Assembly: GCA_030038495.1 (NCBI GenBank)
Contig: JASHOV010000100.1
Location: 1 to 56,055 of the forward strand
DNA length: 56,055 bases
Source: Streptosporangiaceae bacterium
GTDB taxonomy: Bacteria > Actinomycetota > Actinomycetes > Streptosporangiales > Streptosporangiaceae
Reading direction: 5' to 3'
Position numbers and translations under genes: made by a program. Every line of letters starts with the position of its first letter. The stretch's first letter is position 1. The notes beneath the pieces are model-generated. The model was not told the origin of the DNA and ran no database searches. It saw nothing but the letters and a program-made list of their open reading frames with translations. Below are positions 1 through 56,055 of this stretch, piece after piece.

Positions 1-2
1 CG

Positions 3-1100
3 CCGCTGATCGCGGACTTCAGGTCGGGTGTGCCCGACCTTGCGAGCTTCCCACGCGGCGACTGGGTCTGGGCCACGCGCGACGCGTGCGCCAGGGCGGC
101 CAATGCCGATCTCGACTACGGCGACCCCATGGGCAGCGCGATCCTTCGCGAGGTGCTCGCGGGCTATCTGCGACGGGTCCGCGCCGCCGACGCCGGGCCG
201 GACCGTGTGATCATCTGCACCGGCTTCGCCCAGGGCGTGGTCCTGGTGCTCCAGGCGCTGGCCAGGACCGGCGTGCGCTGCGCTGCCTTCGAAGACCCCG
301 GCTACGGGCAGGCGGACAGCAGCGAAGTTCTGCGCGCGGCCGCGGCCAAGGGCCTCCGGATGGTCCACGTGCCGGTCGACGATCGTGGGATCGACGTGAC
401 CGCACTAGAGGCAAGCGGCGCCCAGGTTGCTGTCGTCACCCCGGCCCACCAGTCACCGACCGGCGTCGTGCTCGCGGCCGCGCGGCGGCACGCGCTGGTG
501 GATTGGGCGCGCCGCAAGGACGCATTCATCATCGAGGACGACTACGACTCCGAGTTCCGTTACGACCGGGAGCCCGTCGGCGTGCTGCAGGGGCTTGCGC
601 CCGATCGGGTCTTTGCCATCGGCACGGCCAGCAAGGCGCTGGCCCCGGCGGTCCGCCTCGGGTGGGTGCTTGCGCCGACGGCGATGGCCGGCGCGGTGGC
701 GGCGGAGAAACTGATCAGCGATCGCGGCTCGTCCGTGCTGGACCAGCTCGCGCTGGCGGCACTGCTCGAGTCGGGCCGCTACGACCGCCACCTGCGGCGG
801 ATGCGGACGATCTACTCCGGCCGGCGGGCAGCGCTGATAGAGGCCCTGGACCGGCACGCTCCAGGGATCGCGCTGACCGGCCTCGCGGCGGGGTTTCATG
901 CCGTCGCGCATCTGCCGGCCGCCGCGGACGAGCATGCAGTCGTGACCGCCGCCCGCGAGCGATCGGTCGGCCTGTACGGGATGAGCAGTTTCCGTGCCTC
1001 GGGCAGCACCTCTCCCCCGCGACTCGTGCTCGGATTCGGCAACATCGGTGACCGCGCCATCGAGCCCGGCATCGCTGCGGTTGCCGATCTGCTGCGCTGA
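3..1100 (+). CDS. MocR/PdxR-family regulator, C-terminal aminotransferase-like domain (5' truncated by window)
   Basis: The reading frame is open from base 3, so the gene begins before the window. The visible 365 residues form a fold-type I PLP aminotransferase domain. The first codons give DFRSGVPDLASFPR, the usual opening of that domain in MocR-type regulators, where it follows an N-terminal GntR winged helix that would lie outside the window. Seen motifs: DYGDPMG, TPAHQSPTG, EDDYDSEFRYD and GTASKALAPAVRLGW, whose Lys should form the Schiff base with PLP. MocR proteins use this domain to sense PLP or amino compounds rather than for catalysis. A free-standing aminotransferase is less likely given the opening motif. 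It precedes the secreted-protein cassette with a 259-bp gap and its own downstream promoter, so the target genes are unknown. Confidence 0.85.
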   Translation, partial: PLIADFRSGVPDLASFPRGDWVWATRDACARAANADLDYGDPMGSAILREVLAGYLRRVRAADAGPDRVIICTGFAQGVVLVLQALARTGVRCAAFEDPGYGQADSSEVLRAAAAKGLRMVHVPVDDRGIDVTALEASGAQVAVVTPAHQSPTGVVLAAARRHALVDWARRKDAFIIEDDYDSEFRYDREPVGVLQGLAPDRVFAIGTASKALAPAVRLGWVLAPTAMAGAVAAEKLISDRGSSVLDQLALAALLESGRYDRHLRRMRTIYSGRRAALIEALDRHAPGIALTGLAAGFHAVAHLPAAADEHAVVTAARERSVGLYGMSSFRASGSTSPPRLVLGFGNIGDRAIEPGIAAVADLLR

Positions 1101-1193
1101 CCTCCCGGTCAGGATGCACGCGAGCGTTCGCCCCCTGCCCAGGGGGACCACCGCGGAACAAATTTACAGCGTTCCAGATAGGTCGGTTAGGTA

Positions 1194-1222
1194 TTGACAG
1201 GTCCGCGATAGCTTCTTAGGCT
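1194..1222 (+). promoter_or_regulatory. Strong sigma70-like promoter upstream of the Tat-propeller cassette
   Basis: TTGACA (1194-1199) is followed after exactly 17 bases by TAGGCT (1217-1222). The following 70 bases are strikingly A+T rich for this genome. The predicted transcript would have a leader of about 130 nt before the ATG at 1360, which has a ribosome binding site AGGAAGG (1344-1350). This is sequence inspection only; the start site is not mapped. Confidence 0.6.
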
Positions 1223-1359
1223 ACATACGGGCTTTACTTTGATACATAGATTTACATAACTATATTTCATGATCTAGATATGCATGCGTGACAGATCATT
1301 ATCACGAGCAAGGTGGGTATTCGACCGATCAGACGACAGCATCAGGAAGGTGACCGCCG

Positions 1360-2793
1360 ATGTCCTTAACTCCGAAGCTGCGCAAGGATCGCTTAGAGCG
1401 CGAGCCGATCGCCGGGCCGAATCGGCGCGCGATGCTCGTGGGCGGGATCGGCGTCACCGCGCTGGTAGCTCTCCCGGATCTAGCACTGACCACTCCCCCG
1501 GCGCTGGCAGCAGGCAGCGGCGCGGACGGCGGAACCCTCACCGCCTCCCGGCACTTCTTTCTCTATGGCCTTCCCGCATCGGTGCCGAAGGCAGCTGCCT
1601 CGCTGCACGCGGCCGCCGCGCCCGCGGGCAAGGTCAAGCCGAGCGCAACGGCAACGCCGATCGCGAACGCGCTCGCCAGCGCACCCGTACTGTCCCCCGA
1701 CCAGAGCACGCTGGCGCTGGTGACCGTCGGTCAGTCCGGTCCGGCCGCGAGCGTGACCCTGAGCCTTGTCGATACAGCCTCGGCCGCGATCGTGTCGCGC
1801 GGCACACTGCACCTGGACGGCGTGCCGGCCGGCAGCAACATCCTGCCGACGCCGGTATTCGCCTCCGGAACCCAGGTGGTGGCCTTGATCCTTGCGATCA
1901 CGTCCCCGACCGGCTGGCGCACGATCTCCAAGTTCGACAAGTCCGGCGGGACCCGCGTGCAGCTCGCCGCGAGCTGGCGTTCCCATCACGAACTCGCCTA
2001 CTTCAACCGGAGCAACGGCCGGTTCACGGGGCCATTCAACCTCGGCAACGAGCCGGCCCTGGCACTCACCAGTGCCGCGGCCAACGCCTCCGACCTGTTC
2101 GTGTGGAACACCGCCGAGCCGCAGCTATCAGGTGCGAAGGGCACACCGGTCGCGGTGCCGCTGCCGCGGCTGTCGGTATATCCGCTGGGGAGCGGAAAGG
2201 CGCGGCACACCGCGCTGGCACCGGCCCCCTGGCCCGGTGGCGAGCCGGTCCTCGCGCTTCCCGGCGGTGACATCATCAGACTCGCCAACGGACGGCAGTT
2301 GCACGTGGTCTCGGCCCGGACCGGCGAGATCAGCAGCGTTAGCGTGCCGGAAATCCAGGCGATCAAGGCCAAGCCGACTGCGCTGACGATGACGCTGCAA
2401 GCCGACGGCTCGCTGCTGATCGTCAAGGCCGGCATCGGCCGGGCCGTGCTGGTTGACCCGGCCCTGCGATTCCGGTCTATCGCGTCGGTTGACTTCCCAG
2501 TGCCTGGCATCGCCTCCGGCGGGCCGGCCAGCAAGGCGGTGCTGTCGCCGGACGGCAAGGTCCTGTACGTGCTCGGGTCACGCCAGGCTGGCGGCATCGC
2601 CGGATACTCGATGGCCAGCGGCAAGCTGGTCGCGTCCTACAGCAGCGGCACGCAGTACTCGGGCCTCTATCAGCTGCCGTCAGGGACGCTGCTGACGACC
2701 GCAGTGACCGGCCCGCGGGTCTCGTTCTTCTCGGGATCCCTGCACCCGGCCGGCACGCTGGACAGCACGCTCTTCGTGGCCGAGGTCCTGTAG
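1360..2793 (+). CDS. Tat-exported propeller-like protein of unknown function
   Basis: 477 residues. The N-terminus carries a twin-arginine signal: NRRAMLVGG around residue 22, then a hydrophobic stretch ending near TPPALA-AG at about residue 50. The mature part is built from repeated short beta-strand segments of the SPDQSTLALV / SPDGKVLYVLGS kind (near residues 105 and 395), typical of WD40/YVTN-like beta-propellers. No catalytic motif is recognised. Export folded through Tat would suit a propeller or a protein carrying a partner. It heads a three-gene cassette, 51 bp before a cysteine-rich GH25-like gene and then a MauE-family gene. An amine-dehydrogenase-type heavy chain was considered, but the neighbouring small protein is not a MauA-type light chain. 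Function unassigned; the export call is fairly sure. Confidence 0.7.
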   Translation: MSLTPKLRKDRLEREPIAGPNRRAMLVGGIGVTALVALPDLALTTPPALAAGSGADGGTLTASRHFFLYGLPASVPKAAASLHAAAAPAGKVKPSATATPIANALASAPVLSPDQSTLALVTVGQSGPAASVTLSLVDTASAAIVSRGTLHLDGVPAGSNILPTPVFASGTQVVALILAITSPTGWRTISKFDKSGGTRVQLAASWRSHHELAYFNRSNGRFTGPFNLGNEPALALTSAAANASDLFVWNTAEPQLSGAKGTPVAVPLPRLSVYPLGSGKARHTALAPAPWPGGEPVLALPGGDIIRLANGRQLHVVSARTGEISSVSVPEIQAIKAKPTALTMTLQADGSLLIVKAGIGRAVLVDPALRFRSIASVDFPVPGIASGGPASKAVLSPDGKVLYVLGSRQAGGIAGYSMASGKLVASYSSGTQYSGLYQLPSGTLLTTAVTGPRVSFFSGSLHPAGTLDSTLFVAEVL

Positions 2794-2844
2794 GTTCGCC
2801 GGCTTCCCGGCGAGATGACTGCTGCGTGAGAAGGACGGTCTGCA

Positions 2845-3555
2845 ATGGCTGGATACGACACTGCCAACTACATCCAGGATGTCTACGAATCGGCCTACGA
2901 CGAGTTCGGAGCCGACCCGGCGTACTGGATCCGCTACTTCAATCCCTGCCCGTTCGGCTCCTTCAACGACGACCCTACGGCAGAAAGCGAGGCCGCCTGG
3001 AATAGCGGCGGTCACTTTGTCGGCGCGGTCTCGTCGCCCTCGCAGTCCAGGCTGTCCGGATCGACGGCGGAGGGCCAGGCCGATGCGCAGACCTACTGCG
3101 CCTCGCTGCTGAGCGCCTTCTACGCCGTCACGCCGCTGGACCTGCCGTCCAACGAGATCCTCTACTGCTGGCTTGACCAGGAGGCGTCAACGTCGCTGAG
3201 CCTGGATTACTGGAACGGTTGGGCCACCTACCTCGGCGACTACAACTTCGCCGACAACGGCTACTACCCGCTGTACCCCGGCCTGTACTGCGATCCGGAT
3301 GCCGCACCACCGAATTGCTCGATCATCGGCAACGCGGACGCGTTCCCTTGTGCCGGGGTGTGGGCCAGCACGCCCGAGCCGTGCGGCACGCTGACCGACC
3401 CGCCCGCGTTCGCTCCCGAGGAGTGTTCCGCGGTTGCCACCGAGCTCTGGCAGTTCGGCGAGCAGGGAGTATGCGGCTACTCCGCGAACGTCGACCTTGA
3501 CCTGGCAGGGAATACCTACGCCGACTACTGCTTCAACGTCAGCTCGTACCCGTGA
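2845..3555 (+). CDS. Cysteine-rich GH25/DUF1906-like TIM-barrel protein without signal peptide
   Basis: 236 residues, preceded by AGAAGGA at good spacing. An in-frame stop at 2827 with no other start in between fixes the N-terminus, so there is no signal peptide. The strand pattern resembles the glycoside-hydrolase-like (Rv2525c/DUF1906, GH25-like) barrel: GYDTANY at strand 1, WIRYFNP at strand 2, ILYCWLDQEAS in the middle, GLYC, GVWAS, and the closing ELWQFGEQGVCGYSANVDLDLA, which matches the usual last strand where the solvent-facing Asp residues lie. It has ten cysteines, an even number suited to disulfides and odd for a cytosolic actinobacterial protein. Export could be by riding with the Tat protein encoded upstream (inference). 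Substrate unknown; family members in actinomycetes are linked to the cell wall. Confidence 0.6.
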   Translation: MAGYDTANYIQDVYESAYDEFGADPAYWIRYFNPCPFGSFNDDPTAESEAAWNSGGHFVGAVSSPSQSRLSGSTAEGQADAQTYCASLLSAFYAVTPLDLPSNEILYCWLDQEASTSLSLDYWNGWATYLGDYNFADNGYYPLYPGLYCDPDAAPPNCSIIGNADAFPCAGVWASTPEPCGTLTDPPAFAPEECSAVATELWQFGEQGVCGYSANVDLDLAGNTYADYCFNVSSYP

Positions 3556-3568
3556 TGAGCGGGCAGGC

Positions 3569-4483
3569 GTGAGTCAGCCTTCAGCCGACCTCGTGCAGTG
3601 TGCGGCCGGCGCTGTCGCCGGCCTCGCGCTCTTCCTGGTGATAACCGGACTGGGCAAGACCTGCCGGGGCTGGCGGCAGCCGCCGGGCGAATCCGGTTTT
3701 CGGCATGCCCCGGCCGATAACGCAGGCGCCCGCGACGATCCGGCGATCCGGCAGGCCCTGCGGCTGCCGGCCGGCGCGTGGCGAGTGCTTCTGCCCGTCG
3801 TCGGCTGCGCCGAGGTAGGGGCCGGCGCGGCGGCGCTTTCCGGCCGGTACCCGACCGGCGCCGGCGCGGCGATGCTGGTCCTCGGCGCGGCGTTCGTGAT
3901 CGTGCTTGGCTACGCGCGGGCCCGGCGGGTGACAGGCGGGTGCGGGTGCAACAGCTGGCGGCGCCGACCCGAGCCGGTCAGCTGGCGGTCATTCCTGCGC
4001 GCGGCTCTGCTGACGGGCGCCGGCGCCGCGGAGCTAACGAAGATCGGCGTCGACGTGCGGCTAAGCCCGATGCCGCGGCCCTGGTTCGCAGCCGGAGCGC
4101 TCGCCGCCGCGGGCATACTGCTGCTCGCCGGCCAGACCGGCCAGCTGCGGACGCCGGTTTGCCATCGTCCGGTGCTGTTCCCGGTCCGCCGCACCTTGCG
4201 GGCGCTGGCCAGCCACGCCGCATTCGCCGGCATGGCCACGGCAGTCGGACCTTTTGACCCGACGGTGCTGCACAAAAGGACCGCGTGCACTGATCAGTTC
4301 TGGTTCTCTGGCAGTGGCGAAACGGTGAGCTTCGATGTTCAGCACACGGGCCGGTCGCTCGCCATCAGGTCGGCGGTCAGCGCCGCGCCGGGCCCGGCGA
4401 GCGAGTGGCGGCACGTTCATCGCGCAGCCACACCGTCAGCACCACGCCGGCGATCAGGTACGCGGCTCCCTGCGCCGAGATGA
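3569..4483 (+). CDS. MauE/DoxX-family redox-associated membrane protein
   Basis: Starting at GTG 3569, 13 bp after the preceding stop, the product is about 304 residues. It has four hydrophobic helices (QCAAGAVAGLALFLVITGLGK; VLLPVVGCAEVGAGAAAL; AAMLVLGAAFVIVLGYARARR; WFAAGALAAAGILLLAG) and a GGCGCNSW segment typical of MauE-like proteins, which are related to DoxX and thought to help redox maturation of exported cysteine-rich proteins. The first 45 codons of the longer open frame (from 3434) overlap the upstream gene and look non-coding. After about residue 230 there is a soluble tail (DQFWFSGSGETVSFDV) that seems real. The last roughly 35 codons overlap a transporter remnant on the other strand and may be read-through. 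Its position suggests it serves the ten-cysteine protein. Confidence 0.65.
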   Translation: MSQPSADLVQCAAGAVAGLALFLVITGLGKTCRGWRQPPGESGFRHAPADNAGARDDPAIRQALRLPAGAWRVLLPVVGCAEVGAGAAALSGRYPTGAGAAMLVLGAAFVIVLGYARARRVTGGCGCNSWRRRPEPVSWRSFLRAALLTGAGAAELTKIGVDVRLSPMPRPWFAAGALAAAGILLLAGQTGQLRTPVCHRPVLFPVRRTLRALASHAAFAGMATAVGPFDPTVLHKRTACTDQFWFSGSGETVSFDVQHTGRSLAIRSAVSAAPGPASEWRHVHRAATPSAPRRRSGTRLPAPR

Positions 4484-4754
4484 CCGCGATGATGCCGAGT
4501 GGCCGGGCGAGGAAGCCGTCGGCCAGCGTCCCCGCCAGCACGGCCATCCCCTGGGTGGCGGCGAATGCGCCGAATACCCGGCCGGGGTAGGTGTCGGCCG
4601 CGTTCTGCTGGAAGAGCGTCATCAGGCCGGCCATGGTGAGCGCGACCGGCAGTCCGGCCAGGACGATTCCCGTCACCGCGGGCCAGGCCGCGACGTAACC
4701 GAGCGGGTAGAGGAAGATCGCCAGGTCGATCAGGCCGACCGCCGGCCCGGTCAA
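4377..4754 (-). pseudogene. MFS transporter remnant (C-terminal helices only)
   Basis: 125 codons that read as the last helices of a major facilitator superfamily exporter: IDLAIFLYPLGYVAAWPAVTGIVLAGLP, then TLFQQNAADTYPGRVFGAFAATQGMAVLAG, a segment common in MFS drug/siderophore exporters, then AVISAQGAAYLIAGVVLTVWL. A complete protein would be about 400 residues. The 5' end stops at a 17-bp tandem repeat (4746-4796), and no MFS coding is seen beyond it on either strand. Its 3' end overlaps the tail of the MauE-family gene in opposite orientation, consistent with decay. A small intact membrane protein is possible but less likely. Confidence 0.65.
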
Positions 4755-4796
4755 CCCGCCGGCCCGGTCAACCCGCCGGCTTGGTCAACCCGCCGG
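4746..4796. repeat. 17-bp tandem repeat, three copies
   Basis: CCCGGTCAACCCGCCGG occurs at 4746-4762 and 4763-4779, and a two-mismatch copy (CTTGG start) at 4780-4796. The array lies exactly where the MFS remnant loses its upstream coding sequence, so it may mark the break or slippage point. Confidence 0.85.
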
Positions 4797-5092
4797 CCCG
4801 CGAACTGATCCGCCGCGCGGCATCGGTGCTGCCCTGGCCCGGGCGGTCAGCTGCGAGCCCCGCGGCCGGAAGAGGATCACGCACCTGAACAACGGCACGG
4901 CGGAACCATGTCCCCCGCCAGTCACAACTGCAACGAAAATTTCATTGAAACTCGCTGCAGCCATTTCTTTGCATCCTGCACTTAGTACCCAGAATACACG
5001 GATCGCCTCGCTAATCCCGCAAACAAGAAACAACCCCGGGCGTACACTGGCCTGACCCTATATTGACATGATAGGCAAAGAGGCCAAAAACC

Positions 5093-5341
5093 ATGCCGAA
5101 CCAAACCTATGACAATGGTGCTGCCGCCGCTCTCCATAGCGAACCGTGCTGGATAAAGAGCTCGCTCAGCTTCGCCAATGGCGACTGCGTCGAGGTGGCA
5201 AGCTTGCCCGACGGCCAGATCGGCGTCCGTGACAGTAAGGACGCCTCGGGTCCGATACTCCGGTTCACCTCTGCCGAATGGCGCGCATTCCTCGGCGGGG
5301 CGCGAAACGGCGAGTTCGATCACCTCGCCGCCGCCGACTGA
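5093..5341 (+). CDS. DUF397-domain protein
   Basis: 82 residues that fit the whole DUF397 pattern: CWIKSSLSFANGDCVEVASL, VRDSKDASGPILRFTSAEWRAFL. The start has AAAGAGG ten bases upstream. DUF397 proteins are abundant in Streptomyces and Streptosporangiaceae, where they usually sit next to an XRE-type helix-turn-helix partner gene and act like antitoxin or anti-regulator partners in development-linked control. No HTH partner is present on either side here, so this copy is an orphan. The 290 bp upstream hold no gene that I can support, and are A+T richer than average around 4920-5070, where the promoter should be. Confidence 0.9.
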   Translation: MPNQTYDNGAAAALHSEPCWIKSSLSFANGDCVEVASLPDGQIGVRDSKDASGPILRFTSAEWRAFLGGARNGEFDHLAAAD

Positions 5342-5938
5342 CCGGACAAGATCGCGCCTTAATGTAAGCATTCGAGGGCCACGGGCCATGCCGCGTACTT
5401 AAGGGCCTCCGGGCGGGGTGGCTGCCGGTTGCCGACGGCGGAACCCACGGCGGTCGGCATTGCGGGCCTCGGTTGAGCGATACTTCGGCGATTTGCCCGC
5501 TATGTGCGAGGCGGCTCCGCGGCGGCGGGACCTTTGTGCGTGATTGGTGTCGCTGTAGCGACACCAATCACGCACAAAGCCCGCTCCGGGCCCGTGGCGG
5601 CGATCCAAGTCGGTCCGGTAGTTCCCATTTGGCCGGTTATCAGTCGCGTCAGCGCGGGCGGCAGGCAGGCTGCGATGCAGCTCGCGCCGAAACTTACGCA
5701 CGCGCCACGGGCTACAGGTCGCCAAACGCAATGCGAGCCTGCAGCCGGACAGCGGGAGGGCAGTCCGGGAACGGAACCTGCCTGCCTGCTTGTCAGGTGG
5801 CTGCGGTCGTGCGCAGCGGCAGCAGGATGTTGCGTGACCGCGGCGGCCGGATGTCTCCGCGAGCGACCGCGCCATCGAGGATCTCGCGCATAAGCCGGTT
5901 GCGCGGGGTGAACATGTTCGGGCACGCGCCCGCGGCTG
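5342..5938. other. Gene-free region between convergent genes
   Basis: About 600 bp between the DUF397 gene and the end of the ABC importer operon. Open frames exist on both strands, but their translations are Arg/Ser/Pro-rich and show no recognisable domain. The only clear structure is the perfect palindrome at 5532-5579. I see no transposase, RNA gene or promoter I can support. Confidence 0.5.
5532..5579. repeat. Perfect 23-bp inverted repeat with 2-base centre
   Basis: The left arm 5532-5554 (starting CTTTGTGCGTGATTGG) is the exact reverse complement of 5557-5579, separated only by GT. As RNA it would be a very stable hairpin on either strand. It lies 190 bp past the DUF397 stop and 359 bp past the ABC operon stop, so it could be a bidirectional terminator for these convergent units, but there is no T tract on either side. 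Arm composition (about 52% G+C) is lower than the surroundings. Confidence 0.95.
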
Positions 5939-8029
5939 CTACGCGGCCGGGGCCGTCGCTGGCTGCAGCGGGAAATGGCAGGCGGCCAGGTGGCCGGGAC
6001 CGAACGACCGCAGCTGCGGCTCCTGCTCGGCGCAGACGTCCTGAGCGAACGGGCACCGGGTGCGGAATCGGCAGCCAGACGGCGGACTGATCGGGCTCGG
6101 GAGCTCCCCCTGCACTCCCCCGCCGCGATTCTGCCTGGCCGCCTCGGGCTCGGGAACGGGGATCGCCGCGAGCAGGCCCGCGGTGTAGGGGTGAGCGAAC
6201 CGCTGGTAGATGTCCTCGCCGGAGCCAACCTCCACGAGCTTGCCCAGGTACATGACCCCGATCCTGTCGGCCATGTACTTGACGACGGCGAGGTCGTGCG
6301 AGATGACGACGTAGGTCAGGCCGTGGGATCCCTGCAGCCGCTTCATCAGGTTGAGCACCTGCGCGCGGATCGACACGTCCAGCGCGCTGACCGGCTCGTC
6401 GGCGACAATGAGCTGCGGGTTCAGGGTCAGCGCGCGGGCCAGGCCGATGCGCTGGCGCTGCCCGCCCGAGAACTCGTGCGGGAATCGCTCCACCGAGTTG
6501 CGCGGCAGGCCGACCTCGGCCAGCAACTCGTGAACGCGCTCGTCCTGCTGCTTGCGGCTGCCGATCCCCTGGACCGCCAGCGGCTCGCGCAGGATCGCGC
6601 CGACCCGCATCCGCGGGTCGAGTGAGGAGTACGGATCCTGGAACATCAGCTGCAGGTCGCGGCGGAACGACCGCAGGCGCTTGCCCTTCATGCTGCTCAC
6701 GTCGATCCCGTTGAGCCGGACCGACCCGGCCATCGGCTGCTCCAGCGCCACCGCCATCCGGCCGATCGTCGTCTTGCCGCACCCGGACTCGCCCACCAGC
6801 CCGAAGGTCTCGCCGCGATTGACCTCGAACGAGACACCCGATACCGCCTTCACGCTGCCGGTCTTGCGCTGCAGCAGTCCCGTGGTCACGGGGAACTCCT
6901 TGACCAGGGAGTCGATCTGCAGCAGCGGCCCGTCGTAGACGGTCTGCTCCGGCCGGTCACGGTCGGCGGCCGTGATGCCCGACGCCGGCGTCGGCGTGCC
7001 CGCGGGCCGAGTCCCGGCCGCCGCGTCCACGACCGCGTTGATCTCGGTGCCGGCCAGCGGGCCATCCACGGGATGCCAGCAGGCGAACAGGTGATCGGGC
7101 GTCGGGCCGATCAGCGGCGGCTCTTCGGCCCGGCACTGGTCGGTGGCCAGCCGGCAGCGAGCCGCGAACCGGCAGCCGGGCGGCGGGTTGCCCAGGTCGG
7201 GCGGGATACCGGGGATGTTAAGCAGCCTGCGGGTCCGGTCCTGGCTGAGCTGCGGAATGGCGGCCAGCAGCGCCTGCGTATACGGGTGGCGCATGTGCGC
7301 GAACAGCTCGGTCGTGCCGGTCGTCTCGACCAGCCGTCCCGCGTACATGACGTTGACCCTGTCGGCGTGCCCGGCGATCACGCCCATGTCGTGCGTGATC
7401 AGGATCATCGACATCCCGAGCCGGGCCTTCAGGTCGTCGAGCAGGTCCAGGATCTGCGCCTGAATGGTGACGTCGAGCGCGGTGGTCGGCTCGTCGGCGA
7501 TGAGGATCTTCGGCTCGCAGGACAGCGCCATCGCGATCATCACACGCTGGCGCAGCCCGCCGGACAGCTGATGCGGGTAGTCGTCGAGCCGCTCGGCCGG
7601 GCGGGGCAGCCCGACCAGGCCGAGCACCTCGATCGCCCGCTCGCGCGCCGCCTGCCTGCTCGCGCCCCGGTGCAGGGCAACGGGCTCGGCGACCTGATAG
7701 CCGATGGTCTTCGTCGGGTCCAGCGACGTCAGCGGATCCTGGAAGATCATGGCGATCTCGTTGCCGCGGATCTTGCACAGGTCATCCTCGGGCAGGCCGA
7801 CCAGCTCGCGGTCGTTCACCAGGATCGAGCCGCTCACGATCTCGCCGCCGGGCGGCAGCAGGTGCATGATCGACAGCCCCGTCATCGACTTGCCGCAGCC
7901 CGACTCCCCCACCAGGCCGAGCGTCTCGCCCGCGTCCAGGTGCAGGTCAACGTTGCCGACCGCCTGGATAGTCGTTTCGCCCAGCTGGATTTGGGTCGAC
8001 AGGTCGGTGATATCGAGCACACGAGCCAC
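5939..8029 (-). CDS. Peptide ABC importer, fused double ATPase (DppD-DppF type)
   Basis: 696 residues holding two complete ABC ATPase domains in one chain. Domain 1 (about 1-330): Walker A GESGCGKS, signature LSGGLRQR, Walker B ILIADEP, and the oligopeptide-type C-terminal Cys motif CRFAARC..C. Domain 2 (about 370-690): [28 protein letters not shown], then [14 protein letters not shown]. These cysteine tails mark the Dpp/Opp/nickel-peptide class. An Ala/Thr/Pro-rich linker joins the halves. The GTG start has AGGAG 12 bases upstream. It is the last gene of a four-gene operon (binding protein, two permeases, ATPase), with 29 bp after dppC. In most relatives the two ATPases are separate genes. 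Confidence 0.95.
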
Positions 8030-8058
8030 AGGTTGGTACTCCTAGCTGTCCGAGCTGG

Positions 8059-9033
8059 TCATTCGTACCGGGTCGCCAGCGGAACCAGGCTCATCCGCCT
8101 CCGCCCCCGGCGGCGTACGGCGCTGGTCCGGTTCCCGCTGACGATGTCGTTGAGCGCGTCGCCGAGCTGGCGGAACGCCACCACGACGATGACCAGCACG
8201 AGCAGGGCCGGATACACCTGCCACCAGTAGCCGTTGTACAGGTTGTCCACCCCGCCGGTCAGCAGGGTGCCCCAGTCGGCGAACGGCGGCGGCGGGCCGA
8301 TGCCGAGGAAGCTCAGCGCCGACAGGGCGTAGATCGAGTCCGCGATGCCGAACGTCGCGGTGACGACGCAGATGCCGAGCGTATTGGGCACCATGTGGCG
8401 CACGAGGATCCGCCACCTGGTCGCGCCCATCGAGGTGGACGCGTCGACAAACGCACGGGGCCGGAGCGAGAGGACCTGCCCGCGCACCAGGCGGGAGATA
8501 TCGGCCCAGGAGAGCGCCGTCAGGATCAGGATGATCTCGCCAAGGTTGAGCGTGAACATGCACGCCACGATGATCAGCAGGATGAAGGTGGGAACGGCGA
8601 GCAGGATGTCGACGAGCCGCATCATGATCGCGTCGACCACGCCGCCGAACATGCCGGAGACCGCGCCGTAGATCGTGGCGATCACGGTGCTGGCCAGGCC
8701 GACCGCGAATCCGAGCTCGAGCGAGGACTGGCCGCCCTGCATCAGCCTACCGAGCACGTCGATCCCGAACTCGTCGGTGCCCAGGGGGTTGCCCGCCCCC
8801 GGCGGGTTGTCCTGCAGGACCGGATTGTCCTTGAGGCTGAAGTGGTAGAACAGCGGGCCGACGAAGCAGAACAGGACCATCGCCGCGATGATGATCGCCC
8901 CCGCCATCGCCCGCTTGTTGTGCAGGAACGCCGACCAGCTGAGTCCAGCGCCGCCGCCGGCCCTGGCCGTCGCCTCGCCGCCCTCCGCGGCCGGCACGGC
9001 GACCGAGGCCGGCACCAGCTCAGGCGCGGCCAT
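8059..9033 (-). CDS. Peptide ABC importer permease, DppC type
   Basis: 324 residues with an Ala/Gly-rich N-terminal extension, an OppC N-terminal helix (NKRAMAGAIIIAAMVLFCFVG) and the binding-protein-dependent transport domain. Typical DppC features are seen: NPLGTDEFGIDVLGRLMQGG, and the EAA-like loop LSLRPRAFVDASTSMGATRWRI contacting the ATPase. Overlaps the upstream dppB-type gene by 14 bp, which suggests translational coupling. The C-terminus ends in a short Arg-rich tail. Acts in the membrane as heterodimer with the DppB-type subunit. Confidence 0.93.
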   Translation of the reverse strand: MAAPELVPASVAVPAAEGGEATARAGGGAGLSWSAFLHNKRAMAGAIIIAAMVLFCFVGPLFYHFSLKDNPVLQDNPPGAGNPLGTDEFGIDVLGRLMQGGQSSLELGFAVGLASTVIATIYGAVSGMFGGVVDAIMMRLVDILLAVPTFILLIIVACMFTLNLGEIILILTALSWADISRLVRGQVLSLRPRAFVDASTSMGATRWRILVRHMVPNTLGICVVTATFGIADSIYALSALSFLGIGPPPPFADWGTLLTGGVDNLYNGYWWQVYPALLVLVIVVVAFRQLGDALNDIVSGNRTSAVRRRGRRRMSLVPLATRYE

Positions 9034-9982
9034 AGCGGATCCTCGGGTCCAGCACGCTGTAGGAGATGTCGGCCGCGAGGTTCCCGACGACGGTGGCCAC
9101 CCCGACGATGAGGGTTCCGCCCAGCATCACAGGGAAGTCGTGGGCCAGCGCCGCGCGCCAGAACAGCAGGCCCATGCCGGGGAAGTTGAAGATGGCCTCC
9201 GCGATGAGCGCGCCGGCGACGATGCCCGGCAGCGACAGACCCAGGATCGTGATGACCGGCAGCAGTGAGTTCCGCAGCACGTGCCGGGTAACGACCAGCC
9301 GTTCCGGCAGGCCCTTGGCCCGCGCGACCCGGACGTAGTCCTCGGCGAGGGTCTGGATCGCCGTCGACCGGACGTACTGGCTGAAGCCGGCAACGGTGTT
9401 GATCGACAGCACGACGATAGGGAGCACGAGCGCCTGCCAGTTCGCGAACAGGCCGCCCACCGTCGTCACCCCGCCGGGAACGATCGGCGGGAGGACGTGG
9501 AACTGGACGCACAGCAGCGCGACCAGCAGCAGTGCCTCCATGAAGTCCGGCGCCGCGTACAGCGTGAACCAGGTGCCGGCCAGCAGGTCGTCCATCGGAC
9601 GGTTGTGCCGCAGGGCCTGGTAGATCCCGGTCGGCACGCCGATGAGCAGGGCCAGGAGCGTGGACAGGCCGAGCAGGACGACGTCCATCGGCAGTGCGTG
9701 CGCGATCAGCGACGACACCGGCTGCAGGGACTGATAGGACACGCCCATGTTGCCGTGCAGCAGCTGGTCCACGTACAGGCCGAACTGCTGGTACAGCGGC
9801 TTGTTCAGCCCGTACAGGTTGTCGAACATCGCCAGCCGCAGCTGGGTCACGTGCGCGCCGTTCCCCAGGATCGCCCTGGCCACGCTGCCCGGCTCCATGT
9901 GCAGGAGCAGGAACGTCAGGACCACCACGCCGATCACGACCACGACGGACTGGACGAGCCGGCGGAGGATGTATCCGCTCAC
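9020..9982 (-). CDS. Peptide ABC importer permease, DppB type
   Basis: 320 residues, starting MSGYILRRLVQSVVVVIGVVVLTFLLLH, the classical DppB/OppB opening helix. The coupling loop is ADYVRVARAKG-like (LAEDYVRVARAKGLPERLVV), followed by the C-terminal helices and DPRIRYGRA at the end, also typical. The GTG start overlaps the stop of the binding-protein gene by four bases (GTGA), so the operon is tightly coupled. Six membrane segments expected. Confidence 0.94.
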   Translation of the reverse strand: MSGYILRRLVQSVVVVIGVVVLTFLLLHMEPGSVARAILGNGAHVTQLRLAMFDNLYGLNKPLYQQFGLYVDQLLHGNMGVSYQSLQPVSSLIAHALPMDVVLLGLSTLLALLIGVPTGIYQALRHNRPMDDLLAGTWFTLYAAPDFMEALLLVALLCVQFHVLPPIVPGGVTTVGGLFANWQALVLPIVVLSINTVAGFSQYVRSTAIQTLAEDYVRVARAKGLPERLVVTRHVLRNSLLPVITILGLSLPGIVAGALIAEAIFNFPGMGLLFWRAALAHDFPVMLGGTLIVGVATVVGNLAADISYSVLDPRIRYGRA

Positions 9983-11823
9983 TTAGCCGGCTTGACGTAG
10001 TACCAGACCGCCGGGTCCTGGTTGACCGAGAACGGGTTGGACGGGAACGCGCCGGCCAGGTCCTTCTTGTAGATCCAGATGAAGTCCGGGTCGGGCAGGT
10101 ACAGCACCGGGAGCTGCTGCGCCGCGTAGTTCTCGTAGGCGAAGAACGCGGACGAGCTGGAACCGTACTCGGTCTCGTTGATCAGCGAGTCCATCTCGGG
10201 GCTCGAATAGCCGCTGTAGTTTTCCACGCCGTCGGTGTTCCACAGGCTCGCCCCGGACGGGTCCAGCGAGTACGGGTCGTAGCCGTACTGCTGCATCTGC
10301 CAGCTGCAGGTCGAGACCGGGTGATAGCTGGCGTTGCAGTACGAGGTCGTGGCGGTGATCGTGTTGAACGGCTCGGGCTTCAGCGTGATCTTCACGCCTT
10401 CCTGCGCCTCGGTGGACTGGATGTCGGCATTCTGCTGGTCGAAGTCATCCGAGCCGGAGGCGTAGATCATGGTGAAGGCCAGCGGCTCGCCCGCGGTGAT
10501 CCCGGCCCCGCATTCGCCGGGCCCGGTGCCGGGCTTCTGGCAGGTATCCGTGCCGCCGGCCACGACCTTCCAGCCGTTCGCCTTCAGCAGCGCGGCGGCC
10601 TTGGACGGAGAGTAGGGGTACGGGCCGCCATCCTTCTCCAGCTTGGTGTCCCACTGCTGCCCGTAGTTCACCGGGACCGCCCCGTTGCCCGGGTCGGCGT
10701 ACCCGGCAAAGACCTTGGAGACGAGCAGCGGCCGGTCGATCAGTTCCTCCATGGCCTGCCGGATGTAGAGCTGGCGGAAGATGGGCCCGTTCACCGGGTT
10801 GTAGAGGTTGGGCACGATCTCGGCCACGCCGTTGGTGGGCACGGCCGATGCGAGATATCCCTCCGCCTCCAGCGCCGGGATCTGCCTGACGTCGTTGAGC
10901 GGCAGGTAGCCGATGGTGAGCGCGGTGCTGCTGTTCGGGGAGCGCAGGGTGTCCACCTCGGCCGCGTCGGTGGTGAACGGGGTGAAGATCACCTTCGACA
11001 GGACCGGCTTGTTCGGGCCCGAGTAGGCCTTGTTCGGCGTCCACACGTAGTAGCCGTCGGTGTCAAAGGTCGAGATGCGCCACGGCCCGAGCACCACCTG
11101 CCAGAGCGGGCTGGTGGCGAAGGTCCCCTCGTCCTCGCCCTGCTTCTGCAGGAAGTTCCAGACCGCCTTGGCCCCGGCCGTCGTCTCGTCATAGTTGCCC
11201 ACCGCGCCGGTCAGCGACTCGCGGTCCATCACGTGCTGCGGCAGCAGCGGCACGTCGCACAGGATGTCGTCGGTGTAGAAGTCCGGGTTCTCGGAGTGGT
11301 TCAGGTACATCACGACGGTGTGCGCGTTCGGCGTGAGCACCTTAGTGACGTCGGCCGGGAACTGGCCCGGGTAATAATCCTCCCAGTCCTGGTAGTTGAC
11401 CTTGAGCAGGTTGTAGACAAACATGAAGTCCCGCGAGGTAAGCGGCACGCCGTCCGACCACTTCCACGACTTGAGCACGATCGTGGCCACCGTGTCGTTA
11501 TCCGACCAGGTGATCGAGGTGTACAGGCTCTCCCTGGTGTTGATAACCGACTGCGTCCCGTTGCCGGGGAACACCAGGTCCGGCCACGACCCCTCGACCA
11601 GGTTCAGGTTGTAGCCGTCCGAGTTGGTGGCCGGCTGCAGCGGGAAGATGTCGTTCGGCGTCGCGCCCGATATCTGGGACACCACCACCGTGCCGCCTCG
11701 CTCCGGCACCCCCTTGACGGCGCTGCCGAGGCCCACGTGCGGAGTGGTACCGCCGCAGGCGGCGAGCAGACTGGTGAGGGTCAGGGCGGCCCCCGCGACA
11801 ACAACTCGGCGGATCGAGCGCAT
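9979..11823 (-). CDS. Extracellular peptide-binding lipoprotein (SBP family 5)
   Basis: 614 residues, first gene of the importer operon. It has a lipoprotein signal: MRSIRRVVVAGAALTLTSLL then AACGG, with the lipobox Cys at about residue 23. Family 5 features follow: LVEGSWPDLVFP, LKSWKWSDGVPLTSRDFMFVYNLLK, and late segments such as YGYDPYSLDPSGASLWNTDG and LPVLYLPDPDFIWIYKK. These proteins capture oligopeptides, or sometimes other solutes such as nickel or opines, and pass them to the permease. Ligand cannot be told from sequence. A GGGAG site lies upstream of the ATG. The 300-bp region before it is shared with a divergent DNA glycosylase gene and holds an inverted repeat. Confidence 0.94.
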   Translation of the reverse strand: MRSIRRVVVAGAALTLTSLLAACGGTTPHVGLGSAVKGVPERGGTVVVSQISGATPNDIFPLQPATNSDGYNLNLVEGSWPDLVFPGNGTQSVINTRESLYTSITWSDNDTVATIVLKSWKWSDGVPLTSRDFMFVYNLLKVNYQDWEDYYPGQFPADVTKVLTPNAHTVVMYLNHSENPDFYTDDILCDVPLLPQHVMDRESLTGAVGNYDETTAGAKAVWNFLQKQGEDEGTFATSPLWQVVLGPWRISTFDTDGYYVWTPNKAYSGPNKPVLSKVIFTPFTTDAAEVDTLRSPNSSTALTIGYLPLNDVRQIPALEAEGYLASAVPTNGVAEIVPNLYNPVNGPIFRQLYIRQAMEELIDRPLLVSKVFAGYADPGNGAVPVNYGQQWDTKLEKDGGPYPYSPSKAAALLKANGWKVVAGGTDTCQKPGTGPGECGAGITAGEPLAFTMIYASGSDDFDQQNADIQSTEAQEGVKITLKPEPFNTITATTSYCNASYHPVSTCSWQMQQYGYDPYSLDPSGASLWNTDGVENYSGYSSPEMDSLINETEYGSSSSAFFAYENYAAQQLPVLYLPDPDFIWIYKKDLAGAFPSNPFSVNQDPAVWYYVKPAK

Positions 11824-12003
11824 GGCGACTCCCTAGTTTCCCGGTCGGCTTTCGCGATAGTACGTCACTCGCCGAACTCTTCCGTTATTGAGCCTGTAAG
11901 CATCAAGATTTACGGTTTCCAGCGCGTTCGCCCACAGTTTGAATCAAGACTCAGCTCACGGCTAGGGGCTTGAGCACGCAGCGGCCCGGACGTGACCATT
12001 TTG

Positions 12004-12031
12004 TGACCTTAAGGCACGAACGCGAAGGTCA
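12004..12031. promoter_or_regulatory. Inverted repeat in the divergent importer/glycosylase promoter region
   Basis: TGACCTT (12004-12010) and AAGGTCA (12025-12031) are perfect 7-bp arms 14 bases apart. GTGACC also occurs at 11992-11997 and 12003-12008, eleven bases apart, about one helical turn. The remaining 11824-12130 region holds no gene. Operator role for either gene is inference. Confidence 0.4.
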
Positions 12032-12130
12032 AGGAAACGTCATGCGGCCACCGGGTGCGGTTCAAGGCATACTGTCGTCCCGTGGCTGCGGCGCGCGAAT
12101 CAGCATCCCGGCGTGACCGGCGGCCGGCTA

Positions 12131-12949
12131 ATGCCTGAGCTGCCCGAGGCCGAGGGCGCCCGCGCCGTCATCGACCGGGCGGCGCTCGGTCGTGAGATCG
12201 CCGACGTCGACGACAGCGACACCTACGAGTGCCGCCCGCACCGGCCGGGTGAGATCCGCACGGCCCTGGTGGGCCGGGAGCTGACCGCGGTCCATCGCCG
12301 GGGCAAGAGCCTGTGGTGCGATACCTCGGGAATCGGCGGATCCGGCCCGGCCGGCCCGGCGCTCGGCATTCACCTCGGCATGTCGGGCAAGATCGTGATC
12401 GCCGACGGGCGCGGCCACGAGGTCGAGGGCGGCGACTACTGGCGGCGCGGCCGGGCCGCCGGCGACCACCGGTTCCGCCGGTTCTCGCTGACCTTCGCCG
12501 ACGGAGGAGCACTGCTGCTCGTGGACCCGCGCCGGCTCGGCCGGGTCCGCCTCGACCCGCCAGTCGATGCCCTCGGTCCCGATGCGGCCGAGATCTCCGC
12601 GGCCCAGTTCCTGGCGGCGTTCGCCAGGGGTACTGCCCCGGTGAAGGCACGCCTGCTGGATCAGCGGGCCATCGCGGGCATCGGCAACCTGCTGGCCGAC
12701 CAGGTCCTGTGGGAAGCGAAGATCCATCCGGGCCGCCCGGTCGGTGAGCTCAGCCGCGCCGATGTGGACCGCCTGGCCAGGGCGGTGCGGCACTCGGTCA
12801 GGTCGGCCGTTACCTCGGGGGGCGTGCACGGCCTGTCTGTCATTGCGTTCCGCACCGCGGATGCCGCCTGCCCGCGGTGCGGCGCGCCGATGGCCCACGG
12901 GAAGGTCGGCGGCCGCACCACCTGGTGGTGCTCGCGCGAGCAGGCCTAG
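12131..12949 (+). CDS. Fpg/Nei-family DNA glycosylase with incomplete zinc finger
   Basis: 272 residues from ATG 12131, chosen because the mature protein must begin MPELPEAEG: Pro2 is the catalytic nucleophile and Glu3 the acid in this family. An ATG-less extension of six codons upstream is unlikely. Other features: HLGMSGK with the conserved Met-Ser-Gly-Lys, LVDPRRLGRVRL, and the helix-two-turn-helix IAGIGNLLADQVLWEAKIHP that binds DNA. These enzymes excise oxidised bases and cut the strand at abasic sites. The C-terminal zinc finger reads CPRCG...TTWWCSREQA: three cysteines are present but the fourth, normally two residues after the third, is replaced (CSRE). Divergent from the importer operon. 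Confidence 0.9.
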   Translation: MPELPEAEGARAVIDRAALGREIADVDDSDTYECRPHRPGEIRTALVGRELTAVHRRGKSLWCDTSGIGGSGPAGPALGIHLGMSGKIVIADGRGHEVEGGDYWRRGRAAGDHRFRRFSLTFADGGALLLVDPRRLGRVRLDPPVDALGPDAAEISAAQFLAAFARGTAPVKARLLDQRAIAGIGNLLADQVLWEAKIHPGRPVGELSRADVDRLARAVRHSVRSAVTSGGVHGLSVIAFRTADAACPRCGAPMAHGKVGGRTTWWCSREQA

Positions 12950-13037
12950 CAGCACCCGGTTTGCGGCCAACTCGGCCGGGCTGGCCCGATCTCGCGCTTC
13001 AGCGGTTCCGCGGTACCGCGCCGCCATAATCCGGTGC

Positions 13038-14609
13038 GTGACGCAGGCGCGAGGAGCCGATGCTGACCGCGGGCTGGCCGCCGGCCTGGAGCGGCGGGGA
13101 TTCCTGTCCATCGGCGGAGGCGTCCTAGCGGGCGCCGGGACGCTCGGCCTGCTGCAGGGGGCCGACCGGCCGACGGCGTCCACTGCTGTCCGCACGCTCC
13201 CCCGGATCTACCCCTCCGATCCGCGGTACGCCACCATGCGCATGGGCTTTAACCGGCGCTGGGTCGGCTCCCCCGCCTACATCCAGGTGGTGCGGAACGC
13301 CAACCAGACGCTGGCCGCGGTCCAGCGCGCGCTCGACGCTCGCCTGCGGATCACCGTCCGCGGCGGCGGCCACTGCTACGAGAACTTCTCCTCAGGGAAC
13401 CACGGCGGCGTCATCATCGACCTGAGCGGCATGCAGGGCGTGTACCTGGATCGGTCCGGCCGCGCGGTGGTCGAGGGCGGCGCGACCCTGTGGAACGTCT
13501 ACGAGACCCTGTTCAAGGACTACAACCTCGCGCTGCCGGGCGGGTCGTGCTACTCGGTCGGCGCCGGCGGGCACATCGTCGGCGGCGGATACGGGCTGCT
13601 ATCGCGCCTGCACGGGCTGACCGTCGATTACCTGACCGCGGTGGACGTCATCTGCGTCGACCGGCACCGGACCGCCCGGCTGATCCACGCCAGGAAGGGC
13701 GACCCGCAGACCGGCCGGCTGCTGTGGGCCCACACCGGCGGCGGTGGCGGCAACTTCGGCATCGTGACCGCGTACTACTTCAGCCGGCTGCCGAGCCCGC
13801 CGGTACAGGTGCGGCTCGCGACCACAGCCTGGCCGTGGTCGGGCCTGGACGCCGCGAGCTTCGCCACGCTGCTGCGCAACTACGGACGGTTCATGGCCGC
13901 GCACAGCCATCCGGCGAGCCCGTACAGGGGCCTGTTCTCGCTGCTGAAGCTCTTCCATCAGTCGGCCGGGCAGATCACCATGATCACCCAGGCCGCGGGG
14001 CCCGCCTTCGGCCTGCTGCCCTCGTTCCTGGCCGCGGTCGGCCGCGGCGTCCCCGGCGGATCGACGACGACGGAGACGCTGACCTGGCTGCAGGCGACGC
14101 AGACCCTCAACGGCTCCGGCCCGAATCAGCGCGGCAAGTACAAGTCCGCCTATATGAAGACCTCGTTCCCCGACGACCAGATCCAGGCCATCCACGGCGC
14201 GCTGACCGACCTCCGTTTCACGAACCCCCAGGCCCTGCTTCAGGTCGACTCCTACGGCTGCCAGGTCAACGTGGTGCCGCCGAGCGCGACCGCGGTGGCG
14301 CAGCGATCATCGGTCATGAAGCTGCAGTACCAGACCTACTGGACCGCGCCGGCCGACGACGACGTCAACCTGAGCTGGATAAGCCGCTTCTACCGCAGCG
14401 TGTACGCGGCCAGCGGCGGCGTACCGGCGTCCAACCGCGTCACCGACGGCTGCTTCATCAATTACCCCGACGTCGACCTGCCGGCCAGCTGGCCGGCCCT
14501 GTACTACAAGGCCGGCTACCACGAGCTCCAGCAGGTCAAGGCCCGCTGGGATCCGCTCAACATCTTTCACCACCGGCAGTCGATCGTGCCGGCGGGCCAG
14601 CGCTCCTAG
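13038..14609 (+). CDS. Tat-exported FAD-linked oxidase of berberine bridge enzyme type
   Basis: 523 residues from GTG 13038. Upstream frame has no function. A Tat signal (LERRGFLSIGGGVLAGAGTLGLLQG) precedes the mature enzyme. The FAD-binding PCMH fold shows RGGGHCYENFSS, whose His would attach the flavin 8-alpha carbon, and GGSCYSVGAGGHIVGGGYG, whose Cys would attach C6, so a bicovalent FAD is predicted. The C-terminal BBE motif is YYKAGYHELQQVKARWDPLNIFHHRQS. Such secreted oxidases act on sugars, alkaloids or antibiotic intermediates with O2; substrate unknown. CATAAT at 13025-13030 ends seven bases before the start with no ribosome binding site, suggesting a leaderless message. Followed after 92 bp by the MBL gene. 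Confidence 0.88.
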   Translation: MTQARGADADRGLAAGLERRGFLSIGGGVLAGAGTLGLLQGADRPTASTAVRTLPRIYPSDPRYATMRMGFNRRWVGSPAYIQVVRNANQTLAAVQRALDARLRITVRGGGHCYENFSSGNHGGVIIDLSGMQGVYLDRSGRAVVEGGATLWNVYETLFKDYNLALPGGSCYSVGAGGHIVGGGYGLLSRLHGLTVDYLTAVDVICVDRHRTARLIHARKGDPQTGRLLWAHTGGGGGNFGIVTAYYFSRLPSPPVQVRLATTAWPWSGLDAASFATLLRNYGRFMAAHSHPASPYRGLFSLLKLFHQSAGQITMITQAAGPAFGLLPSFLAAVGRGVPGGSTTTETLTWLQATQTLNGSGPNQRGKYKSAYMKTSFPDDQIQAIHGALTDLRFTNPQALLQVDSYGCQVNVVPPSATAVAQRSSVMKLQYQTYWTAPADDDVNLSWISRFYRSVYAASGGVPASNRVTDGCFINYPDVDLPASWPALYYKAGYHELQQVKARWDPLNIFHHRQSIVPAGQRS

Positions 14610-14701
14610 GCCGCGTTCCCTCGCCGGACGGCACTCTGACCCCGGCCGGATGCCGGTCGCAGAATGGAATGCGACGCGGGCTTACCGAGAGGGGAACGCA
14701 G

Positions 14702-15676
14702 ATGACGGCCAGGGCCTTCGCATCCTCCGCCGATCTGGCGCAGAAGGAGCAGACGCTGGAACTGCTTGCCGAGGGCGTCTACGCCCTCACCGCCGAGGGG
14801 GATCCCAACGTCGGCGCCATCGAAGGGGAGGATTTCCTCGTCGCGTTCGAGGCACTCGCAACCCCGGTCGCGGCCAGGGAATGGCTCGTCCGGCTGCGCC
14901 AGCACACCGACAAGCCGGTCAGATACCTGGTGCTGTCGCACTATCACGCGGTCCGGGTGCTCGGGGCCAGCGCCTTCGACGCGCAGGTTATCGTGACGCA
15001 CGAGCAAACCAGGCGCCTTATCACCGAACGCGGGCAGCAGGACTGGGACAGCGAGTTCGGCCGTATGCCCCGGTTGTTCAAGGAGCCCGGGTCGATCCCC
15101 GGGCTCACCCATCCGGACGTCACGTTCACCGACACACTGACGATCCCGCTCGGCGGCGAGCGCGGCGATCTCGTGCTGAGGTACTGCGGCCGGGGGCACA
15201 CGGCCGGCGACATCGTGGCCTGGCTGCCCCGGCACCGGATCCTCTTCGCCGGGGACCTGGTCGAGGCCCAGGCCGCGCTGTACACCGGCGACGCGTTCCA
15301 TCGTGACTGGTCGACGACGACCCTGGATGCCGTCGGTGCGCTCGGCGCCGAGCAGCTGGTCGGCGGTCGCGGCGCAGTCGCGAAAAGCGCCGGGGCGGTG
15401 GCAGCCGCGATCGCCCAGACGCGAGGATTCCTCACCACGATGCTGGCCGAGGTCGGCGCGGTGAAGGCGCGAGGCGGCACTTTGAAAGAGGCCTTCGACG
15501 CAACCCATGCCGCGCTGTACGACCAGTTCGGACGGTGGCCGATCTTCGAGCACTGCCTGCCCTTCGACGTCTCCCGGCTATGGGACGAGCTCTCCGGGGT
15601 CGACTGGCCCCGCATCTGGACCGCCGAGCGTGACCGCGAGGTGTGGGACCAGCTTCAGTCCGACGGGCAGGGCTGA
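14702..15676 (+). CDS. MBL-fold protein with altered metal site (HYHAVR)
   Basis: 324 residues from ATG 14702, behind GAGGGGAA. The metallo-beta-lactamase fold is clear: LSHYHAVRVLGAS at the first loop, GRGHTAGDIVAWLP and ILFAGDLVEAQ with the bridging Asp. The normal HxHxDH is here H-Y-H-A-V-R, so the Asp and third His that build metal site 2 are missing, while site 1 histidines remain. My recollection is that this variant recurs in MBL proteins next to flavin monooxygenases, so it may be a mononuclear or redirected subfamily rather than a dead enzyme. The stop codon TGA shares its last base with the ATG of the next gene, so the two are translationally coupled. Confidence 0.85.
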   Translation: MTARAFASSADLAQKEQTLELLAEGVYALTAEGDPNVGAIEGEDFLVAFEALATPVAAREWLVRLRQHTDKPVRYLVLSHYHAVRVLGASAFDAQVIVTHEQTRRLITERGQQDWDSEFGRMPRLFKEPGSIPGLTHPDVTFTDTLTIPLGGERGDLVLRYCGRGHTAGDIVAWLPRHRILFAGDLVEAQAALYTGDAFHRDWSTTTLDAVGALGAEQLVGGRGAVAKSAGAVAAAIAQTRGFLTTMLAEVGAVKARGGTLKEAFDATHAALYDQFGRWPIFEHCLPFDVSRLWDELSGVDWPRIWTAERDREVWDQLQSDGQG

Positions 15677-17262
15677 TGCACCAGCTCCCGGTCCTGGTCG
15701 TGGGCGCCGGGCCGGTCGGGCAGACGACCGCCGCTCTGCTTGCCCGGTGGGGAGCGCCGGTCCGGCTGTTCGACCAGCGGGAGGCACGCGATCCCGTCGG
15801 CTCGAAATCGATCTGCCAGGCCCGCGACGTACTCGACATCTGGGAGATGGTCGGGGTCGGTCAGCGGCTCGCGCACGAAGGCACGACGTGGACCACGGCC
15901 CGGACCTTCTTCCAGGACCGCGAGATCGCATCCTGGCGGTTTACCGACCCCGGCCGCTCGGCCTTTCCGCCGTGCGTCAACATCGGGCAGCAGCGCACAG
16001 AGCAGTTGCTTGACGAGGCGCTCAGCCGACTGTGCGTGCAGACCTCCTGGGGACACGAGCTGGTCGCGATCGAGCAGACCGGTGCGCAGGTCACCGCCCG
16101 GTTCCGGTGTCGCGACGGCGAGACCGAGGTTGCGGGCTCGTATCTGGTGGCGGCCACGGGGGCGCGCAGTAACGCGGTACGCGACCAGCTCGGGGTGACG
16201 TTCGCCGGGGAGACCTTCGATGATCAGTTCCTGATCTGCGACATCAAGGCCGATCTGGCCGGCTGGGAAACCGAGCGGCGGTTCTACTTCGACCCGGAGT
16301 GGAACCCTGGACGGCAGGTGCTCATCCACGCCTGCCCGGACTCGACCTACCGGATCGACTGGCAGGTGCCCGGCGACTACGACCTGGCCGAGGACGAGGC
16401 CGCGGGAGGGCTGGACGAGCGGATCCGGCGGATCCTGGGAGACCGGGAGTACTCGATCCTCTGGAAAACCGTCTACCGGTTCCACAGCCGCCACGCCGAC
16501 CGGATCCGGATTGGCCGGGTTCTGCTGGCCGGCGACGCCGCTCACCTGGTATCACCGTTCGGAGCGCGGGGCCTCAACACCGGCGTCTTCGAGGCGGAGA
16601 ACGCGGCCTGGAAGATCACGTACGCGCTGCGCGGGTGGGCGGGCCCTGGCCTGCTGGAAAGCTACAACTCCGAGCGGCTGGCCGCGACCATGGAGAACCT
16701 CGAGGTGACGTCGGCGACGATGCGATTCCTGGCCCCGCAGACCGAAGAAGCCCGGCAGGAGCGGACGCAGCGGCTGCTGGCCGCAGCGGCCGACCCGGCC
16801 GTGGCCGCGAACGTGGACTCGGGGCGGTTCGCCGAGCCCTTCTGGTACGTAGCGTCGCCGCTGACGACGTCAGATCCGGCCCGTCCCTTCGCGGGACGCC
16901 CGCCGAAGGGAACGACGCCACCCCCGGCGCCGGGCATTCTCGTTCCGGACTCTCCCGTCACGATCGAAGACCGGGCCTCGGTCACGCGGCTGCGCGAGTT
17001 GCTCCGCGACGGGTTCACGGTCTTGCTCCCCGACGCCAGTGAGCTGGACGCGGTCCGGGCCGCCGTCCCGCGGGCTACCGCTGCTGCCGTCGACGTCATC
17101 GCGGCGGACCGGCTGGGCGGCGGATCGGACGTCATTCGCTCGCTGAGCATGCGCGCTGGGGAGGCCTGGATCATCAGGCCGGACGCCTACGTGGCCGCCG
17201 TCGCACCCGCCGCCGACGCCGGAGCCGTCGCCGGCGGACTGCGCCGCGCACTGGGCTACTGA
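15676..17262 (+). CDS. FAD-dependent aromatic hydroxylase (PheA/TfdB/MhpA family)
   Basis: 528 residues from ATG 15676. Features of class A flavoprotein monooxygenases: N-terminal dinucleotide fold VLVVGAGPVGQTTAALLARWG, the FAD/NADPH motif region DAALSR...VAATGARSNAVRDQLG, and GDAAHLVSPFGARGLNTGVFEAENAAWKI with the GD that touches the FAD ribityl chain. A thioredoxin-like C-terminal domain follows (VLLPDASELDAVRAAV to the end), as in phenol and 3-(3-hydroxyphenyl)propionate hydroxylases. Predicted reaction: NAD(P)H- and O2-dependent ring hydroxylation of an aromatic acid or phenol. Coupled with the upstream MBL gene. Its stop sits in the first copy of an 18-bp duplication. Confidence 0.88.
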   Translation: MHQLPVLVVGAGPVGQTTAALLARWGAPVRLFDQREARDPVGSKSICQARDVLDIWEMVGVGQRLAHEGTTWTTARTFFQDREIASWRFTDPGRSAFPPCVNIGQQRTEQLLDEALSRLCVQTSWGHELVAIEQTGAQVTARFRCRDGETEVAGSYLVAATGARSNAVRDQLGVTFAGETFDDQFLICDIKADLAGWETERRFYFDPEWNPGRQVLIHACPDSTYRIDWQVPGDYDLAEDEAAGGLDERIRRILGDREYSILWKTVYRFHSRHADRIRIGRVLLAGDAAHLVSPFGARGLNTGVFEAENAAWKITYALRGWAGPGLLESYNSERLAATMENLEVTSATMRFLAPQTEEARQERTQRLLAAAADPAVAANVDSGRFAEPFWYVASPLTTSDPARPFAGRPPKGTTPPPAPGILVPDSPVTIEDRASVTRLRELLRDGFTVLLPDASELDAVRAAVPRATAAAVDVIAADRLGGGSDVIRSLSMRAGEAWIIRPDAYVAAVAPAADAGAVAGGLRRALGY

Positions 17263-17283
17263 CGAGCACTGGGTTACTGACGA
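17248..17283. repeat. 18-bp tandem duplication across a stop codon
   Basis: GCACTGGGCTACTGACGA (17248-17265) is followed directly by a copy with one mismatch (17266-17283). The monooxygenase stop TGA lies in the first copy. Looks like a recent slippage event with no effect on the protein. Confidence 0.9.
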
Positions 17284-17331
17284 GCGGCACCGCGTTGCCT
17301 CCGCGCGGCGCGGCGTGACAGGGTCGCAGTC

Positions 17332-17688
17332 ATGACAATGCCCCCCATGGAGCCGATCGAGCCGCAGCTGTGGATGAATGTGGCCGATGTCTTTTTCATC
17401 AAGGGCCGCGGCACCGTGGTGACCGGCCAGCTCGAGGGAAACGGCGACCTGCGGGTTGGCGACACCCTGGTCTGCGAGGGCCAGCACTGGCCGGTCACCG
17501 GCATCGAGGCGTTCCGGGCCACGCTGCAGACTGTCGAGCCGGGCTCGAACATCGGCATCCTGCTGAGGAACGGACCCGAGGCCGACGTCCTGCGGGGCAA
17601 ACTCGTCCAGTTCGTTCCCAGCCCAGGGTCGAGTGCTCAGTCGGCAGTTGGCGCCGGCAAGAAGCCGAGGCGCTGGCGCGGCCGATAA
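17332..17688 (+). CDS. Stand-alone EF-Tu domain II-like protein
   Basis: 118 residues. The core matches the second, beta-barrel domain of EF-Tu/SelB-type GTPases: ADVFFIKGRGTVVTGQLEGNGDLRVGDTLVC, then VTGIEAFRATLQTVEPGSNIGILLRNGPEADVLRGKLVQ. There is no GTPase domain (no GxxxxGK or NKxD) in the chain or in neighbouring frames. A Ser/Ala then basic tail (KKPRRWRGR) ends the protein and could contact nucleic acid. In full factors this barrel touches the aminoacyl end of tRNA. Free-standing copies are of unknown role. ATG 17332 is used; ATG 17338 is an alternative. Lies 70 bp after the monooxygenase, probably not in the same unit. Confidence 0.75.
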   Translation: MTMPPMEPIEPQLWMNVADVFFIKGRGTVVTGQLEGNGDLRVGDTLVCEGQHWPVTGIEAFRATLQTVEPGSNIGILLRNGPEADVLRGKLVQFVPSPGSSAQSAVGAGKKPRRWRGR

Positions 17689-17811
17689 TCGGCCGTCGAA
17701 GATCAGGTCCGCTGAGCCCTGGGTAGGTACAGCGCGCGGAATCGCTAACGCGCGCGGGAGATATGACCGTTTAGCGCTGTTGCGGCGGAGGTCAGGGGGT
17801 GAGGCTGGCAG

Positions 17812-18666
17812 TTGTATCCCGCGCTTGCGATCGTGCTGGGCGTGACGGCGGCGCTGATGTTCGGTGTGGCCTCGGTGGCCGACCAGCACAGCACCAAGCT
17901 GGTCAGGCAGCGCAAGGCGCTGTCGCCGAAGATCTTCCTGGACCTCATGCGCAAGCCGCTCTGGCTCGCCTCGGTCGGCGGCACGCTGCTCGGCTTCGCG
18001 CTGCAGGTCCTGGCGCTGAAATACGGACCGCTCGCGCTGGTAGAGCCGCTGCTGGCCTGCGGCCTGATCTTTGCTGTCCTGATTAACTCCTACCTGCGCC
18101 GACGGTTCGACCCGGTCCTGCTGGGCGGAGTCCTGGGCACGGCAGCCGGGATTGCCGGGTTCCTGATCATCGCCAACCCCTCGGCGGGCCGCACCCACGT
18201 GGGCTTCCTGACCGTGCTTCCGCTGGGCGCCGGGCTCGCGGCGGCGCTGACCGGCTGCCTCACGTTCGCGCAGCGGAACGCCAGGTACCGGCCGCTCGCG
18301 CTCGCGCTGGCGTGCGGCATCTGCTATGGCGTCTCCGCATTCCTGGTCAAGCTCGTGATCTCCGACGTCGGCGCGGGATTCACGGCGCTGTTCACCGACT
18401 GGCCGATCTACGCGCTTGCGGTCGTCGGGCCGCTCGGGTTCCTGCTGAACGAGAACGCCTTCCAGTCCGGGACGCTGCTCGCGCCGGTGCTGTCCATCAT
18501 CACGGTCTGCGACCCGGTCATCTCGGTCGCCCTGGGCTGGCTCTGGCTGGGTGAGGGCCTGAGCAGCAGCGCGGCGGGCATAGCCGGGGAGATCCTCACG
18601 CTCATGCTGATGGCGGCCGGGATCGTGGTGATCGCGCATCGCGCTCAGCACCTGGTACCTAGGTAA
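17812..18666 (+). CDS. DMT-superfamily membrane transporter
   Basis: 284 residues, start TTG 17812 with a G-rich site (GGGGGTGAGG) ending seven bases upstream. The chain is almost all membrane helix with two similar halves of the drug/metabolite transporter type: ALAIVLGVTAALMFGVASVADQ at the start, LVEPLLACGLIFAVLINSYL closing the first half, and LLAPVLSIITVCDPVISVALGWLWLGEGL near the end, where a conserved Pro and the WLGE turn are typical of EamA repeats. Substrate unknown. GTG 17799 opens a different, non-membrane frame and was rejected. Confidence 0.82.
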   Translation: MYPALAIVLGVTAALMFGVASVADQHSTKLVRQRKALSPKIFLDLMRKPLWLASVGGTLLGFALQVLALKYGPLALVEPLLACGLIFAVLINSYLRRRFDPVLLGGVLGTAAGIAGFLIIANPSAGRTHVGFLTVLPLGAGLAAALTGCLTFAQRNARYRPLALALACGICYGVSAFLVKLVISDVGAGFTALFTDWPIYALAVVGPLGFLLNENAFQSGTLLAPVLSIITVCDPVISVALGWLWLGEGLSSSAAGIAGEILTLMLMAAGIVVIAHRAQHLVPR

Positions 18667-18737
18667 CGCCCGGCTCGCGTTTTGCCCCTCAGCCGCACAT
18701 TTCGTGCATAGTTGGTGTAGTCCCCTGGAGGTGGACA

Positions 18738-20507
18738 GTGGCTGAAGGGCAGCACTTAGCTCGCGGGGCCGGGACGGACGACCGGCTGTGGATCGCCGAG
18801 CAGCGCGACGCTCCGCTCCGACCGGTCAGCCTCGAGACAACCGAGCGCGAAGAGCGCATTGTCGTGCGGGACGGCACCGCCCTGTCCGCGCTCATCATCG
18901 AGCCCGTGCTGCCCGGGGACTCGCCGCCGCAGCCGTGCGTGGTCGTGACCAACGGGTACAGCGGCCTGGACTTCTGGCTACGGCCGGACCTGCGTGCGCT
19001 CGCCGGGTACGGCTATCCGGTCGTGCTGGCGCGGCTACGCGGCGTGCCGCCATCCGAGGGCCAGGGCGGTCTGTACGAGCGGTACGGCGAGGATGGCTAC
19101 GACATCGTCGAATGGGCGGCGGCTCAGCCGTTCTGCAACGGCCGAGTCGGCATGATCGGCGCCTCGCTGCTCGGCATCAGCCAGTGGATGGCAGCGCGGG
19201 AACGGCCGCCCCATCTGGAGGCCGTGGTTCCCGATGACGCGCCCGCCGACACCTACCGCTATCTGTGGCACCTGGGCGGCATGACGCCGGGACCCGGCCG
19301 CAGGCAGCGCGCCGAGGTCCCCGGCGTGGAGTCGGAATACGGTCTGGCCGCAAGTCACCCGTGGTCCGGTGATTTCTGGCGGCCGCGGTCGATACTCCGC
19401 GAGGACTTCGAGGCAATCGCCCGCAGCGGACTGCCCGTGCTGACCTCGACCGGGTGGGACAGCTACCTGGTCGACTCCGGCACCCGCGCGTTCACGTACC
19501 TGCGCGGCGCGGGCGCAGGATCGAGAGCCCGGCTGATCGTCGGGCCATGGCGGCATGCCGCCGCCTTCGGGCGCGGTCAGGGCCTTGGCTACGAGACCGC
19601 GCCGGGCGACACGGTCCGTCCCTACAAGGGCTTCGACGTGCAGTTGCTATGGCTGGATCGCTGGCTGCGCGGCGCGCCCAATGGAATAGACGCCGAGCCG
19701 CCGGTCCAGATCTTCGTCCAGGGACCGGATCAGTGGCGATACGAGCAGGACTGGCCGCTGCCGGATGAGCAGCGCATCCGGCTCTACCTGTCCGCGGTGA
19801 CGAGCGGAACCGCGGACAGCCGGAATGACGGAACGCTGTCCCCCGCGCCGGCCGCGGAGCCGGGGGACGCGACCTACAGCTTCGACCCGGCCCGCTCGCG
19901 TAACGCGGCGGCGGTGACGGTACCCACGCTCATCCTGGTCGCCGACGGGCTGCCGTCGCTCAAGCCGGACAGCCTGCCGGCCGGATGCCGGATCGAGCAC
20001 GGCCGCCTGCTCATGGACAAGTCGGGCTACGAAGCCGAGGCCGTAACCTGGACCAGCCCCGTGCTCATGCAGCCCGCGGAGATCACCGGGTACCCCCGCC
20101 TGGTGCTGTGGGCCTCGGTATCCCGGCCGGATGCTGACTTCGTCGCGGAACTGACCGACATTGGCTTCGGCGATGACGGTTCCTGGACGAGCACTCAGAT
20201 CACGCGCGGGTACCTGCGCGCGAGCGCGCAGTTCTCCCGCACCGGCCCGACCGCGATAGCGCCCGCGGAAGTCCGCCGGTATGAGATCGAGTTTCAGCCC
20301 ACCTCGTACGTGGTTCAGGCGAGGCACCGGATCCGCTTCACGGTGCAGGGTGCTGCGCTCGATCCGGCCATCGGGGTGAGCTGGCAGGGGCCGGGGCTCG
20401 CGGAGCATCCGTTCACCGTGACCGTCTACGCCGGGCCCGAGCATGACAGTTACGGCGAGCTGCCGGTCATCGGCTCGGTGCCCCGGCTCTGGCAGCCCGG
20501 CCGCTAG
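18738..20507 (+). CDS. CocE/NonD-family alpha/beta-hydrolase
   Basis: 589 residues, GTG start behind GGAGGT. N-terminal X-Pro dipeptidyl-peptidase-like hydrolase domain: VVVTNGYSG, a GEDGYDIVEWAAAQPFCNGRVGMIGASLLG stretch carrying the nucleophilic Ser in GASLLG, TSTGWDSYLVDSGTRAF with the likely acid, and GPWRHA with the His. The C-terminal half is the jelly-roll domain of the family, ending in YEIEFQPTSYVVQARHRIRFTVQGAA. Relatives hydrolyse esters (cocaine esterase), acylated amino acids or cephalosporin esters. No signal peptide. Followed after ten bases by the PPOX gene, suggesting co-transcription. Confidence 0.9.
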   Translation: MAEGQHLARGAGTDDRLWIAEQRDAPLRPVSLETTEREERIVVRDGTALSALIIEPVLPGDSPPQPCVVVTNGYSGLDFWLRPDLRALAGYGYPVVLARLRGVPPSEGQGGLYERYGEDGYDIVEWAAAQPFCNGRVGMIGASLLGISQWMAARERPPHLEAVVPDDAPADTYRYLWHLGGMTPGPGRRQRAEVPGVESEYGLAASHPWSGDFWRPRSILREDFEAIARSGLPVLTSTGWDSYLVDSGTRAFTYLRGAGAGSRARLIVGPWRHAAAFGRGQGLGYETAPGDTVRPYKGFDVQLLWLDRWLRGAPNGIDAEPPVQIFVQGPDQWRYEQDWPLPDEQRIRLYLSAVTSGTADSRNDGTLSPAPAAEPGDATYSFDPARSRNAAAVTVPTLILVADGLPSLKPDSLPAGCRIEHGRLLMDKSGYEAEAVTWTSPVLMQPAEITGYPRLVLWASVSRPDADFVAELTDIGFGDDGSWTSTQITRGYLRASAQFSRTGPTAIAPAEVRRYEIEFQPTSYVVQARHRIRFTVQGAALDPAIGVSWQGPGLAEHPFTVTVYAGPEHDSYGELPVIGSVPRLWQPGR

Positions 20508-20517
20508 GCTGAGCACC

Positions 20518-20934
20518 GTGCTGAACCTGAGTGCGGAAGCGTCGGCCGAGCTCGGCGAGCGGCTGCGAGCCGAGGGCATTGCCTGGCTGACCACGGTGAG
20601 CCCGGACGGGCAGCCCCAGTCGTCTCCGGTCTGGTTCCTCTGGACGGACGGCTCGTTCCTGGTCTACGCGCAGCCACGCTCGTGGAAGGTGCGCAACATC
20701 CGGGCTCATCCGCAGGTTTCGGTGCACCTGAACAGCGACGAGCATGGGGGGAACGTCGCCACGTTCGAGGGCACAGCACGGGTCGCCGACACCGTTCCTC
20801 CAGTGCACGAGCAGTCGGATTACCTGCAGAAGTACCGTGCGGGCATCGCCAGCATCAACATGACCCCGGAGCAGATGGGAGCCGAGTTCTCGGTTCCCCT
20901 GGTCATGACCCCGACTCGCGTCCGGGTGTACTAG
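20518..20934 (+). CDS. PPOX-class, probable F420-dependent oxidoreductase (Rv3369-like)
   Basis: 138 residues from GTG 20518, chosen because the split-barrel domain starts at LSAEASAELGERLRAEG and upstream codons belong to the CocE gene. Diagnostic stretch: AWLTTVSPDGQPQSSPVWFLW, then VYAQPRSWKVRNIRAHPQVSVHL and GNVATFEGTARV, as in the Rv3369 group of the pyridoxamine-5'-phosphate oxidase-like family, many of which bind F420. Substrate unknown. The following AhpD-like gene starts five bases after its stop. Confidence 0.85.
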   Translation: MLNLSAEASAELGERLRAEGIAWLTTVSPDGQPQSSPVWFLWTDGSFLVYAQPRSWKVRNIRAHPQVSVHLNSDEHGGNVATFEGTARVADTVPPVHEQSDYLQKYRAGIASINMTPEQMGAEFSVPLVMTPTRVRVY

Positions 20935-20939
20935 GCATC

Positions 20940-21545
20940 ATGGCCGAGAGCCGGTTCCCGCTGACCGAGCTGGACGAGCTGCCCGACGACCTGCGCGAGC
21001 GTGTCGGCGAGATCGCCAGCAAGTCCGGCTTCGTTCCCAACATCTTCCGGGCTCTCGGGCACCGGCCGGCCGAGCTGCGAGCCTTCCTCGATTACCACGA
21101 CGCGCTGATGGAGCGGACCGAGGGGCTGAGCAAGGCCGAGCGCGAGCTCGTCGTCGTCGCCACGTCGGCTGCCAACTTCTGCACCTACTGCATCGTTGCC
21201 CACGGCGCGCTGCTGCGGATCCGGTCCAAGGACCCACAGCTGGCCGATCAGGTCGCTGCCAACCCGTGGCAGGCCGGGCTGGACCCGCGCGGCCGCGCCA
21301 TCGCCGACCTGGCGCTCGCGCTCGCCCGCACGCCTGAGCACTTCGGCGACGCCGACATCGCCGCGGCCCGGTCCGCCGGGCTCACCGACGACGAGATCTG
21401 GGATGTCGGCTCGATCGCCGCTCTGTTCGCCGCTTCCAACCGCCTCGCGCACCTGACCGCGCTGCAGCCCAACCCCGAGTTCTACCTCATGGGGCGTATC
21501 CCGCGATCACCCGAGGCGGCGCCGGGCACTAGCGCCGCGCACTAG
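20940..21545 (+). CDS. AhpD-like peroxidase-related protein
   Basis: 201 residues from ATG 20940. Carboxymuconolactone decarboxylase/AhpD fold with the redox motif FCTYCIVAHGALLR: two Cys in CxxC and the His six residues after the second Cys, as in AhpD-type alkylhydroperoxidases. DDLRERVGEIASKSGFVPNIFRALGHRPA and the LSKAERELVVVATSAAN segments are typical of the uncharacterised peroxidase-related branch. Likely removes organic peroxides or relays electrons, possibly linked with the two upstream oxidoreductase/hydrolase genes. The last codons and the stop lie within a 13-bp tandem repeat, so the C-terminus may vary between strains. Confidence 0.87.
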   Translation: MAESRFPLTELDELPDDLRERVGEIASKSGFVPNIFRALGHRPAELRAFLDYHDALMERTEGLSKAERELVVVATSAANFCTYCIVAHGALLRIRSKDPQLADQVAANPWQAGLDPRGRAIADLALALARTPEHFGDADIAAARSAGLTDDEIWDVGSIAALFAASNRLAHLTALQPNPEFYLMGRIPRSPEAAPGTSAAH

Positions 21546-21564
21546 CGCCGCGCACTAGCACCGC
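21526..21564. repeat. 13-bp tandem repeat, three copies, spanning a stop codon
   Basis: GCACTAGCGCCGC at 21526-21538 and 21539-21551, and GCACTAGCACCGC at 21552-21564. The AhpD-like gene ends at the TAG inside the second copy (21543-21545), and the globin gene on the other strand ends at 21566, two bases beyond the array. The unit is not a multiple of three, so copy-number change would shift the AhpD-like reading frame end. Confidence 0.93.
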
Positions 21565-21565
21565 G

Positions 21566-22012
21566 TCAGCGCTGCAGCCCGTCCCAGGACCATCGCGGGA
21601 TGGACAGGCCGTCGGGGACGTCGTCGGCGCTATCGTGGTAGCGCGCCATCGTGGTGGCCGTCGCCCAGGCGAAGTAGTCGTGCAGCACCCGCCGGAGCGG
21701 ATCGCCGGTCAGCCCGGTGTCCCCGAGCGCCCGGTCAAAGCAGTCGATCGCGCGCTCGTCCATCTCGGTATGCTCGCCGTTCCCGCTGTGGATGCGCACG
21801 ACAGATGTCTCATCGCCGTACTTCCCGGTGTAGGCGGCGGGGCCGCCCAGCGCCTCGGCCCAGTAGGCGGCCAGGCGCTCGGTGTGATCGGGTTCGAACC
21901 CGTGGCTGAAGGCGTGGCTGACGATCTCGTCGGCCAGTACCCGCTGGTGCCACGCCTCGGCGAGACGGAGCATGCCCTCGCTTCCGCCCGCGGCTTCGTA
22001 CACGGTCTCCAT
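21566..22012 (-). CDS. Group II-like truncated haemoglobin
   Basis: 148 residues from METVYEAAGG (22012); the longer frame adds a basic, non-globin 24 residues. The 2-on-2 globin pattern: YEAAGGSEGMLRLAEAWHQRVLADE, then HTERLAAYWAEALGGPAAYTGKYG and a proximal His in VVRIHSG. By alignment in my head with M. tuberculosis GlbO, the usually invariant Trp at position G8 of group II appears to be Ile (ERAIDCF), which would change the distal pocket. Such globins handle O2 or NO. Converges with the AhpD-like gene, nearly back to back. Confidence 0.82.
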   Translation of the reverse strand: METVYEAAGGSEGMLRLAEAWHQRVLADEIVSHAFSHGFEPDHTERLAAYWAEALGGPAAYTGKYGDETSVVRIHSGNGEHTEMDERAIDCFDRALGDTGLTGDPLRRVLHDYFAWATATTMARYHDSADDVPDGLSIPRWSWDGLQR

Positions 22013-22202
22013 GCGCCTAGCATGCCAGGCCGGCCGCGGGCGGCGCTCGCGGAGGATTCCTTCTCCGCGCCTGCTATGCGGCACTTTTGTCGGAGGTGAC
22101 CTGGCTGACGCGTTCCTCCCGCCCTACGGGCGGGTCGCGGAGGCCATGGTCAACAGCGTCTTCGGCGCGGCCGCGCAAGCTGAGGCCGGCGGCTAGGGGG
22201 CG

Positions 22203-22266
22203 GAACAACAGCAAACCACCACCTGATGTCGCAAGAACGACGGCAGGGTACCCACTGCTGTTGTTC
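22203..22266 (-). terminator. Stem-loop downstream of the LLM oxidoreductase gene
   Basis: GAACAACAGCA (22203-22213) pairs perfectly with TGCTGTTGTTC (22256-22266) across a 42-base loop. It lies 20 bp past the minus-strand stop at 22286. No T tract follows, and the loop is long, so termination is only a suggestion. The rest of 22013-22285 holds no gene I can support. Confidence 0.4.
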
Positions 22267-22285
22267 TCGGCGGCTCGGCTCCGGT

Positions 22286-23329
22286 CTAGGCCGCCCTCGT
22301 GCCGGCCAGCTCGGCCATCAGCTCCAGGGCGGCGGGCTGGCTGGTGGCGATGTGCAGGCCGGTCGCACCGGACTCGGCCCAGGGGTGGTACCGCTGCCGG
22401 GTTCGCTCCGGGGTCCCGACGAGCGCCTGCTCATCGACGAACTCGTCCGGCACGGCGTCCGCCGCCTCCTGCTTGCGGCCGGCGCGGAACAACTCCTCGA
22501 TCTTCGCCGCCGCGTCACCGTAGCCCTGCTGCTCCATCGCGCGCTTGTGGAAGTTGAGGGTCGGGTGTCCCATCCCGCCGACATACAGCGCGATGCTCGG
22601 CTTCATCGTCCGCAGCGTCGCCGCAACGTCGTCGGTGATGGCCACAGAGACCATGGGCTCGAACGAGAAGCCGGCCCACGACTTGCCGTTCCCGGCGCGG
22701 GCGAAGCCCTCCTCGATCGCAACGCGGAACCGCGGCATCTCCCGCGGGATGAACCGGAGCGGCAGCACGCCGTCGCAGATCTCACCGCACAGCCGCAGCA
22801 TGGAGTCCGAGCCGCTGCCCAGCACGATCGGGATGTCGGACGACGGGTGGAGTATCGACTGCAGCGACTTGCCCAGGCCCAGGGCGCCCTCGCCGGCGTA
22901 CGGCAGCGAGATCTCCCGGCCGTCGTGGGATACCGGGGCCTCGCGCCGGAAGATCTTGCGCATGATCTCGACGTAATCCCGCACCCGCCAGTACGGCCTG
23001 CCCCAGGGCTGGCCGTACCAGCCCTCGACAATCTGCGGGCCGGACACGCCGAGGCCGACGATCATCCGGCCGCCGCCGGCCAGCGCGTCGATCGTCATCG
23101 CCTGCATCGCGCACATCGCCGGCGTGCGCCCGGCGAGCTGGGCAATGCCGGTGCCCAGCCGGATCCGCGATGTCTGCGCGGCAATCCAGGCCAGTGGCGT
23201 CATCGCATCCGACCCGTACGCCTCGGCCGTCCAGACCGAGTCGTAGCCGAGCCGCTCGGCCCGCTGCACCAGATCGATCGGGAAGTTGACGCGGGCGCCG
23301 GAGTACCCCAGTGTCAGACCGAGCCTCAT
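22286..23329 (-). CDS. LLM-class F420-dependent oxidoreductase (Rv3520c-like)
   Basis: 347 residues from MRLGLTLGYSGARVNFPIDLVQRAE (23329), with AAGGGAACGGGAAC upstream; the much longer open frame to 23869 crosses another gene and is not coding. Luciferase-like TIM barrel: RAERLGYDSVWTAEAYGSDAMTPLAWIAAQT, RIRLGTGIAQLAGRTPAMCAMQAMTIDALAGGGRMIVGLG, PIVLGSGSDSMLRLCGEICDGVLPL. These match the Rv3520c group of F420-dependent enzymes linked in mycobacteria with lipid/CoA ester metabolism genes. Divergent from a small membrane gene; a near-palindromic A+T-rich site lies between. Confidence 0.9.
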   Translation of the reverse strand: MRLGLTLGYSGARVNFPIDLVQRAERLGYDSVWTAEAYGSDAMTPLAWIAAQTSRIRLGTGIAQLAGRTPAMCAMQAMTIDALAGGGRMIVGLGVSGPQIVEGWYGQPWGRPYWRVRDYVEIMRKIFRREAPVSHDGREISLPYAGEGALGLGKSLQSILHPSSDIPIVLGSGSDSMLRLCGEICDGVLPLRFIPREMPRFRVAIEEGFARAGNGKSWAGFSFEPMVSVAITDDVAATLRTMKPSIALYVGGMGHPTLNFHKRAMEQQGYGDAAAKIEELFRAGRKQEAADAVPDEFVDEQALVGTPERTRQRYHPWAESGATGLHIATSQPAALELMAELAGTRAA

Positions 23330-23402
23330 GAAGTTCCCGTTCCCTTCGCCCCGACGCATCGCCAGCAGGGTATTGGGCTGCCGCTCTTGACCGCTATCTA
23401 TC

Positions 23403-23418
23403 AAAATGATATCACTTT
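23403..23418. promoter_or_regulatory. A+T-rich near-palindrome between divergent genes
   Basis: AAAATGATATCACTTT: a perfect TGATATCA core (23407-23414), one mismatched pair, then three matching pairs. It sits 74 bp upstream of the LLM start and 50 bp upstream of the small membrane gene, in an A+T island unlike its surroundings. Looks like an operator for a dimeric repressor; no regulator gene is adjacent. Confidence 0.5.
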
Positions 23419-23467
23419 TAGTGGGTGGCCGGATCGGGCACCGCCGGGCGCGGGAGGCTGAGAGCTG

Positions 23468-23710
23468 ATGAAAGGTTCGAGCCAGGGCAAGTGGTACTGG
23501 CGACCGAGCTATGCCGGATACGGCATCGCCTGCGCGATCGCCTGGGCCCTCATCTGGATACTGGTGGGCACCCTGGCCAGCCCCGCGACCGTGCGGACGC
23601 TGAGCTGGGTCTTCCTTGGCTGGGTCATCGGCTGGATCTCGGCCGCAATCGCCAGGGTGGTGTACCCAGGACCGCGGTGGACCCTGCTCACCCGGCAACG
23701 TCGCGGCTAG
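23468..23710 (+). CDS. Small two-helix membrane protein, unknown function
   Basis: 80 residues, ATG with GGGAGG and GAGAG upstream. Two hydrophobic segments: YGIACAIAWALIWILVGTLA (about residues 18-37) and TLSWVFLGWVIGWISAAIARVV (about 44-65), with a short Ser/Pro/Thr turn between and basic residues at both ends (hairpin, both termini probably cytosolic). No family recognised. Divergent from the LLM gene and convergent with the aromatic fusion gene, from whose stop it is 11 bases away. Confidence 0.7.
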   Translation: MKGSSQGKWYWRPSYAGYGIACAIAWALIWILVGTLASPATVRTLSWVFLGWVIGWISAAIARVVYPGPRWTLLTRQRRG

Positions 23711-23721
23711 GCGGGCCAGCG

Positions 23722-25758
23722 CTACGGACCGGGGACCGCCGCAAGCCTGGCCATCAGCGCAGCGAACTCGCCGAACGACAGGCTCTGGTCGGCGTCGGAC
23801 AGCGCCTTCTCCGGTGCCGGATGGACCTCGATGAGCAGGCCGTGCGCGCCGGCCGCGCGGGCGGCCCACGCCATAGGCGCGACATAGCCGCGCCGCCCGG
23901 TGCCGTGGCTGGGATCCACGATGACCGGCAGGTGCGATCTCTCCCTGACGACCACCACGGCGGACAGATCGAGCGTGTTACGAGTGGCGCTCTCGAAGGT
24001 CCTGATGCCCCGCTCGCAGAGAATGACCTGCTGATTGCCCTGCGCCACTATGTACTCCGCGGCCGCCAGCCACTCCTCGATGGTGCTGGACAGGCCCCGC
24101 TTGAGCAGGACCGGCCGGTCGAGCTTGCCGACCTCGCGCAGCAGGTCAAAGTTCTGCATGTTCCGCGCGCCGATCTGCAGGATGTCGGCTTCCTTGGCCA
24201 TCCGCTGCACCTGCTCCACCGCCATCACCTCGGTGATGACCGGAAGGCCGGTCTCGTGCCCGGCCCTGACCAGAAGCTCCAGCCCCTCCCAGCCGAGCCC
24301 CTGGAATGCATAGGGCGAGGTCCGCGGTTTGAAGACACCGCCGCGCAGCACGTGCGCGCCCTGGTCACGGACGAATCTGGCGGTCGAGGTGATCTGGTCG
24401 GCATTCTCAACCGAGCAGGGCCCGGCCATCACGACAAAGCTGTCCCCGCCCACCAGCAGGTTGCCGACCGTGACCACCGTGTCGGCGGGGCGGGCCGAGC
24501 GGTCAACGAGCCGGTACTGCCGGGAACGGCGTACCGCCGACGGCTCATCGGCGACCACGGCCTCCAGCACGTCGGCGGGCGACTCCGCCGCTGTATCCGG
24601 GAGGCTGCCCGGCTGCGGCGAATGGCGCAGCGCCTTGGCCGGATAGCTGCCCAGCACCTTGATGTACTGCGCCGCCGCCTTCAGCTCGTCCAGCGCCGCA
24701 GCCGTGCGGGGCTCGGCGACGTTGCCCTCGAAGTCGATGAAGAACAGGTACTCCCAGGGCCTGCCCGGCCGGGGCCGCGACTCGAGCTTGGTCAGCGAGT
24801 GCCCGCTGCCCGACAGGATCTCCAGGCAGCGCAGGAGTGCGCCCTCCTCGTGCCGGGTGACCAGGATCAGGCTGGTCTTGCAGGCGATCCGGACGTCGAC
24901 GGGTGCTGCCGCCCCTGATAGCACCACGAACCGGGTGTAGTTGTCCTCGGTGTCGGCGATCCCGTGCCTGAGCACGACCAGCCCGTAAGCGTCGGCCGCC
25001 TCGGGTGAGCCGATCGCGGCCACTCTCGGATCGCCGGACGCGGCCACCGCGGCCATGGCCCCGGCCGTATCGAAGTAGCTCGTGGGAACGGCGCCGGGCA
25101 GGGACTGCAGGAACTGCGCGCACTGCTCCAGGCCCTGCGGATGCGACAGTATCCGGGTCAGCGAGTTCAGCGGGACGTCCTGAACCGCGGCGAGGCAGTG
25201 ATCGACCTTCCAGGTCTCCTCGCCGACGATGAACAGGTCGCGCTCCCGCAGCAGTGCGTAGACCTGGTTGATGCTCCCGGCCGTGGTGTTCTCGATCGGC
25301 AGCACAGCCAGGTCGGCCGCGCCCGCCAGCAGCGCGTCGATGGCCTCGCGGAAAGTGCCGTAACCGGTCAGGTCACCCTCGGCGCCCAGGCCCGCCAGGT
25401 ACTTGCGGGCGGCAGCGTCGCTGTAGGCGTGTGCGGAGCCCTGGAACGCGACCCGGTGGCGGACGGCACCCTCCCCGGTCAGGTGCCGGGCCTGCTGGGC
25501 GACCGAGTCGCCGATCAGCTCGCGGAAGATCCGGCGCACGAGGCTGGCGGAAACGCCTAGTTCCGTCGCCGTTGCCTCGACGGCCGCAAGAACCTGCCGT
25601 TCGCGATCGGGGTCCTGGACGGCCTTGCTGCTGTGCTCCTTGGCCCTGGCGATGTCCGCGATGATCCGGCTGCGCCGCGCGATCAGGCCGACGATGCCGC
25701 TGTCCACCTCGTCAAGCTGCTGCCGCAGACCGCCGATCTTCGGCTGCTGATCACTCAC
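23722..25758 (-). CDS. Chorismate mutase-prephenate dehydratase-DAHP synthase triple fusion
   Basis: 678 residues from GTG 25758 (GAGGGA seven bases upstream; the 11 extra codons above it are unlikely). Order of parts: AroQ chorismate mutase (8-92) keeping R12, R29, K40, D49, R52, E53, S85 and Q89, the E. coli active-site set shifted by one; prephenate dehydratase (102-285) with PIENTTAGS and the catalytic TRF at 275-277; ACT domain (about 294-370) with the Phe-binding ESRP at 326-329; a 60-residue linker; class I-beta DAHP synthase (about 425-675) with GPCSVE (446-451), KPRTSP (477-482), [10 protein letters not shown] and [10 protein letters not shown]. One chain would thus make DAHP, the first shikimate intermediate, and also turn chorismate into phenylpyruvate, with phenylalanine feedback through ACT. 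Two-part fusions are well known; this three-part order is unfamiliar to me. The frame is uninterrupted. Confidence 0.92.
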
Positions 25759-25911
25759 GCTGGATCCCTCGTCCGGCCGGTTCGCCCCCACCAGGGATTC
25801 CTATCACTACCGCCCGCGCCGCGGCTCAATGGCGCGGCTGGCAAGCCGGTCGGGTTCGTGAGAGCATCGACCGCAAATCGCGCTTCCCCCATCATTCGAG
25901 GACGGATTAGC

Positions 25912-28164
25912 ATGCTCCGTCGCCCCGGCTTACCGCAGGCTGGCCTGCCCGCGGATGCCGGACGCCCGAGGCCGCTGATCGAGCGGATCGCGCACTGGAG
26001 CACCCGGCACGCGAAGACCGCGGTCATCGGCTGGTTCGCCCTGATCGGGATCGCGTTCGCGGCCGGGCAGCTGCTGGGAACGCAGAGCCTGCCGCAGTAC
26101 GACCCGGGTCAGGCGGGCGTCGGCGAGCAGGCGCTGCACCAGCTGCATGTCTCCTCGCCGCCCGCAGAAAGCGTGCTCATCCAGCTCCGCGGACCGGAGT
26201 CTGACCGGCTCACGTACGCAACCGACCCGCAGATGCGCCAGGCCGTCCGCCAGGTAGCACAGACCCTCGGCCATATGCACGCCACCGCGATGCACGTCGA
26301 CGCCGCGGACCGCTCCGGCACCAGCGGCCTGGTCTCCGCCAACGGCCGCAGCGCGCTGGTGACGTTCCAGGTGCCAGGATCGCGCACGACCCAGGCCGGC
26401 AACGTCGCCGCGGATCTGGCCGCGGTCGCCAGGATCCAGGCCACGTTCCCCGGCCTGCTGGTGGCAGAGGCGGGCGACGCGAGCGCGAGCGCGGCCAGCA
26501 ACTCCCTGCTGGAGTCCGACTTCCGGCGGGCCGAGTACACCGCGATCCCGCTCACGCTGATCCTCCTGCTGATCGTGTTCGGCGCGCTGATCGCGGCCGG
26601 GATTCCGGTGATCCTGGCGGGCACCGCCGTCGCGGCGACGATCTCCCTGCTGGCGGTACCGAGCCGGTTCCTGCCGATCAGGGGTGGCACGTCGGAGATC
26701 GTGCTGATCCTCGGCATGGCGGTGGGCGTCGACTACTCGCTGTTCTACCTGCGCCGGGAGCGGGAGGAACGCGCGGCCGGGCGGTCACCCGCGGTCGCCC
26801 TCCGGATCGCGGCCGCCACCTCGGGACGGGCAATCGTCGTCTCCGGCCTGACCGTGATGATCTCCCTGGCCGGGTTGTTCCTGAGCGGCATCGAGCTGTT
26901 CACCGGCATGGCGTTCGGCACGATCACGGTCGTGGGCGTGGCCGTCGTCGGCTCACTGACCGTCCTGCCCGGCAGCCTGTCGCTCCTGGGCGACTGGGCC
27001 GACCGGGCTAAGGTCCCGTTCCTCGGCCGGCGCGCTGCCGCCGCCCGGCCTTCGCGGCTATGGGCCGTCCTGATCCGCCGGGTGGTCCGCAATCCGGCTG
27101 CCTGGGGCGGAGTCGCGGCGGCCGCGATGATCGCGCTGACGATCCCCGCATTCGGCATGCGGCTCGGGAATCCCCTGGTCGACCTGCCCAGCAATGTGCC
27201 GGTCGCGCAGACGCTGGCGAAGATATCCGCGGCGTTCCCCGGTCGCCCGGCGCCCGCCGAGGTCGTAGTCACCGGCCAGAACCTGGGCAGACCGGCCGTC
27301 CGCGCCGCGATCACGGCGCTCGAACGGCACGCCTCGGCCACCGGGCCGCTCCGGCCGCCGATCACCGCCACGCTGGTCGCCTCCGGACGCGGCCTGATCA
27401 TCGAGGTGCCGCTGGCGGGCAACGGATCGGACGGCGTCTCCGACAGCGCGCTGCTGACGCTGCGCGACCGGGCGCTGCCGCAGACCCTGGGCCAGGTCGC
27501 TGGCGTCAGTTACTCGGTCACCGGCAATACCGCGATTACCTATGACTGGGGCACCACGCTCCGTGCACGCACTCCGATCGTTTTCGCCGTGGTCGCCGGG
27601 CTGGCGTTCCTCCTGCTGATGACCGCCTTCCGGTCGCTGCTCCTGCCGCTGATGTCGGTACTGCTGAACCTGCTGTCCGTCGGGGCCGCCTACGGCGTGA
27701 TCACGCTGATCTTCCAGGATGGCTGGCTCCATCCGGCGATCGGATTCACCGGGAGCGGCTCGATCGCGCAGTGGGTGCCGCTGTTCATGTTCGTGTTCCT
27801 GTTCGGCCTGAGCATGGACTACCACGTCTTCATCCTCAGCCGCATCCGCGAGCGACGGCTGGGGGGAATGACCACGCCAGACGCCCTGACCAGCGGCATA
27901 GCCGCAAGCGCCGGAGTCGTCACCAGCGCCGCCGTAATCATGGTCGCGGTGTTCTCGATCTTCGCCACGCTGTCGTTCGTCGACGTGAAGACGCTCGGGA
28001 TTGGCCTGGCCGTGGCCGTGCTGATCGACGCGACCGCGGTGCGCGGCATCCTGGTCCCTGCGGCCATTGCCCTGCTCGGTGATCGCGCCTGGTACTTCCC
28101 GCGATCCCTCGCGTGGCTGCCACGGATCGGAGCCCAGCAGCTAGCCGAAGCCGCACCCGACTGA
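25912..28164 (+). CDS. MMPL/RND-family transporter
   Basis: 750 residues from ATG 25912 (GAGGA upstream); the longer frame overlaps the aromatic gene. Two similar halves, each a first helix, a large outside domain and five helices. First half: HAKTAVIGWFALIGIAFAAGQ, then ILGMAVGVDYSLFYLRREREERAAGRSP, the conserved GxDYxLF proton-relay motif. Second half: LFGLSMDYHVFILSRIRERRLGG, the matching motif. Exports lipids or drugs across the membrane in actinobacteria. Ends exactly where the convergent SDR gene ends (stop codons adjacent, no spacer), so no intrinsic terminator can lie between. Confidence 0.93.
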   Translation: MLRRPGLPQAGLPADAGRPRPLIERIAHWSTRHAKTAVIGWFALIGIAFAAGQLLGTQSLPQYDPGQAGVGEQALHQLHVSSPPAESVLIQLRGPESDRLTYATDPQMRQAVRQVAQTLGHMHATAMHVDAADRSGTSGLVSANGRSALVTFQVPGSRTTQAGNVAADLAAVARIQATFPGLLVAEAGDASASAASNSLLESDFRRAEYTAIPLTLILLLIVFGALIAAGIPVILAGTAVAATISLLAVPSRFLPIRGGTSEIVLILGMAVGVDYSLFYLRREREERAAGRSPAVALRIAAATSGRAIVVSGLTVMISLAGLFLSGIELFTGMAFGTITVVGVAVVGSLTVLPGSLSLLGDWADRAKVPFLGRRAAAARPSRLWAVLIRRVVRNPAAWGGVAAAAMIALTIPAFGMRLGNPLVDLPSNVPVAQTLAKISAAFPGRPAPAEVVVTGQNLGRPAVRAAITALERHASATGPLRPPITATLVASGRGLIIEVPLAGNGSDGVSDSALLTLRDRALPQTLGQVAGVSYSVTGNTAITYDWGTTLRARTPIVFAVVAGLAFLLLMTAFRSLLLPLMSVLLNLLSVGAAYGVITLIFQDGWLHPAIGFTGSGSIAQWVPLFMFVFLFGLSMDYHVFILSRIRERRLGGMTTPDALTSGIAASAGVVTSAAVIMVAVFSIFATLSFVDVKTLGIGLAVAVLIDATAVRGILVPAAIALLGDRAWYFPRSLAWLPRIGAQQLAEAAPD

Positions 28165-29058
28165 TCAGGCGCCGGCGAGGAACCGGCGCACTTCGGCGGC
28201 AATCTCCTCCGTGGGCAGTCCGGGTACGTCCATGCCGAGCGGCGGGTTCTGACCTGCCGCAATGCCCTCCCACCGGCGTGCGGCGATGCTCATCATCTCC
28301 TGGTCGGTGAACACCCAGAAGCGCTCGGCCGCGATCGCCTCGGCGACCAGGTCCGCGACCGCCGCCGGGGCCATCCCCTCGTCGATCACGCGCTCGACGT
28401 AACGGCTGGTCACCTCGGCCGTCGGCGCGGGAGGCGGAACATCACCGAGGCCTGACGGCCAGTTCCGGCCCGCCTCGAGGATGCTAGTCCGGACCCAGCC
28501 CGGGCACAGCACGCTGACTCCGACCGGCAACCCGGCGAGCTTCATCGCGCGGTACAGGTCCTCCGAGATCGCCACGACCGCGTGCTTGGTCGCGTCGTAG
28601 GACGGGCTGAATCCGGGCAGCAGCCCGGCCATGCTGGCGGTGTTGACGATATGGCCCTCGCCCTGCAGGGCCAGCACCGGCATGAAGGCACGAATCCCGT
28701 GGATGACGCCCCACAGGTTCACGCCCAGCACCCACCGCCACGCCGACAGCGGGCCCAGCCACGGATCGGCGTTGCTGACCACGCCAGCGTTATTGCAGAC
28801 GACATGAACGGACCCGAACCGCTCAACCGCCGTGCGGGCTAGCGCCTGAACCGCAGCCTCGTCGCTCACGTCGGTGGGCACGGCCAGCGTCTCGACGCCG
28901 TGGGCCAGGATCTTCTGCTCCGCTGCGGCTAGCGCGTCCTGTTCGATGTCGGCGAGCACCACGCTTAGGCCGGACCGGGCGAACCGCTCGGCCAGCGCGA
29001 AGCCGATGCCGCTGGCCGCCCCGGTCACGACGGCGACTTTCCCGGCGCGCAGCTCCAT
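28165..29058 (-). CDS. Short-chain dehydrogenase/reductase
   Basis: 297 residues from MELRAGKVAVVTGAASGIG (29058), GGGAGGG upstream; the preceding 36 codons of the open frame have no SDR homology. Classical SDR motifs: TGAASGIG cofactor loop, NNAGVV, catalytic Ser in NTASMAG, and YDATK with the Tyr and Lys. PGWVRTSIL follows. The cofactor loop ends with VVLADIEQ, the acidic residue after strand 2 favouring NAD. C-terminal extension RRFLAGA. Substrate unknown. The 299 bp upstream (29059-29357) separate it from the next minus-strand gene and hold no gene I can support. Confidence 0.9.
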   Translation of the reverse strand: MELRAGKVAVVTGAASGIGFALAERFARSGLSVVLADIEQDALAAAEQKILAHGVETLAVPTDVSDEAAVQALARTAVERFGSVHVVCNNAGVVSNADPWLGPLSAWRWVLGVNLWGVIHGIRAFMPVLALQGEGHIVNTASMAGLLPGFSPSYDATKHAVVAISEDLYRAMKLAGLPVGVSVLCPGWVRTSILEAGRNWPSGLGDVPPPAPTAEVTSRYVERVIDEGMAPAAVADLVAEAIAAERFWVFTDQEMMSIAARRWEGIAAGQNPPLGMDVPGLPTEEIAAEVRRFLAGA

Positions 29059-29357
29059 GGCCGAACCCTCCCAGCGAATGCACGTGTAGTCAGGAGCAGT
29101 ATCGCCGCTTGTGGCCCGGACGGCCAGAATGCCGCTACCTCGGTACGGAGGGCTGAATGACGACATGGCAGATCGGCGGGCAAGCGGCGGCCCGGCCGGT
29201 GACTACGGCCAGATGGACCAGCGGGCCGCGCTGAGTCCGGCGCAACATCCGCGCGTTCGGCGGCAGCCGGCCAGAACCAGTCCGGTGCCATGCAGCCGGA
29301 ACGGGAATCGGACTTCGCCGCCGAGCACCACTGCGGCCTCTGCGCGCTCGGCTGGGA

Positions 29358-30359
29358 CTAACCACGCATATCCGCCAGGTGCAGCGCGATGATCGAGTCG
29401 AAGTCGGGGTCGGGCGCGAGCCCGAGTCGGGCAGCCCGGTCGGACTGAAACCGGGCGGGCCAGCTGCTGACCATGCTGGCGATCCGCGCGTCGGGCACCC
29501 AGTCGATCAGCTCCGGTGCCCCGGTTCCGGCCACCCGCTCCAGCGCCGCGATCATGTCCGCGACCGTCACGGTCAAAGCGGGCATGTTCATCGCGCTGAG
29601 CCCGCCCCAGGCAGAATCTGACGCGCCGGCCGCGCGCAGCAGGCCGGCTACGGTCCGGGCCGGCGAGCCAACCGCGGCCGCCGTCTCCGGACTGACCGGG
29701 CACGTTGCGCGCTGCCCGGCCAGCGGCTCGCGGATGATCCCGGACAGGAACCCGGAGGCGGCCGCGTTCGGCCGACCGGGGCGCACGACAACGGTCATCA
29801 GCCGGACCGCCCGCCCCCTCAGGAGCCCCTTCCGGGTGTAATCAGCCAGCAGGAACTCGGTCATGACCTTCTGCGTGCCGTAACTCGACTGCGGATTCGG
29901 CAGTGTCTGATCATCCACCACGGCCGGGAGCGGGTGCTCGGCCGAGGCACCGAAGACAGCCACGGAACTGGCGAAGACCACGACGGGAACGCGTCCGTAC
30001 CGGCGGCCGGCGGCGAAGAGAGCCTCGGCCCCGTGCAGATTGGCCCGGATGCCGAGATCGAAGTCGGCCTCGCATTCCGCGCTGACCGCCGCCGCCAGAT
30101 GGAAGATCACATCCGCGTCGGCCACCGCCCGCGCTTCCGCGGTGGATTCGTTCAGCACCGCGGCGAGACTGCCCTCCAGCACCGTGACGCGAGCATCGGC
30201 GGCGAGGTCTTGTGGAGCCGGGGCGCTGTCGATGAGCATCAGCCTGCGAAGCGGGGCGGCGGCCTGGCCCGCCACCTCGATGGACCCGGCTGCGAGCAAT
30301 TCACGGCCCAGCCGCGAGCCGAGGAAGCCGGCGCCACCAGTGATCAGCACGTTCGCCAC
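29358..30359 (-). CDS. denD: NAD-dependent epimerase/dehydratase, D-erythronate dehydrogenase-like
   Basis: 333 residues from GTG 30359, fixed by AGGAGG six bases upstream and by VLITGGAGFLGSRL at the N-terminus (NAD-binding GxxGxxG). SSYGTQKVMTEFLLADY holds the Tyr-xxx-Lys. The stretch VVRPGRPNAAASGFLSGIIREPL is the hallmark of the DenD branch, enzymes that oxidise D-erythronate or related four-carbon sugar acids at C2. The other genes of a known erythronate/threonate pathway (kinase, aldolase-like OtnC, isomerase) are absent nearby, so the branch assignment is firmer than the substrate. Confidence 0.8.
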   Translation of the reverse strand: MANVLITGGAGFLGSRLGRELLAAGSIEVAGQAAAPLRRLMLIDSAPAPQDLAADARVTVLEGSLAAVLNESTAEARAVADADVIFHLAAAVSAECEADFDLGIRANLHGAEALFAAGRRYGRVPVVVFASSVAVFGASAEHPLPAVVDDQTLPNPQSSYGTQKVMTEFLLADYTRKGLLRGRAVRLMTVVVRPGRPNAAASGFLSGIIREPLAGQRATCPVSPETAAAVGSPARTVAGLLRAAGASDSAWGGLSAMNMPALTVTVADMIAALERVAGTGAPELIDWVPDARIASMVSSWPARFQSDRAARLGLAPDPDFDSIIALHLADMRG

Positions 30360-30489
30360 GGTGCCTCCTGTCCATGTCCTGACCGATGATGCTCCGCCGA
30401 CGCCTGGCCCGCCGCGGCGGGTCCTGGCCGCAAACACGGGAACACTTACGGGACGAGGCCTGCGCCTTGGTCGCTTCCGGGGGGACCCA

Positions 30490-30909
30490 ATGCTTAACGC
30501 GATACTCAACCTGATATGGCTCGTGCTCGAAGGCATCTGGATGGCCATCGGCTACGTTCTGGCCGGTCTTGTCTGCTTCATCCTCATCATCACGATCCCA
30601 TTCGGCATTGCCGCGTTCCGGATCGCGGGCTACGTGCTGTGGCCGTTCGGCCGGACGATCGAGCGACGGCAGGAAGCGGGCGTGGGCTCGGCCATCGGCA
30701 ACGTTCTGTGGATTCTCTTGTTCGGCTGGTGGCTCGCGCTCGGACACCTCATCGCCGGGGTCGTGCTCTGCGTCACGATCATCGGAATCCCGCTTGGGAT
30801 CGCCAGCTTCAAGATCATTCCAGTGACGCTCGTGCCGCTCGGCGTGCGTATTATCCCCACGTCACCGGGCTACGCGCAGACCGGAACGGACGGCCCGTAC
30901 CGATACTGA
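30490..30909 (+). CDS. yccF: YccF-family inner membrane protein
   Basis: 139 residues from ATG 30490; earlier codons of the open frame overlap the epimerase gene and are not membrane-like. Two copies of the YccF domain: LNLIWLVLEGIWMAIGYVLAGLVCFILIITIPFGIAAFRIA and NVLWILLFGWWLALGHLIAGVVLCVTIIGIPLGIASFKI, each with the T/I-IPFG/PLG turn. Function of the family is unknown. Divergent from the epimerase gene, 130 bp apart. Confidence 0.9.
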   Translation: MLNAILNLIWLVLEGIWMAIGYVLAGLVCFILIITIPFGIAAFRIAGYVLWPFGRTIERRQEAGVGSAIGNVLWILLFGWWLALGHLIAGVVLCVTIIGIPLGIASFKIIPVTLVPLGVRIIPTSPGYAQTGTDGPYRY

Positions 30910-31053
30910 GCCGACCCGATCGCGGCCGCTTGTCGCAGGACAGTGCCGTTCCTCGCGCGAATCCGCCGTTTTGTCGACCGAGGATTCCCCGGCTGACCGC
31001 GTCAAAATACGCTCCGACGCGAGTGAGTATGGCCATGGCAAGACGGGATTCGC

Positions 31054-31305
31054 ATGGGGAACTACAGCGCAACCAAGATCGAAAGCCGGTCAGGGCTCTC
31101 CTCCAGGGAAGCCGAGATCATCGCCCTGATCGCCGCCGGGCACACCAACGGACTGATTGCCCAGCGCCTGTTCCTGGCCGAGAAGACAGTGAAGAATCAC
31201 GTCAACAAGATCTACGCCAAGCTCGGTGCGGCCTCGCGATCGGATGCCGTCGCGCGCTGGCTCGCCGACGCGGCCGACGGTACGGCCGGCCAGGCTTCGT
31301 CGTAA
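31054..31305 (+). CDS. Single-domain LuxR/GerE-type DNA-binding protein
   Basis: 83 residues that are almost entirely a GerE helix-turn-helix: [55 protein letters not shown]. No receiver or sensor domain is present and none is encoded upstream, so it is an orphan like other stand-alone LuxR regulators of actinomycetes (for example the WhiE/RamR-independent small ones). [10 protein letters not shown] is the recognition helix. Target genes unknown. The next feature, 45 bp downstream, is the first dispersed repeat. Confidence 0.85.
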
Positions 31306-31349
31306 GGATGACGCAGTGAAGAGCACCGGGGCCTCCCTGCTCTGCCTCT

Positions 31350-31415
31350 CAGGGCAGCGTTGGACCCCTGCTGGCCCTTTCTAGGGGCGTGTTTCTCGAC
31401 CCCTGCGGGGCACCC
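31350..31415. repeat. Dispersed ~31-bp repeat, locus A (two diverged tandem units)
   Basis: Unit 1 is 31350-31381 (contains GCGTTGGACC and CTGCTGGCCCTTTC) and unit 2, more diverged, is 31382-31415 (TAGGGGCGTG...TGCGGGGCACCC). The bases just before, with CCCTGCTCTGCCTCTC, may be a third worn unit. The same element is found at 31892-31919 and 55936-55997. Locus A lies between the LuxR gene and the 3' end of the small membrane gene. Confidence 0.75.
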
Positions 31416-31423
31416 GTTCAGCC

Positions 31424-31798
31424 TCAGCGCGAGCTGAAGCCCGGACGCCTGGTCTTATCACGGGGCTGGTCGTCCCAGTCCGCATACGGCCTTTCCGGGA
31501 GGACGATCGAATACACGTAGAACCAGATCCCCGGGAAGATGAGGACGCTCCAGCCGTCGCCCAGCTTCATCCCCGCGATGCACAGGACGGTTCCTGTGAG
31601 CATGGAGCACCAGTGGCGAGGCCTGCGGCGCACGACGCGCATCACGCCCATGAGCGTGAGCAGGACCGCGAGACGCATCCCGCGGCGAAAACGCCGGCTG
31701 CGCCGGATCTGCGTGCGGTTGTGCGACCCGTACCAGTCGGCCGGATGGGCGGATTTGCTCCAGATCACGAGGGTTCCCCGGCGCGCCCGCAGTCTCAT
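31424..31798 (-). CDS. Small membrane protein flanked by dispersed repeats
   Basis: 124 residues from ATG 31798, chosen because GGGAGG lies six bases upstream; the longer frame to 31960 runs through repeat B and has no sense. A basic N-terminal part (RARRGTLVIWSKSAHPADWYGSHNRTQIRRSRRFRRG) precedes three short hydrophobic segments: MRLAVLLTLMGVMRVV, MLTGTVLCIAGMKLG and WSVLIFPGIWFYVYSIVLP. Family not recognised. Both sides carry the same ~31-bp element (31350-31415 and 31892-31919), which is noteworthy. Confidence 0.6.
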   Translation of the reverse strand: MRLRARRGTLVIWSKSAHPADWYGSHNRTQIRRSRRFRRGMRLAVLLTLMGVMRVVRRRPRHWCSMLTGTVLCIAGMKLGDGWSVLIFPGIWFYVYSIVLPERPYADWDDQPRDKTRRPGFSSR

Positions 31799-31891
31799 CG
31801 CAGCCTCCCGCATCTGGCCTTCGCTGCGTGCCTCAATGCTACGCCGATCGGGCCTCCGCGCCGAGGCCGCCGGAACGCCCCGCTGCTCCTC

Positions 31892-31919
31892 TAGGGACAC
31901 CGTTGGACCATTGCTGCCC
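31892..31919. repeat. Dispersed ~31-bp repeat, locus B (single unit)
   Basis: Starts TAGGGACAC and continues CGTTGGACCATTGCTGCCC. 26 of 28 bases match the unit at 55936-55963. It lies between the small membrane gene and the 3' end of acsA, in a 193-bp gap. Confidence 0.85.
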
Positions 31920-31991
31920 AATGCCGACACGGCCAGAGGGCAGGCCGGCCCGCCGGCCAAACCGGCCGACGGGCCTGCTAGCTTGCCGCTA

Positions 31992-34106
31992 TTACTCGTT
32001 GCCGAAGGACTGGATCTCGGCGAGTTCGGTGTCGGTCAGGGGGCGGGGGGTGTCGCCCTTGTCGACCTTGGCCTTCTGGACGTGCTGGCGGATGCCCTCG
32101 ACGACTTCGGGGTTGGCCAGGGTGGTGACGTCGCCGACGTCGGCGAAGTTGGACACCGACGCGATCACGCGGCGCATGATCTTCCCGGACCTGGTCTTGG
32201 GCATGTCGGGCACGATCCACACGTTCTTGGGCCGGGCGATCTTCCCGATCTCGGTCTCGATCGCGGTGACGACCTTGGCCTCCATCCCGTCGGGGTCGAT
32301 GCCGGGCTTGAGGGAGACATACATCTCCACCATCCGGCCGCGGATGTCGTCGATCACCGGGACCGCGGCGGCCTCGGCCACCTCGGGCACGGTCAGCGCC
32401 GCCGACTCCAGTTCCTTGGTGCCCAGCCGGTGCCCGGCCACGTTGATGACGTCGTCGATGCGGCCCAGGATCCGGTAGTACCCGTCGGCGGCCTGCACCG
32501 CGCCGTCGCCGGCGAAGTAGGGCCAGTCATGCCAGTCGGCGGACTGCGGGTCGGTGTTGTACTTGCGGTAGTAGACATCCAGGAACCGCTCGGGCTGGCC
32601 CCACACCGTCTGCATGATGCCGGGCCAGGGGTTGCGGATGCAGATGTTGCCGGCCCGGCCGCTGCCGGCCGGGATCTCGTTGCGGTCCTCGTCGTAGATC
32701 ACCGGGTAGATGCCCAGCGCGCCGGGGCCGCACGAGCCGGGTTTCATCGGCTGCAGGCCCGGCAGCGTGGAGCCCAGGAACCCGCCGGTCTCGGTCTGCC
32801 ACCAGGTGTCGGTGATCGCGGCCTGGCCCTTGCCGACGGTGGTGTAATACCACCGCCAGACCTCCGGCTCGATCGGCTCGCCGACGGTGGTCATGGTCTT
32901 GAAGTGATAGTCGTATCTGGCCGGCTCGTCCGGGCCGACCTTGCGCAGCATCCGGATCGCGGTCGGCGAGGTGTGAAAGATGTCCACCCCGAGCTTCTCG
33001 GCGATCCGCCACGGACGGCCGCCGTCGGGATAGTTCGGCACCCCCTCGTAGATCACCGTCGTCGTCCCCAGCGCCAGCGGCCCGTACACGATATAGGAGT
33101 GCCCGGTGATCCAGCCGATGTCGGCCATGCACCAGTACACGTCACCAGGGTGGATGTCCTGGTAGTACTTCGACGTCCCGGCCACATACGCCAGGTACCC
33201 GCCGGTGGAATGCTGCGCGCCCTTGGGCCGCCCGGTCGTCCCGCTGGTGTACATCAAAAACAGCGGCGCGGTCGAGTCCATCGACACCGGGTCCACACTC
33301 TGGCCCGCGTACTTGCCGATGATCTCGTCAACGAAAAAGTCCCGGCCGCCGGCCATCGGGGTGGGCGACGCCCACCCGCCCGGGTCCCGCCGCCACACCA
33401 GCACCTGGTCGACGCCCTGGCCCTGCCGGGCCGCCTCGGCGACTGCCTCATCGGCCTTCACCTTGTGATCGGTCATGCCGCCGGCCCGGTAATACCCGTC
33501 CATCGTGATCAGCACCCGGCTGCCCGAGTCCGCGATCCGGGTCCCGCACGCATTCCCGGAGAACCCGCCGAACACCTGCGAGTGAATAACCCCCAGCCGC
33601 GCGCACGCCAGCATCGTCACCGGCAGCTCGGGCACCATCGGCATATGCAAAGTGACCCGGTCCCCGGCCTTCAGCCCGGCGAAATCGGCCAGCAGCGCGG
33701 CGAACTCATTCACCCGCGCCAGCAGCTCCCCGTACGAGATGTACAGCGTCTCGTCTTCCTCGAGCTCGGGCACCCAGATAATCGCGGTCTTGCCCGGATC
33801 GGCCGCCGCATGCCGGTCCACGCAGTTAAAGCAGGCGTTCAGCTTCCCGCCGGTGAACCACTTCCAGAACGGCGCCTGGCTGGTATCCAGCACCGTGTCC
33901 CACCGCTGATCCCAGTCCAGCAGGTCCGCATACTCGGTAAAGCAATCCGGGAACTTGTCCTCGCTAAAGCGGTCCAGAATCGCCGGGTCGCTCGCGTTCG
34001 CCTGCGCCACGAACGCCGGCGGCGGCGGGTAATACTCCTCCTCCCGCCAGTGCACCGCGATCTGGGACTCAGAAACCACTTCCTCTTGATCCGAATTCTC
34101 GGTCAT
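31992..34106 (-). CDS. acsA: Acetyl-CoA synthetase (AMP-forming)
   Basis: 704 residues, behind GGAGGA. Acyl-adenylate enzyme motifs: YTSGTTGRPKGAQHSTGGYL (phosphate loop), DTWWQTETGG, whose Trp shapes the small acetate pocket in bacterial Acs, YFAGDGA, GRIDDVINVAGHRLGT (hinge), and PKTRSGKIMRR with the catalytic Lys that is acetylated in regulated Acs. It is about 50 residues longer than usual, from an acidic N-terminal extension (TENSDQEEVVSESQ). Activates acetate to acetyl-CoA with ATP and CoA. It is divergent from a kinase-regulator-symporter operon predicted to import acetate or a related acid, so uptake and activation probably form one module. A propionyl-CoA ligase is less likely. Confidence 0.95.
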   Translation of the reverse strand: MTENSDQEEVVSESQIAVHWREEEYYPPPPAFVAQANASDPAILDRFSEDKFPDCFTEYADLLDWDQRWDTVLDTSQAPFWKWFTGGKLNACFNCVDRHAAADPGKTAIIWVPELEEDETLYISYGELLARVNEFAALLADFAGLKAGDRVTLHMPMVPELPVTMLACARLGVIHSQVFGGFSGNACGTRIADSGSRVLITMDGYYRAGGMTDHKVKADEAVAEAARQGQGVDQVLVWRRDPGGWASPTPMAGGRDFFVDEIIGKYAGQSVDPVSMDSTAPLFLMYTSGTTGRPKGAQHSTGGYLAYVAGTSKYYQDIHPGDVYWCMADIGWITGHSYIVYGPLALGTTTVIYEGVPNYPDGGRPWRIAEKLGVDIFHTSPTAIRMLRKVGPDEPARYDYHFKTMTTVGEPIEPEVWRWYYTTVGKGQAAITDTWWQTETGGFLGSTLPGLQPMKPGSCGPGALGIYPVIYDEDRNEIPAGSGRAGNICIRNPWPGIMQTVWGQPERFLDVYYRKYNTDPQSADWHDWPYFAGDGAVQAADGYYRILGRIDDVINVAGHRLGTKELESAALTVPEVAEAAAVPVIDDIRGRMVEMYVSLKPGIDPDGMEAKVVTAIETEIGKIARPKNVWIVPDMPKTRSGKIMRRVIASVSNFADVGDVTTLANPEVVEGIRQHVQKAKVDKGDTPRPLTDTELAEIQSFGNE

Positions 34107-34832
34107 TCGTATCCTCCACGCCGGATAGCAGTCATCGCGTACTTGTCTCCCTAATGCTCGGGTGCATGTGATCGCCGCTGTCGTAGCTCGGGTTGATGCT
34201 CTTGTAGTCGTGAGGCGGCGCTGCCGCCGTCGTCGTGGGTACGGTAATTCGGCCGGGATCGGGCGGAGATGCTCATGCGCCGAGGCTGCTCAGGATTGCG
34301 AGGAGCGGTTGGCCAGACGGGATCAGCGGCAGTCAGCGTCCGTTGAGCGCGACGGGAAGGACTTGCTGCCCGGTCAGTTGGGCAGCGGCCTGCGCCGGGC
34401 TCACGGACACCCTCCGGTGTGCTGGCAGCTGGAAATGCGGGGCGAAATTCCCTTCCTAGATCAGCGCGTTGAGTAAATGCCGAAAAGGGCTTCCCACATT
34501 GGGACTTCCGCGCAATCGCAAACCGGCTGCGGGCCCGTGGTGAGCGGGAGCCCGCGCCCGCTGGACAGCAGGGACCGCGCCCGCTGCGGGCGGCCACGTC
34601 CGTGTCCGGGTCGGGTTCGTGACGGTGCTGTCGTAAATGGCCGACTGTCGGCGCCGAGTAATTACTGGCAGAAATCCGACGATAATCTCGGCCGGGTAAG
34701 ATCACCGCGCGACGCGACGAATGGTCCCTGCGGCGGGATGAACGGTATTCGGTTGCCGTCGGGCGCACGCAAATCGAGCGCAGCCAGCGGCATAGTCTTC
34801 TCATACCGTGAAGTACTGGCTATAGTGCGGCC
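34107..34832. other. Long gene-free region between acsA and the kinase operon
   Basis: 726 bp without a convincing gene. A 217-codon minus frame (34151-34804) is Arg/Ser-rich and shows no domain. A small hairpin TCCCA-CAT-TGGGA is at 34492-34504. Composition drops in G+C around 34640-34700 and again before the kinase start. The length suits a regulatory region read from both sides, or an unrecognised small RNA. Confidence 0.5.
34821..34826 (+). promoter_or_regulatory. -10 box of a probable leaderless promoter for the LytS-type kinase
   Basis: TATAGT ends six bases before ATG 34833, and no ribosome binding site lies between, so transcription should start at or next to the A of the start codon. 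A -35 match is weak (TTCTCA at 34798-34803). Confidence 0.5.
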
Positions 34833-36008
34833 ATGGCGGGCCTTTGGATCTTGCTGGTGGCGGTTGCCGTCGCCCTGTCAGGAGCAGTGGCCTTCTGGAC
34901 GCGAGCGTCGCGCCTGATGGGGACGCCGCGTCAGCACGCAACCTATGAGACGCTCCACACCGCGAGCACGGCCGTGTCGGCGTTGCGTGGTGGCCTGACG
35001 ACTGCGTCCGCCGCGAATGCGGCACCGGCGCTGAGACGGCTCCTGGGCACGCCCGCGGTCGCGATTGCCGATACGAGGAGCCTGCTGGCTTATGACGGTT
35101 CCGACCGGCATCGCGAGGCCCTCGCCCGGTGCCTGCAGGCGGTGGTGGATTCCGGGCGGACGAGGCAGCTGACGGCCGCCGATCTCCAGTGCAGCCACGA
35201 CGACGACTGCCCCGCTTACGCCGGCGTCGCGGTGCCGATCGCGGTCGACGGTTCCGTGGTCGGCGCCATCGCGGCGCTGGCGCCGGCGCCCGCCGCCGAC
35301 CTCATCCGCGCCGCCGGCGAGGTGGCCAGGTTCGTCTCGACCCATCTGGCCCTCGCCGAGCTGGACGCATCGCGGACCCGGACCGTCCAGGCTCAGCTGA
35401 ACTTCCTGCGGGCGCAGATCAGCCCGCATTTCGTCTATAACGCGCTCACCGCAATCGAGTCGTTCGTACGTTCCGACCCCGACCGCGCCCGCGACTTGCT
35501 CCTCGGCTTCGCGGAGTTCACGCGCAGCACGTTCCGCGAGCACAGCCAGTACGTGACGCTGGCGGAGGAACTGCATCTCGTCGAGTGCTACCTCGAGTTG
35601 GAGCGCGCCCGCTTCGGCGACCGGCTCGCCGTGGTGCTCAGGGTGGCGCCCGAGACGCTGCCGGTCCGGGTGCCGTCCCTGATCCTGCAGCCGCTCGTCG
35701 AGAATGCCATCCGGCACGGGCTCGAGCGCCGGTCCGGGAGCAGCCTCCTGCAGATAGTCGCCGCGGACGCCGGACATGAAGCCGTGGTCACCGTCGAGGA
35801 CGACGGGGCCGGCGCTGACCCTCAGCACCTCAATGACATCCTGGCCGGCCGGCGGCCGTCAGATTCAGTCGGCCTGCGCAACGTGGATGAGCGGCTGCGA
35901 GCGACCTTCGGCAGCGATCATGGCCTGACAATCGAGACGGGCGTCGGCGCCGGCACGAAGGTCACCATGCACCTGCCGAAGTACAGCGCGGCGGTGAGCG
36001 CCGCATGA
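34833..36008 (+). CDS. LytS-type sensor histidine kinase
   Basis: 391 residues. One N-terminal membrane helix (LWILLVAVAVALSGAVAFW), a GAF-like part (about 60-175, with CSHDDDCPAYAGVAVPIAVDG) and then the His_kinase/HATPase module: FLRAQISPHFVYNALTAIESFVR with the phospho-acceptor His, LVECYLELERARFGDRL, and the ATP-binding QPLVENAIRHGLE and VGLRNVDERLRATFG. It lacks the multi-helix 5TM-LYT domain of true LytS, so sensing is probably through the GAF-like part or partner proteins. Its ATGA overlap with the next gene couples it to a LytTR regulator; the same operon encodes a symporter, as in actinobacterial acetate/pyruvate uptake systems. Confidence 0.92.
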   Translation: MAGLWILLVAVAVALSGAVAFWTRASRLMGTPRQHATYETLHTASTAVSALRGGLTTASAANAAPALRRLLGTPAVAIADTRSLLAYDGSDRHREALARCLQAVVDSGRTRQLTAADLQCSHDDDCPAYAGVAVPIAVDGSVVGAIAALAPAPAADLIRAAGEVARFVSTHLALAELDASRTRTVQAQLNFLRAQISPHFVYNALTAIESFVRSDPDRARDLLLGFAEFTRSTFREHSQYVTLAEELHLVECYLELERARFGDRLAVVLRVAPETLPVRVPSLILQPLVENAIRHGLERRSGSSLLQIVAADAGHEAVVTVEDDGAGADPQHLNDILAGRRPSDSVGLRNVDERLRATFGSDHGLTIETGVGAGTKVTMHLPKYSAAVSAA

Positions 36009-36805
36009 CGGCCGCGCACGCTCCAGCCGACACCATGCTGTCACCGGATGCGGGCACGGCCCAGGACCCGGCCCGCACATCCGCGCTGGTCGTTGACGAC
36101 GAGGCGCCCGCGCGTGACGAGCTTGCCTACCTGCTGCGAACCTTTCCCGACGTCAGCCTCGTGCATGCCGTAGGCAGCTCGAGCGAGGCGATACGGCATC
36201 TGCAGCATTATCAGTACGACCTCGTGTTCCTGGATGTGCGCATGCCTGACCTCGACGGTCTCGAGGTCGCGCGGCTCCTGCAGCAGTTCGCCGTCCCGCC
36301 GGTCGTGATCTTCGTGACCGCCTATGAGGAGTACGCCGTCCGGGCCTTCGACGTCCAGGCCCGCGACTACCTGCTCAAGCCGATCTCCAGGGCGCGCCTG
36401 GAGCGGGCACTGCAGCGGGCGCTGGGCCCGGACCGGGCGCACCCGAAGGCATGGACCGAGAAGCCCGCGCCGGCGATCCCGGTCGAGGTCGCCGGCCGGA
36501 CGCGGATGATCGAGTGCAGGCAGGTGTCCTGGGTGGAGGCAGTTGGCGATTACGTGCGCCTCCACCTGACCGACGGCTCGGCGCACCTCATCCGGATGCC
36601 GATCTCGCATGTCGAGGAACGGTGGTCCCCGCACGGCTTCGTCCGCATCCACCGGGGCTACCTTGTCCCCATCCGGGCCATCACCGAGTTCGCGGTCGTG
36701 GGCGGCAACCACACGGTCACCGTCTCCGGGCGCGTCCTTCCCGTCAGCCGCCGCCACGCGCGCGACGTCCGCGAACGATTCCTCCACGCCGCCGACGGAC
36801 GCTGA
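36005..36805 (+). CDS. LytTR-family response regulator
   Basis: 266 residues. Receiver domain (about 28-150): SALVVDDEAPARDELAYLL with the acidic pair, YDLVFLDVRMPDLDGLEV with the phospho-acceptor Asp, FVTAYEEYAVRAF and DYLLKPIS. LytTR DNA-binding domain (about 165-262): RMIECRQVSWVEAVGDYVRLHLTDGS, FVRIHRGYLVPIRAITEF, and the ending TVSGRVLPVSRRHARDVRE. It should be phosphorylated by the kinase of the overlapping upstream gene and probably controls the symporter operon and perhaps acsA (inference). A 27-residue disordered N-terminus precedes the receiver. Confidence 0.95.
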   Translation: MTAAHAPADTMLSPDAGTAQDPARTSALVVDDEAPARDELAYLLRTFPDVSLVHAVGSSSEAIRHLQHYQYDLVFLDVRMPDLDGLEVARLLQQFAVPPVVIFVTAYEEYAVRAFDVQARDYLLKPISRARLERALQRALGPDRAHPKAWTEKPAPAIPVEVAGRTRMIECRQVSWVEAVGDYVRLHLTDGSAHLIRMPISHVEERWSPHGFVRIHRGYLVPIRAITEFAVVGGNHTVTVSGRVLPVSRRHARDVRERFLHAADGR

Positions 36806-36814
36806 GCTCTCCCT

Positions 36815-37282
36815 GTGACGCATCAGCCCAACCCAAACTGGGCGACACCGAGCCCGCCACCAGCCGACCAGGCCGTGCAGTCCGCCCGGCCAGCCCAGTC
36901 GGCTCCCGGCGGCCGCACCCTGGCGTGGGGCCCCGATCAGACCCCGCTTCGCGGGCCGTCCGGCCCTGCTGATCCGCAGGACGACGACGGCTACCGCCAG
37001 ATCATGGTGCGGTCGCTGATTCGCGCTCAGCTCGGGCTGTCCTTGGTGTGCCTGGTCTTCGCACTCGCCGTGACGGCGCTCTTTCCCATCCTGTGCGCCG
37101 TGCTGCCGCGGCTCGACCACGCCGAGGTTTTCGGCCTGCCGCTGACGCTGATAGCCCTGGGCGCAGGCATCTATCCCGTCATCTTGATCATCGCGGTCTT
37201 CTACAACCATCAGGCCAGCCGCCTGGAGAAACAGTTCATCAGCCTCGTTGACCGGGTCGACATGCCCCACGCGGATGACTGA
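36815..37282 (+). CDS. Small membrane partner of the symporter (DUF485-like)
   Basis: 155 residues, GTG start nine bases after the regulator. A disordered Pro/Gln-rich first 60 residues is followed by two helices, LIRAQLGLSLVCLVFALAVTALFPILCAVLP and LPLTLIALGAGIYPVILIIAVFYNHQASRLEKQF, the layout of DUF485-type proteins that accompany acetate symporters. RQIMVRSLIRAQLGL and the YNHQASRLEKQF end fit. The symporter gene starts eight bases before its stop. Confidence 0.8.
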   Translation: MTHQPNPNWATPSPPPADQAVQSARPAQSAPGGRTLAWGPDQTPLRGPSGPADPQDDDGYRQIMVRSLIRAQLGLSLVCLVFALAVTALFPILCAVLPRLDHAEVFGLPLTLIALGAGIYPVILIIAVFYNHQASRLEKQFISLVDRVDMPHADD

Positions 37283-39011
37283 GTTCGCCTCGGTCGCGGC
37301 CATCGCCGTCGTGATACTACTGACGATCGCGGTAGGCGCACGGGGAATCCGGATCGCGCGGACCCCGGCCGACTTCATGGTCGCCGCGCGCGAGGTGTCG
37401 CCATCCGTCAATGCCGCGGCCATCTCGGGCGAGTACCTCTCGGCTGCCTCGTTCCTGGGAATTGCTGGTTTGATCTTCGCCCAGGGTCTCGGCTCGCTCT
37501 GGTACTCGGTCGGGTATGCCGCCGGGTACCTGGTACTTCTGCTGCTCGTGGCGGCGCCGCTGCGGCGCTTCGGCGCTTACACCATCCCCGATTTCGCCGG
37601 CGGGCGCCTGCACTCCACCCGGCTCCGCCTGGGGTCGACGATCCTCGTGATGCTCATCGGCTGGTTCTACCTGCTGCCGCAAATGGACGGGGCCGGCCTC
37701 ACGCTGCAGGTCATACTCGGCACGCCGTACTGGATCGGCGTCGTCATCCTCGGCGTGGTGGTGAGCGGCAACATCGCGATGGGCGGCATGAAGGGTGTGA
37801 CCTTTGTCCAGGCATTTCAGTACTGGCTGAAGATCTGCGCTATCGGCATCCCCACGATCATCCTGATCATCTTCGTCGGGCACGGGTCCACGCTCAATCT
37901 GGCTCCGGACCACAGCCCGACCTTTGCCCGTGCGACGAGCGTCACCATCCCCGAGAACCTGCAGTTCACCGTCTCGCGCGCCACCACGGTCCGCATCACC
38001 GGGGTGCTCGACGGCAGGCCGCGACGGCATCGGAGCACGACGCTCGACCCGGGCAGCTACTCGGTGAATGCCGGCTCGGAGCTGACGTTCGCCGCAGGCG
38101 CGCAGGTGCCGGCCCGGATCGGCCTGGTGCCGCGGCGCGCGCCCATGTGGAACTCGCCGTTCGTGGCAGTCGGCTCGGCCGGCGCGCACCCGCTCGCCGC
38201 AACGTACGGCCTCATCGTCGCGACGTTCTTCGGAGCCATCGGGCTGCCGCACATCCTGGTCAGGTTCTACACGAATCGCGATGGCGTCGCCGCGAGGAGC
38301 ACAACCCTCATCGTGCTGGTCCTGCTGAGCCTGTTCTATGTGTTTCCTGCCGCTCTGGGGGTCCTGGGCCGGCTCCGCGCCCCGCAGTTGTACCTGACCG
38401 GCAGCACCGACGGGATCGTGCTCGCGCTGCCGACCCTGCTCCTGCCCGGAGCGCTGGGCAGCGCGCTGGCCGCGCTCGTGGCCGCGGGCGCCTTCGCCGC
38501 CTTCTTGTCCACATCGTCCGGGCTGCTCGTCAGCGTGGCCGGCGCGATGTCGCACGACATACTCAAGGGCGGCGTCCGCTCGTTCCGATGGTGCGCTCTG
38601 GCCGCGGGCGCCGTAGCCGTCGCGGCCTCCCTGCTCGTGGAGAGCTTCTCCGCGAGCATGCTCGTGGGCTGGGCATTCGCGATCGCAGCATCGTCGTTCT
38701 GTCCGTTGCTCGTCCTCGGCATCTGGTGGCGGGACCTGACCTGGCGAGGCGCGCTGGCCGGCGTGCTCATCGGCGGGGGCGGATGCTGCGCCGCCATCCT
38801 GGCCAGCATGGCCGGCCTTGCCCGGACCGGCTGGGCGGCCGTCCTGCTGGGCTACCCGGCCATCTGGACCGTACCCACGGCCTTCGCCGTGATGATCTCG
38901 GTGTCGATCGCGACCCGCCACGATCGCCCCGCGGACGTGGACCAGATACTCCTGCGCATGCACATGCCGGAGGCGCTGCTGCAGGGCTCACAGCGGCGCC
39001 CCGCTCCCTAG
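37275..39011 (+). CDS. Sodium/solute symporter, acetate-type (ActP/MctC-like)
   Basis: 578 residues from ATG 37275, which overlaps the upstream gene by eight bases; the nine extra codons above it are unlikely. SSS-family features: ISGEYLSAASFLGIAGLIFAQG, FGAYTIPDFAGGRL, MKGVTFVQAFQYWLKICAIGIP, FGAIGLPHILVRFYTNRDGVAARSTT and AAFLSTSSGLLVSVAGAMSHDIL, the signatures of the acetate/monocarboxylate branch. Between helices, about 100 residues (about 200-305; FTVSRATTVRITGVLDGR...) form an outside beta-rich insert of unknown role. With acsA across the promoter region, the likely substrate is acetate or another short monocarboxylate. Probably controlled by the kinase/LytTR pair of the same operon. 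Confidence 0.92.
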   Translation: MTEFASVAAIAVVILLTIAVGARGIRIARTPADFMVAAREVSPSVNAAAISGEYLSAASFLGIAGLIFAQGLGSLWYSVGYAAGYLVLLLLVAAPLRRFGAYTIPDFAGGRLHSTRLRLGSTILVMLIGWFYLLPQMDGAGLTLQVILGTPYWIGVVILGVVVSGNIAMGGMKGVTFVQAFQYWLKICAIGIPTIILIIFVGHGSTLNLAPDHSPTFARATSVTIPENLQFTVSRATTVRITGVLDGRPRRHRSTTLDPGSYSVNAGSELTFAAGAQVPARIGLVPRRAPMWNSPFVAVGSAGAHPLAATYGLIVATFFGAIGLPHILVRFYTNRDGVAARSTTLIVLVLLSLFYVFPAALGVLGRLRAPQLYLTGSTDGIVLALPTLLLPGALGSALAALVAAGAFAAFLSTSSGLLVSVAGAMSHDILKGGVRSFRWCALAAGAVAVAASLLVESFSASMLVGWAFAIAASSFCPLLVLGIWWRDLTWRGALAGVLIGGGGCCAAILASMAGLARTGWAAVLLGYPAIWTVPTAFAVMISVSIATRHDRPADVDQILLRMHMPEALLQGSQRRPAP

Positions 39012-39062
39012 CGCCCCTCGGGTCCCGCAGGTTAGCGTCAGGACGCGCTCGCCGTGCGCCCG

Positions 39063-40136
39063 TCAGTTCGGCCGGGCGGGCAGCCCGAAGCGGGCGAAGA
39101 GCTCGGCTCCCCCGATCCAGGACCCAGACCGGGGCGGCAGCCCATCGGCACCGTGGAATCCGGTGACAGCCGCGATCTTGTCGCCTGCCAGCGTGAGCAC
39201 GTCGATGACCCAGGGAACGTAGCCGCCCTGGGCATCGCGGAACAGGTAGCAGCCCACCGCGAGCTGCCCGTTGGCGCGAGCTGGCAGGTGCTGCCAGCGC
39301 TCGCCGAGCGGGAAGCGGACCAGGAACTCCCTGATGGCCTGATGGCCGCTGAACCAGGTGGGCATCGGCGGCATGGACCAGGTCGCGTCCTGCGTGAGCA
39401 TGCTAACCAGGGTTTCGGTGTCGCCGCGCTCGATGGCGGTGGCGTACCTGGACACGATCGCCTGGGTGCGATGGTCGCCGAGCAGCCGCAACGTCGCCTG
39501 CTGGCTCCTGGCCGGCAGGCGGTCGCGGACGGCGGTGCGGGCGCGCTGCAGGGCGCTGTTCACGGCGGGCGCGCTGGTCCCGAGCTGCCCGCAGATCTCC
39601 TCGGTGGAGAAGCCCACCACCTCGCGCAGCAGCAGGGCGGCGCGCTGCAGCGGCGGCAGATACTGGAGGGCGACCACGAAGGCCAGCTCTATGCTCTCGC
39701 GCTGCTCATACCGTGCTTCCGGAGACAGCCGCACGTCGTCGCCTAGCCAGGAATCGGGGTAGAGCTCCAGCCACGGCCGGTCGGTCAGCGGCGGCCCGGG
39801 GCTGGCCCCCTGCTCGCTGGCGGCGCCGAAGTCCGTGGCCAGTTCGCGCCGTGACCGGTGCCGGGCGATATCCAGGGCCGCGTGGGTGGCGATCGAGTAC
39901 AGCCAGGACCGCACGGAACTGCGGCCCTCGAAGCCGGCTAGCCCGCGCCAGGCGCGCAGCAGAGCATCCTGGAGCGCGTCGTCGGCGTCATGGACCGAGC
40001 CGAGAATGCGGTAGCAGTGCGCCCGAAGCTCGGTGCGGTAGGCGTCGGCCAGCGACCCGAAAGCGTCCTCATCGCCGTCACGAGCCAGCTTGAGCAGCGC
40101 CGTCTCCTCGGCCCGTGGGTCGACATCGGGGGTCAT
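39063..40136 (-). CDS. ECF sigma factor with SnoaL-like C-terminal domain (SigG type)
   Basis: 357 residues from ATG 40136 (MTPDVDPRAEETALLKL); the longer start at 40175 is possible. Sigma region 2: DAFGSLADAYRTELRAHCYRILGSVHDADDALQDALLRAWRGL, then GRSSVRSWLYSIATHAALD. Region 4: LPPLQRAALLLREVVGFSTEEICGQLGTSAPAVNSALQRAR. The last 130 residues (ATAIERGDTETLVSMLTQDATWSMPPMP to the end) form an NTF2/SnoaL-like fold, as in sigma factors of the SigG/SigJ kind, where the tail replaces an anti-sigma factor. Lies 69 bp after a free SnoaL-like gene and probably belongs to the same minus-strand unit. Confidence 0.93.
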   Translation of the reverse strand: MTPDVDPRAEETALLKLARDGDEDAFGSLADAYRTELRAHCYRILGSVHDADDALQDALLRAWRGLAGFEGRSSVRSWLYSIATHAALDIARHRSRRELATDFGAASEQGASPGPPLTDRPWLELYPDSWLGDDVRLSPEARYEQRESIELAFVVALQYLPPLQRAALLLREVVGFSTEEICGQLGTSAPAVNSALQRARTAVRDRLPARSQQATLRLLGDHRTQAIVSRYATAIERGDTETLVSMLTQDATWSMPPMPTWFSGHQAIREFLVRFPLGERWQHLPARANGQLAVGCYLFRDAQGGYVPWVIDVLTLAGDKIAAVTGFHGADGLPPRSGSWIGGAELFARFGLPARPN

Positions 40137-40205
40137 AACCCCGACGCTACCGCCAGCCGGTCGCCGCGGAGTCACGGTCGGTCTGCAGGACGACCCATGG
40201 CTGGC

Positions 40206-40817
40206 TCAGGGCGGAGTGCCGGGCGTGGCTGATCCGCCCAGCCACGCGCTCCCCTCGGCATACAGCCGGCTGACGGCGTCGCCGGTGAGTTCGGGCAGCC
40301 CGGGTTTCACGTCGAAGCCGAGTTCGGTCTGCAGATAGGCCAGATGGCGGTAGCCGTAGGGGAATCGGCCGAGCATCGCCGGGTCCAGGGCGAGGCTCGC
40401 GGCCGGGTCAACCGGGTCCATCCGGTCGCGCTCATAGATCGGCTGCCGCCGGGTGATGGCCCACTTCCCGTCCCGGTGGGCGAAGAAGTCGTAGAACCGG
40501 CCGGTGCACACCACGTCAACCTCGACGCCATGCACGACCGCGCGCTGGTTGATCGTCATCTTCGTCTGCGCGATCGCCCGGTTTCCGGCCACGTCGATGG
40601 CGCTGCCGCCGAGGAAGTGCAGTATCCGCACGCCCGCCTCGAATCCGTGGCGGCTGACCGCGATGAAGTCGCGGAAACCGCCCTGGAACCAGGTCGCGGT
40701 CATGTAGCCGTCCGCGTGCCACACCTGCGCGAACCGGTCCCAGTCCCCCGCGTCGCGCCACACGACCCAGCGCTCGACGACCTCGCGGATGTCCAGCCTG
40801 CTCGTCATCTCGTCCAC
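40206..40817 (-). CDS. SnoaL/NTF2-like protein
   Basis: 203 residues, GTG 40817 with AGGAGGA seven bases upstream. Cone-shaped alpha+beta NTF2-like domain: IREVVERWVVWRDAGDWDRFAQVWHADGYMTATWFQGGFRDFIAVSRHGFEAG, HFLGGSAIDVAGNRAIAQTKMTINQRAVVHGVEVDVVCTGRFYDFFAHRDGKWAITRRQPIYERDRMDPV. A C-terminal extension of about 50 residues follows. Members are small-molecule isomerases, cyclases, dehydratases or ligand binders. The WAITRRQPIYERDR ending is often seen in hydroxylated-aromatic or steroid gene sets. Third gene of the R2-like/SCP2 unit, 18 bp after its neighbour. Confidence 0.85.
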   Translation of the reverse strand: MDEMTSRLDIREVVERWVVWRDAGDWDRFAQVWHADGYMTATWFQGGFRDFIAVSRHGFEAGVRILHFLGGSAIDVAGNRAIAQTKMTINQRAVVHGVEVDVVCTGRFYDFFAHRDGKWAITRRQPIYERDRMDPVDPAASLALDPAMLGRFPYGYRHLAYLQTELGFDVKPGLPELTGDAVSRLYAEGSAWLGGSATPGTPP

Positions 40818-40835
40818 AAGGACATCCTCCTGCGG

Positions 40836-41309
40836 CTACCGAACGGCAAGCTCCGGGTAATAGGCGGGCGCTCGGCCGATGACCGCGAGCGACTCGACGA
40901 AGAAGTACGCCGTCTTGAAGAACTCAAGGAGCTTCCCGTCTTCCAGCAGGATCTTGCGGTACATGACGGTGCGCTGAGCGTCGTAGCCGTCGTGCAGCGC
41001 CTTCCAGTCCGCGTAGTCCATGCGCAGAACGTAGGTTGCGTCGAGCGGGTCGTCGGGCCCGATGATCCTGCAGTCCGTCACGGTGCCGCCGTTCCACTGG
41101 ACGAACAGGTAGGCCGGGCCCTTGCCGAGCTCGGCCGGCAGGCTCCGGCAGCCCAGCGCCCAGGATGCCGGGTACAAGCCCTTGATCATCTCGAAGAAGT
41201 CCCAGTACTCCTGCAGCTTGCCTTCCCTGGCCTCGGCGGACGGGCCGGCCGTGAGGGCCGCGCGGACCTCGTCGGCCCATTCGGAACTGAAGAACTTCAC
41301 CTCGCTCAT
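40836..41309 (-). CDS. SCP2-like sterol/lipid-binding domain protein
   Basis: 157 residues (MSEVKFFSSEWADEVRAAL). Pattern of the SCP-2 sterol-carrier fold: FFSSEWADEVRAAL helix, GPAYLFVQWNGGTVTDCRIIG strands, TYVLRMDYADWKALHDG and the helix RKILLEDGKLLEFFKTAYFFVESLAVIG. Such domains present hydrophobic ligands to enzymes. It starts three bases after the stop of the R2-like gene, so the two are co-translated, and the natural inference is that it feeds a lipid or steroid-like substrate to that di-iron protein. The family call is by eye. Confidence 0.65.
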   Translation of the reverse strand: MSEVKFFSSEWADEVRAALTAGPSAEAREGKLQEYWDFFEMIKGLYPASWALGCRSLPAELGKGPAYLFVQWNGGTVTDCRIIGPDDPLDATYVLRMDYADWKALHDGYDAQRTVMYRKILLEDGKLLEFFKTAYFFVESLAVIGRAPAYYPELAVR

Positions 41310-41312
41310 CTC

Positions 41313-42317
41313 TCAGCCACCCGCCAGCTGAGGCGAGACCATCGCGAGCATCTCCTCGAGGTCGGGTGCGAGGTCGATGCCCACGTCGTTGCACTTGCGC
41401 TTCAGCTGCTGGACGAACAGCATCGTCACCTCGTCCTCGGTCCAGCCGAGCGGCTCGAAGTAGATCTTGCGGCTGGCCACGCCGGACAGCGACAGGATCG
41501 TCCGCAGCGTGTCGTGGATCTCGTTGATCATCGTCGGGTCCTTGCGGACCGCGTCCTGGAGGTACTTCATGCCACCCTGCACGTGCCGCGACTCGTCCCG
41601 GCAAGTGGCGGTGAAGCCGGTGTAATAGGCAGGCAGGAAGCCGCGCCAGCGCGCGTAGGACAGCGTCACCTTCATGACCGACAGGGCGAGCACGCCCTCG
41701 ATCCACAGGAAGTAGTTGGTGCCGTAGCGCACTCGGGCTCGCTCGTCATACGGATTCAGGCGAACCTCGTCGGCCTGGTAGGCGAGCAGGCCGAACGGCC
41801 CGACGAACGTCTCCGACACCCAGGGGAACGAGGCATCTAGGACGCCCATGATGTCGTCACCCTGCAGGCCCACGACCTCGCGGTAGAAGCGGTCGAAGAA
41901 GACGGTGTGCCGGGCCTCGTCCTCGATCTGGGCGGCGATGTGGAGCTTCTCCTCCTCGCTGGCGCCGATCATGAACACCGGTAGCTCGATCTCGACCTGC
42001 CGCTCGCCGTGGTGGAAGCCGGACGAGACGGCGGTGAAGGACTCCCGTTCCTCGGCCGACATCTTCTCGGTCCAGTCGATCTTGTCCTGGGTGAAGTCCA
42101 GGTCGTAGACGTCCCAGCGCTGCTTCAGGTACTTGCGGTATAGCGTGGTGAAGTCCGGCAGCGACTTCAGGTCCTTGTGCACATACTCGATGACGTCGTC
42201 GATGTCGACGTCGAGCACAGAATGAAGATCAGACTCCTCGATCTCGCGGACCAGCTCGTCGGTCAGGGCTCGGGGACCTTCGTGGAGCACAGCCGTGGGG
42301 CTCTTGCGTTCCTTCAT
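41313..42317 (-). CDS. R2-like ferritin-fold di-iron protein
   Basis: 334 residues from MKERKSPTAVLHEG (42317), behind GAGGAGG; the longer frame to 42395 is rejected. It has a ribonucleotide reductase R2-type four-helix bundle with the ligand set E (HHGERQVEIELP), ExxH (IEDEARHTVFF), E (YFLWIEGVLALS) and ExxH (CRDESRHVQGG), i.e. two Glu-x-x-His pairs. No R1 gene is nearby, so it is unlikely to be a working ribonucleotide reductase subunit; an R2lox-like oxidase or monooxygenase is more probable. It leads an operon with an SCP2-like and a SnoaL-like protein and is divergent from a CoA-transferase. Substrate unknown. Confidence 0.82.
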   Translation of the reverse strand: MKERKSPTAVLHEGPRALTDELVREIEESDLHSVLDVDIDDVIEYVHKDLKSLPDFTTLYRKYLKQRWDVYDLDFTQDKIDWTEKMSAEERESFTAVSSGFHHGERQVEIELPVFMIGASEEEKLHIAAQIEDEARHTVFFDRFYREVVGLQGDDIMGVLDASFPWVSETFVGPFGLLAYQADEVRLNPYDERARVRYGTNYFLWIEGVLALSVMKVTLSYARWRGFLPAYYTGFTATCRDESRHVQGGMKYLQDAVRKDPTMINEIHDTLRTILSLSGVASRKIYFEPLGWTEDEVTMLFVQQLKRKCNDVGIDLAPDLEEMLAMVSPQLAGG

Positions 42318-42472
42318 GCCGCAACCTCCTCTTGTGGCGGGCGCTGTCGCTCCCAGCACGGGGCCAGCGCCCCGGGTAAGGTCTCCGCTGTTCACGCCAC
42401 TCTGTACGTGCTATTAAATTTCTGTTCATTTGATTCGTCAATGACGCAGTCAGTGCGATTTGGGGGAACGAG

Positions 42473-43654
42473 ATGCCCGCAAGCCTCCCTCTCGATGACA
42501 TCCGGGTCATCGACCTGACCATCGCTCGGGCCGGACCCACCTGCGTCCGCCAGCTCGCGGACTGGGGCGCCGACGTGATCCGGATCGAGCCGCCGGGCCC
42601 GGCTGGCTCTACTCCAGTCGGTGGCGGCCCGCATGATTCCGATTACCAGCACCTGCATCGCAACAAGCGATCGCTGACGCTCAACCTCAAGGAGCCCGCC
42701 GGCCGCGCGGTGCTGATGCGGCTGGTGGACACCGCCGACGTGCTGGTCGAGAACATGCGCCCGCCGGTCAAGACCCGGCTGGGCTTCGACTTCGACACTG
42801 TGCACTCCAGGAACCCGCGCCTTGTCTACGGGTCGATCTCCGGGTTCGGCCAGGACGGCCCGTACGCCGACCGCGGCGGCGTGGACCAGATCGCCCAGGG
42901 CATGGGCGGGCTGATGAGCGTCACCGGACTGCCCGGCAGCGAGCCGACCCGGGCCGGCATCCCGGTCGCCGATCTGGCCGCGGGCCTGTACCTGGCCGTG
43001 GGTGTGCTGACCGCGCTGCATGACCGGGAGCGGACCGGCCAGGGCCGCTGGGTGCAGACCTCCCTGCTGGAGGCCATGATCTCGATGATGGATTTGCAGG
43101 CGGTTCGCTGGACCATTGACGGGGAGGTACCCGAGCCGGCCGGCAACCACCACCCGACCCTTGTCCCGATGGGCTGCTTTGCCACTGCCGACGGCTACGT
43201 CAACATCGGCGCATCCGGCGGCCGGCTGCTGCGCAGCTTCTGCGACGTGGTCGGCCTGCCCGGGCTGACGGCGGACCCGCGGTTCGCGACAAGCGCGAGC
43301 CGGTCGGCAAACCGCGCCGAGCTCAATGCGCTGATCGCCGGCCGGCTGCGCACCCGGAGCACGGCTTCCTGGGTCGCGGCGCTGAACGAGGCCGGCGTGC
43401 CCTGTGGGCCGGTATACCGGATGGACGAGGTGTTCGCCGACCCTCAGGTCCAGCACCTGGGGATGACCCAGGCGGTCGATCACCCGGCCCTGGGGCGGCT
43501 CGATCTACTCCGCAACGCGGTCCGGATGACGGAAGGCCCGGCGACGGTCCGGACAGCGACCCCGGAGACGGGAGCGCACAGCGATGAGATTCTGGGCGAG
43601 CTGGGTTACCAGGCCGCCGATGTGGCCGAGTTCCGCAAGCAGGGCGTGATCTGA
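42473..43654 (+). CDS. CaiB/BaiF family III CoA-transferase
   Basis: 393 residues, GGGGGAACGAG ahead of the ATG. Family III motifs: LPLDDIRVIDLTIARAGPTCVRQLADWGADVIRIEPPG, NKRSLTLNLKEPAGRAVLMRLVDTADVLVENMRP, YGSISGFGQDGPYADRGGVDQIAQGMGGLMSVTG, and IPVADLAAGLYLA with the Asp that carries the acyl group. Moves CoA between carboxylic acids; substrates range from carnitine to bile acids and oxalate. Followed after eleven bases by an enoyl-CoA hydratase, so both probably act in one degradation route. Its upstream region, with A+T-rich TATTAAATTTC, is shared with the divergent R2-like operon. Confidence 0.94.
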   Translation: MPASLPLDDIRVIDLTIARAGPTCVRQLADWGADVIRIEPPGPAGSTPVGGGPHDSDYQHLHRNKRSLTLNLKEPAGRAVLMRLVDTADVLVENMRPPVKTRLGFDFDTVHSRNPRLVYGSISGFGQDGPYADRGGVDQIAQGMGGLMSVTGLPGSEPTRAGIPVADLAAGLYLAVGVLTALHDRERTGQGRWVQTSLLEAMISMMDLQAVRWTIDGEVPEPAGNHHPTLVPMGCFATADGYVNIGASGGRLLRSFCDVVGLPGLTADPRFATSASRSANRAELNALIAGRLRTRSTASWVAALNEAGVPCGPVYRMDEVFADPQVQHLGMTQAVDHPALGRLDLLRNAVRMTEGPATVRTATPETGAHSDEILGELGYQAADVAEFRKQGVI

Positions 43655-43665
43655 AAGGTGAAAAC

Positions 43666-44466
43666 GTGCAGCACGACACGGGTTCCAAGCTGCTACTGGT
43701 CGAGGTTGCCGGTCCCGTCGCCACCGTTACCTTCAATAACCCGGCCAAGCGGAACGCACTGTCTGCCGAGATCCGGGCCGCGCTGCCGGGGGTTATTGCC
43801 GCGCTGGGCAGCGATCCGGACGTACGCGTGCTCGTTATCACCGGGGCCGGGGACGAGGCGTTCGCGTCCGGCGCGGACATCTCGGAGTTCGGGCGGCAGC
43901 GCACCTCCCCCGAGGCCAGGGCCGAGTTCGACGCGAGCATGGCCGTCGTCGGCCGCGCCTGGGCCAGTTTGGACAAGCCCGTCATCGCGATGATCCGCGG
44001 ATTCTGCATGGGCGGCGGCCTGATAACCGCGCTGCAGGCCGACATCCGCATCGCCGCCGACAACGCGCAGTTCGGGATTCCGGCGGCCAGGCTCGGACTC
44101 GGCTACGGCTTCGGCGGCGTCACCGCCCTGACGAACCTGGTCGGGCCGGCCTGGACGGCGGAGATCCTCTTTTCCGCGCGGCGCTTCTCTGCGGCCGAGG
44201 CCCTGGCGATGGGCCTGATTAACCGGGTTGTCCCCGGCCCGGAGCTGCAGGAGCAGGTGATGAGCCTGGCGGCCGCGATCGCGGAGAACGCCCCGCTCAC
44301 CATTGCCGCGGCCAAGGCGGCGATCCGCGATGCCGGCCGATCCCCCGACCGCCGCGACCTGACCAGGGTCGAGGCGATGGTCGAGGCCTGCTTCCGGTCC
44401 GAGGACTACGTGGAGGGCCAGCGCGCGTTCGCCGAGAAGCGGCCGCCCAGGTTCTCGGGACGCTGA
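43666..44466 (+). CDS. Enoyl-CoA hydratase/isomerase (crotonase family)
   Basis: 266 residues, GTG start with AAGGTGA upstream. Crotonase fold: VATVTFNNPAKRNALS, ASGADISEFG (oxyanion hole Ala-Asp), MIRGFCMGGGLITALQADIRIAADNAQFGIPAARLGLGYGFGG. In typical hydratases the two catalytic Glu are at ...GE...E; here the positions read GLGYG and LVGPAWTAE, so one may be lost, and isomerase or another crotonase activity is possible. The final 28 bases of the gene, including the first two bases of its stop, recur exactly 288 bp downstream (44726-44753). Confidence 0.9.
   Translation: MQHDTGSKLLLVEVAGPVATVTFNNPAKRNALSAEIRAALPGVIAALGSDPDVRVLVITGAGDEAFASGADISEFGRQRTSPEARAEFDASMAVVGRAWASLDKPVIAMIRGFCMGGGLITALQADIRIAADNAQFGIPAARLGLGYGFGGVTALTNLVGPAWTAEILFSARRFSAAEALAMGLINRVVPGPELQEQVMSLAAAIAENAPLTIAAAKAAIRDAGRSPDRRDLTRVEAMVEACFRSEDYVEGQRAFAEKRPPRFSGR
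44438..44465. repeat. 28-bp direct repeat, copy 1 (3' end of the enoyl-CoA hydratase gene)
   Basis: Exact match to 44726-44753 (both begin AGCGGCCGCCCAGG). The copy lies inside the gene end; the match breaks at the last base of the stop codon. Spacing from start to start is 288 bp. Confidence 0.95.
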
Positions 44467-44585
44467 CCCCCTGAGTGCCGGTCCGCCCTCGCCCGGCGCG
44501 GCACGGGCGCCACTCTCACCCGCCCCACCCCGCGCCCGGCCCCACCCCGCGCCCCGACACCACCCCCGCGCCGGGCGCGGCGTCG

Positions 44586-44660
44586 CGACTCTTCCTCAGT
44601 TACGTGGGGTGCAAATCGGGAATATCGGCGCTCAGGTGCCATGTAACTGAGGAACAGTCG
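44586..44660. repeat. 75-bp imperfect palindrome (22-bp arms), possible MITE-like element
   Basis: Arms 44586-44607 and 44639-44660 pair with two mismatches (common core TTCCTCAGTTAC), loop of 31 bases. It is the only ordered part of a 484-bp gap (44467-44950) that begins with a C-rich stretch (44510-44580), and it lies inside the segment bounded by the 28-bp direct repeats. The segment is A+T richer than its neighbours. Confidence 0.85.
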
Positions 44661-44725
44661 CACGATATATCGGTAGACGAGTCATCTAACCATCGCAAAT
44701 CGGTCGTATATGCCAGATGGCTGGT

Positions 44726-44753
44726 AGCGGCCGCCCAGGTTCTCGGGACGCTG
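44726..44753. repeat. 28-bp direct repeat, copy 2 (duplicate of a gene 3' end)
   Basis: Exact second copy of 44438-44465 in the non-coding gap before the PadR gene. Just after it, the sequence is unrelated to that following copy 1. Confidence 0.95.
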
Positions 44754-44834
44754 GGCCCATGTGGTGCCTGGGCGGGCCCGCTCGCTGCGCCATGCAGGCA
44801 CGGGACTGGTGCCGCTCCCACCCGGGCGCAGCGG

Positions 44835-44863
44835 GTCAGGGTTTTCCCTGACGTTTCCCTGAC
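44835..44863. repeat. Hairpin plus repeated arm upstream of the PadR operon
   Basis: GTCAGGG (44835-44841), TTTT loop, CCCTGAC (44846-44852), then a second CCCTGAC (44857-44863). The first arm can pair with either right arm. Lies just upstream of the PadR operon promoter; may be terminator-like or an operator. Confidence 0.5.
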
Positions 44864-44898
44864 TCGCGGCCCGCGGGCTGGCGCGCCGATCTATATAC

Positions 44899-44913
44899 CG
44901 AGTATAATACTCG
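44899..44913 (+). promoter_or_regulatory. Operator palindrome overlapping a TATAAT box, PadR operon
   Basis: CGAGTATAATACTCG is a perfect palindrome of 7-bp arms around one A and contains a consensus -10 box TATAAT (44903-44908). It lies 37 bp before the PadR start (ATG 44951, GGGAG at 44941-44945). Binding of a dimeric regulator here would directly block RNA polymerase, fitting PadR autorepression. No good -35 is seen. Confidence 0.65.
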
Positions 44914-44950
44914 TAGCTATACAGGGTTTACTACCGTACCGGGAGTGTTC

Positions 44951-45556
44951 ATGAGCGTTAAGCATGCGCTGTTGGCCCTGCTCAGCGAGGGTCCGAAGTA
45001 CGGACTCCAGCTCCGTGAGGAGTTCGAGGCGAACACCGGGCAGGTCTGGCCGCTGAACGTCGGCCAGGTCTACACGACGCTGCAGCGGCTTGAGCGGGAC
45101 GGCCTGGTTGCCGCAGCCGATTCCGGGGCCGGTGACCCGGGACCGCAGAAGGCCTACTGGATCACCGAGGCCGGATCCGCCGACCTTGCCGAGTGGCTGA
45201 AAGTCCCGCCGGACCTGTCCGTCCCGCCGCGTGACGACCTCGTGATGAAGGTGCTGATCGCCGTGCGGGTGCCGGGCACCGATGTGTCCGAGGTCATCCA
45301 GGCGCACCGCCGGTACCTCGTTCAGCTCATGCAGGAGTGGACCAGGCTGAAGGAAGACGACAACGGCAGGGACCCGGCGTTCTCACTGGTTGTCGACTCC
45401 GAGTTGTTCCGCATCGACTCCGTTGTCCGCTGGCTGGACGCGGCCGAGGCCCGGCTGCGCCGTGCCCTGGCCGACGGCTGGAAACCCGCCCGGGCTCTTC
45501 CCGCGCCGGCGGGTGCCAGGCTGCCTAGCCGACCCACGATGGGAGCAAGGCGATGA
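44951..45556 (+). CDS. PadR-family transcriptional regulator
   Basis: 201 residues from ATG 44951 (GGGAG five bases upstream; GTG 44945 is inside that site). PadR winged helix: SVKHALLALLSEGPKYGLQLREEFEANTGQVWPLNVGQVYTTLQRLERDGLV, then the wing. The C-terminal part (about 110-180) is the helical dimerisation domain: EVIQAHRRYLVQLMQEWTRLKEDD. PadR proteins of this kind repress efflux ABC genes until a drug or phenolic ligand binds. Its ATGA overlap with the ATPase gene and the palindrome at its promoter support autoregulated control of the exporter. Confidence 0.95.
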   Translation: MSVKHALLALLSEGPKYGLQLREEFEANTGQVWPLNVGQVYTTLQRLERDGLVAAADSGAGDPGPQKAYWITEAGSADLAEWLKVPPDLSVPPRDDLVMKVLIAVRVPGTDVSEVIQAHRRYLVQLMQEWTRLKEDDNGRDPAFSLVVDSELFRIDSVVRWLDAAEARLRRALADGWKPARALPAPAGARLPSRPTMGARR

Positions 45557-46269
45557 GCGTCCTCGAACTGCGCTCCATATCCAAGGTCTACGGCCGGGGC
45601 GCCGCCGAAGTCCAGGCGCTTCGCGATGTCTCCCTCACCGTCGCCGCCGGTGAGATGGCAGCGGTCATGGGCCCGTCCGGGTCCGGCAAGTCCACGTTTC
45701 TGACGATCGCCGGCACCCTGGAGGAGCCGACCTCCGGCGCCGTGCTGGTCAACGGCAAAGACACGGTGCGCATGTCCGGCGGCGCGAAGTCACGGCTGCG
45801 CCGCCGCACGATCGGCTACGTCTTCCAGGACTTCAACCTGCTGCCAGGCCTGACCGCGGCGGAGAACGTGTCCCTGCCCCTGGAACTCGACGGAACCTCG
45901 ATGGGCAAGGCGCATCAGGCCGCGCTGAAGGTCCTGGAAGAGCTCGGCCTCAGCGACCAGGCCCACCGCTTCCCCGACCAGCTGTCGGGCGGCGAGCGGC
46001 AGCGGGTCGCGATCGCCCGTGCGGTCGTGGGAGAGCGGATGCTGCTGCTCGCCGACGAGCCGTCCGGGGCGCTCGACTCGGCGAACGGCGAGGCCGTGAT
46101 GCAGCTCATCCACACCTACTGCAAGCGCGGCACCGCCGCCATCGTCGTCACCCACGACGCGCAGCTCGCCTCCTGGGCGGACCGGGTCGTGTTCCTGCGC
46201 GACGGCCGAATCGTCGACCAGACCGCGGCCCCCGTAGGCCCCGAGACGCTGCTGGAGCCCTCGTCATGA
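45553..46269 (+). CDS. ABC exporter ATPase (MacB/LolD type)
   Basis: 238 residues. One ABC domain: [11 protein letters not shown] (Walker A), [25 protein letters not shown] (Q-loop and typical LolD/MacB stretch), [16 protein letters not shown] (signature), [19 protein letters not shown] (Walker B and D-loop), [24 protein letters not shown] (H-loop). Overlaps both neighbours by four bases (ATGA). Powers the FtsX-type permease encoded next; such pairs in actinomycetes act in antibiotic resistance or lipid/peptide export. Confidence 0.96.
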
Positions 46270-48848
46270 GCATGACCGTTTACGCCAGTGACGACCGGCA
46301 GGCCCGCGAGCCGGAGGACCCGCGCCGTGCCGCCATGGCCCGCCGCTCGCTGTCGCGCTGGGCGGTGCGCCTCGCACTGCGCGAGTGGAAGCAGCGGATC
46401 CTGATCGCGGCACTGATCGCGGTGGCGTCCGCCGCGACGCTGCTCGGCATCGCGGTTGCCTCCGCGACGCCTGGCACCCCGAACGCCGGCACCCTCGGCA
46501 CTGCCCAGACCCTCGTTCAGCTGCCAGGCGCCACCGGCAACCTCACCGGCGTTATCGCCAGGATCGAGAAGGCCTACGGCCCGGCGAGCGTGATCTACGA
46601 CCAGCCGATCACGACCGGCCAGGCCGGCGGCGCCGACCTGCGGGCCCAGGATCCGTCAGCGCCCTATACCCGGGTGCTGCTTGCTCTCGACTCCGGTCAT
46701 TACCCGTCGGAGCCAGGCCAGGTGGCGGTCACATCCGGACTCGCCCGACTCTACAGCCTGAAGATCGGCTCCACCTGGCACGTCCCGGCGGGAACGGGCG
46801 CCGAGGCCGGCCGCGCCTACACCGTCACCGGCATCGTCGAGGACCCGTCCAACCTGCTCGACGAGTTCGCACTCGTCGCCCCGGGTCAGCTCGCCGGTTC
46901 GGGCCAGCTCACCAGCTCCGGCCAGGTACGGATCTTCCTGGGCGAGTCCCTGGACTCCGCCGCCGCGTCCGCGGCCGGCAACGTTATCCCGAAGAACGCG
47001 GTCGTCACCACTCCCGTCCCTGGCAACTCGGTCTTGTCCCCGGCGACCATCGTGCTCATCATTTCGGTGATCGGCCTGGTCTTCATCGGCCTGGTCGCCA
47101 CGGCCGCGTTCACCGTCATGGCCCAGCGCAGGCAGCGCGCCCTCGGCATGCTCGCCTCGCTCGGCGCGACCGAGTCCGACGTCAGGTTCGTGCTGATCGC
47201 CGATGGCCTGATCGGCGGTGTGGTCGGCGCGACCATCGGCGCCGCGGCCGCGCTCGGCGGCTGGCTCTGGTATTACCCGCACCTCGAGATCGCCGCCGCC
47301 CACCGCATCGACCCCTTCAGCCTGCCCTGGGCGGCCGTGGTCATCGGCCTGCTGCTCGCCGTGGCCACCTCCGTCCTCGCTGCCGTCTGGCCGGGGCGCG
47401 CGGTCAGCAAGGTCCCTGTCGTCGCGGCCATCTCGGGCAGAATCGAAGCGCCGCCGCTGGTCAGCCGCTCGCTGCGGCCCGGTCTCATCTTCCTGGCCGC
47501 GGGCCTGTTCGTGCTGTTCTTCTCCAGCGGTGCGAGCGGCGGCTCGAGCGCCGGATACCTGGTCATCGCCGGAATGCTCTGCTGCGAGATCGCGTGCGCC
47601 CTGCTCGCCCCTTTCATCGTGGACAAGCTCTCCCGGCTGGCCTGGCGCGCCCCGCTCGCCTCCCGGCTGGCACTGCGCGACCTGGCGCGCTACCGGTCCA
47701 GGGCAGGTGCCGCGCTCGCTGCGGTCTCGTTCGCGGTATTCATCGCCACAGTCGCGATCGTCATCGCCAGCATCAAGTTCGACGACGCCCTCGACTACAT
47801 CGCGCCGAACATGGCGGCCAACCAGCTCATCCTCTACAACCCGGGCAATGACCCGGCCCAGTACCAGCCGGGGCAGCTCACCCCCGCCGCCAGGCTGGCC
47901 GCGACGCAGCAGCAGGCGAATGCGCTCGCCGCCCAGTTCCACGCCCCTGCGCCGCTCGAGCTCGACCAGGCGGTCAGCGCGAACGTTGCGCAGCCCGGCC
48001 AGCCCACGCAAAACTACGACGGCGCGATCATCAGCCTGAGCGGCCCAGGGTCCGCCGGTCTGACGTACGTGGCCACCCCGGCACTGCTCAGGGCGTTCGG
48101 CATCAGCCGGAGCGAGGTGAACCCGGACGCTGACGTACTCACCATGCGCGCGCTACTGCCTGCTGCGGGGAATCTAGCCCTGGTCAGCGGCAGCTATCAG
48201 GCCCTGTCGCCGAACACTCCCTGCCCGGCGGGGATGTGCATCCAGAACCCGGTCATCCAGGAGATAAGCAAGCTACCGGCCGGTACCGATGTGCCGAACA
48301 CGGTCATCACCGAAGGGGCGGTCAAGGCGCTGCACGAGACGATGGTCCCGGTCGGCTGGCTGATCCAGGCTCCTGGCGCCCTCACCGCGGTGCAGATCAA
48401 CGCGGCCCGCCAGGCCGCGCTCGGCCTCGGCACCACCGTCGATACGAAGACCGGGGCGCCCAGCCTTGGCGAGGTCAGCAACGGCGCCACCATCGGCGGC
48501 TTGCTCCTGGCCCTCGGCGTCCTCGCCATGACCGTCGGCCTGATCCGCAGCGAGACCGTCGGCGACCTGCGGACGCTGACCGCGGCGGGCGCGGGCGGCC
48601 GGACCAGGCGGGCGCTGACCGGCGTCACCGCGGGCGTGATCGCCTTCCTTGGCGCAGCGCTCGGCGCGGTAGCGGGATGCCTCGCGGTATTGGCGTGGGC
48701 GCACGCAAACCTCACGCAGGTCTTCGGCGACGTGCCGTGGAGCGACTTCGGCCTGCTCGTCATCGGCATGCCGCTGATCGGAGCCGCCGCCGGGTGGCTG
48801 CTAGGCGGCCGTCAGCCGCCCGCGGTCTCGCGCCAGCCCATGGAATAA
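46266..48848 (+). CDS. ABC exporter permease, double FtsX type
   Basis: 860 residues. A basic N-terminus then helix ILIAALIAVASAATLLGIAVA, a first outside domain (about 60-250), three helices with the FtsX pattern (VLIISVIGLVFIGLVATAAFTVMAQRRQRALGMLASLGATESDVRFVLIADGLIGGVVGATIGAAAAL), then a second set with a further outside domain (about 515-740) and final helices with MTVGLIRSETVGDLRTLTAAGAGGRTRRALTGVTAGVIAFLGAALG. The ERQLALLRAVGA-type coupling segment appears twice, as QRRQRALGMLASLGAT and GDLRTLTAAGAGG. Mechanotransmitting exporter with the upstream ATPase. Substrate unknown. Confidence 0.93.
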   Translation: MSMTVYASDDRQAREPEDPRRAAMARRSLSRWAVRLALREWKQRILIAALIAVASAATLLGIAVASATPGTPNAGTLGTAQTLVQLPGATGNLTGVIARIEKAYGPASVIYDQPITTGQAGGADLRAQDPSAPYTRVLLALDSGHYPSEPGQVAVTSGLARLYSLKIGSTWHVPAGTGAEAGRAYTVTGIVEDPSNLLDEFALVAPGQLAGSGQLTSSGQVRIFLGESLDSAAASAAGNVIPKNAVVTTPVPGNSVLSPATIVLIISVIGLVFIGLVATAAFTVMAQRRQRALGMLASLGATESDVRFVLIADGLIGGVVGATIGAAAALGGWLWYYPHLEIAAAHRIDPFSLPWAAVVIGLLLAVATSVLAAVWPGRAVSKVPVVAAISGRIEAPPLVSRSLRPGLIFLAAGLFVLFFSSGASGGSSAGYLVIAGMLCCEIACALLAPFIVDKLSRLAWRAPLASRLALRDLARYRSRAGAALAAVSFAVFIATVAIVIASIKFDDALDYIAPNMAANQLILYNPGNDPAQYQPGQLTPAARLAATQQQANALAAQFHAPAPLELDQAVSANVAQPGQPTQNYDGAIISLSGPGSAGLTYVATPALLRAFGISRSEVNPDADVLTMRALLPAAGNLALVSGSYQALSPNTPCPAGMCIQNPVIQEISKLPAGTDVPNTVITEGAVKALHETMVPVGWLIQAPGALTAVQINAARQAALGLGTTVDTKTGAPSLGEVSNGATIGGLLLALGVLAMTVGLIRSETVGDLRTLTAAGAGGRTRRALTGVTAGVIAFLGAALGAVAGCLAVLAWAHANLTQVFGDVPWSDFGLLVIGMPLIGAAAGWLLGGRQPPAVSRQPME

Positions 48849-48981
48849 CCGGAGAATCTCAGAACGCGGCCGTGCCGGCACGCCTGGAAATCCGGGCTTC
48901 GGGGCGGCCGCGGGTGTCGGCCGGCCACGCCGGTAGGGTGATGATGCGTCCGGGCTGAGCTGCGGCTGGAGGTAGGTGCCT

Positions 48982-50049
48982 GTGGCCTGCGAGATTTCCT
49001 GGTTCGCGCCGCTGTGCGACGAGGACTACGAGTTCCTCGGCGTGCAGGATGCCGGCCTGCTGTCAGGCTGGGAGCACTGCCGTGGCATCGCACTGCGCGC
49101 GGACGAGGCCGGCTTCGACAACATGCTGCTGCCGTCCAACTACGCGACCGGAATCGACTCCATCGCGTTCGCGGCGGGTATCGCTCCGCTGCTGCGGCGC
49201 CTGCAGCTGCTGGTCGCCGTGCGCATGGGCGAGCTGTGGCCACCACAGCTGGCCCGTCAGCTCGCGACGATCGACGAGATGCTGGGCGGCAGGCTCACGG
49301 TCAACATCATCTCCTCCGACCTGCCCGGGCAGCAGCTGGAGTCGGCGCCGCGCTACCAGCGCACCCTGGAGATGATGCGGGTGCTGCGCGACCTGCTCGA
49401 CAGCAAGCCGGTCGATACCGAGGGCGAATTTGTGCGCCTGACGCTTGACCCACCGCGAATCCGGCCGGCCGGCGGCTGCCCGCCGTTCTATTTCGGCGGA
49501 CTGTCGGAGGCAGCCAGGGAGGTGGCCGCTCAGGCGGCAGACGTCTTCCTGATGTGGCCGGACACGATGCCGGCGGTGCAGCGCATCATCGCGGACATGC
49601 GCCAGCGGGCGGACCGCCGCGGCCGGACGCTGCGATTCGGCTACCGCGTGCACGTGATTGTCCGCGAGACCGAGGATGCCGCACGGGCGGCCGCCGCGCG
49701 GCTGGTGTCCCGGCTGGATGACGAGACCGGGCGCAGGCTCAGGGATCAGTCGCTGCATACCGCCTCGACCGGGCAGCTCCGCCAGGGCGAGCTGCGCGAC
49801 CTGGCCGACATCGACGGTTTCGTAGAGCCGAACCTGTGGACCGGTATCGGCCGGGCCCGGTCCGGCGCCGGCGCCGCGATCGTCGGTGACCCCGATCAGG
49901 TGCTGGCCAAGCTGAGCGCCTACGCTGACCTCGGTATCGAGGCCTTCATCCTGTCCGGATACCCGCATGCGGCCGAGTGCGACCTGTTCGCCCGGCACGT
50001 TCTCCCCCGGCTCGACCACGGCCCGCTGCTCCCGCGCGCCGGCCGCTGA
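48982..50049 (+). CDS. LLM-family monooxygenase, SsuD-like
   Basis: 355 residues from GTG 48982, eight bases after GGAGGT; the GTG at 48976 is only two bases from that site. Bacterial luciferase-like barrel of the alkanesulfonate monooxygenase branch: ISWFAPLCDEDYEF, FDNMLLPSNYATGIDSIAFAAGIAPLLRRLQLLVAVRMGELWPPQLARQLATIDEMLGGRLTVNIISSD, YFGGLSEAARE and YRVHVIVRETEDAA. Likely uses FMNH2 from a reductase encoded elsewhere to cut a C-S (or similar) bond; substrate not clear. The stop codon shares its last base with the galK ATG, an unusual pairing. Confidence 0.85.
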   Translation: MACEISWFAPLCDEDYEFLGVQDAGLLSGWEHCRGIALRADEAGFDNMLLPSNYATGIDSIAFAAGIAPLLRRLQLLVAVRMGELWPPQLARQLATIDEMLGGRLTVNIISSDLPGQQLESAPRYQRTLEMMRVLRDLLDSKPVDTEGEFVRLTLDPPRIRPAGGCPPFYFGGLSEAAREVAAQAADVFLMWPDTMPAVQRIIADMRQRADRRGRTLRFGYRVHVIVRETEDAARAAAARLVSRLDDETGRRLRDQSLHTASTGQLRQGELRDLADIDGFVEPNLWTGIGRARSGAGAAIVGDPDQVLAKLSAYADLGIEAFILSGYPHAAECDLFARHVLPRLDHGPLLPRAGR

Positions 50050-51215
50050 TGCGGCCACAGGCCGATCCGGCACCGGCCGATCCGGCACCGGCCGACCTGT
50101 TCGCTGACCGTTACGGCCCGCGGCCCGAGGGCGTCTGGGGTGCGCCCGGCCGGGTGAACCTCATCGGCGAGCACACCGATTACAACGAGGGCTTCGCCCT
50201 GCCGTTCGCGATCAGCGCCGGGGTATACGTTGCCGCCGCCGCGCGTGACGACGGGATACTCGCGCTGACATCACGCCAGCAAGGCAGCGCCGTGGTCGAG
50301 GTACCGGTAGCAGCCCTTGCGCCGGGAGTGCCGGGCGGCTGGGCCGCCTATCCCGCGGGCGTGGCCTGGGCACTGCAGTCGGCCGGTCATCGTGTCGGCG
50401 GCGCGAGCATGGCGATCGACGCCGACCTGCCGGCCGGCGCGGGCCTGTCCTCATCTGCGGCTCTGGAGTGCGCGGCCGGGCTCGCGCTGGCCGACCTGTA
50501 CGAGCTCACCGTGTCCCGCCCGGAACTTGCAGCCCTCGGCAGGCACGCGGAGAACGACTTCGTCGGCGCACCGACCGGCCTGATGGACCAGCTAGCGGTC
50601 CTGCTCGGCCAGGCGGGCCACGCGCTCCTGCTCGACTGCCGCGAGGGGACCGCGGCTCCCGTGCCACTCGACGCGGCCGCTGCCGATCTGGAACTGATGG
50701 TGATCGACACGCGCGCGCAGCACGAGCTCAGCGACGGCGGGTACGGCGCCCGGCGCAGCAGCTGCGAGGCGGCGGCGCTAGCGCTGGGGGTGCGATCGCT
50801 GCGCGACATAGCCGATCCGGAAGCCCTCGGGCGGCTGGCCGACCCGCTGCTCATGCGGCGGGCCCGGCATGTCGTGACCGAGAACAGGCGCGTATTGCAG
50901 ACCGCTGAGCTGCTCCGCGCGGGCGAGCTGCACCGGGTCGGACCGCTGCTGACCGATTCCCACGAGTCGCTGCGGGATGACTTTGAAGTCTCCTGGCCGG
51001 AGGCTAACTCTACCGTCGAGGCCGCCCTCGGAGCCGGAGCGTGCGGAGCCAGGATGACCGGCGGCGGCTTCGGCGGCTCGGTTATCGCCCTCGTGCCCGC
51101 GGAGGTGTCCGCCGACGTGGCCGACACCGTGACCGCGGTCTTCGCCCGCAACCGCTGGAGCCCGCCCGTGATCACCAGCCGGATCCCCGCTCCCGGCGCG
51201 CGCAGGCTTGGCTGA
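50049..51215 (+). CDS. galK: Galactokinase
   Basis: 388 residues from ATG 50049. The first codons hold a short repeat (ADPAPADPAPAD). GHMP-kinase features: GAPGRVNLIGEHTDYNEGFALPFAI (the galactokinase signature), LPAGAGLSSSAALECAAGLAL (phosphate loop), FVGAPTGLMDQLAVLLG, and GACGARMTGGGFGGSVIAL near the end. Phosphorylates alpha-D-galactose with ATP in the Leloir pathway. galT lies convergently just beyond; no galE is in the window. Confidence 0.96.
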   Translation: MRPQADPAPADPAPADLFADRYGPRPEGVWGAPGRVNLIGEHTDYNEGFALPFAISAGVYVAAAARDDGILALTSRQQGSAVVEVPVAALAPGVPGGWAAYPAGVAWALQSAGHRVGGASMAIDADLPAGAGLSSSAALECAAGLALADLYELTVSRPELAALGRHAENDFVGAPTGLMDQLAVLLGQAGHALLLDCREGTAAPVPLDAAAADLELMVIDTRAQHELSDGGYGARRSSCEAAALALGVRSLRDIADPEALGRLADPLLMRRARHVVTENRRVLQTAELLRAGELHRVGPLLTDSHESLRDDFEVSWPEANSTVEAALGAGACGARMTGGGFGGSVIALVPAEVSADVADTVTAVFARNRWSPPVITSRIPAPGARRLG

Positions 51216-51268
51216 GCTCCTCCGGCGGGGTTCGGGGGGTCGTTCCCGGCTGGTAGCAGCCGCCGGGA

Positions 51269-52381
51269 TCAGCCCAGCTCCCGCAGCAGGCGCGCCGCCG
51301 CCTCCGGCGCGATGTCCTGGGTGAACATGCCCATGCCGGACTCGGTTCCGGCCAGGAACTTCAGCTTCCCCGGCGCCCGCCGCACCGTGAAGAGCTCCAG
51401 GTGCAGGGCAAAGTCCGCGCCGTGCCCGGCCGGTGCCTGGTGCCAGGCGGAAATGTAGGGCGCGGGCTGGCCGAACAGCCGGTCGAACCGTCGCAGCAGA
51501 TCGAGGTAGAGCTCGCAGAACTCGGCCCGAGCCGCGCCGTCCAGGACCGGCAGATCGGGCGCGCGGCGGCGCGGGTAGAGATGGACCTCGTAAGGCCAGC
51601 GCGCGGCATGCGGCACGAACGCGAGCCAGTGACTGCCCGCCGCCACGATGCGCGCGCCGTCCGCGAGCTCGGCCGCGACGAGATCGTCGAAAAGACTGCG
51701 GCCGGTCTCCCGGCGGTAGCGAGCACACGAGGTCAGCATCCGGTCGGTGCGCGGGGTGATGAACGGGCAGGCATAGATCTGCCCGTGCGGGTGCGACAGC
51801 GTCACGCCGATCTCGCTGCCGCGGTTCTCGAAGCAGTAGACCTGCTCGACGCCAGGAAGCCGCGCGAGCTCCGCGGAGCGGTCGACCCACGCGGCCATGA
51901 CGGTCGCCGCCTGGTCGGTACCGAGGTCGGCGAAGGATGCCGTGTGCTGCGGACTGAAGCAGACAACCTCGCACCGGCCCGTGGCGGGCCGGGAGACCAG
52001 CAGGCTCTCCGGGGTTGCAGGGGGCCGGCCGCCAGCCAGCCCGCCTGCCGGATGGCTCGTGAACGCGGGGAAGCGGTTCTCGAAAACCGCGACCTCGTAC
52101 TCCGGTGCCGGAATCTCGGTACGAGAGCCCGGCGTCGACGGGCACAACGGGCACTGATCGTCGGCGGGCCGGAACGTGCGGTCCTGGCGATGACTGGCAA
52201 CGGTGACCCACTCACCGAGCAGCCAGTCCCAGCGGATCTCGGACGGCGTGCCCGGCGTGCTGACCGGCCGCCGGTCCTGGTAGTCGGCCGGGTGCGCAGG
52301 GGTCGCGCCGAAGTACATCAGTTCCCGGCCGTCGGCCAGCATCACGGTTGTCTTGCGGACCTGCAGGTTGGCGTGGCTCAT
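51269..52381 (-). CDS. galT: Galactose-1-phosphate uridylyltransferase
   Basis: 370 residues. HIT-family transferase: DWLLGEWVTVASHRQDRTFRP, zinc-type CPLCPSTPG, FENRFPAFT, and GVTLSHPHGQIYACPF with the catalytic HxH. LFTVRRAPGKLKFLAGTESGMGMFTQDI at the end matches the GalT C-terminus. Exchanges UDP between UDP-glucose and galactose-1-phosphate. Converges with galK, 53 bp apart, so the two Leloir genes are not one operon here. Confidence 0.95.
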   Translation of the reverse strand: MSHANLQVRKTTVMLADGRELMYFGATPAHPADYQDRRPVSTPGTPSEIRWDWLLGEWVTVASHRQDRTFRPADDQCPLCPSTPGSRTEIPAPEYEVAVFENRFPAFTSHPAGGLAGGRPPATPESLLVSRPATGRCEVVCFSPQHTASFADLGTDQAATVMAAWVDRSAELARLPGVEQVYCFENRGSEIGVTLSHPHGQIYACPFITPRTDRMLTSCARYRRETGRSLFDDLVAAELADGARIVAAGSHWLAFVPHAARWPYEVHLYPRRRAPDLPVLDGAARAEFCELYLDLLRRFDRLFGQPAPYISAWHQAPAGHGADFALHLELFTVRRAPGKLKFLAGTESGMGMFTQDIAPEAAARLLRELG

Positions 52382-52514
52382 GGTCCTCGGCGGGTCGCTG
52401 CGCGGAAGGTCGTGCTGCGGCGGCTGCGCGGGTAGTCCCCGGCAAGCTCCGCACCTTGACCATTATCGCGTTCCCGGCCCCGGAGGCGGCCGCGGTTCGA
52501 ATCGCGACCCGGCG

Positions 52515-52820
52515 TTGACACCTCAGCTCGCACGCAGAGAGCTGGCGCGACGGCTGGGCCTGCTGACCGGTTACGCCCTCGTCTCTGGTTTTGCCGGCGC
52601 GCTGCTGTTCGGGCCCGTGCTCGGCGTCGCCAGCGGATTCAGCGCGGCGCTGGCCGACGCCGGCGTCGGCGTCCTGCTGATTCTCGCGCCGTGGAACGTC
52701 ATCGGCATGTTGCTGCCGCCCGGAGCCGGGCTCGGCAGCGCGCAGCGTGATCTACCTTGGCCGCGACCCTCGAAGTGCTCGACGAGAGCGGCTTCCAGGA
52801 CCTCACCGTCGAGGAAGTAG
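52515..52820 (+). other. Possible short membrane ORF or remnant
   Basis: From TTG 52515, a 101-codon frame gives LARRELARRLGLLTGYALVSGFAGALLFGPVLGVASGFSAALADAGVGVLLILAPWNVIGMLLP, i.e. two or three hydrophobic segments, but then runs into Ser/Arg-rich non-sense that overlaps the TetR remnant. No family recognised. Probably a decayed gene; TTGACA at 52515-52520 may be coincidental. This and the next entries occupy the 52382-53219 stretch, which has no intact gene. Confidence 0.25.
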
Positions 52821-52963
52821 CAGCCGGGGCGGGCGCCGCCAAGACCGCCATCTACCGGCAGCGGCCCGCGATCCCTCGACCGCCTGCTGCCGGTCGTGAC
52901 CTCGTACCTGGCCGACCGCGACGAACTGATGCAGGGCCTGCGACCGCGAGCGGAGGAGAAACG
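52757..52963 (+). pseudogene. TetR-family regulator remnant
   Basis: AATLEVLDESGFQDLTVEEVAAGAGAAKTAIYR is a TetR helix-turn-helix core, but the usual N-terminal start is lost, and after IYR the frame goes wrong. In the next frame the bases 52870-52966 read SLDRLLPVVTSYLADRDELM, resembling the end of a TetR C-terminal domain; about 100 residues are missing between. So there is a frameshift and a large internal deletion. Confidence 0.6.
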
Positions 52964-53182
52964 ATGACCGTCGAGCTCAACCACACCATCGTTCCCGCGC
53001 CCGAGCCGACTGCCTCGGCGCGGTTCCTGGCCGACATCCTCGGCGTCTGCGTCAACCCGCCGGTCGGCAGATTCACGCCGATCACGCTGGCCAACCGCGC
53101 CACGCTGGATTACCGCCAAGAGGACACGTTCGATTCGCACCACTATGCGTTTCCCGCGGCGGATAAGACGGCGAGTCCGTGA
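52964..53182 (+). pseudogene. VOC/glyoxalase-family protein, truncated
   Basis: 72 residues from ATG 52964, with a strong GGAGGAGAA upstream. MTVELNHTIVPAPEPTASARFLADILG and TLANRATLDYRQEDTFDSHHYAF match the first half of a VOC fold (metal-binding His in the first strand). The second half is gone: after HHYAF the frame reads six foreign residues and a stop. Normal length would be about 130. It may be translated but not functional. Confidence 0.6.
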
Positions 53183-53219
53183 CGGCGCGGAGCGTGTCAG
53201 CCGCCCGGCGTCAGCGGTG

Positions 53220-53861
53220 CTACCGCTGTACGGGCGCCGGGACGGCCAAGCCTGCCTCCTCGGCTAGCCTGCCCCGCGCGCATCCCTGCGGGGTATAGGC
53301 CTCGGCGGCCTGCTGCCAGCAGAGCTGGGCCGCGAGCTCGGTCGCGGTGTCGGCCCGGACGTGAAAGGCCGGCGCACCCGGCCGGAACACCTGCAGGTGC
53401 GCGTCTCGACGGCGGGCGTGCCAGCCGTGCCGGTCCAGCCAGACCCGCCAGGCCGGGAACAGATCGCTCAGCGCATCCAGCCGCGCACGCGTCAGCGTGC
53501 TCCATGGTTCCTGCGGCACCAGATGCGGGGCCGCGGCCGGAAACGGGTCAGGCTGCGGCGGTGAGTCCGCGGCAACCGCGGGTGCGAAGAAACTGACCGT
53601 CACTCCCTGCTTGGTGCAGATCGCCAGGAGCCGCAGCATCGGAAGCTGTTCCGCCAGCGTTATGGGCAGCAGCAGCGCATCGTGCCGGGCCGCGGCGATC
53701 GCCGTCGTCAGCTCGGCCAGTCCGGGCGTATCCGAGCCGGGAACGTCGGCGTACAGGTCAGGCTCGGGCCAGCCACGCTGCCGGGCCGCCGCGACCATGG
53801 CCAGCTGGCTCGATGGCGATGGGACACGCAGGTAGGCCGCCGGGCACCTGGGCGCGCTCAT
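53220..53861 (-). CDS. Serine-resolvase-like protein lacking the catalytic serine
   Basis: 213 residues, ATG with GGGGAA upstream. The first 100 residues follow the serine recombinase N-terminal fold: AAYLRVPSPSSQLAMVAAARQRGWPEPDLYADVPGSDTPGLAELTTAIAAARHDALLLPITLAEQLPMLRLLAICTKQGVTVSFF. The usual YxRVS(T/S) is YLRVPS, so the nucleophile position is Pro, and the conserved Arg of the catalytic centre is not obvious. The last 80 residues (FPAWRVWLDRHGWHARRRDAHLQVFRPGAPAFHVRADTATELAAQLCWQQAAEAY) are an unrecognised domain instead of the DNA-binding part. It looks domesticated, perhaps regulatory. An upstream palindrome is shared with the next gene. Confidence 0.5.
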   Translation of the reverse strand: MSAPRCPAAYLRVPSPSSQLAMVAAARQRGWPEPDLYADVPGSDTPGLAELTTAIAAARHDALLLPITLAEQLPMLRLLAICTKQGVTVSFFAPAVAADSPPQPDPFPAAAPHLVPQEPWSTLTRARLDALSDLFPAWRVWLDRHGWHARRRDAHLQVFRPGAPAFHVRADTATELAAQLCWQQAAEAYTPQGCARGRLAEEAGLAVPAPVQR

Positions 53862-53961
53862 GACCAGTTCCCCGATCTGCTATCGGCGGGTAGTCATCAC
53901 CTAACGCTAGGTAGCTGGAAGTGACGACCGAACCGCTTCCTGATCCGGTCCTACCCAGACT

Positions 53962-53973
53962 ATGCAATTGCAT
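53962..53973. promoter_or_regulatory. ATGCAATTGCAT palindrome upstream of the resolvase-like gene
   Basis: A perfect 12-bp palindrome about 100 bp upstream of ATG 53861. The core TGCAATTGCA recurs at 55850-55859 upstream of the HD/LuxR gene. Also nearby: ACCTA-N4-TAGGT at 53899-53912 and CCTATAGG at 53999-54006. The rest of 53862-54103 holds no gene. Confidence 0.5.
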
Positions 53974-54103
53974 CTAGCGCCCGTTATGGGGAGAACTCCC
54001 TATAGGTAGCTCTCCCAACGGCCTGCACAAGCGGCCGCCGGTCTGATAATACGGGCCGTCACGCATGCAAAACGCGGCTCGGCCCGGATGACGGTGCCCG
54101 CGC

Positions 54104-55804
54104 TCAGCCCGGCTTTCTGGGCCTGCCGGCCCGATGGGCGCCGGCCTGATGCTGCGCGGCGGCCGGCCCGGAGCTGCCTGCGGCGGTGCCGGTGCGTGCG
54201 CCCGGTCCGCCCTCGCCCTGTCGGCGTGGCTCCGTTCCGGTCATGCCGATGAGGCCATGCTCGAGCGCGAACAGCGCAGCGCCCGCCCGGCTGGACACTC
54301 CGGCCTTGGCGTACAGGCTCTGGATATGGTGATCGCAGGTCTTGGGCGAGATCCCCAGGTGCCGGGCGATCTGCTTAGTGGCCAGCCCGGTGGCCAGCAG
54401 CGACAGGACCTCCGATTCGCGCTCGGACAGTCCGGCCGGGCGCCGCACCGCGGGTCGGCGCATCCCCGCGGCCGCCAGCACCGCGCTGACGGACTCGGCA
54501 GGCAGCCGGCCCGCATCCGCGGACTGGCTGAGCTGATCGGCCGCTTCCTGCGCCGACAGGGCTGGCCGGTGCGGGCGCGGCTCGCGCATCGCCTGATAAC
54601 AGTCGGCGGCGGCCAGGAGCCACGCCGCCGCCGGCAGCTCCGCCGACCGGCAGCCACGGTGGTAGCCGGAGCCGTCGGACCGCTCTCCGTGCGACCCGGC
54701 CAGCCGGGCCAGCGACCGCAGCCCGCCCGCGGCTTCCAGCACGCGCTCGGTGTAATACGCGTGCAGGCGCACCCGTTCCCGCTCGTCGCGACTCAGCGGC
54801 CCGGGTTTGTTCCACACCCGGACTGGTACCGAGACCCGGCCCACATCGTGCACCAGCGCGGCCCGGCGCAACTGCGTCACCGTGCCTGCGGGGAGCCCGG
54901 CCGCCGCTCCTGCCAGCTCCGCGGTATCGGCCACGTCGCGTGAATGGCCGATGGTCCAGGTGCTCTTCAGGTCGGCGAAATCTGCGACCGCCGACAGGCA
55001 GGCGTCCACCCGCTCCTCGGCGATGACATGCCAGGTCCCTGGCTCGGCAAACATCGCCTCGTCCCATACCGAGGGGACATCCAGGCCGGCGAACGCGGCG
55101 TCGCCCAGCTCAGCGAATGCGGCGGCTGGCCGCGGGTCTAACCCGGATCCGGCCCGGCCGGCGACGACCTGCGCCGCAAGCGGGGCGCCGCCGTGCTGCC
55201 AGGCCATGTCCGCGTCCTGGGCCACTTGCATGATCCGGACCGCGATCGGGATCTGCTCTCCGCGGATATCGCCCGGCATGCCCTTGCCGTCCCAGCGCTC
55301 ATACAGATGCCGCAGCGGCTCCTGCACGCCCGCGGGAAGTCCCATCCGCGCGCCCAGCACCTGCGCGACGTCGCAGTGCGTCCGTGCCCACTCCCTGAAC
55401 TCCGCGATCCCGCCCGCCGCCGCCCTGGTGATCGCAACAGCACGCGGAATCGGAGCGCTGTCGGCGTGCGCGACGCGCATCGCCGTCGTGACCAGCTCAC
55501 GGCGCGAGCCAAGGAACGCGGCCATCATGCTCGGCCGCGCGGCCAGCTCATCCCCGAAGAACCCCGCATCAATCTCGCTGTCGGCCGTGCAGCCCGCGAA
55601 GTGGAGTAACCCGGTGTAGTAAACCGTCACCTGCTCGTCGGCAGCCAGGCCCAGCGCCTCGGCCAGGCGCACCGCGATGATTGCCGTTCGCAGCCCGTGC
55701 TCCAGCGGCTGACCCATGGCCAGGTCGGTCGCCAGCGAAAGCACGCCGGCGGCCTCGGCAAGCCGCAGCGGACTGCCGCTAGCCGCGTACGGATCCCTGG
55801 CCAC
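54104..55804 (-). CDS. Double HD-domain LuxR-type transcriptional regulator
   Basis: 566 residues from GTG 55804, just before LRLAEAAGVLSLATDLAMGQPLEHGLRTAIIAVRLAEALGL, the usual opening; the frame stays open to 55999 but runs through repeats, and TTG 55867 is an alternative. Two HD-GYP-like halves: in the first the HD pair reads LLHFAGC (Asp lost) with WDGKGMPGD; in the second ALVHDVGRVSVPVRVWNKPGPLS keeps His-Asp, followed by SHGERSDGSGYHRG. C-terminal LuxR HTH: LSERESEVLSLLATGLATKQIARHLGISPKTCDHHIQSLYAKAGVSSRAGAALFA. Possibly a nucleotide-responsive DNA-binding protein. Pro/Ala/Gly-rich tail. Lies 242 bp upstream of the resolvase-like gene on the same strand. Confidence 0.85.
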   Translation of the reverse strand: MARDPYAASGSPLRLAEAAGVLSLATDLAMGQPLEHGLRTAIIAVRLAEALGLAADEQVTVYYTGLLHFAGCTADSEIDAGFFGDELAARPSMMAAFLGSRRELVTTAMRVAHADSAPIPRAVAITRAAAGGIAEFREWARTHCDVAQVLGARMGLPAGVQEPLRHLYERWDGKGMPGDIRGEQIPIAVRIMQVAQDADMAWQHGGAPLAAQVVAGRAGSGLDPRPAAAFAELGDAAFAGLDVPSVWDEAMFAEPGTWHVIAEERVDACLSAVADFADLKSTWTIGHSRDVADTAELAGAAAGLPAGTVTQLRRAALVHDVGRVSVPVRVWNKPGPLSRDERERVRLHAYYTERVLEAAGGLRSLARLAGSHGERSDGSGYHRGCRSAELPAAAWLLAAADCYQAMREPRPHRPALSAQEAADQLSQSADAGRLPAESVSAVLAAAGMRRPAVRRPAGLSERESEVLSLLATGLATKQIARHLGISPKTCDHHIQSLYAKAGVSSRAGAALFALEHGLIGMTGTEPRRQGEGGPGARTGTAAGSSGPAAAQHQAGAHRAGRPRKPG

Positions 55805-55849
55805 GGTATCCAGGATCTCACGCGAGACGCCTGGCGACGATGCCCCGTG

Positions 55850-55859
55850 TGCAATTGCA
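55850..55859. promoter_or_regulatory. TGCAATTGCA palindrome upstream of the HD/LuxR gene
   Basis: Second copy of the palindrome at 53963-53972, here 46 bp upstream of the preferred GTG start. If the TTG start were real it would lie in the coding part. Candidate operator. Confidence 0.45.
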
Positions 55860-55861
55860 AT

Positions 55862-55911
55862 CAGCAACGCTCGCCAGCAACGCTCGCCAGCACCAGCACC
55901 AGCACCAGCAC
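55862..55911. repeat. Short tandem repeats upstream of the HD/LuxR gene
   Basis: Two exact copies of CAGCAACGCTCGC (55862-55874, 55875-55887) followed by four copies of CAGCAC (55888-55911). Length would be prone to slippage. They lie in the presumed leader of the minus-strand regulator gene. Confidence 0.92.
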
Positions 55912-55935
55912 AGCCAGCGCCCCGACGGTCGCATC

Positions 55936-55997
55936 TAGGGGCATCGTTGGACCATTGCTGCCCTTCTATGGGCAACGTAGGAGCTTTGCTGCCCTTC
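55936..55997. repeat. Dispersed ~31-bp repeat, locus C (two tandem units)
   Basis: Two adjoining 31-bp units, 55936-55966 and 55967-55997, 26 of 31 bases alike, both ending TTGCTGCCCTTC. Unit 1 contains CGTTGGACCATTGCTGCCC like locus B at 31892. Each unit has GGGCA near its start and TGCCC near its end, an inverted pair. Confidence 0.92.
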
Positions 55998-56055
55998 ACG
56001 GCCGCCGCGGGATGGCCTTCGTGATCTTGAGACGCCGGGAGTGACCCGCGGGCCG

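Follow-up and report, generated by a model that had tools for sequence, protein, structure and literature searches.

The best-known REP elements are those of Proteobacteria with RAYT transposases, and REPINs are inverted pairs. REPs are described by Di Nocera et al. (2013, PMC3733652) as lying near gene 3' ends, forming dimers, occurring in some cases within genes, and existing as species-specific variants, with head-to-tail pairs being absent, under-represented or negligible. The same paper describes the Rickettsia palindromic elements (RPE), palindromes that are inserted in frame inside protein genes (PMC3733652). The terms "actinobacteria", "streptomyces" and "mycobacteri-" are absent from its main text (PMC3733652), and our search of the mostly open-access literature found no paper on a REP/RAYT, palindromic-repeat or MITE family of this kind in actinobacteria.

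The DNA analysed here, referred to as the window, is a stretch of 56,055 nt from a draft genome (G000; 6.59 Mb in 700 contigs, 88% complete, 6.1% contamination). A first-pass annotation of the window had pointed to a family of ≈31-bp repeats located on either side of a small gene at 31424-31798 and again 24 kb away. This distribution was reproduced by a search with a 19-mer allowing up to three mismatches, which gave four matches in the window (31358, 31901, 55945 and 55976, all on the plus strand) compared to 0.01 expected in shuffled sequences. A repeat search grouped the same four copies (31347-31376, 31890-31919, 55934-55963 and 55965-55994). The genome-wide search that the annotation had called for did reveal more copies: with the same 19-mer search, there were 61 matches in G000 (27 + 34), compared to two for a reversed control pattern. 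The repeats are a real, genome-wide family.

When the G000 matches were aligned with their flanks, the core unit proved to be a 25-bp imperfect palindrome, present in dozens of copies. As the first-pass annotation had seen in the window, the units occur in tandem, and most copies in G000 are paired with a period of 31 bp. The natural unit is this pair, not the single 31-bp repeat: a 62-bp element comprising two 25-bp imperfect palindromes separated by a 6-bp linker, with the arm pattern GARGGGCA…TGCCC-TTCTAT-GGGCA…TGCCCTTC and the consensus 5'-GAR GGGCA(T/A)CGTTGGACC(A/T)TTGCTGCCC TTCTAT GGGCAACGTAGGAGCTTTGCTGCCC TTC. The two units are direct repeats of each other, each of which is itself nearly palindromic, while the ends of the element form 8-bp inverted repeats (GAAGGGCA…TGCCCTTC). 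The linker contains CTA, and one strand can fold into either two small hairpins or one long hairpin. The hairpins of the main arm type are stable on both strands (z about -4 to -5 relative to base shuffles), and no T-run follows the stem.

A long form of ≈265-300 bp, in which the pair sits at one end of a ≈200-bp tail, was found at 14 places in G000, a count that includes both of two places (C104 and C637) that overlap at contig ends. Some long-form copies have a further unit at the opposite end. In one contig (G000:C148, locus L025, 2001-2315), two long-form copies lie head to tail, ≈259 bp apart, an arrangement which indicates that the long form can amplify in tandem too. With the long form as query, phages gave no match, and plasmids gave no more than two short ones (query bases 200-232).

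The sequence of the G000 unit appears to be peculiar to this genome: a 25-mer search allowing up to two mismatches gave no matches in the genomes of 59 relatives, eight of them congeners. A relaxed 25-mer search found none in viral contigs. The same relaxed search in genome contigs gave 17 scattered single matches in unrelated organisms, which were rejected; the second covariance model described below (R2) found no significant member there (best E = 0.08). A related unit was first met at the end of one contig of the congener G008, and a pattern derived from it matched 11 times in G008 and once in the control. The G008 element is 62 bp long, with the same length and axis as that of G000, but its arms are AACGACA…TGTCGTT. 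Some G008 copies carry further units outside the 62-bp element. Beside a family member at the end of one G008 contig (C300, locus L086), there is a tandem array of ≈30-bp units rich in GCCGCGGTATCTCGGGGCCCCGGCCGTCA (≈215-550).

A covariance model (R1) was built from eight G008 copies alone and run against 34 sources, one of them the window. R1 recovered most of the G000 GGGCA-type pairs, with E values from 5e-7 to 0.02, as well as a window copy at 22204; it missed the G000 copies in L009, L013, L015 and L036 or gave them poorer scores. Among 100 relatives, the R1 matches were confined to genomes of the genus, apart from one weak case in another genus (G066, E = 0.005). This case was not counted, because it is approximately what chance would produce when 91 genomes from outside the genus are screened at a threshold of 0.01. 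The second model, R2, drew on matches from both strands. Since R2 was trained on families that it later counted, only R1 constitutes an independent test. R2 found members in five of the nine genus genomes, namely G000, G008 (≈20 places), G006 (eight), G005 (six) and G004 (one), and gave no match in the congeners G001, G002, G003 and G007. Arms of the sequence AACCACA…TGTGGTT predominate in the G006 copies, which are 62 bp long, and AACGTCATCG…CGATGACGTT in those of G005, which are 60 bp long. Each of the four congeners with members has its own version of the arms, and between species the arms differ more than the centre.

Within the window, the only intact GGGCA-type pair is the 62-bp element at 55936-55997 on the plus strand, which has GGGCA/TGCCC arms and the linker TTCTAT (R1, E = 3e-4; R2, E = 8e-16, the latter a non-independent score, as the training of R2 included copies of the GGGCA type). 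A second member, with different arms (AACAACAGCA…TGCTGTTGTT), is found on the minus strand at 22204-22265, 20 bp downstream of a luciferase-like monooxygenase gene (22286-23359, minus strand). This copy had been overlooked in the first-pass annotation. Its R1 match (40.7 bits, E = 7.4e-8) is independent, because the model was built from congener copies only. The two copies around the small gene are less well preserved. The first is a decayed pair at 31319-31379 (plus strand), matched over its full length by R2 (22.3 bits, E = 7.5e-4), in which the better-kept unit (copy A, 31352-31376) matches the 19-mer with three mismatches. The other (copy B, 31895-31919, plus strand) is a solo or decayed unit, GGACAC CGTTGGACCATTG CTGCCC, with an exact match to the 19-mer and no significant full-length R2 score (≈10 bits). 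The small gene between them had no Pfam match, and nothing ties it to the repeats. A search of the window with Rfam at gathering scores gave no matches. Elsewhere in the window, an intergenic region at 5523-5588 contains a strong inverted repeat with 32-nt arms, 88% complementary and 2 nt apart, that did not match the models of the 62-bp hairpin family.

In G000 as a whole, BLAST with the 62-mer found 36 places, and R2, with strands merged and E of 0.05 or better, found 32. Of the latter, 28 are loci or fragments of the GGGCA type and two have the other arms; the remaining two are C382 and C637. Since the ends of C382 and C637 overlap C308 and C104, respectively, the number of loci is ≈30 rather than 32. 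Decayed or solo copies exist beyond these.

The positions of 55 copies were determined relative to genes called by a simple codon-usage script of our own: 22 lie between genes on the same strand, seven between convergent genes and nine between divergent genes, while three are inside genes and 14 are at contig edges. In the same-strand gaps, 18 of the 22 copies are nearer to the 3' end of a gene (p = 0.004). (Among gaps of at least 70 bp in the window itself, 14 are same-strand, two convergent and seven divergent.) The copies lie mostly just downstream of genes. The family had been thought to be always intergenic, which holds for the 52 of 55 placed copies that are outside called genes and fails for the other three. 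Of 48 protein entries scanned with Pfam, 31 belong to other G000 loci, nine to the window (one small gene being entered in two versions), seven to G008 and one to G005; the families were diverse, with a single transposase, inside the linker of one copy (L017).

The bias towards gene 3' ends and the stability of the main-type hairpins on both strands would also fit intrinsic, bidirectional terminators or 3' mRNA stabilisers, selected at gene ends and spread without transposition. Consistent with such selection, the element at one orthologous locus has been kept in both G006 and G004, with flanks that are 91% identical. However, the stem is not followed by a T-run, nine of the 55 copies lie between divergent genes and three inside genes, and one species has one shared sequence that is absent from congeners, which would be unexpected for terminators that arose independently. 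Selection of terminators or stabilisers is an unlikely origin of the family. The dyad symmetry and 31-bp phasing could also be read as tandem operator sites of one regulator, 25-bp dyads placed three helical turns apart, and a regulator site was among the earlier suggestions. Such sites would not be expected behind genes and, in some copies, inside them, next to genes of unrelated function; neither the sites nor the sequence are conserved in congeners, and the arms are species-specific. A role as operators is accordingly very improbable.

We compared the stems of the G000 and G008 elements (24 and eight copies, respectively) ungapped on their common axis, with the orientation of the G008 copies chosen by the loop sequence. 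(A joint MAFFT alignment, A1, was rejected for pair counts because a gap shifts one arm.) At seven of the 31 pair positions, the commonest pair had changed on both sides. In both species, at least 88% of the copies form the pair at five of these positions (3, 5, 6, 7 and 28); at the remaining two, pairing is weak in one set or both. Within G008, 94.6% of the stem cells are paired, compared to 20-72% for slid partners, and three pairs change on both sides; this number was reached by 23 of 500 shuffles, and the covariation within G008 alone is therefore modest evidence. Between species, the symmetry of the hairpin is preserved through paired changes.

The amplification of the element is species-specific, and a few loci offer a view of individual insertions. 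At L014, an acyl-CoA dehydrogenase gene contains the element in frame, and the G008 orthologue lacks 25 codons at this point. As the two genes differ by a net 75 bp instead of 62, the junctions are not exact. At L019, conserved neighbours are 367 bp apart, compared to 129 bp in G008. At five other loci, the flank beyond the element was unalignable or otherwise different, so that these loci neither support nor oppose mobility. A G005 copy is found in frame between two domains of a siroheme-synthase-like protein, and a third in-gene copy, at L023, lies in the C-terminal tail of a molybdopterin-binding protein.

No flanks matching over five or more bases were found at the ends of the 34 copies examined for target-site duplication. 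This result bears on the possibility that the element is a MITE of a DDE transposase, consisting of little more than its two terminal inverted repeats. The 8-bp terminal inverted repeats are in keeping with a MITE, as is the long form, with the pair at one end and sometimes a unit at the other. Apart from the lack of duplications, however, the centre is less variable between species than the arms, no IS with ends of this kind was seen beside the copies, and the lone transposase beside a copy has its own ends and sits inside the linker. We regard a MITE as improbable. The transposase in question belongs to a ≈1-kb IS (DDE_Tnp_1) in the linker of one pair (G000:C73, junction near L017 1009), with CTAG flanking the IS on both sides; in a near-identical contig (G000:C679, L041), the pair is uninterrupted.

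We favour the reading, with a probability of roughly 70%, that the repeats are a non-coding, REP-like miniature mobile element of ≈62 bp, copied through its hairpins by an enzyme acting in trans. As with REP/RAYT elements, copying would proceed through a single-stranded or cruciform hairpin, and the enzyme would recognise the arms without leaving a target duplication. Insertions that break genes would be removed by selection, so that the surviving copies would be those behind stop codons or in frame in the linkers between domains. In transcripts, the hairpin may have an incidental effect on mRNA 3' ends, and a role at the RNA level is possible. Counting against a mobile element are the nine of 55 copies between divergent genes, the four congeners without a match, the unclean junctions at L014, the modest covariation within G008, the draft state of the G000 genome and the lack of PF01797 matches in G000 and G006. 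A more specific proposal, which we put forward tentatively, is that the family represents a new transposition system of one high-GC genus, in which the four arms evolve in concert in each species, and an undescribed enzyme other than Y1/RAYT recognises the arms and inserts the element without target duplication. A high-GC family with no detected Y1 transposase, head-to-tail pairs and species-specific, compensating arms provides a test case for what copies REP-like DNA without RAYTs, and allows one to ask whether the arm sequence tracks a recognising protein.

The suggestion of a REP-like palindromic element made in the first-pass annotation agrees with the 25-bp imperfect palindromes, the dozens of copies, the 3'-end bias and the stems kept by paired changes. 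REPs are, in general, palindromic units of 20-40 bp with many extragenic copies; here, the unit is 25 bp, with 61 19-mer matches and 52 of 55 placed copies extragenic. The linked RAYT-type (Y1) transposase that might have accompanied it was not seen in the G000 draft: PF01797 had no matches in G000 (88% complete) or G006, the two genus genomes searched, while the same search was positive in 18 of 61 genomes of the family. According to Di Nocera et al. (2013, PMC3733652), the CGTC REP families are likewise without a dedicated transposase.

Like the GTAG/CGTC REPs, the G000 family consists of short palindromes in many copies, mostly dimers near gene 3' ends, with some copies in genes and variants between species. 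It differs from them in its head-to-tail pairs, its 25-bp units, its fixed 6-bp linker and the lack of the GTAG/CGTC tag beside the hairpin, as no shared flank motif was seen by eye in 34 aligned copies. The RPE resemble it, by description and not by sequence, in being in-frame palindromes within protein genes, although only three of the 55 copies are inside genes here. As in the REPIN/RAYT system, the model proposed for the G000 element is one of hairpin doublets copied as a unit, but its units are tandem instead of inverted. Since the tags are absent, the pairs are tandem and no Y1 transposase was detected in G000 or G006, we class the family as a REP-like element, a variant of the REPs, and not as a member of the RAYT/REPIN system.
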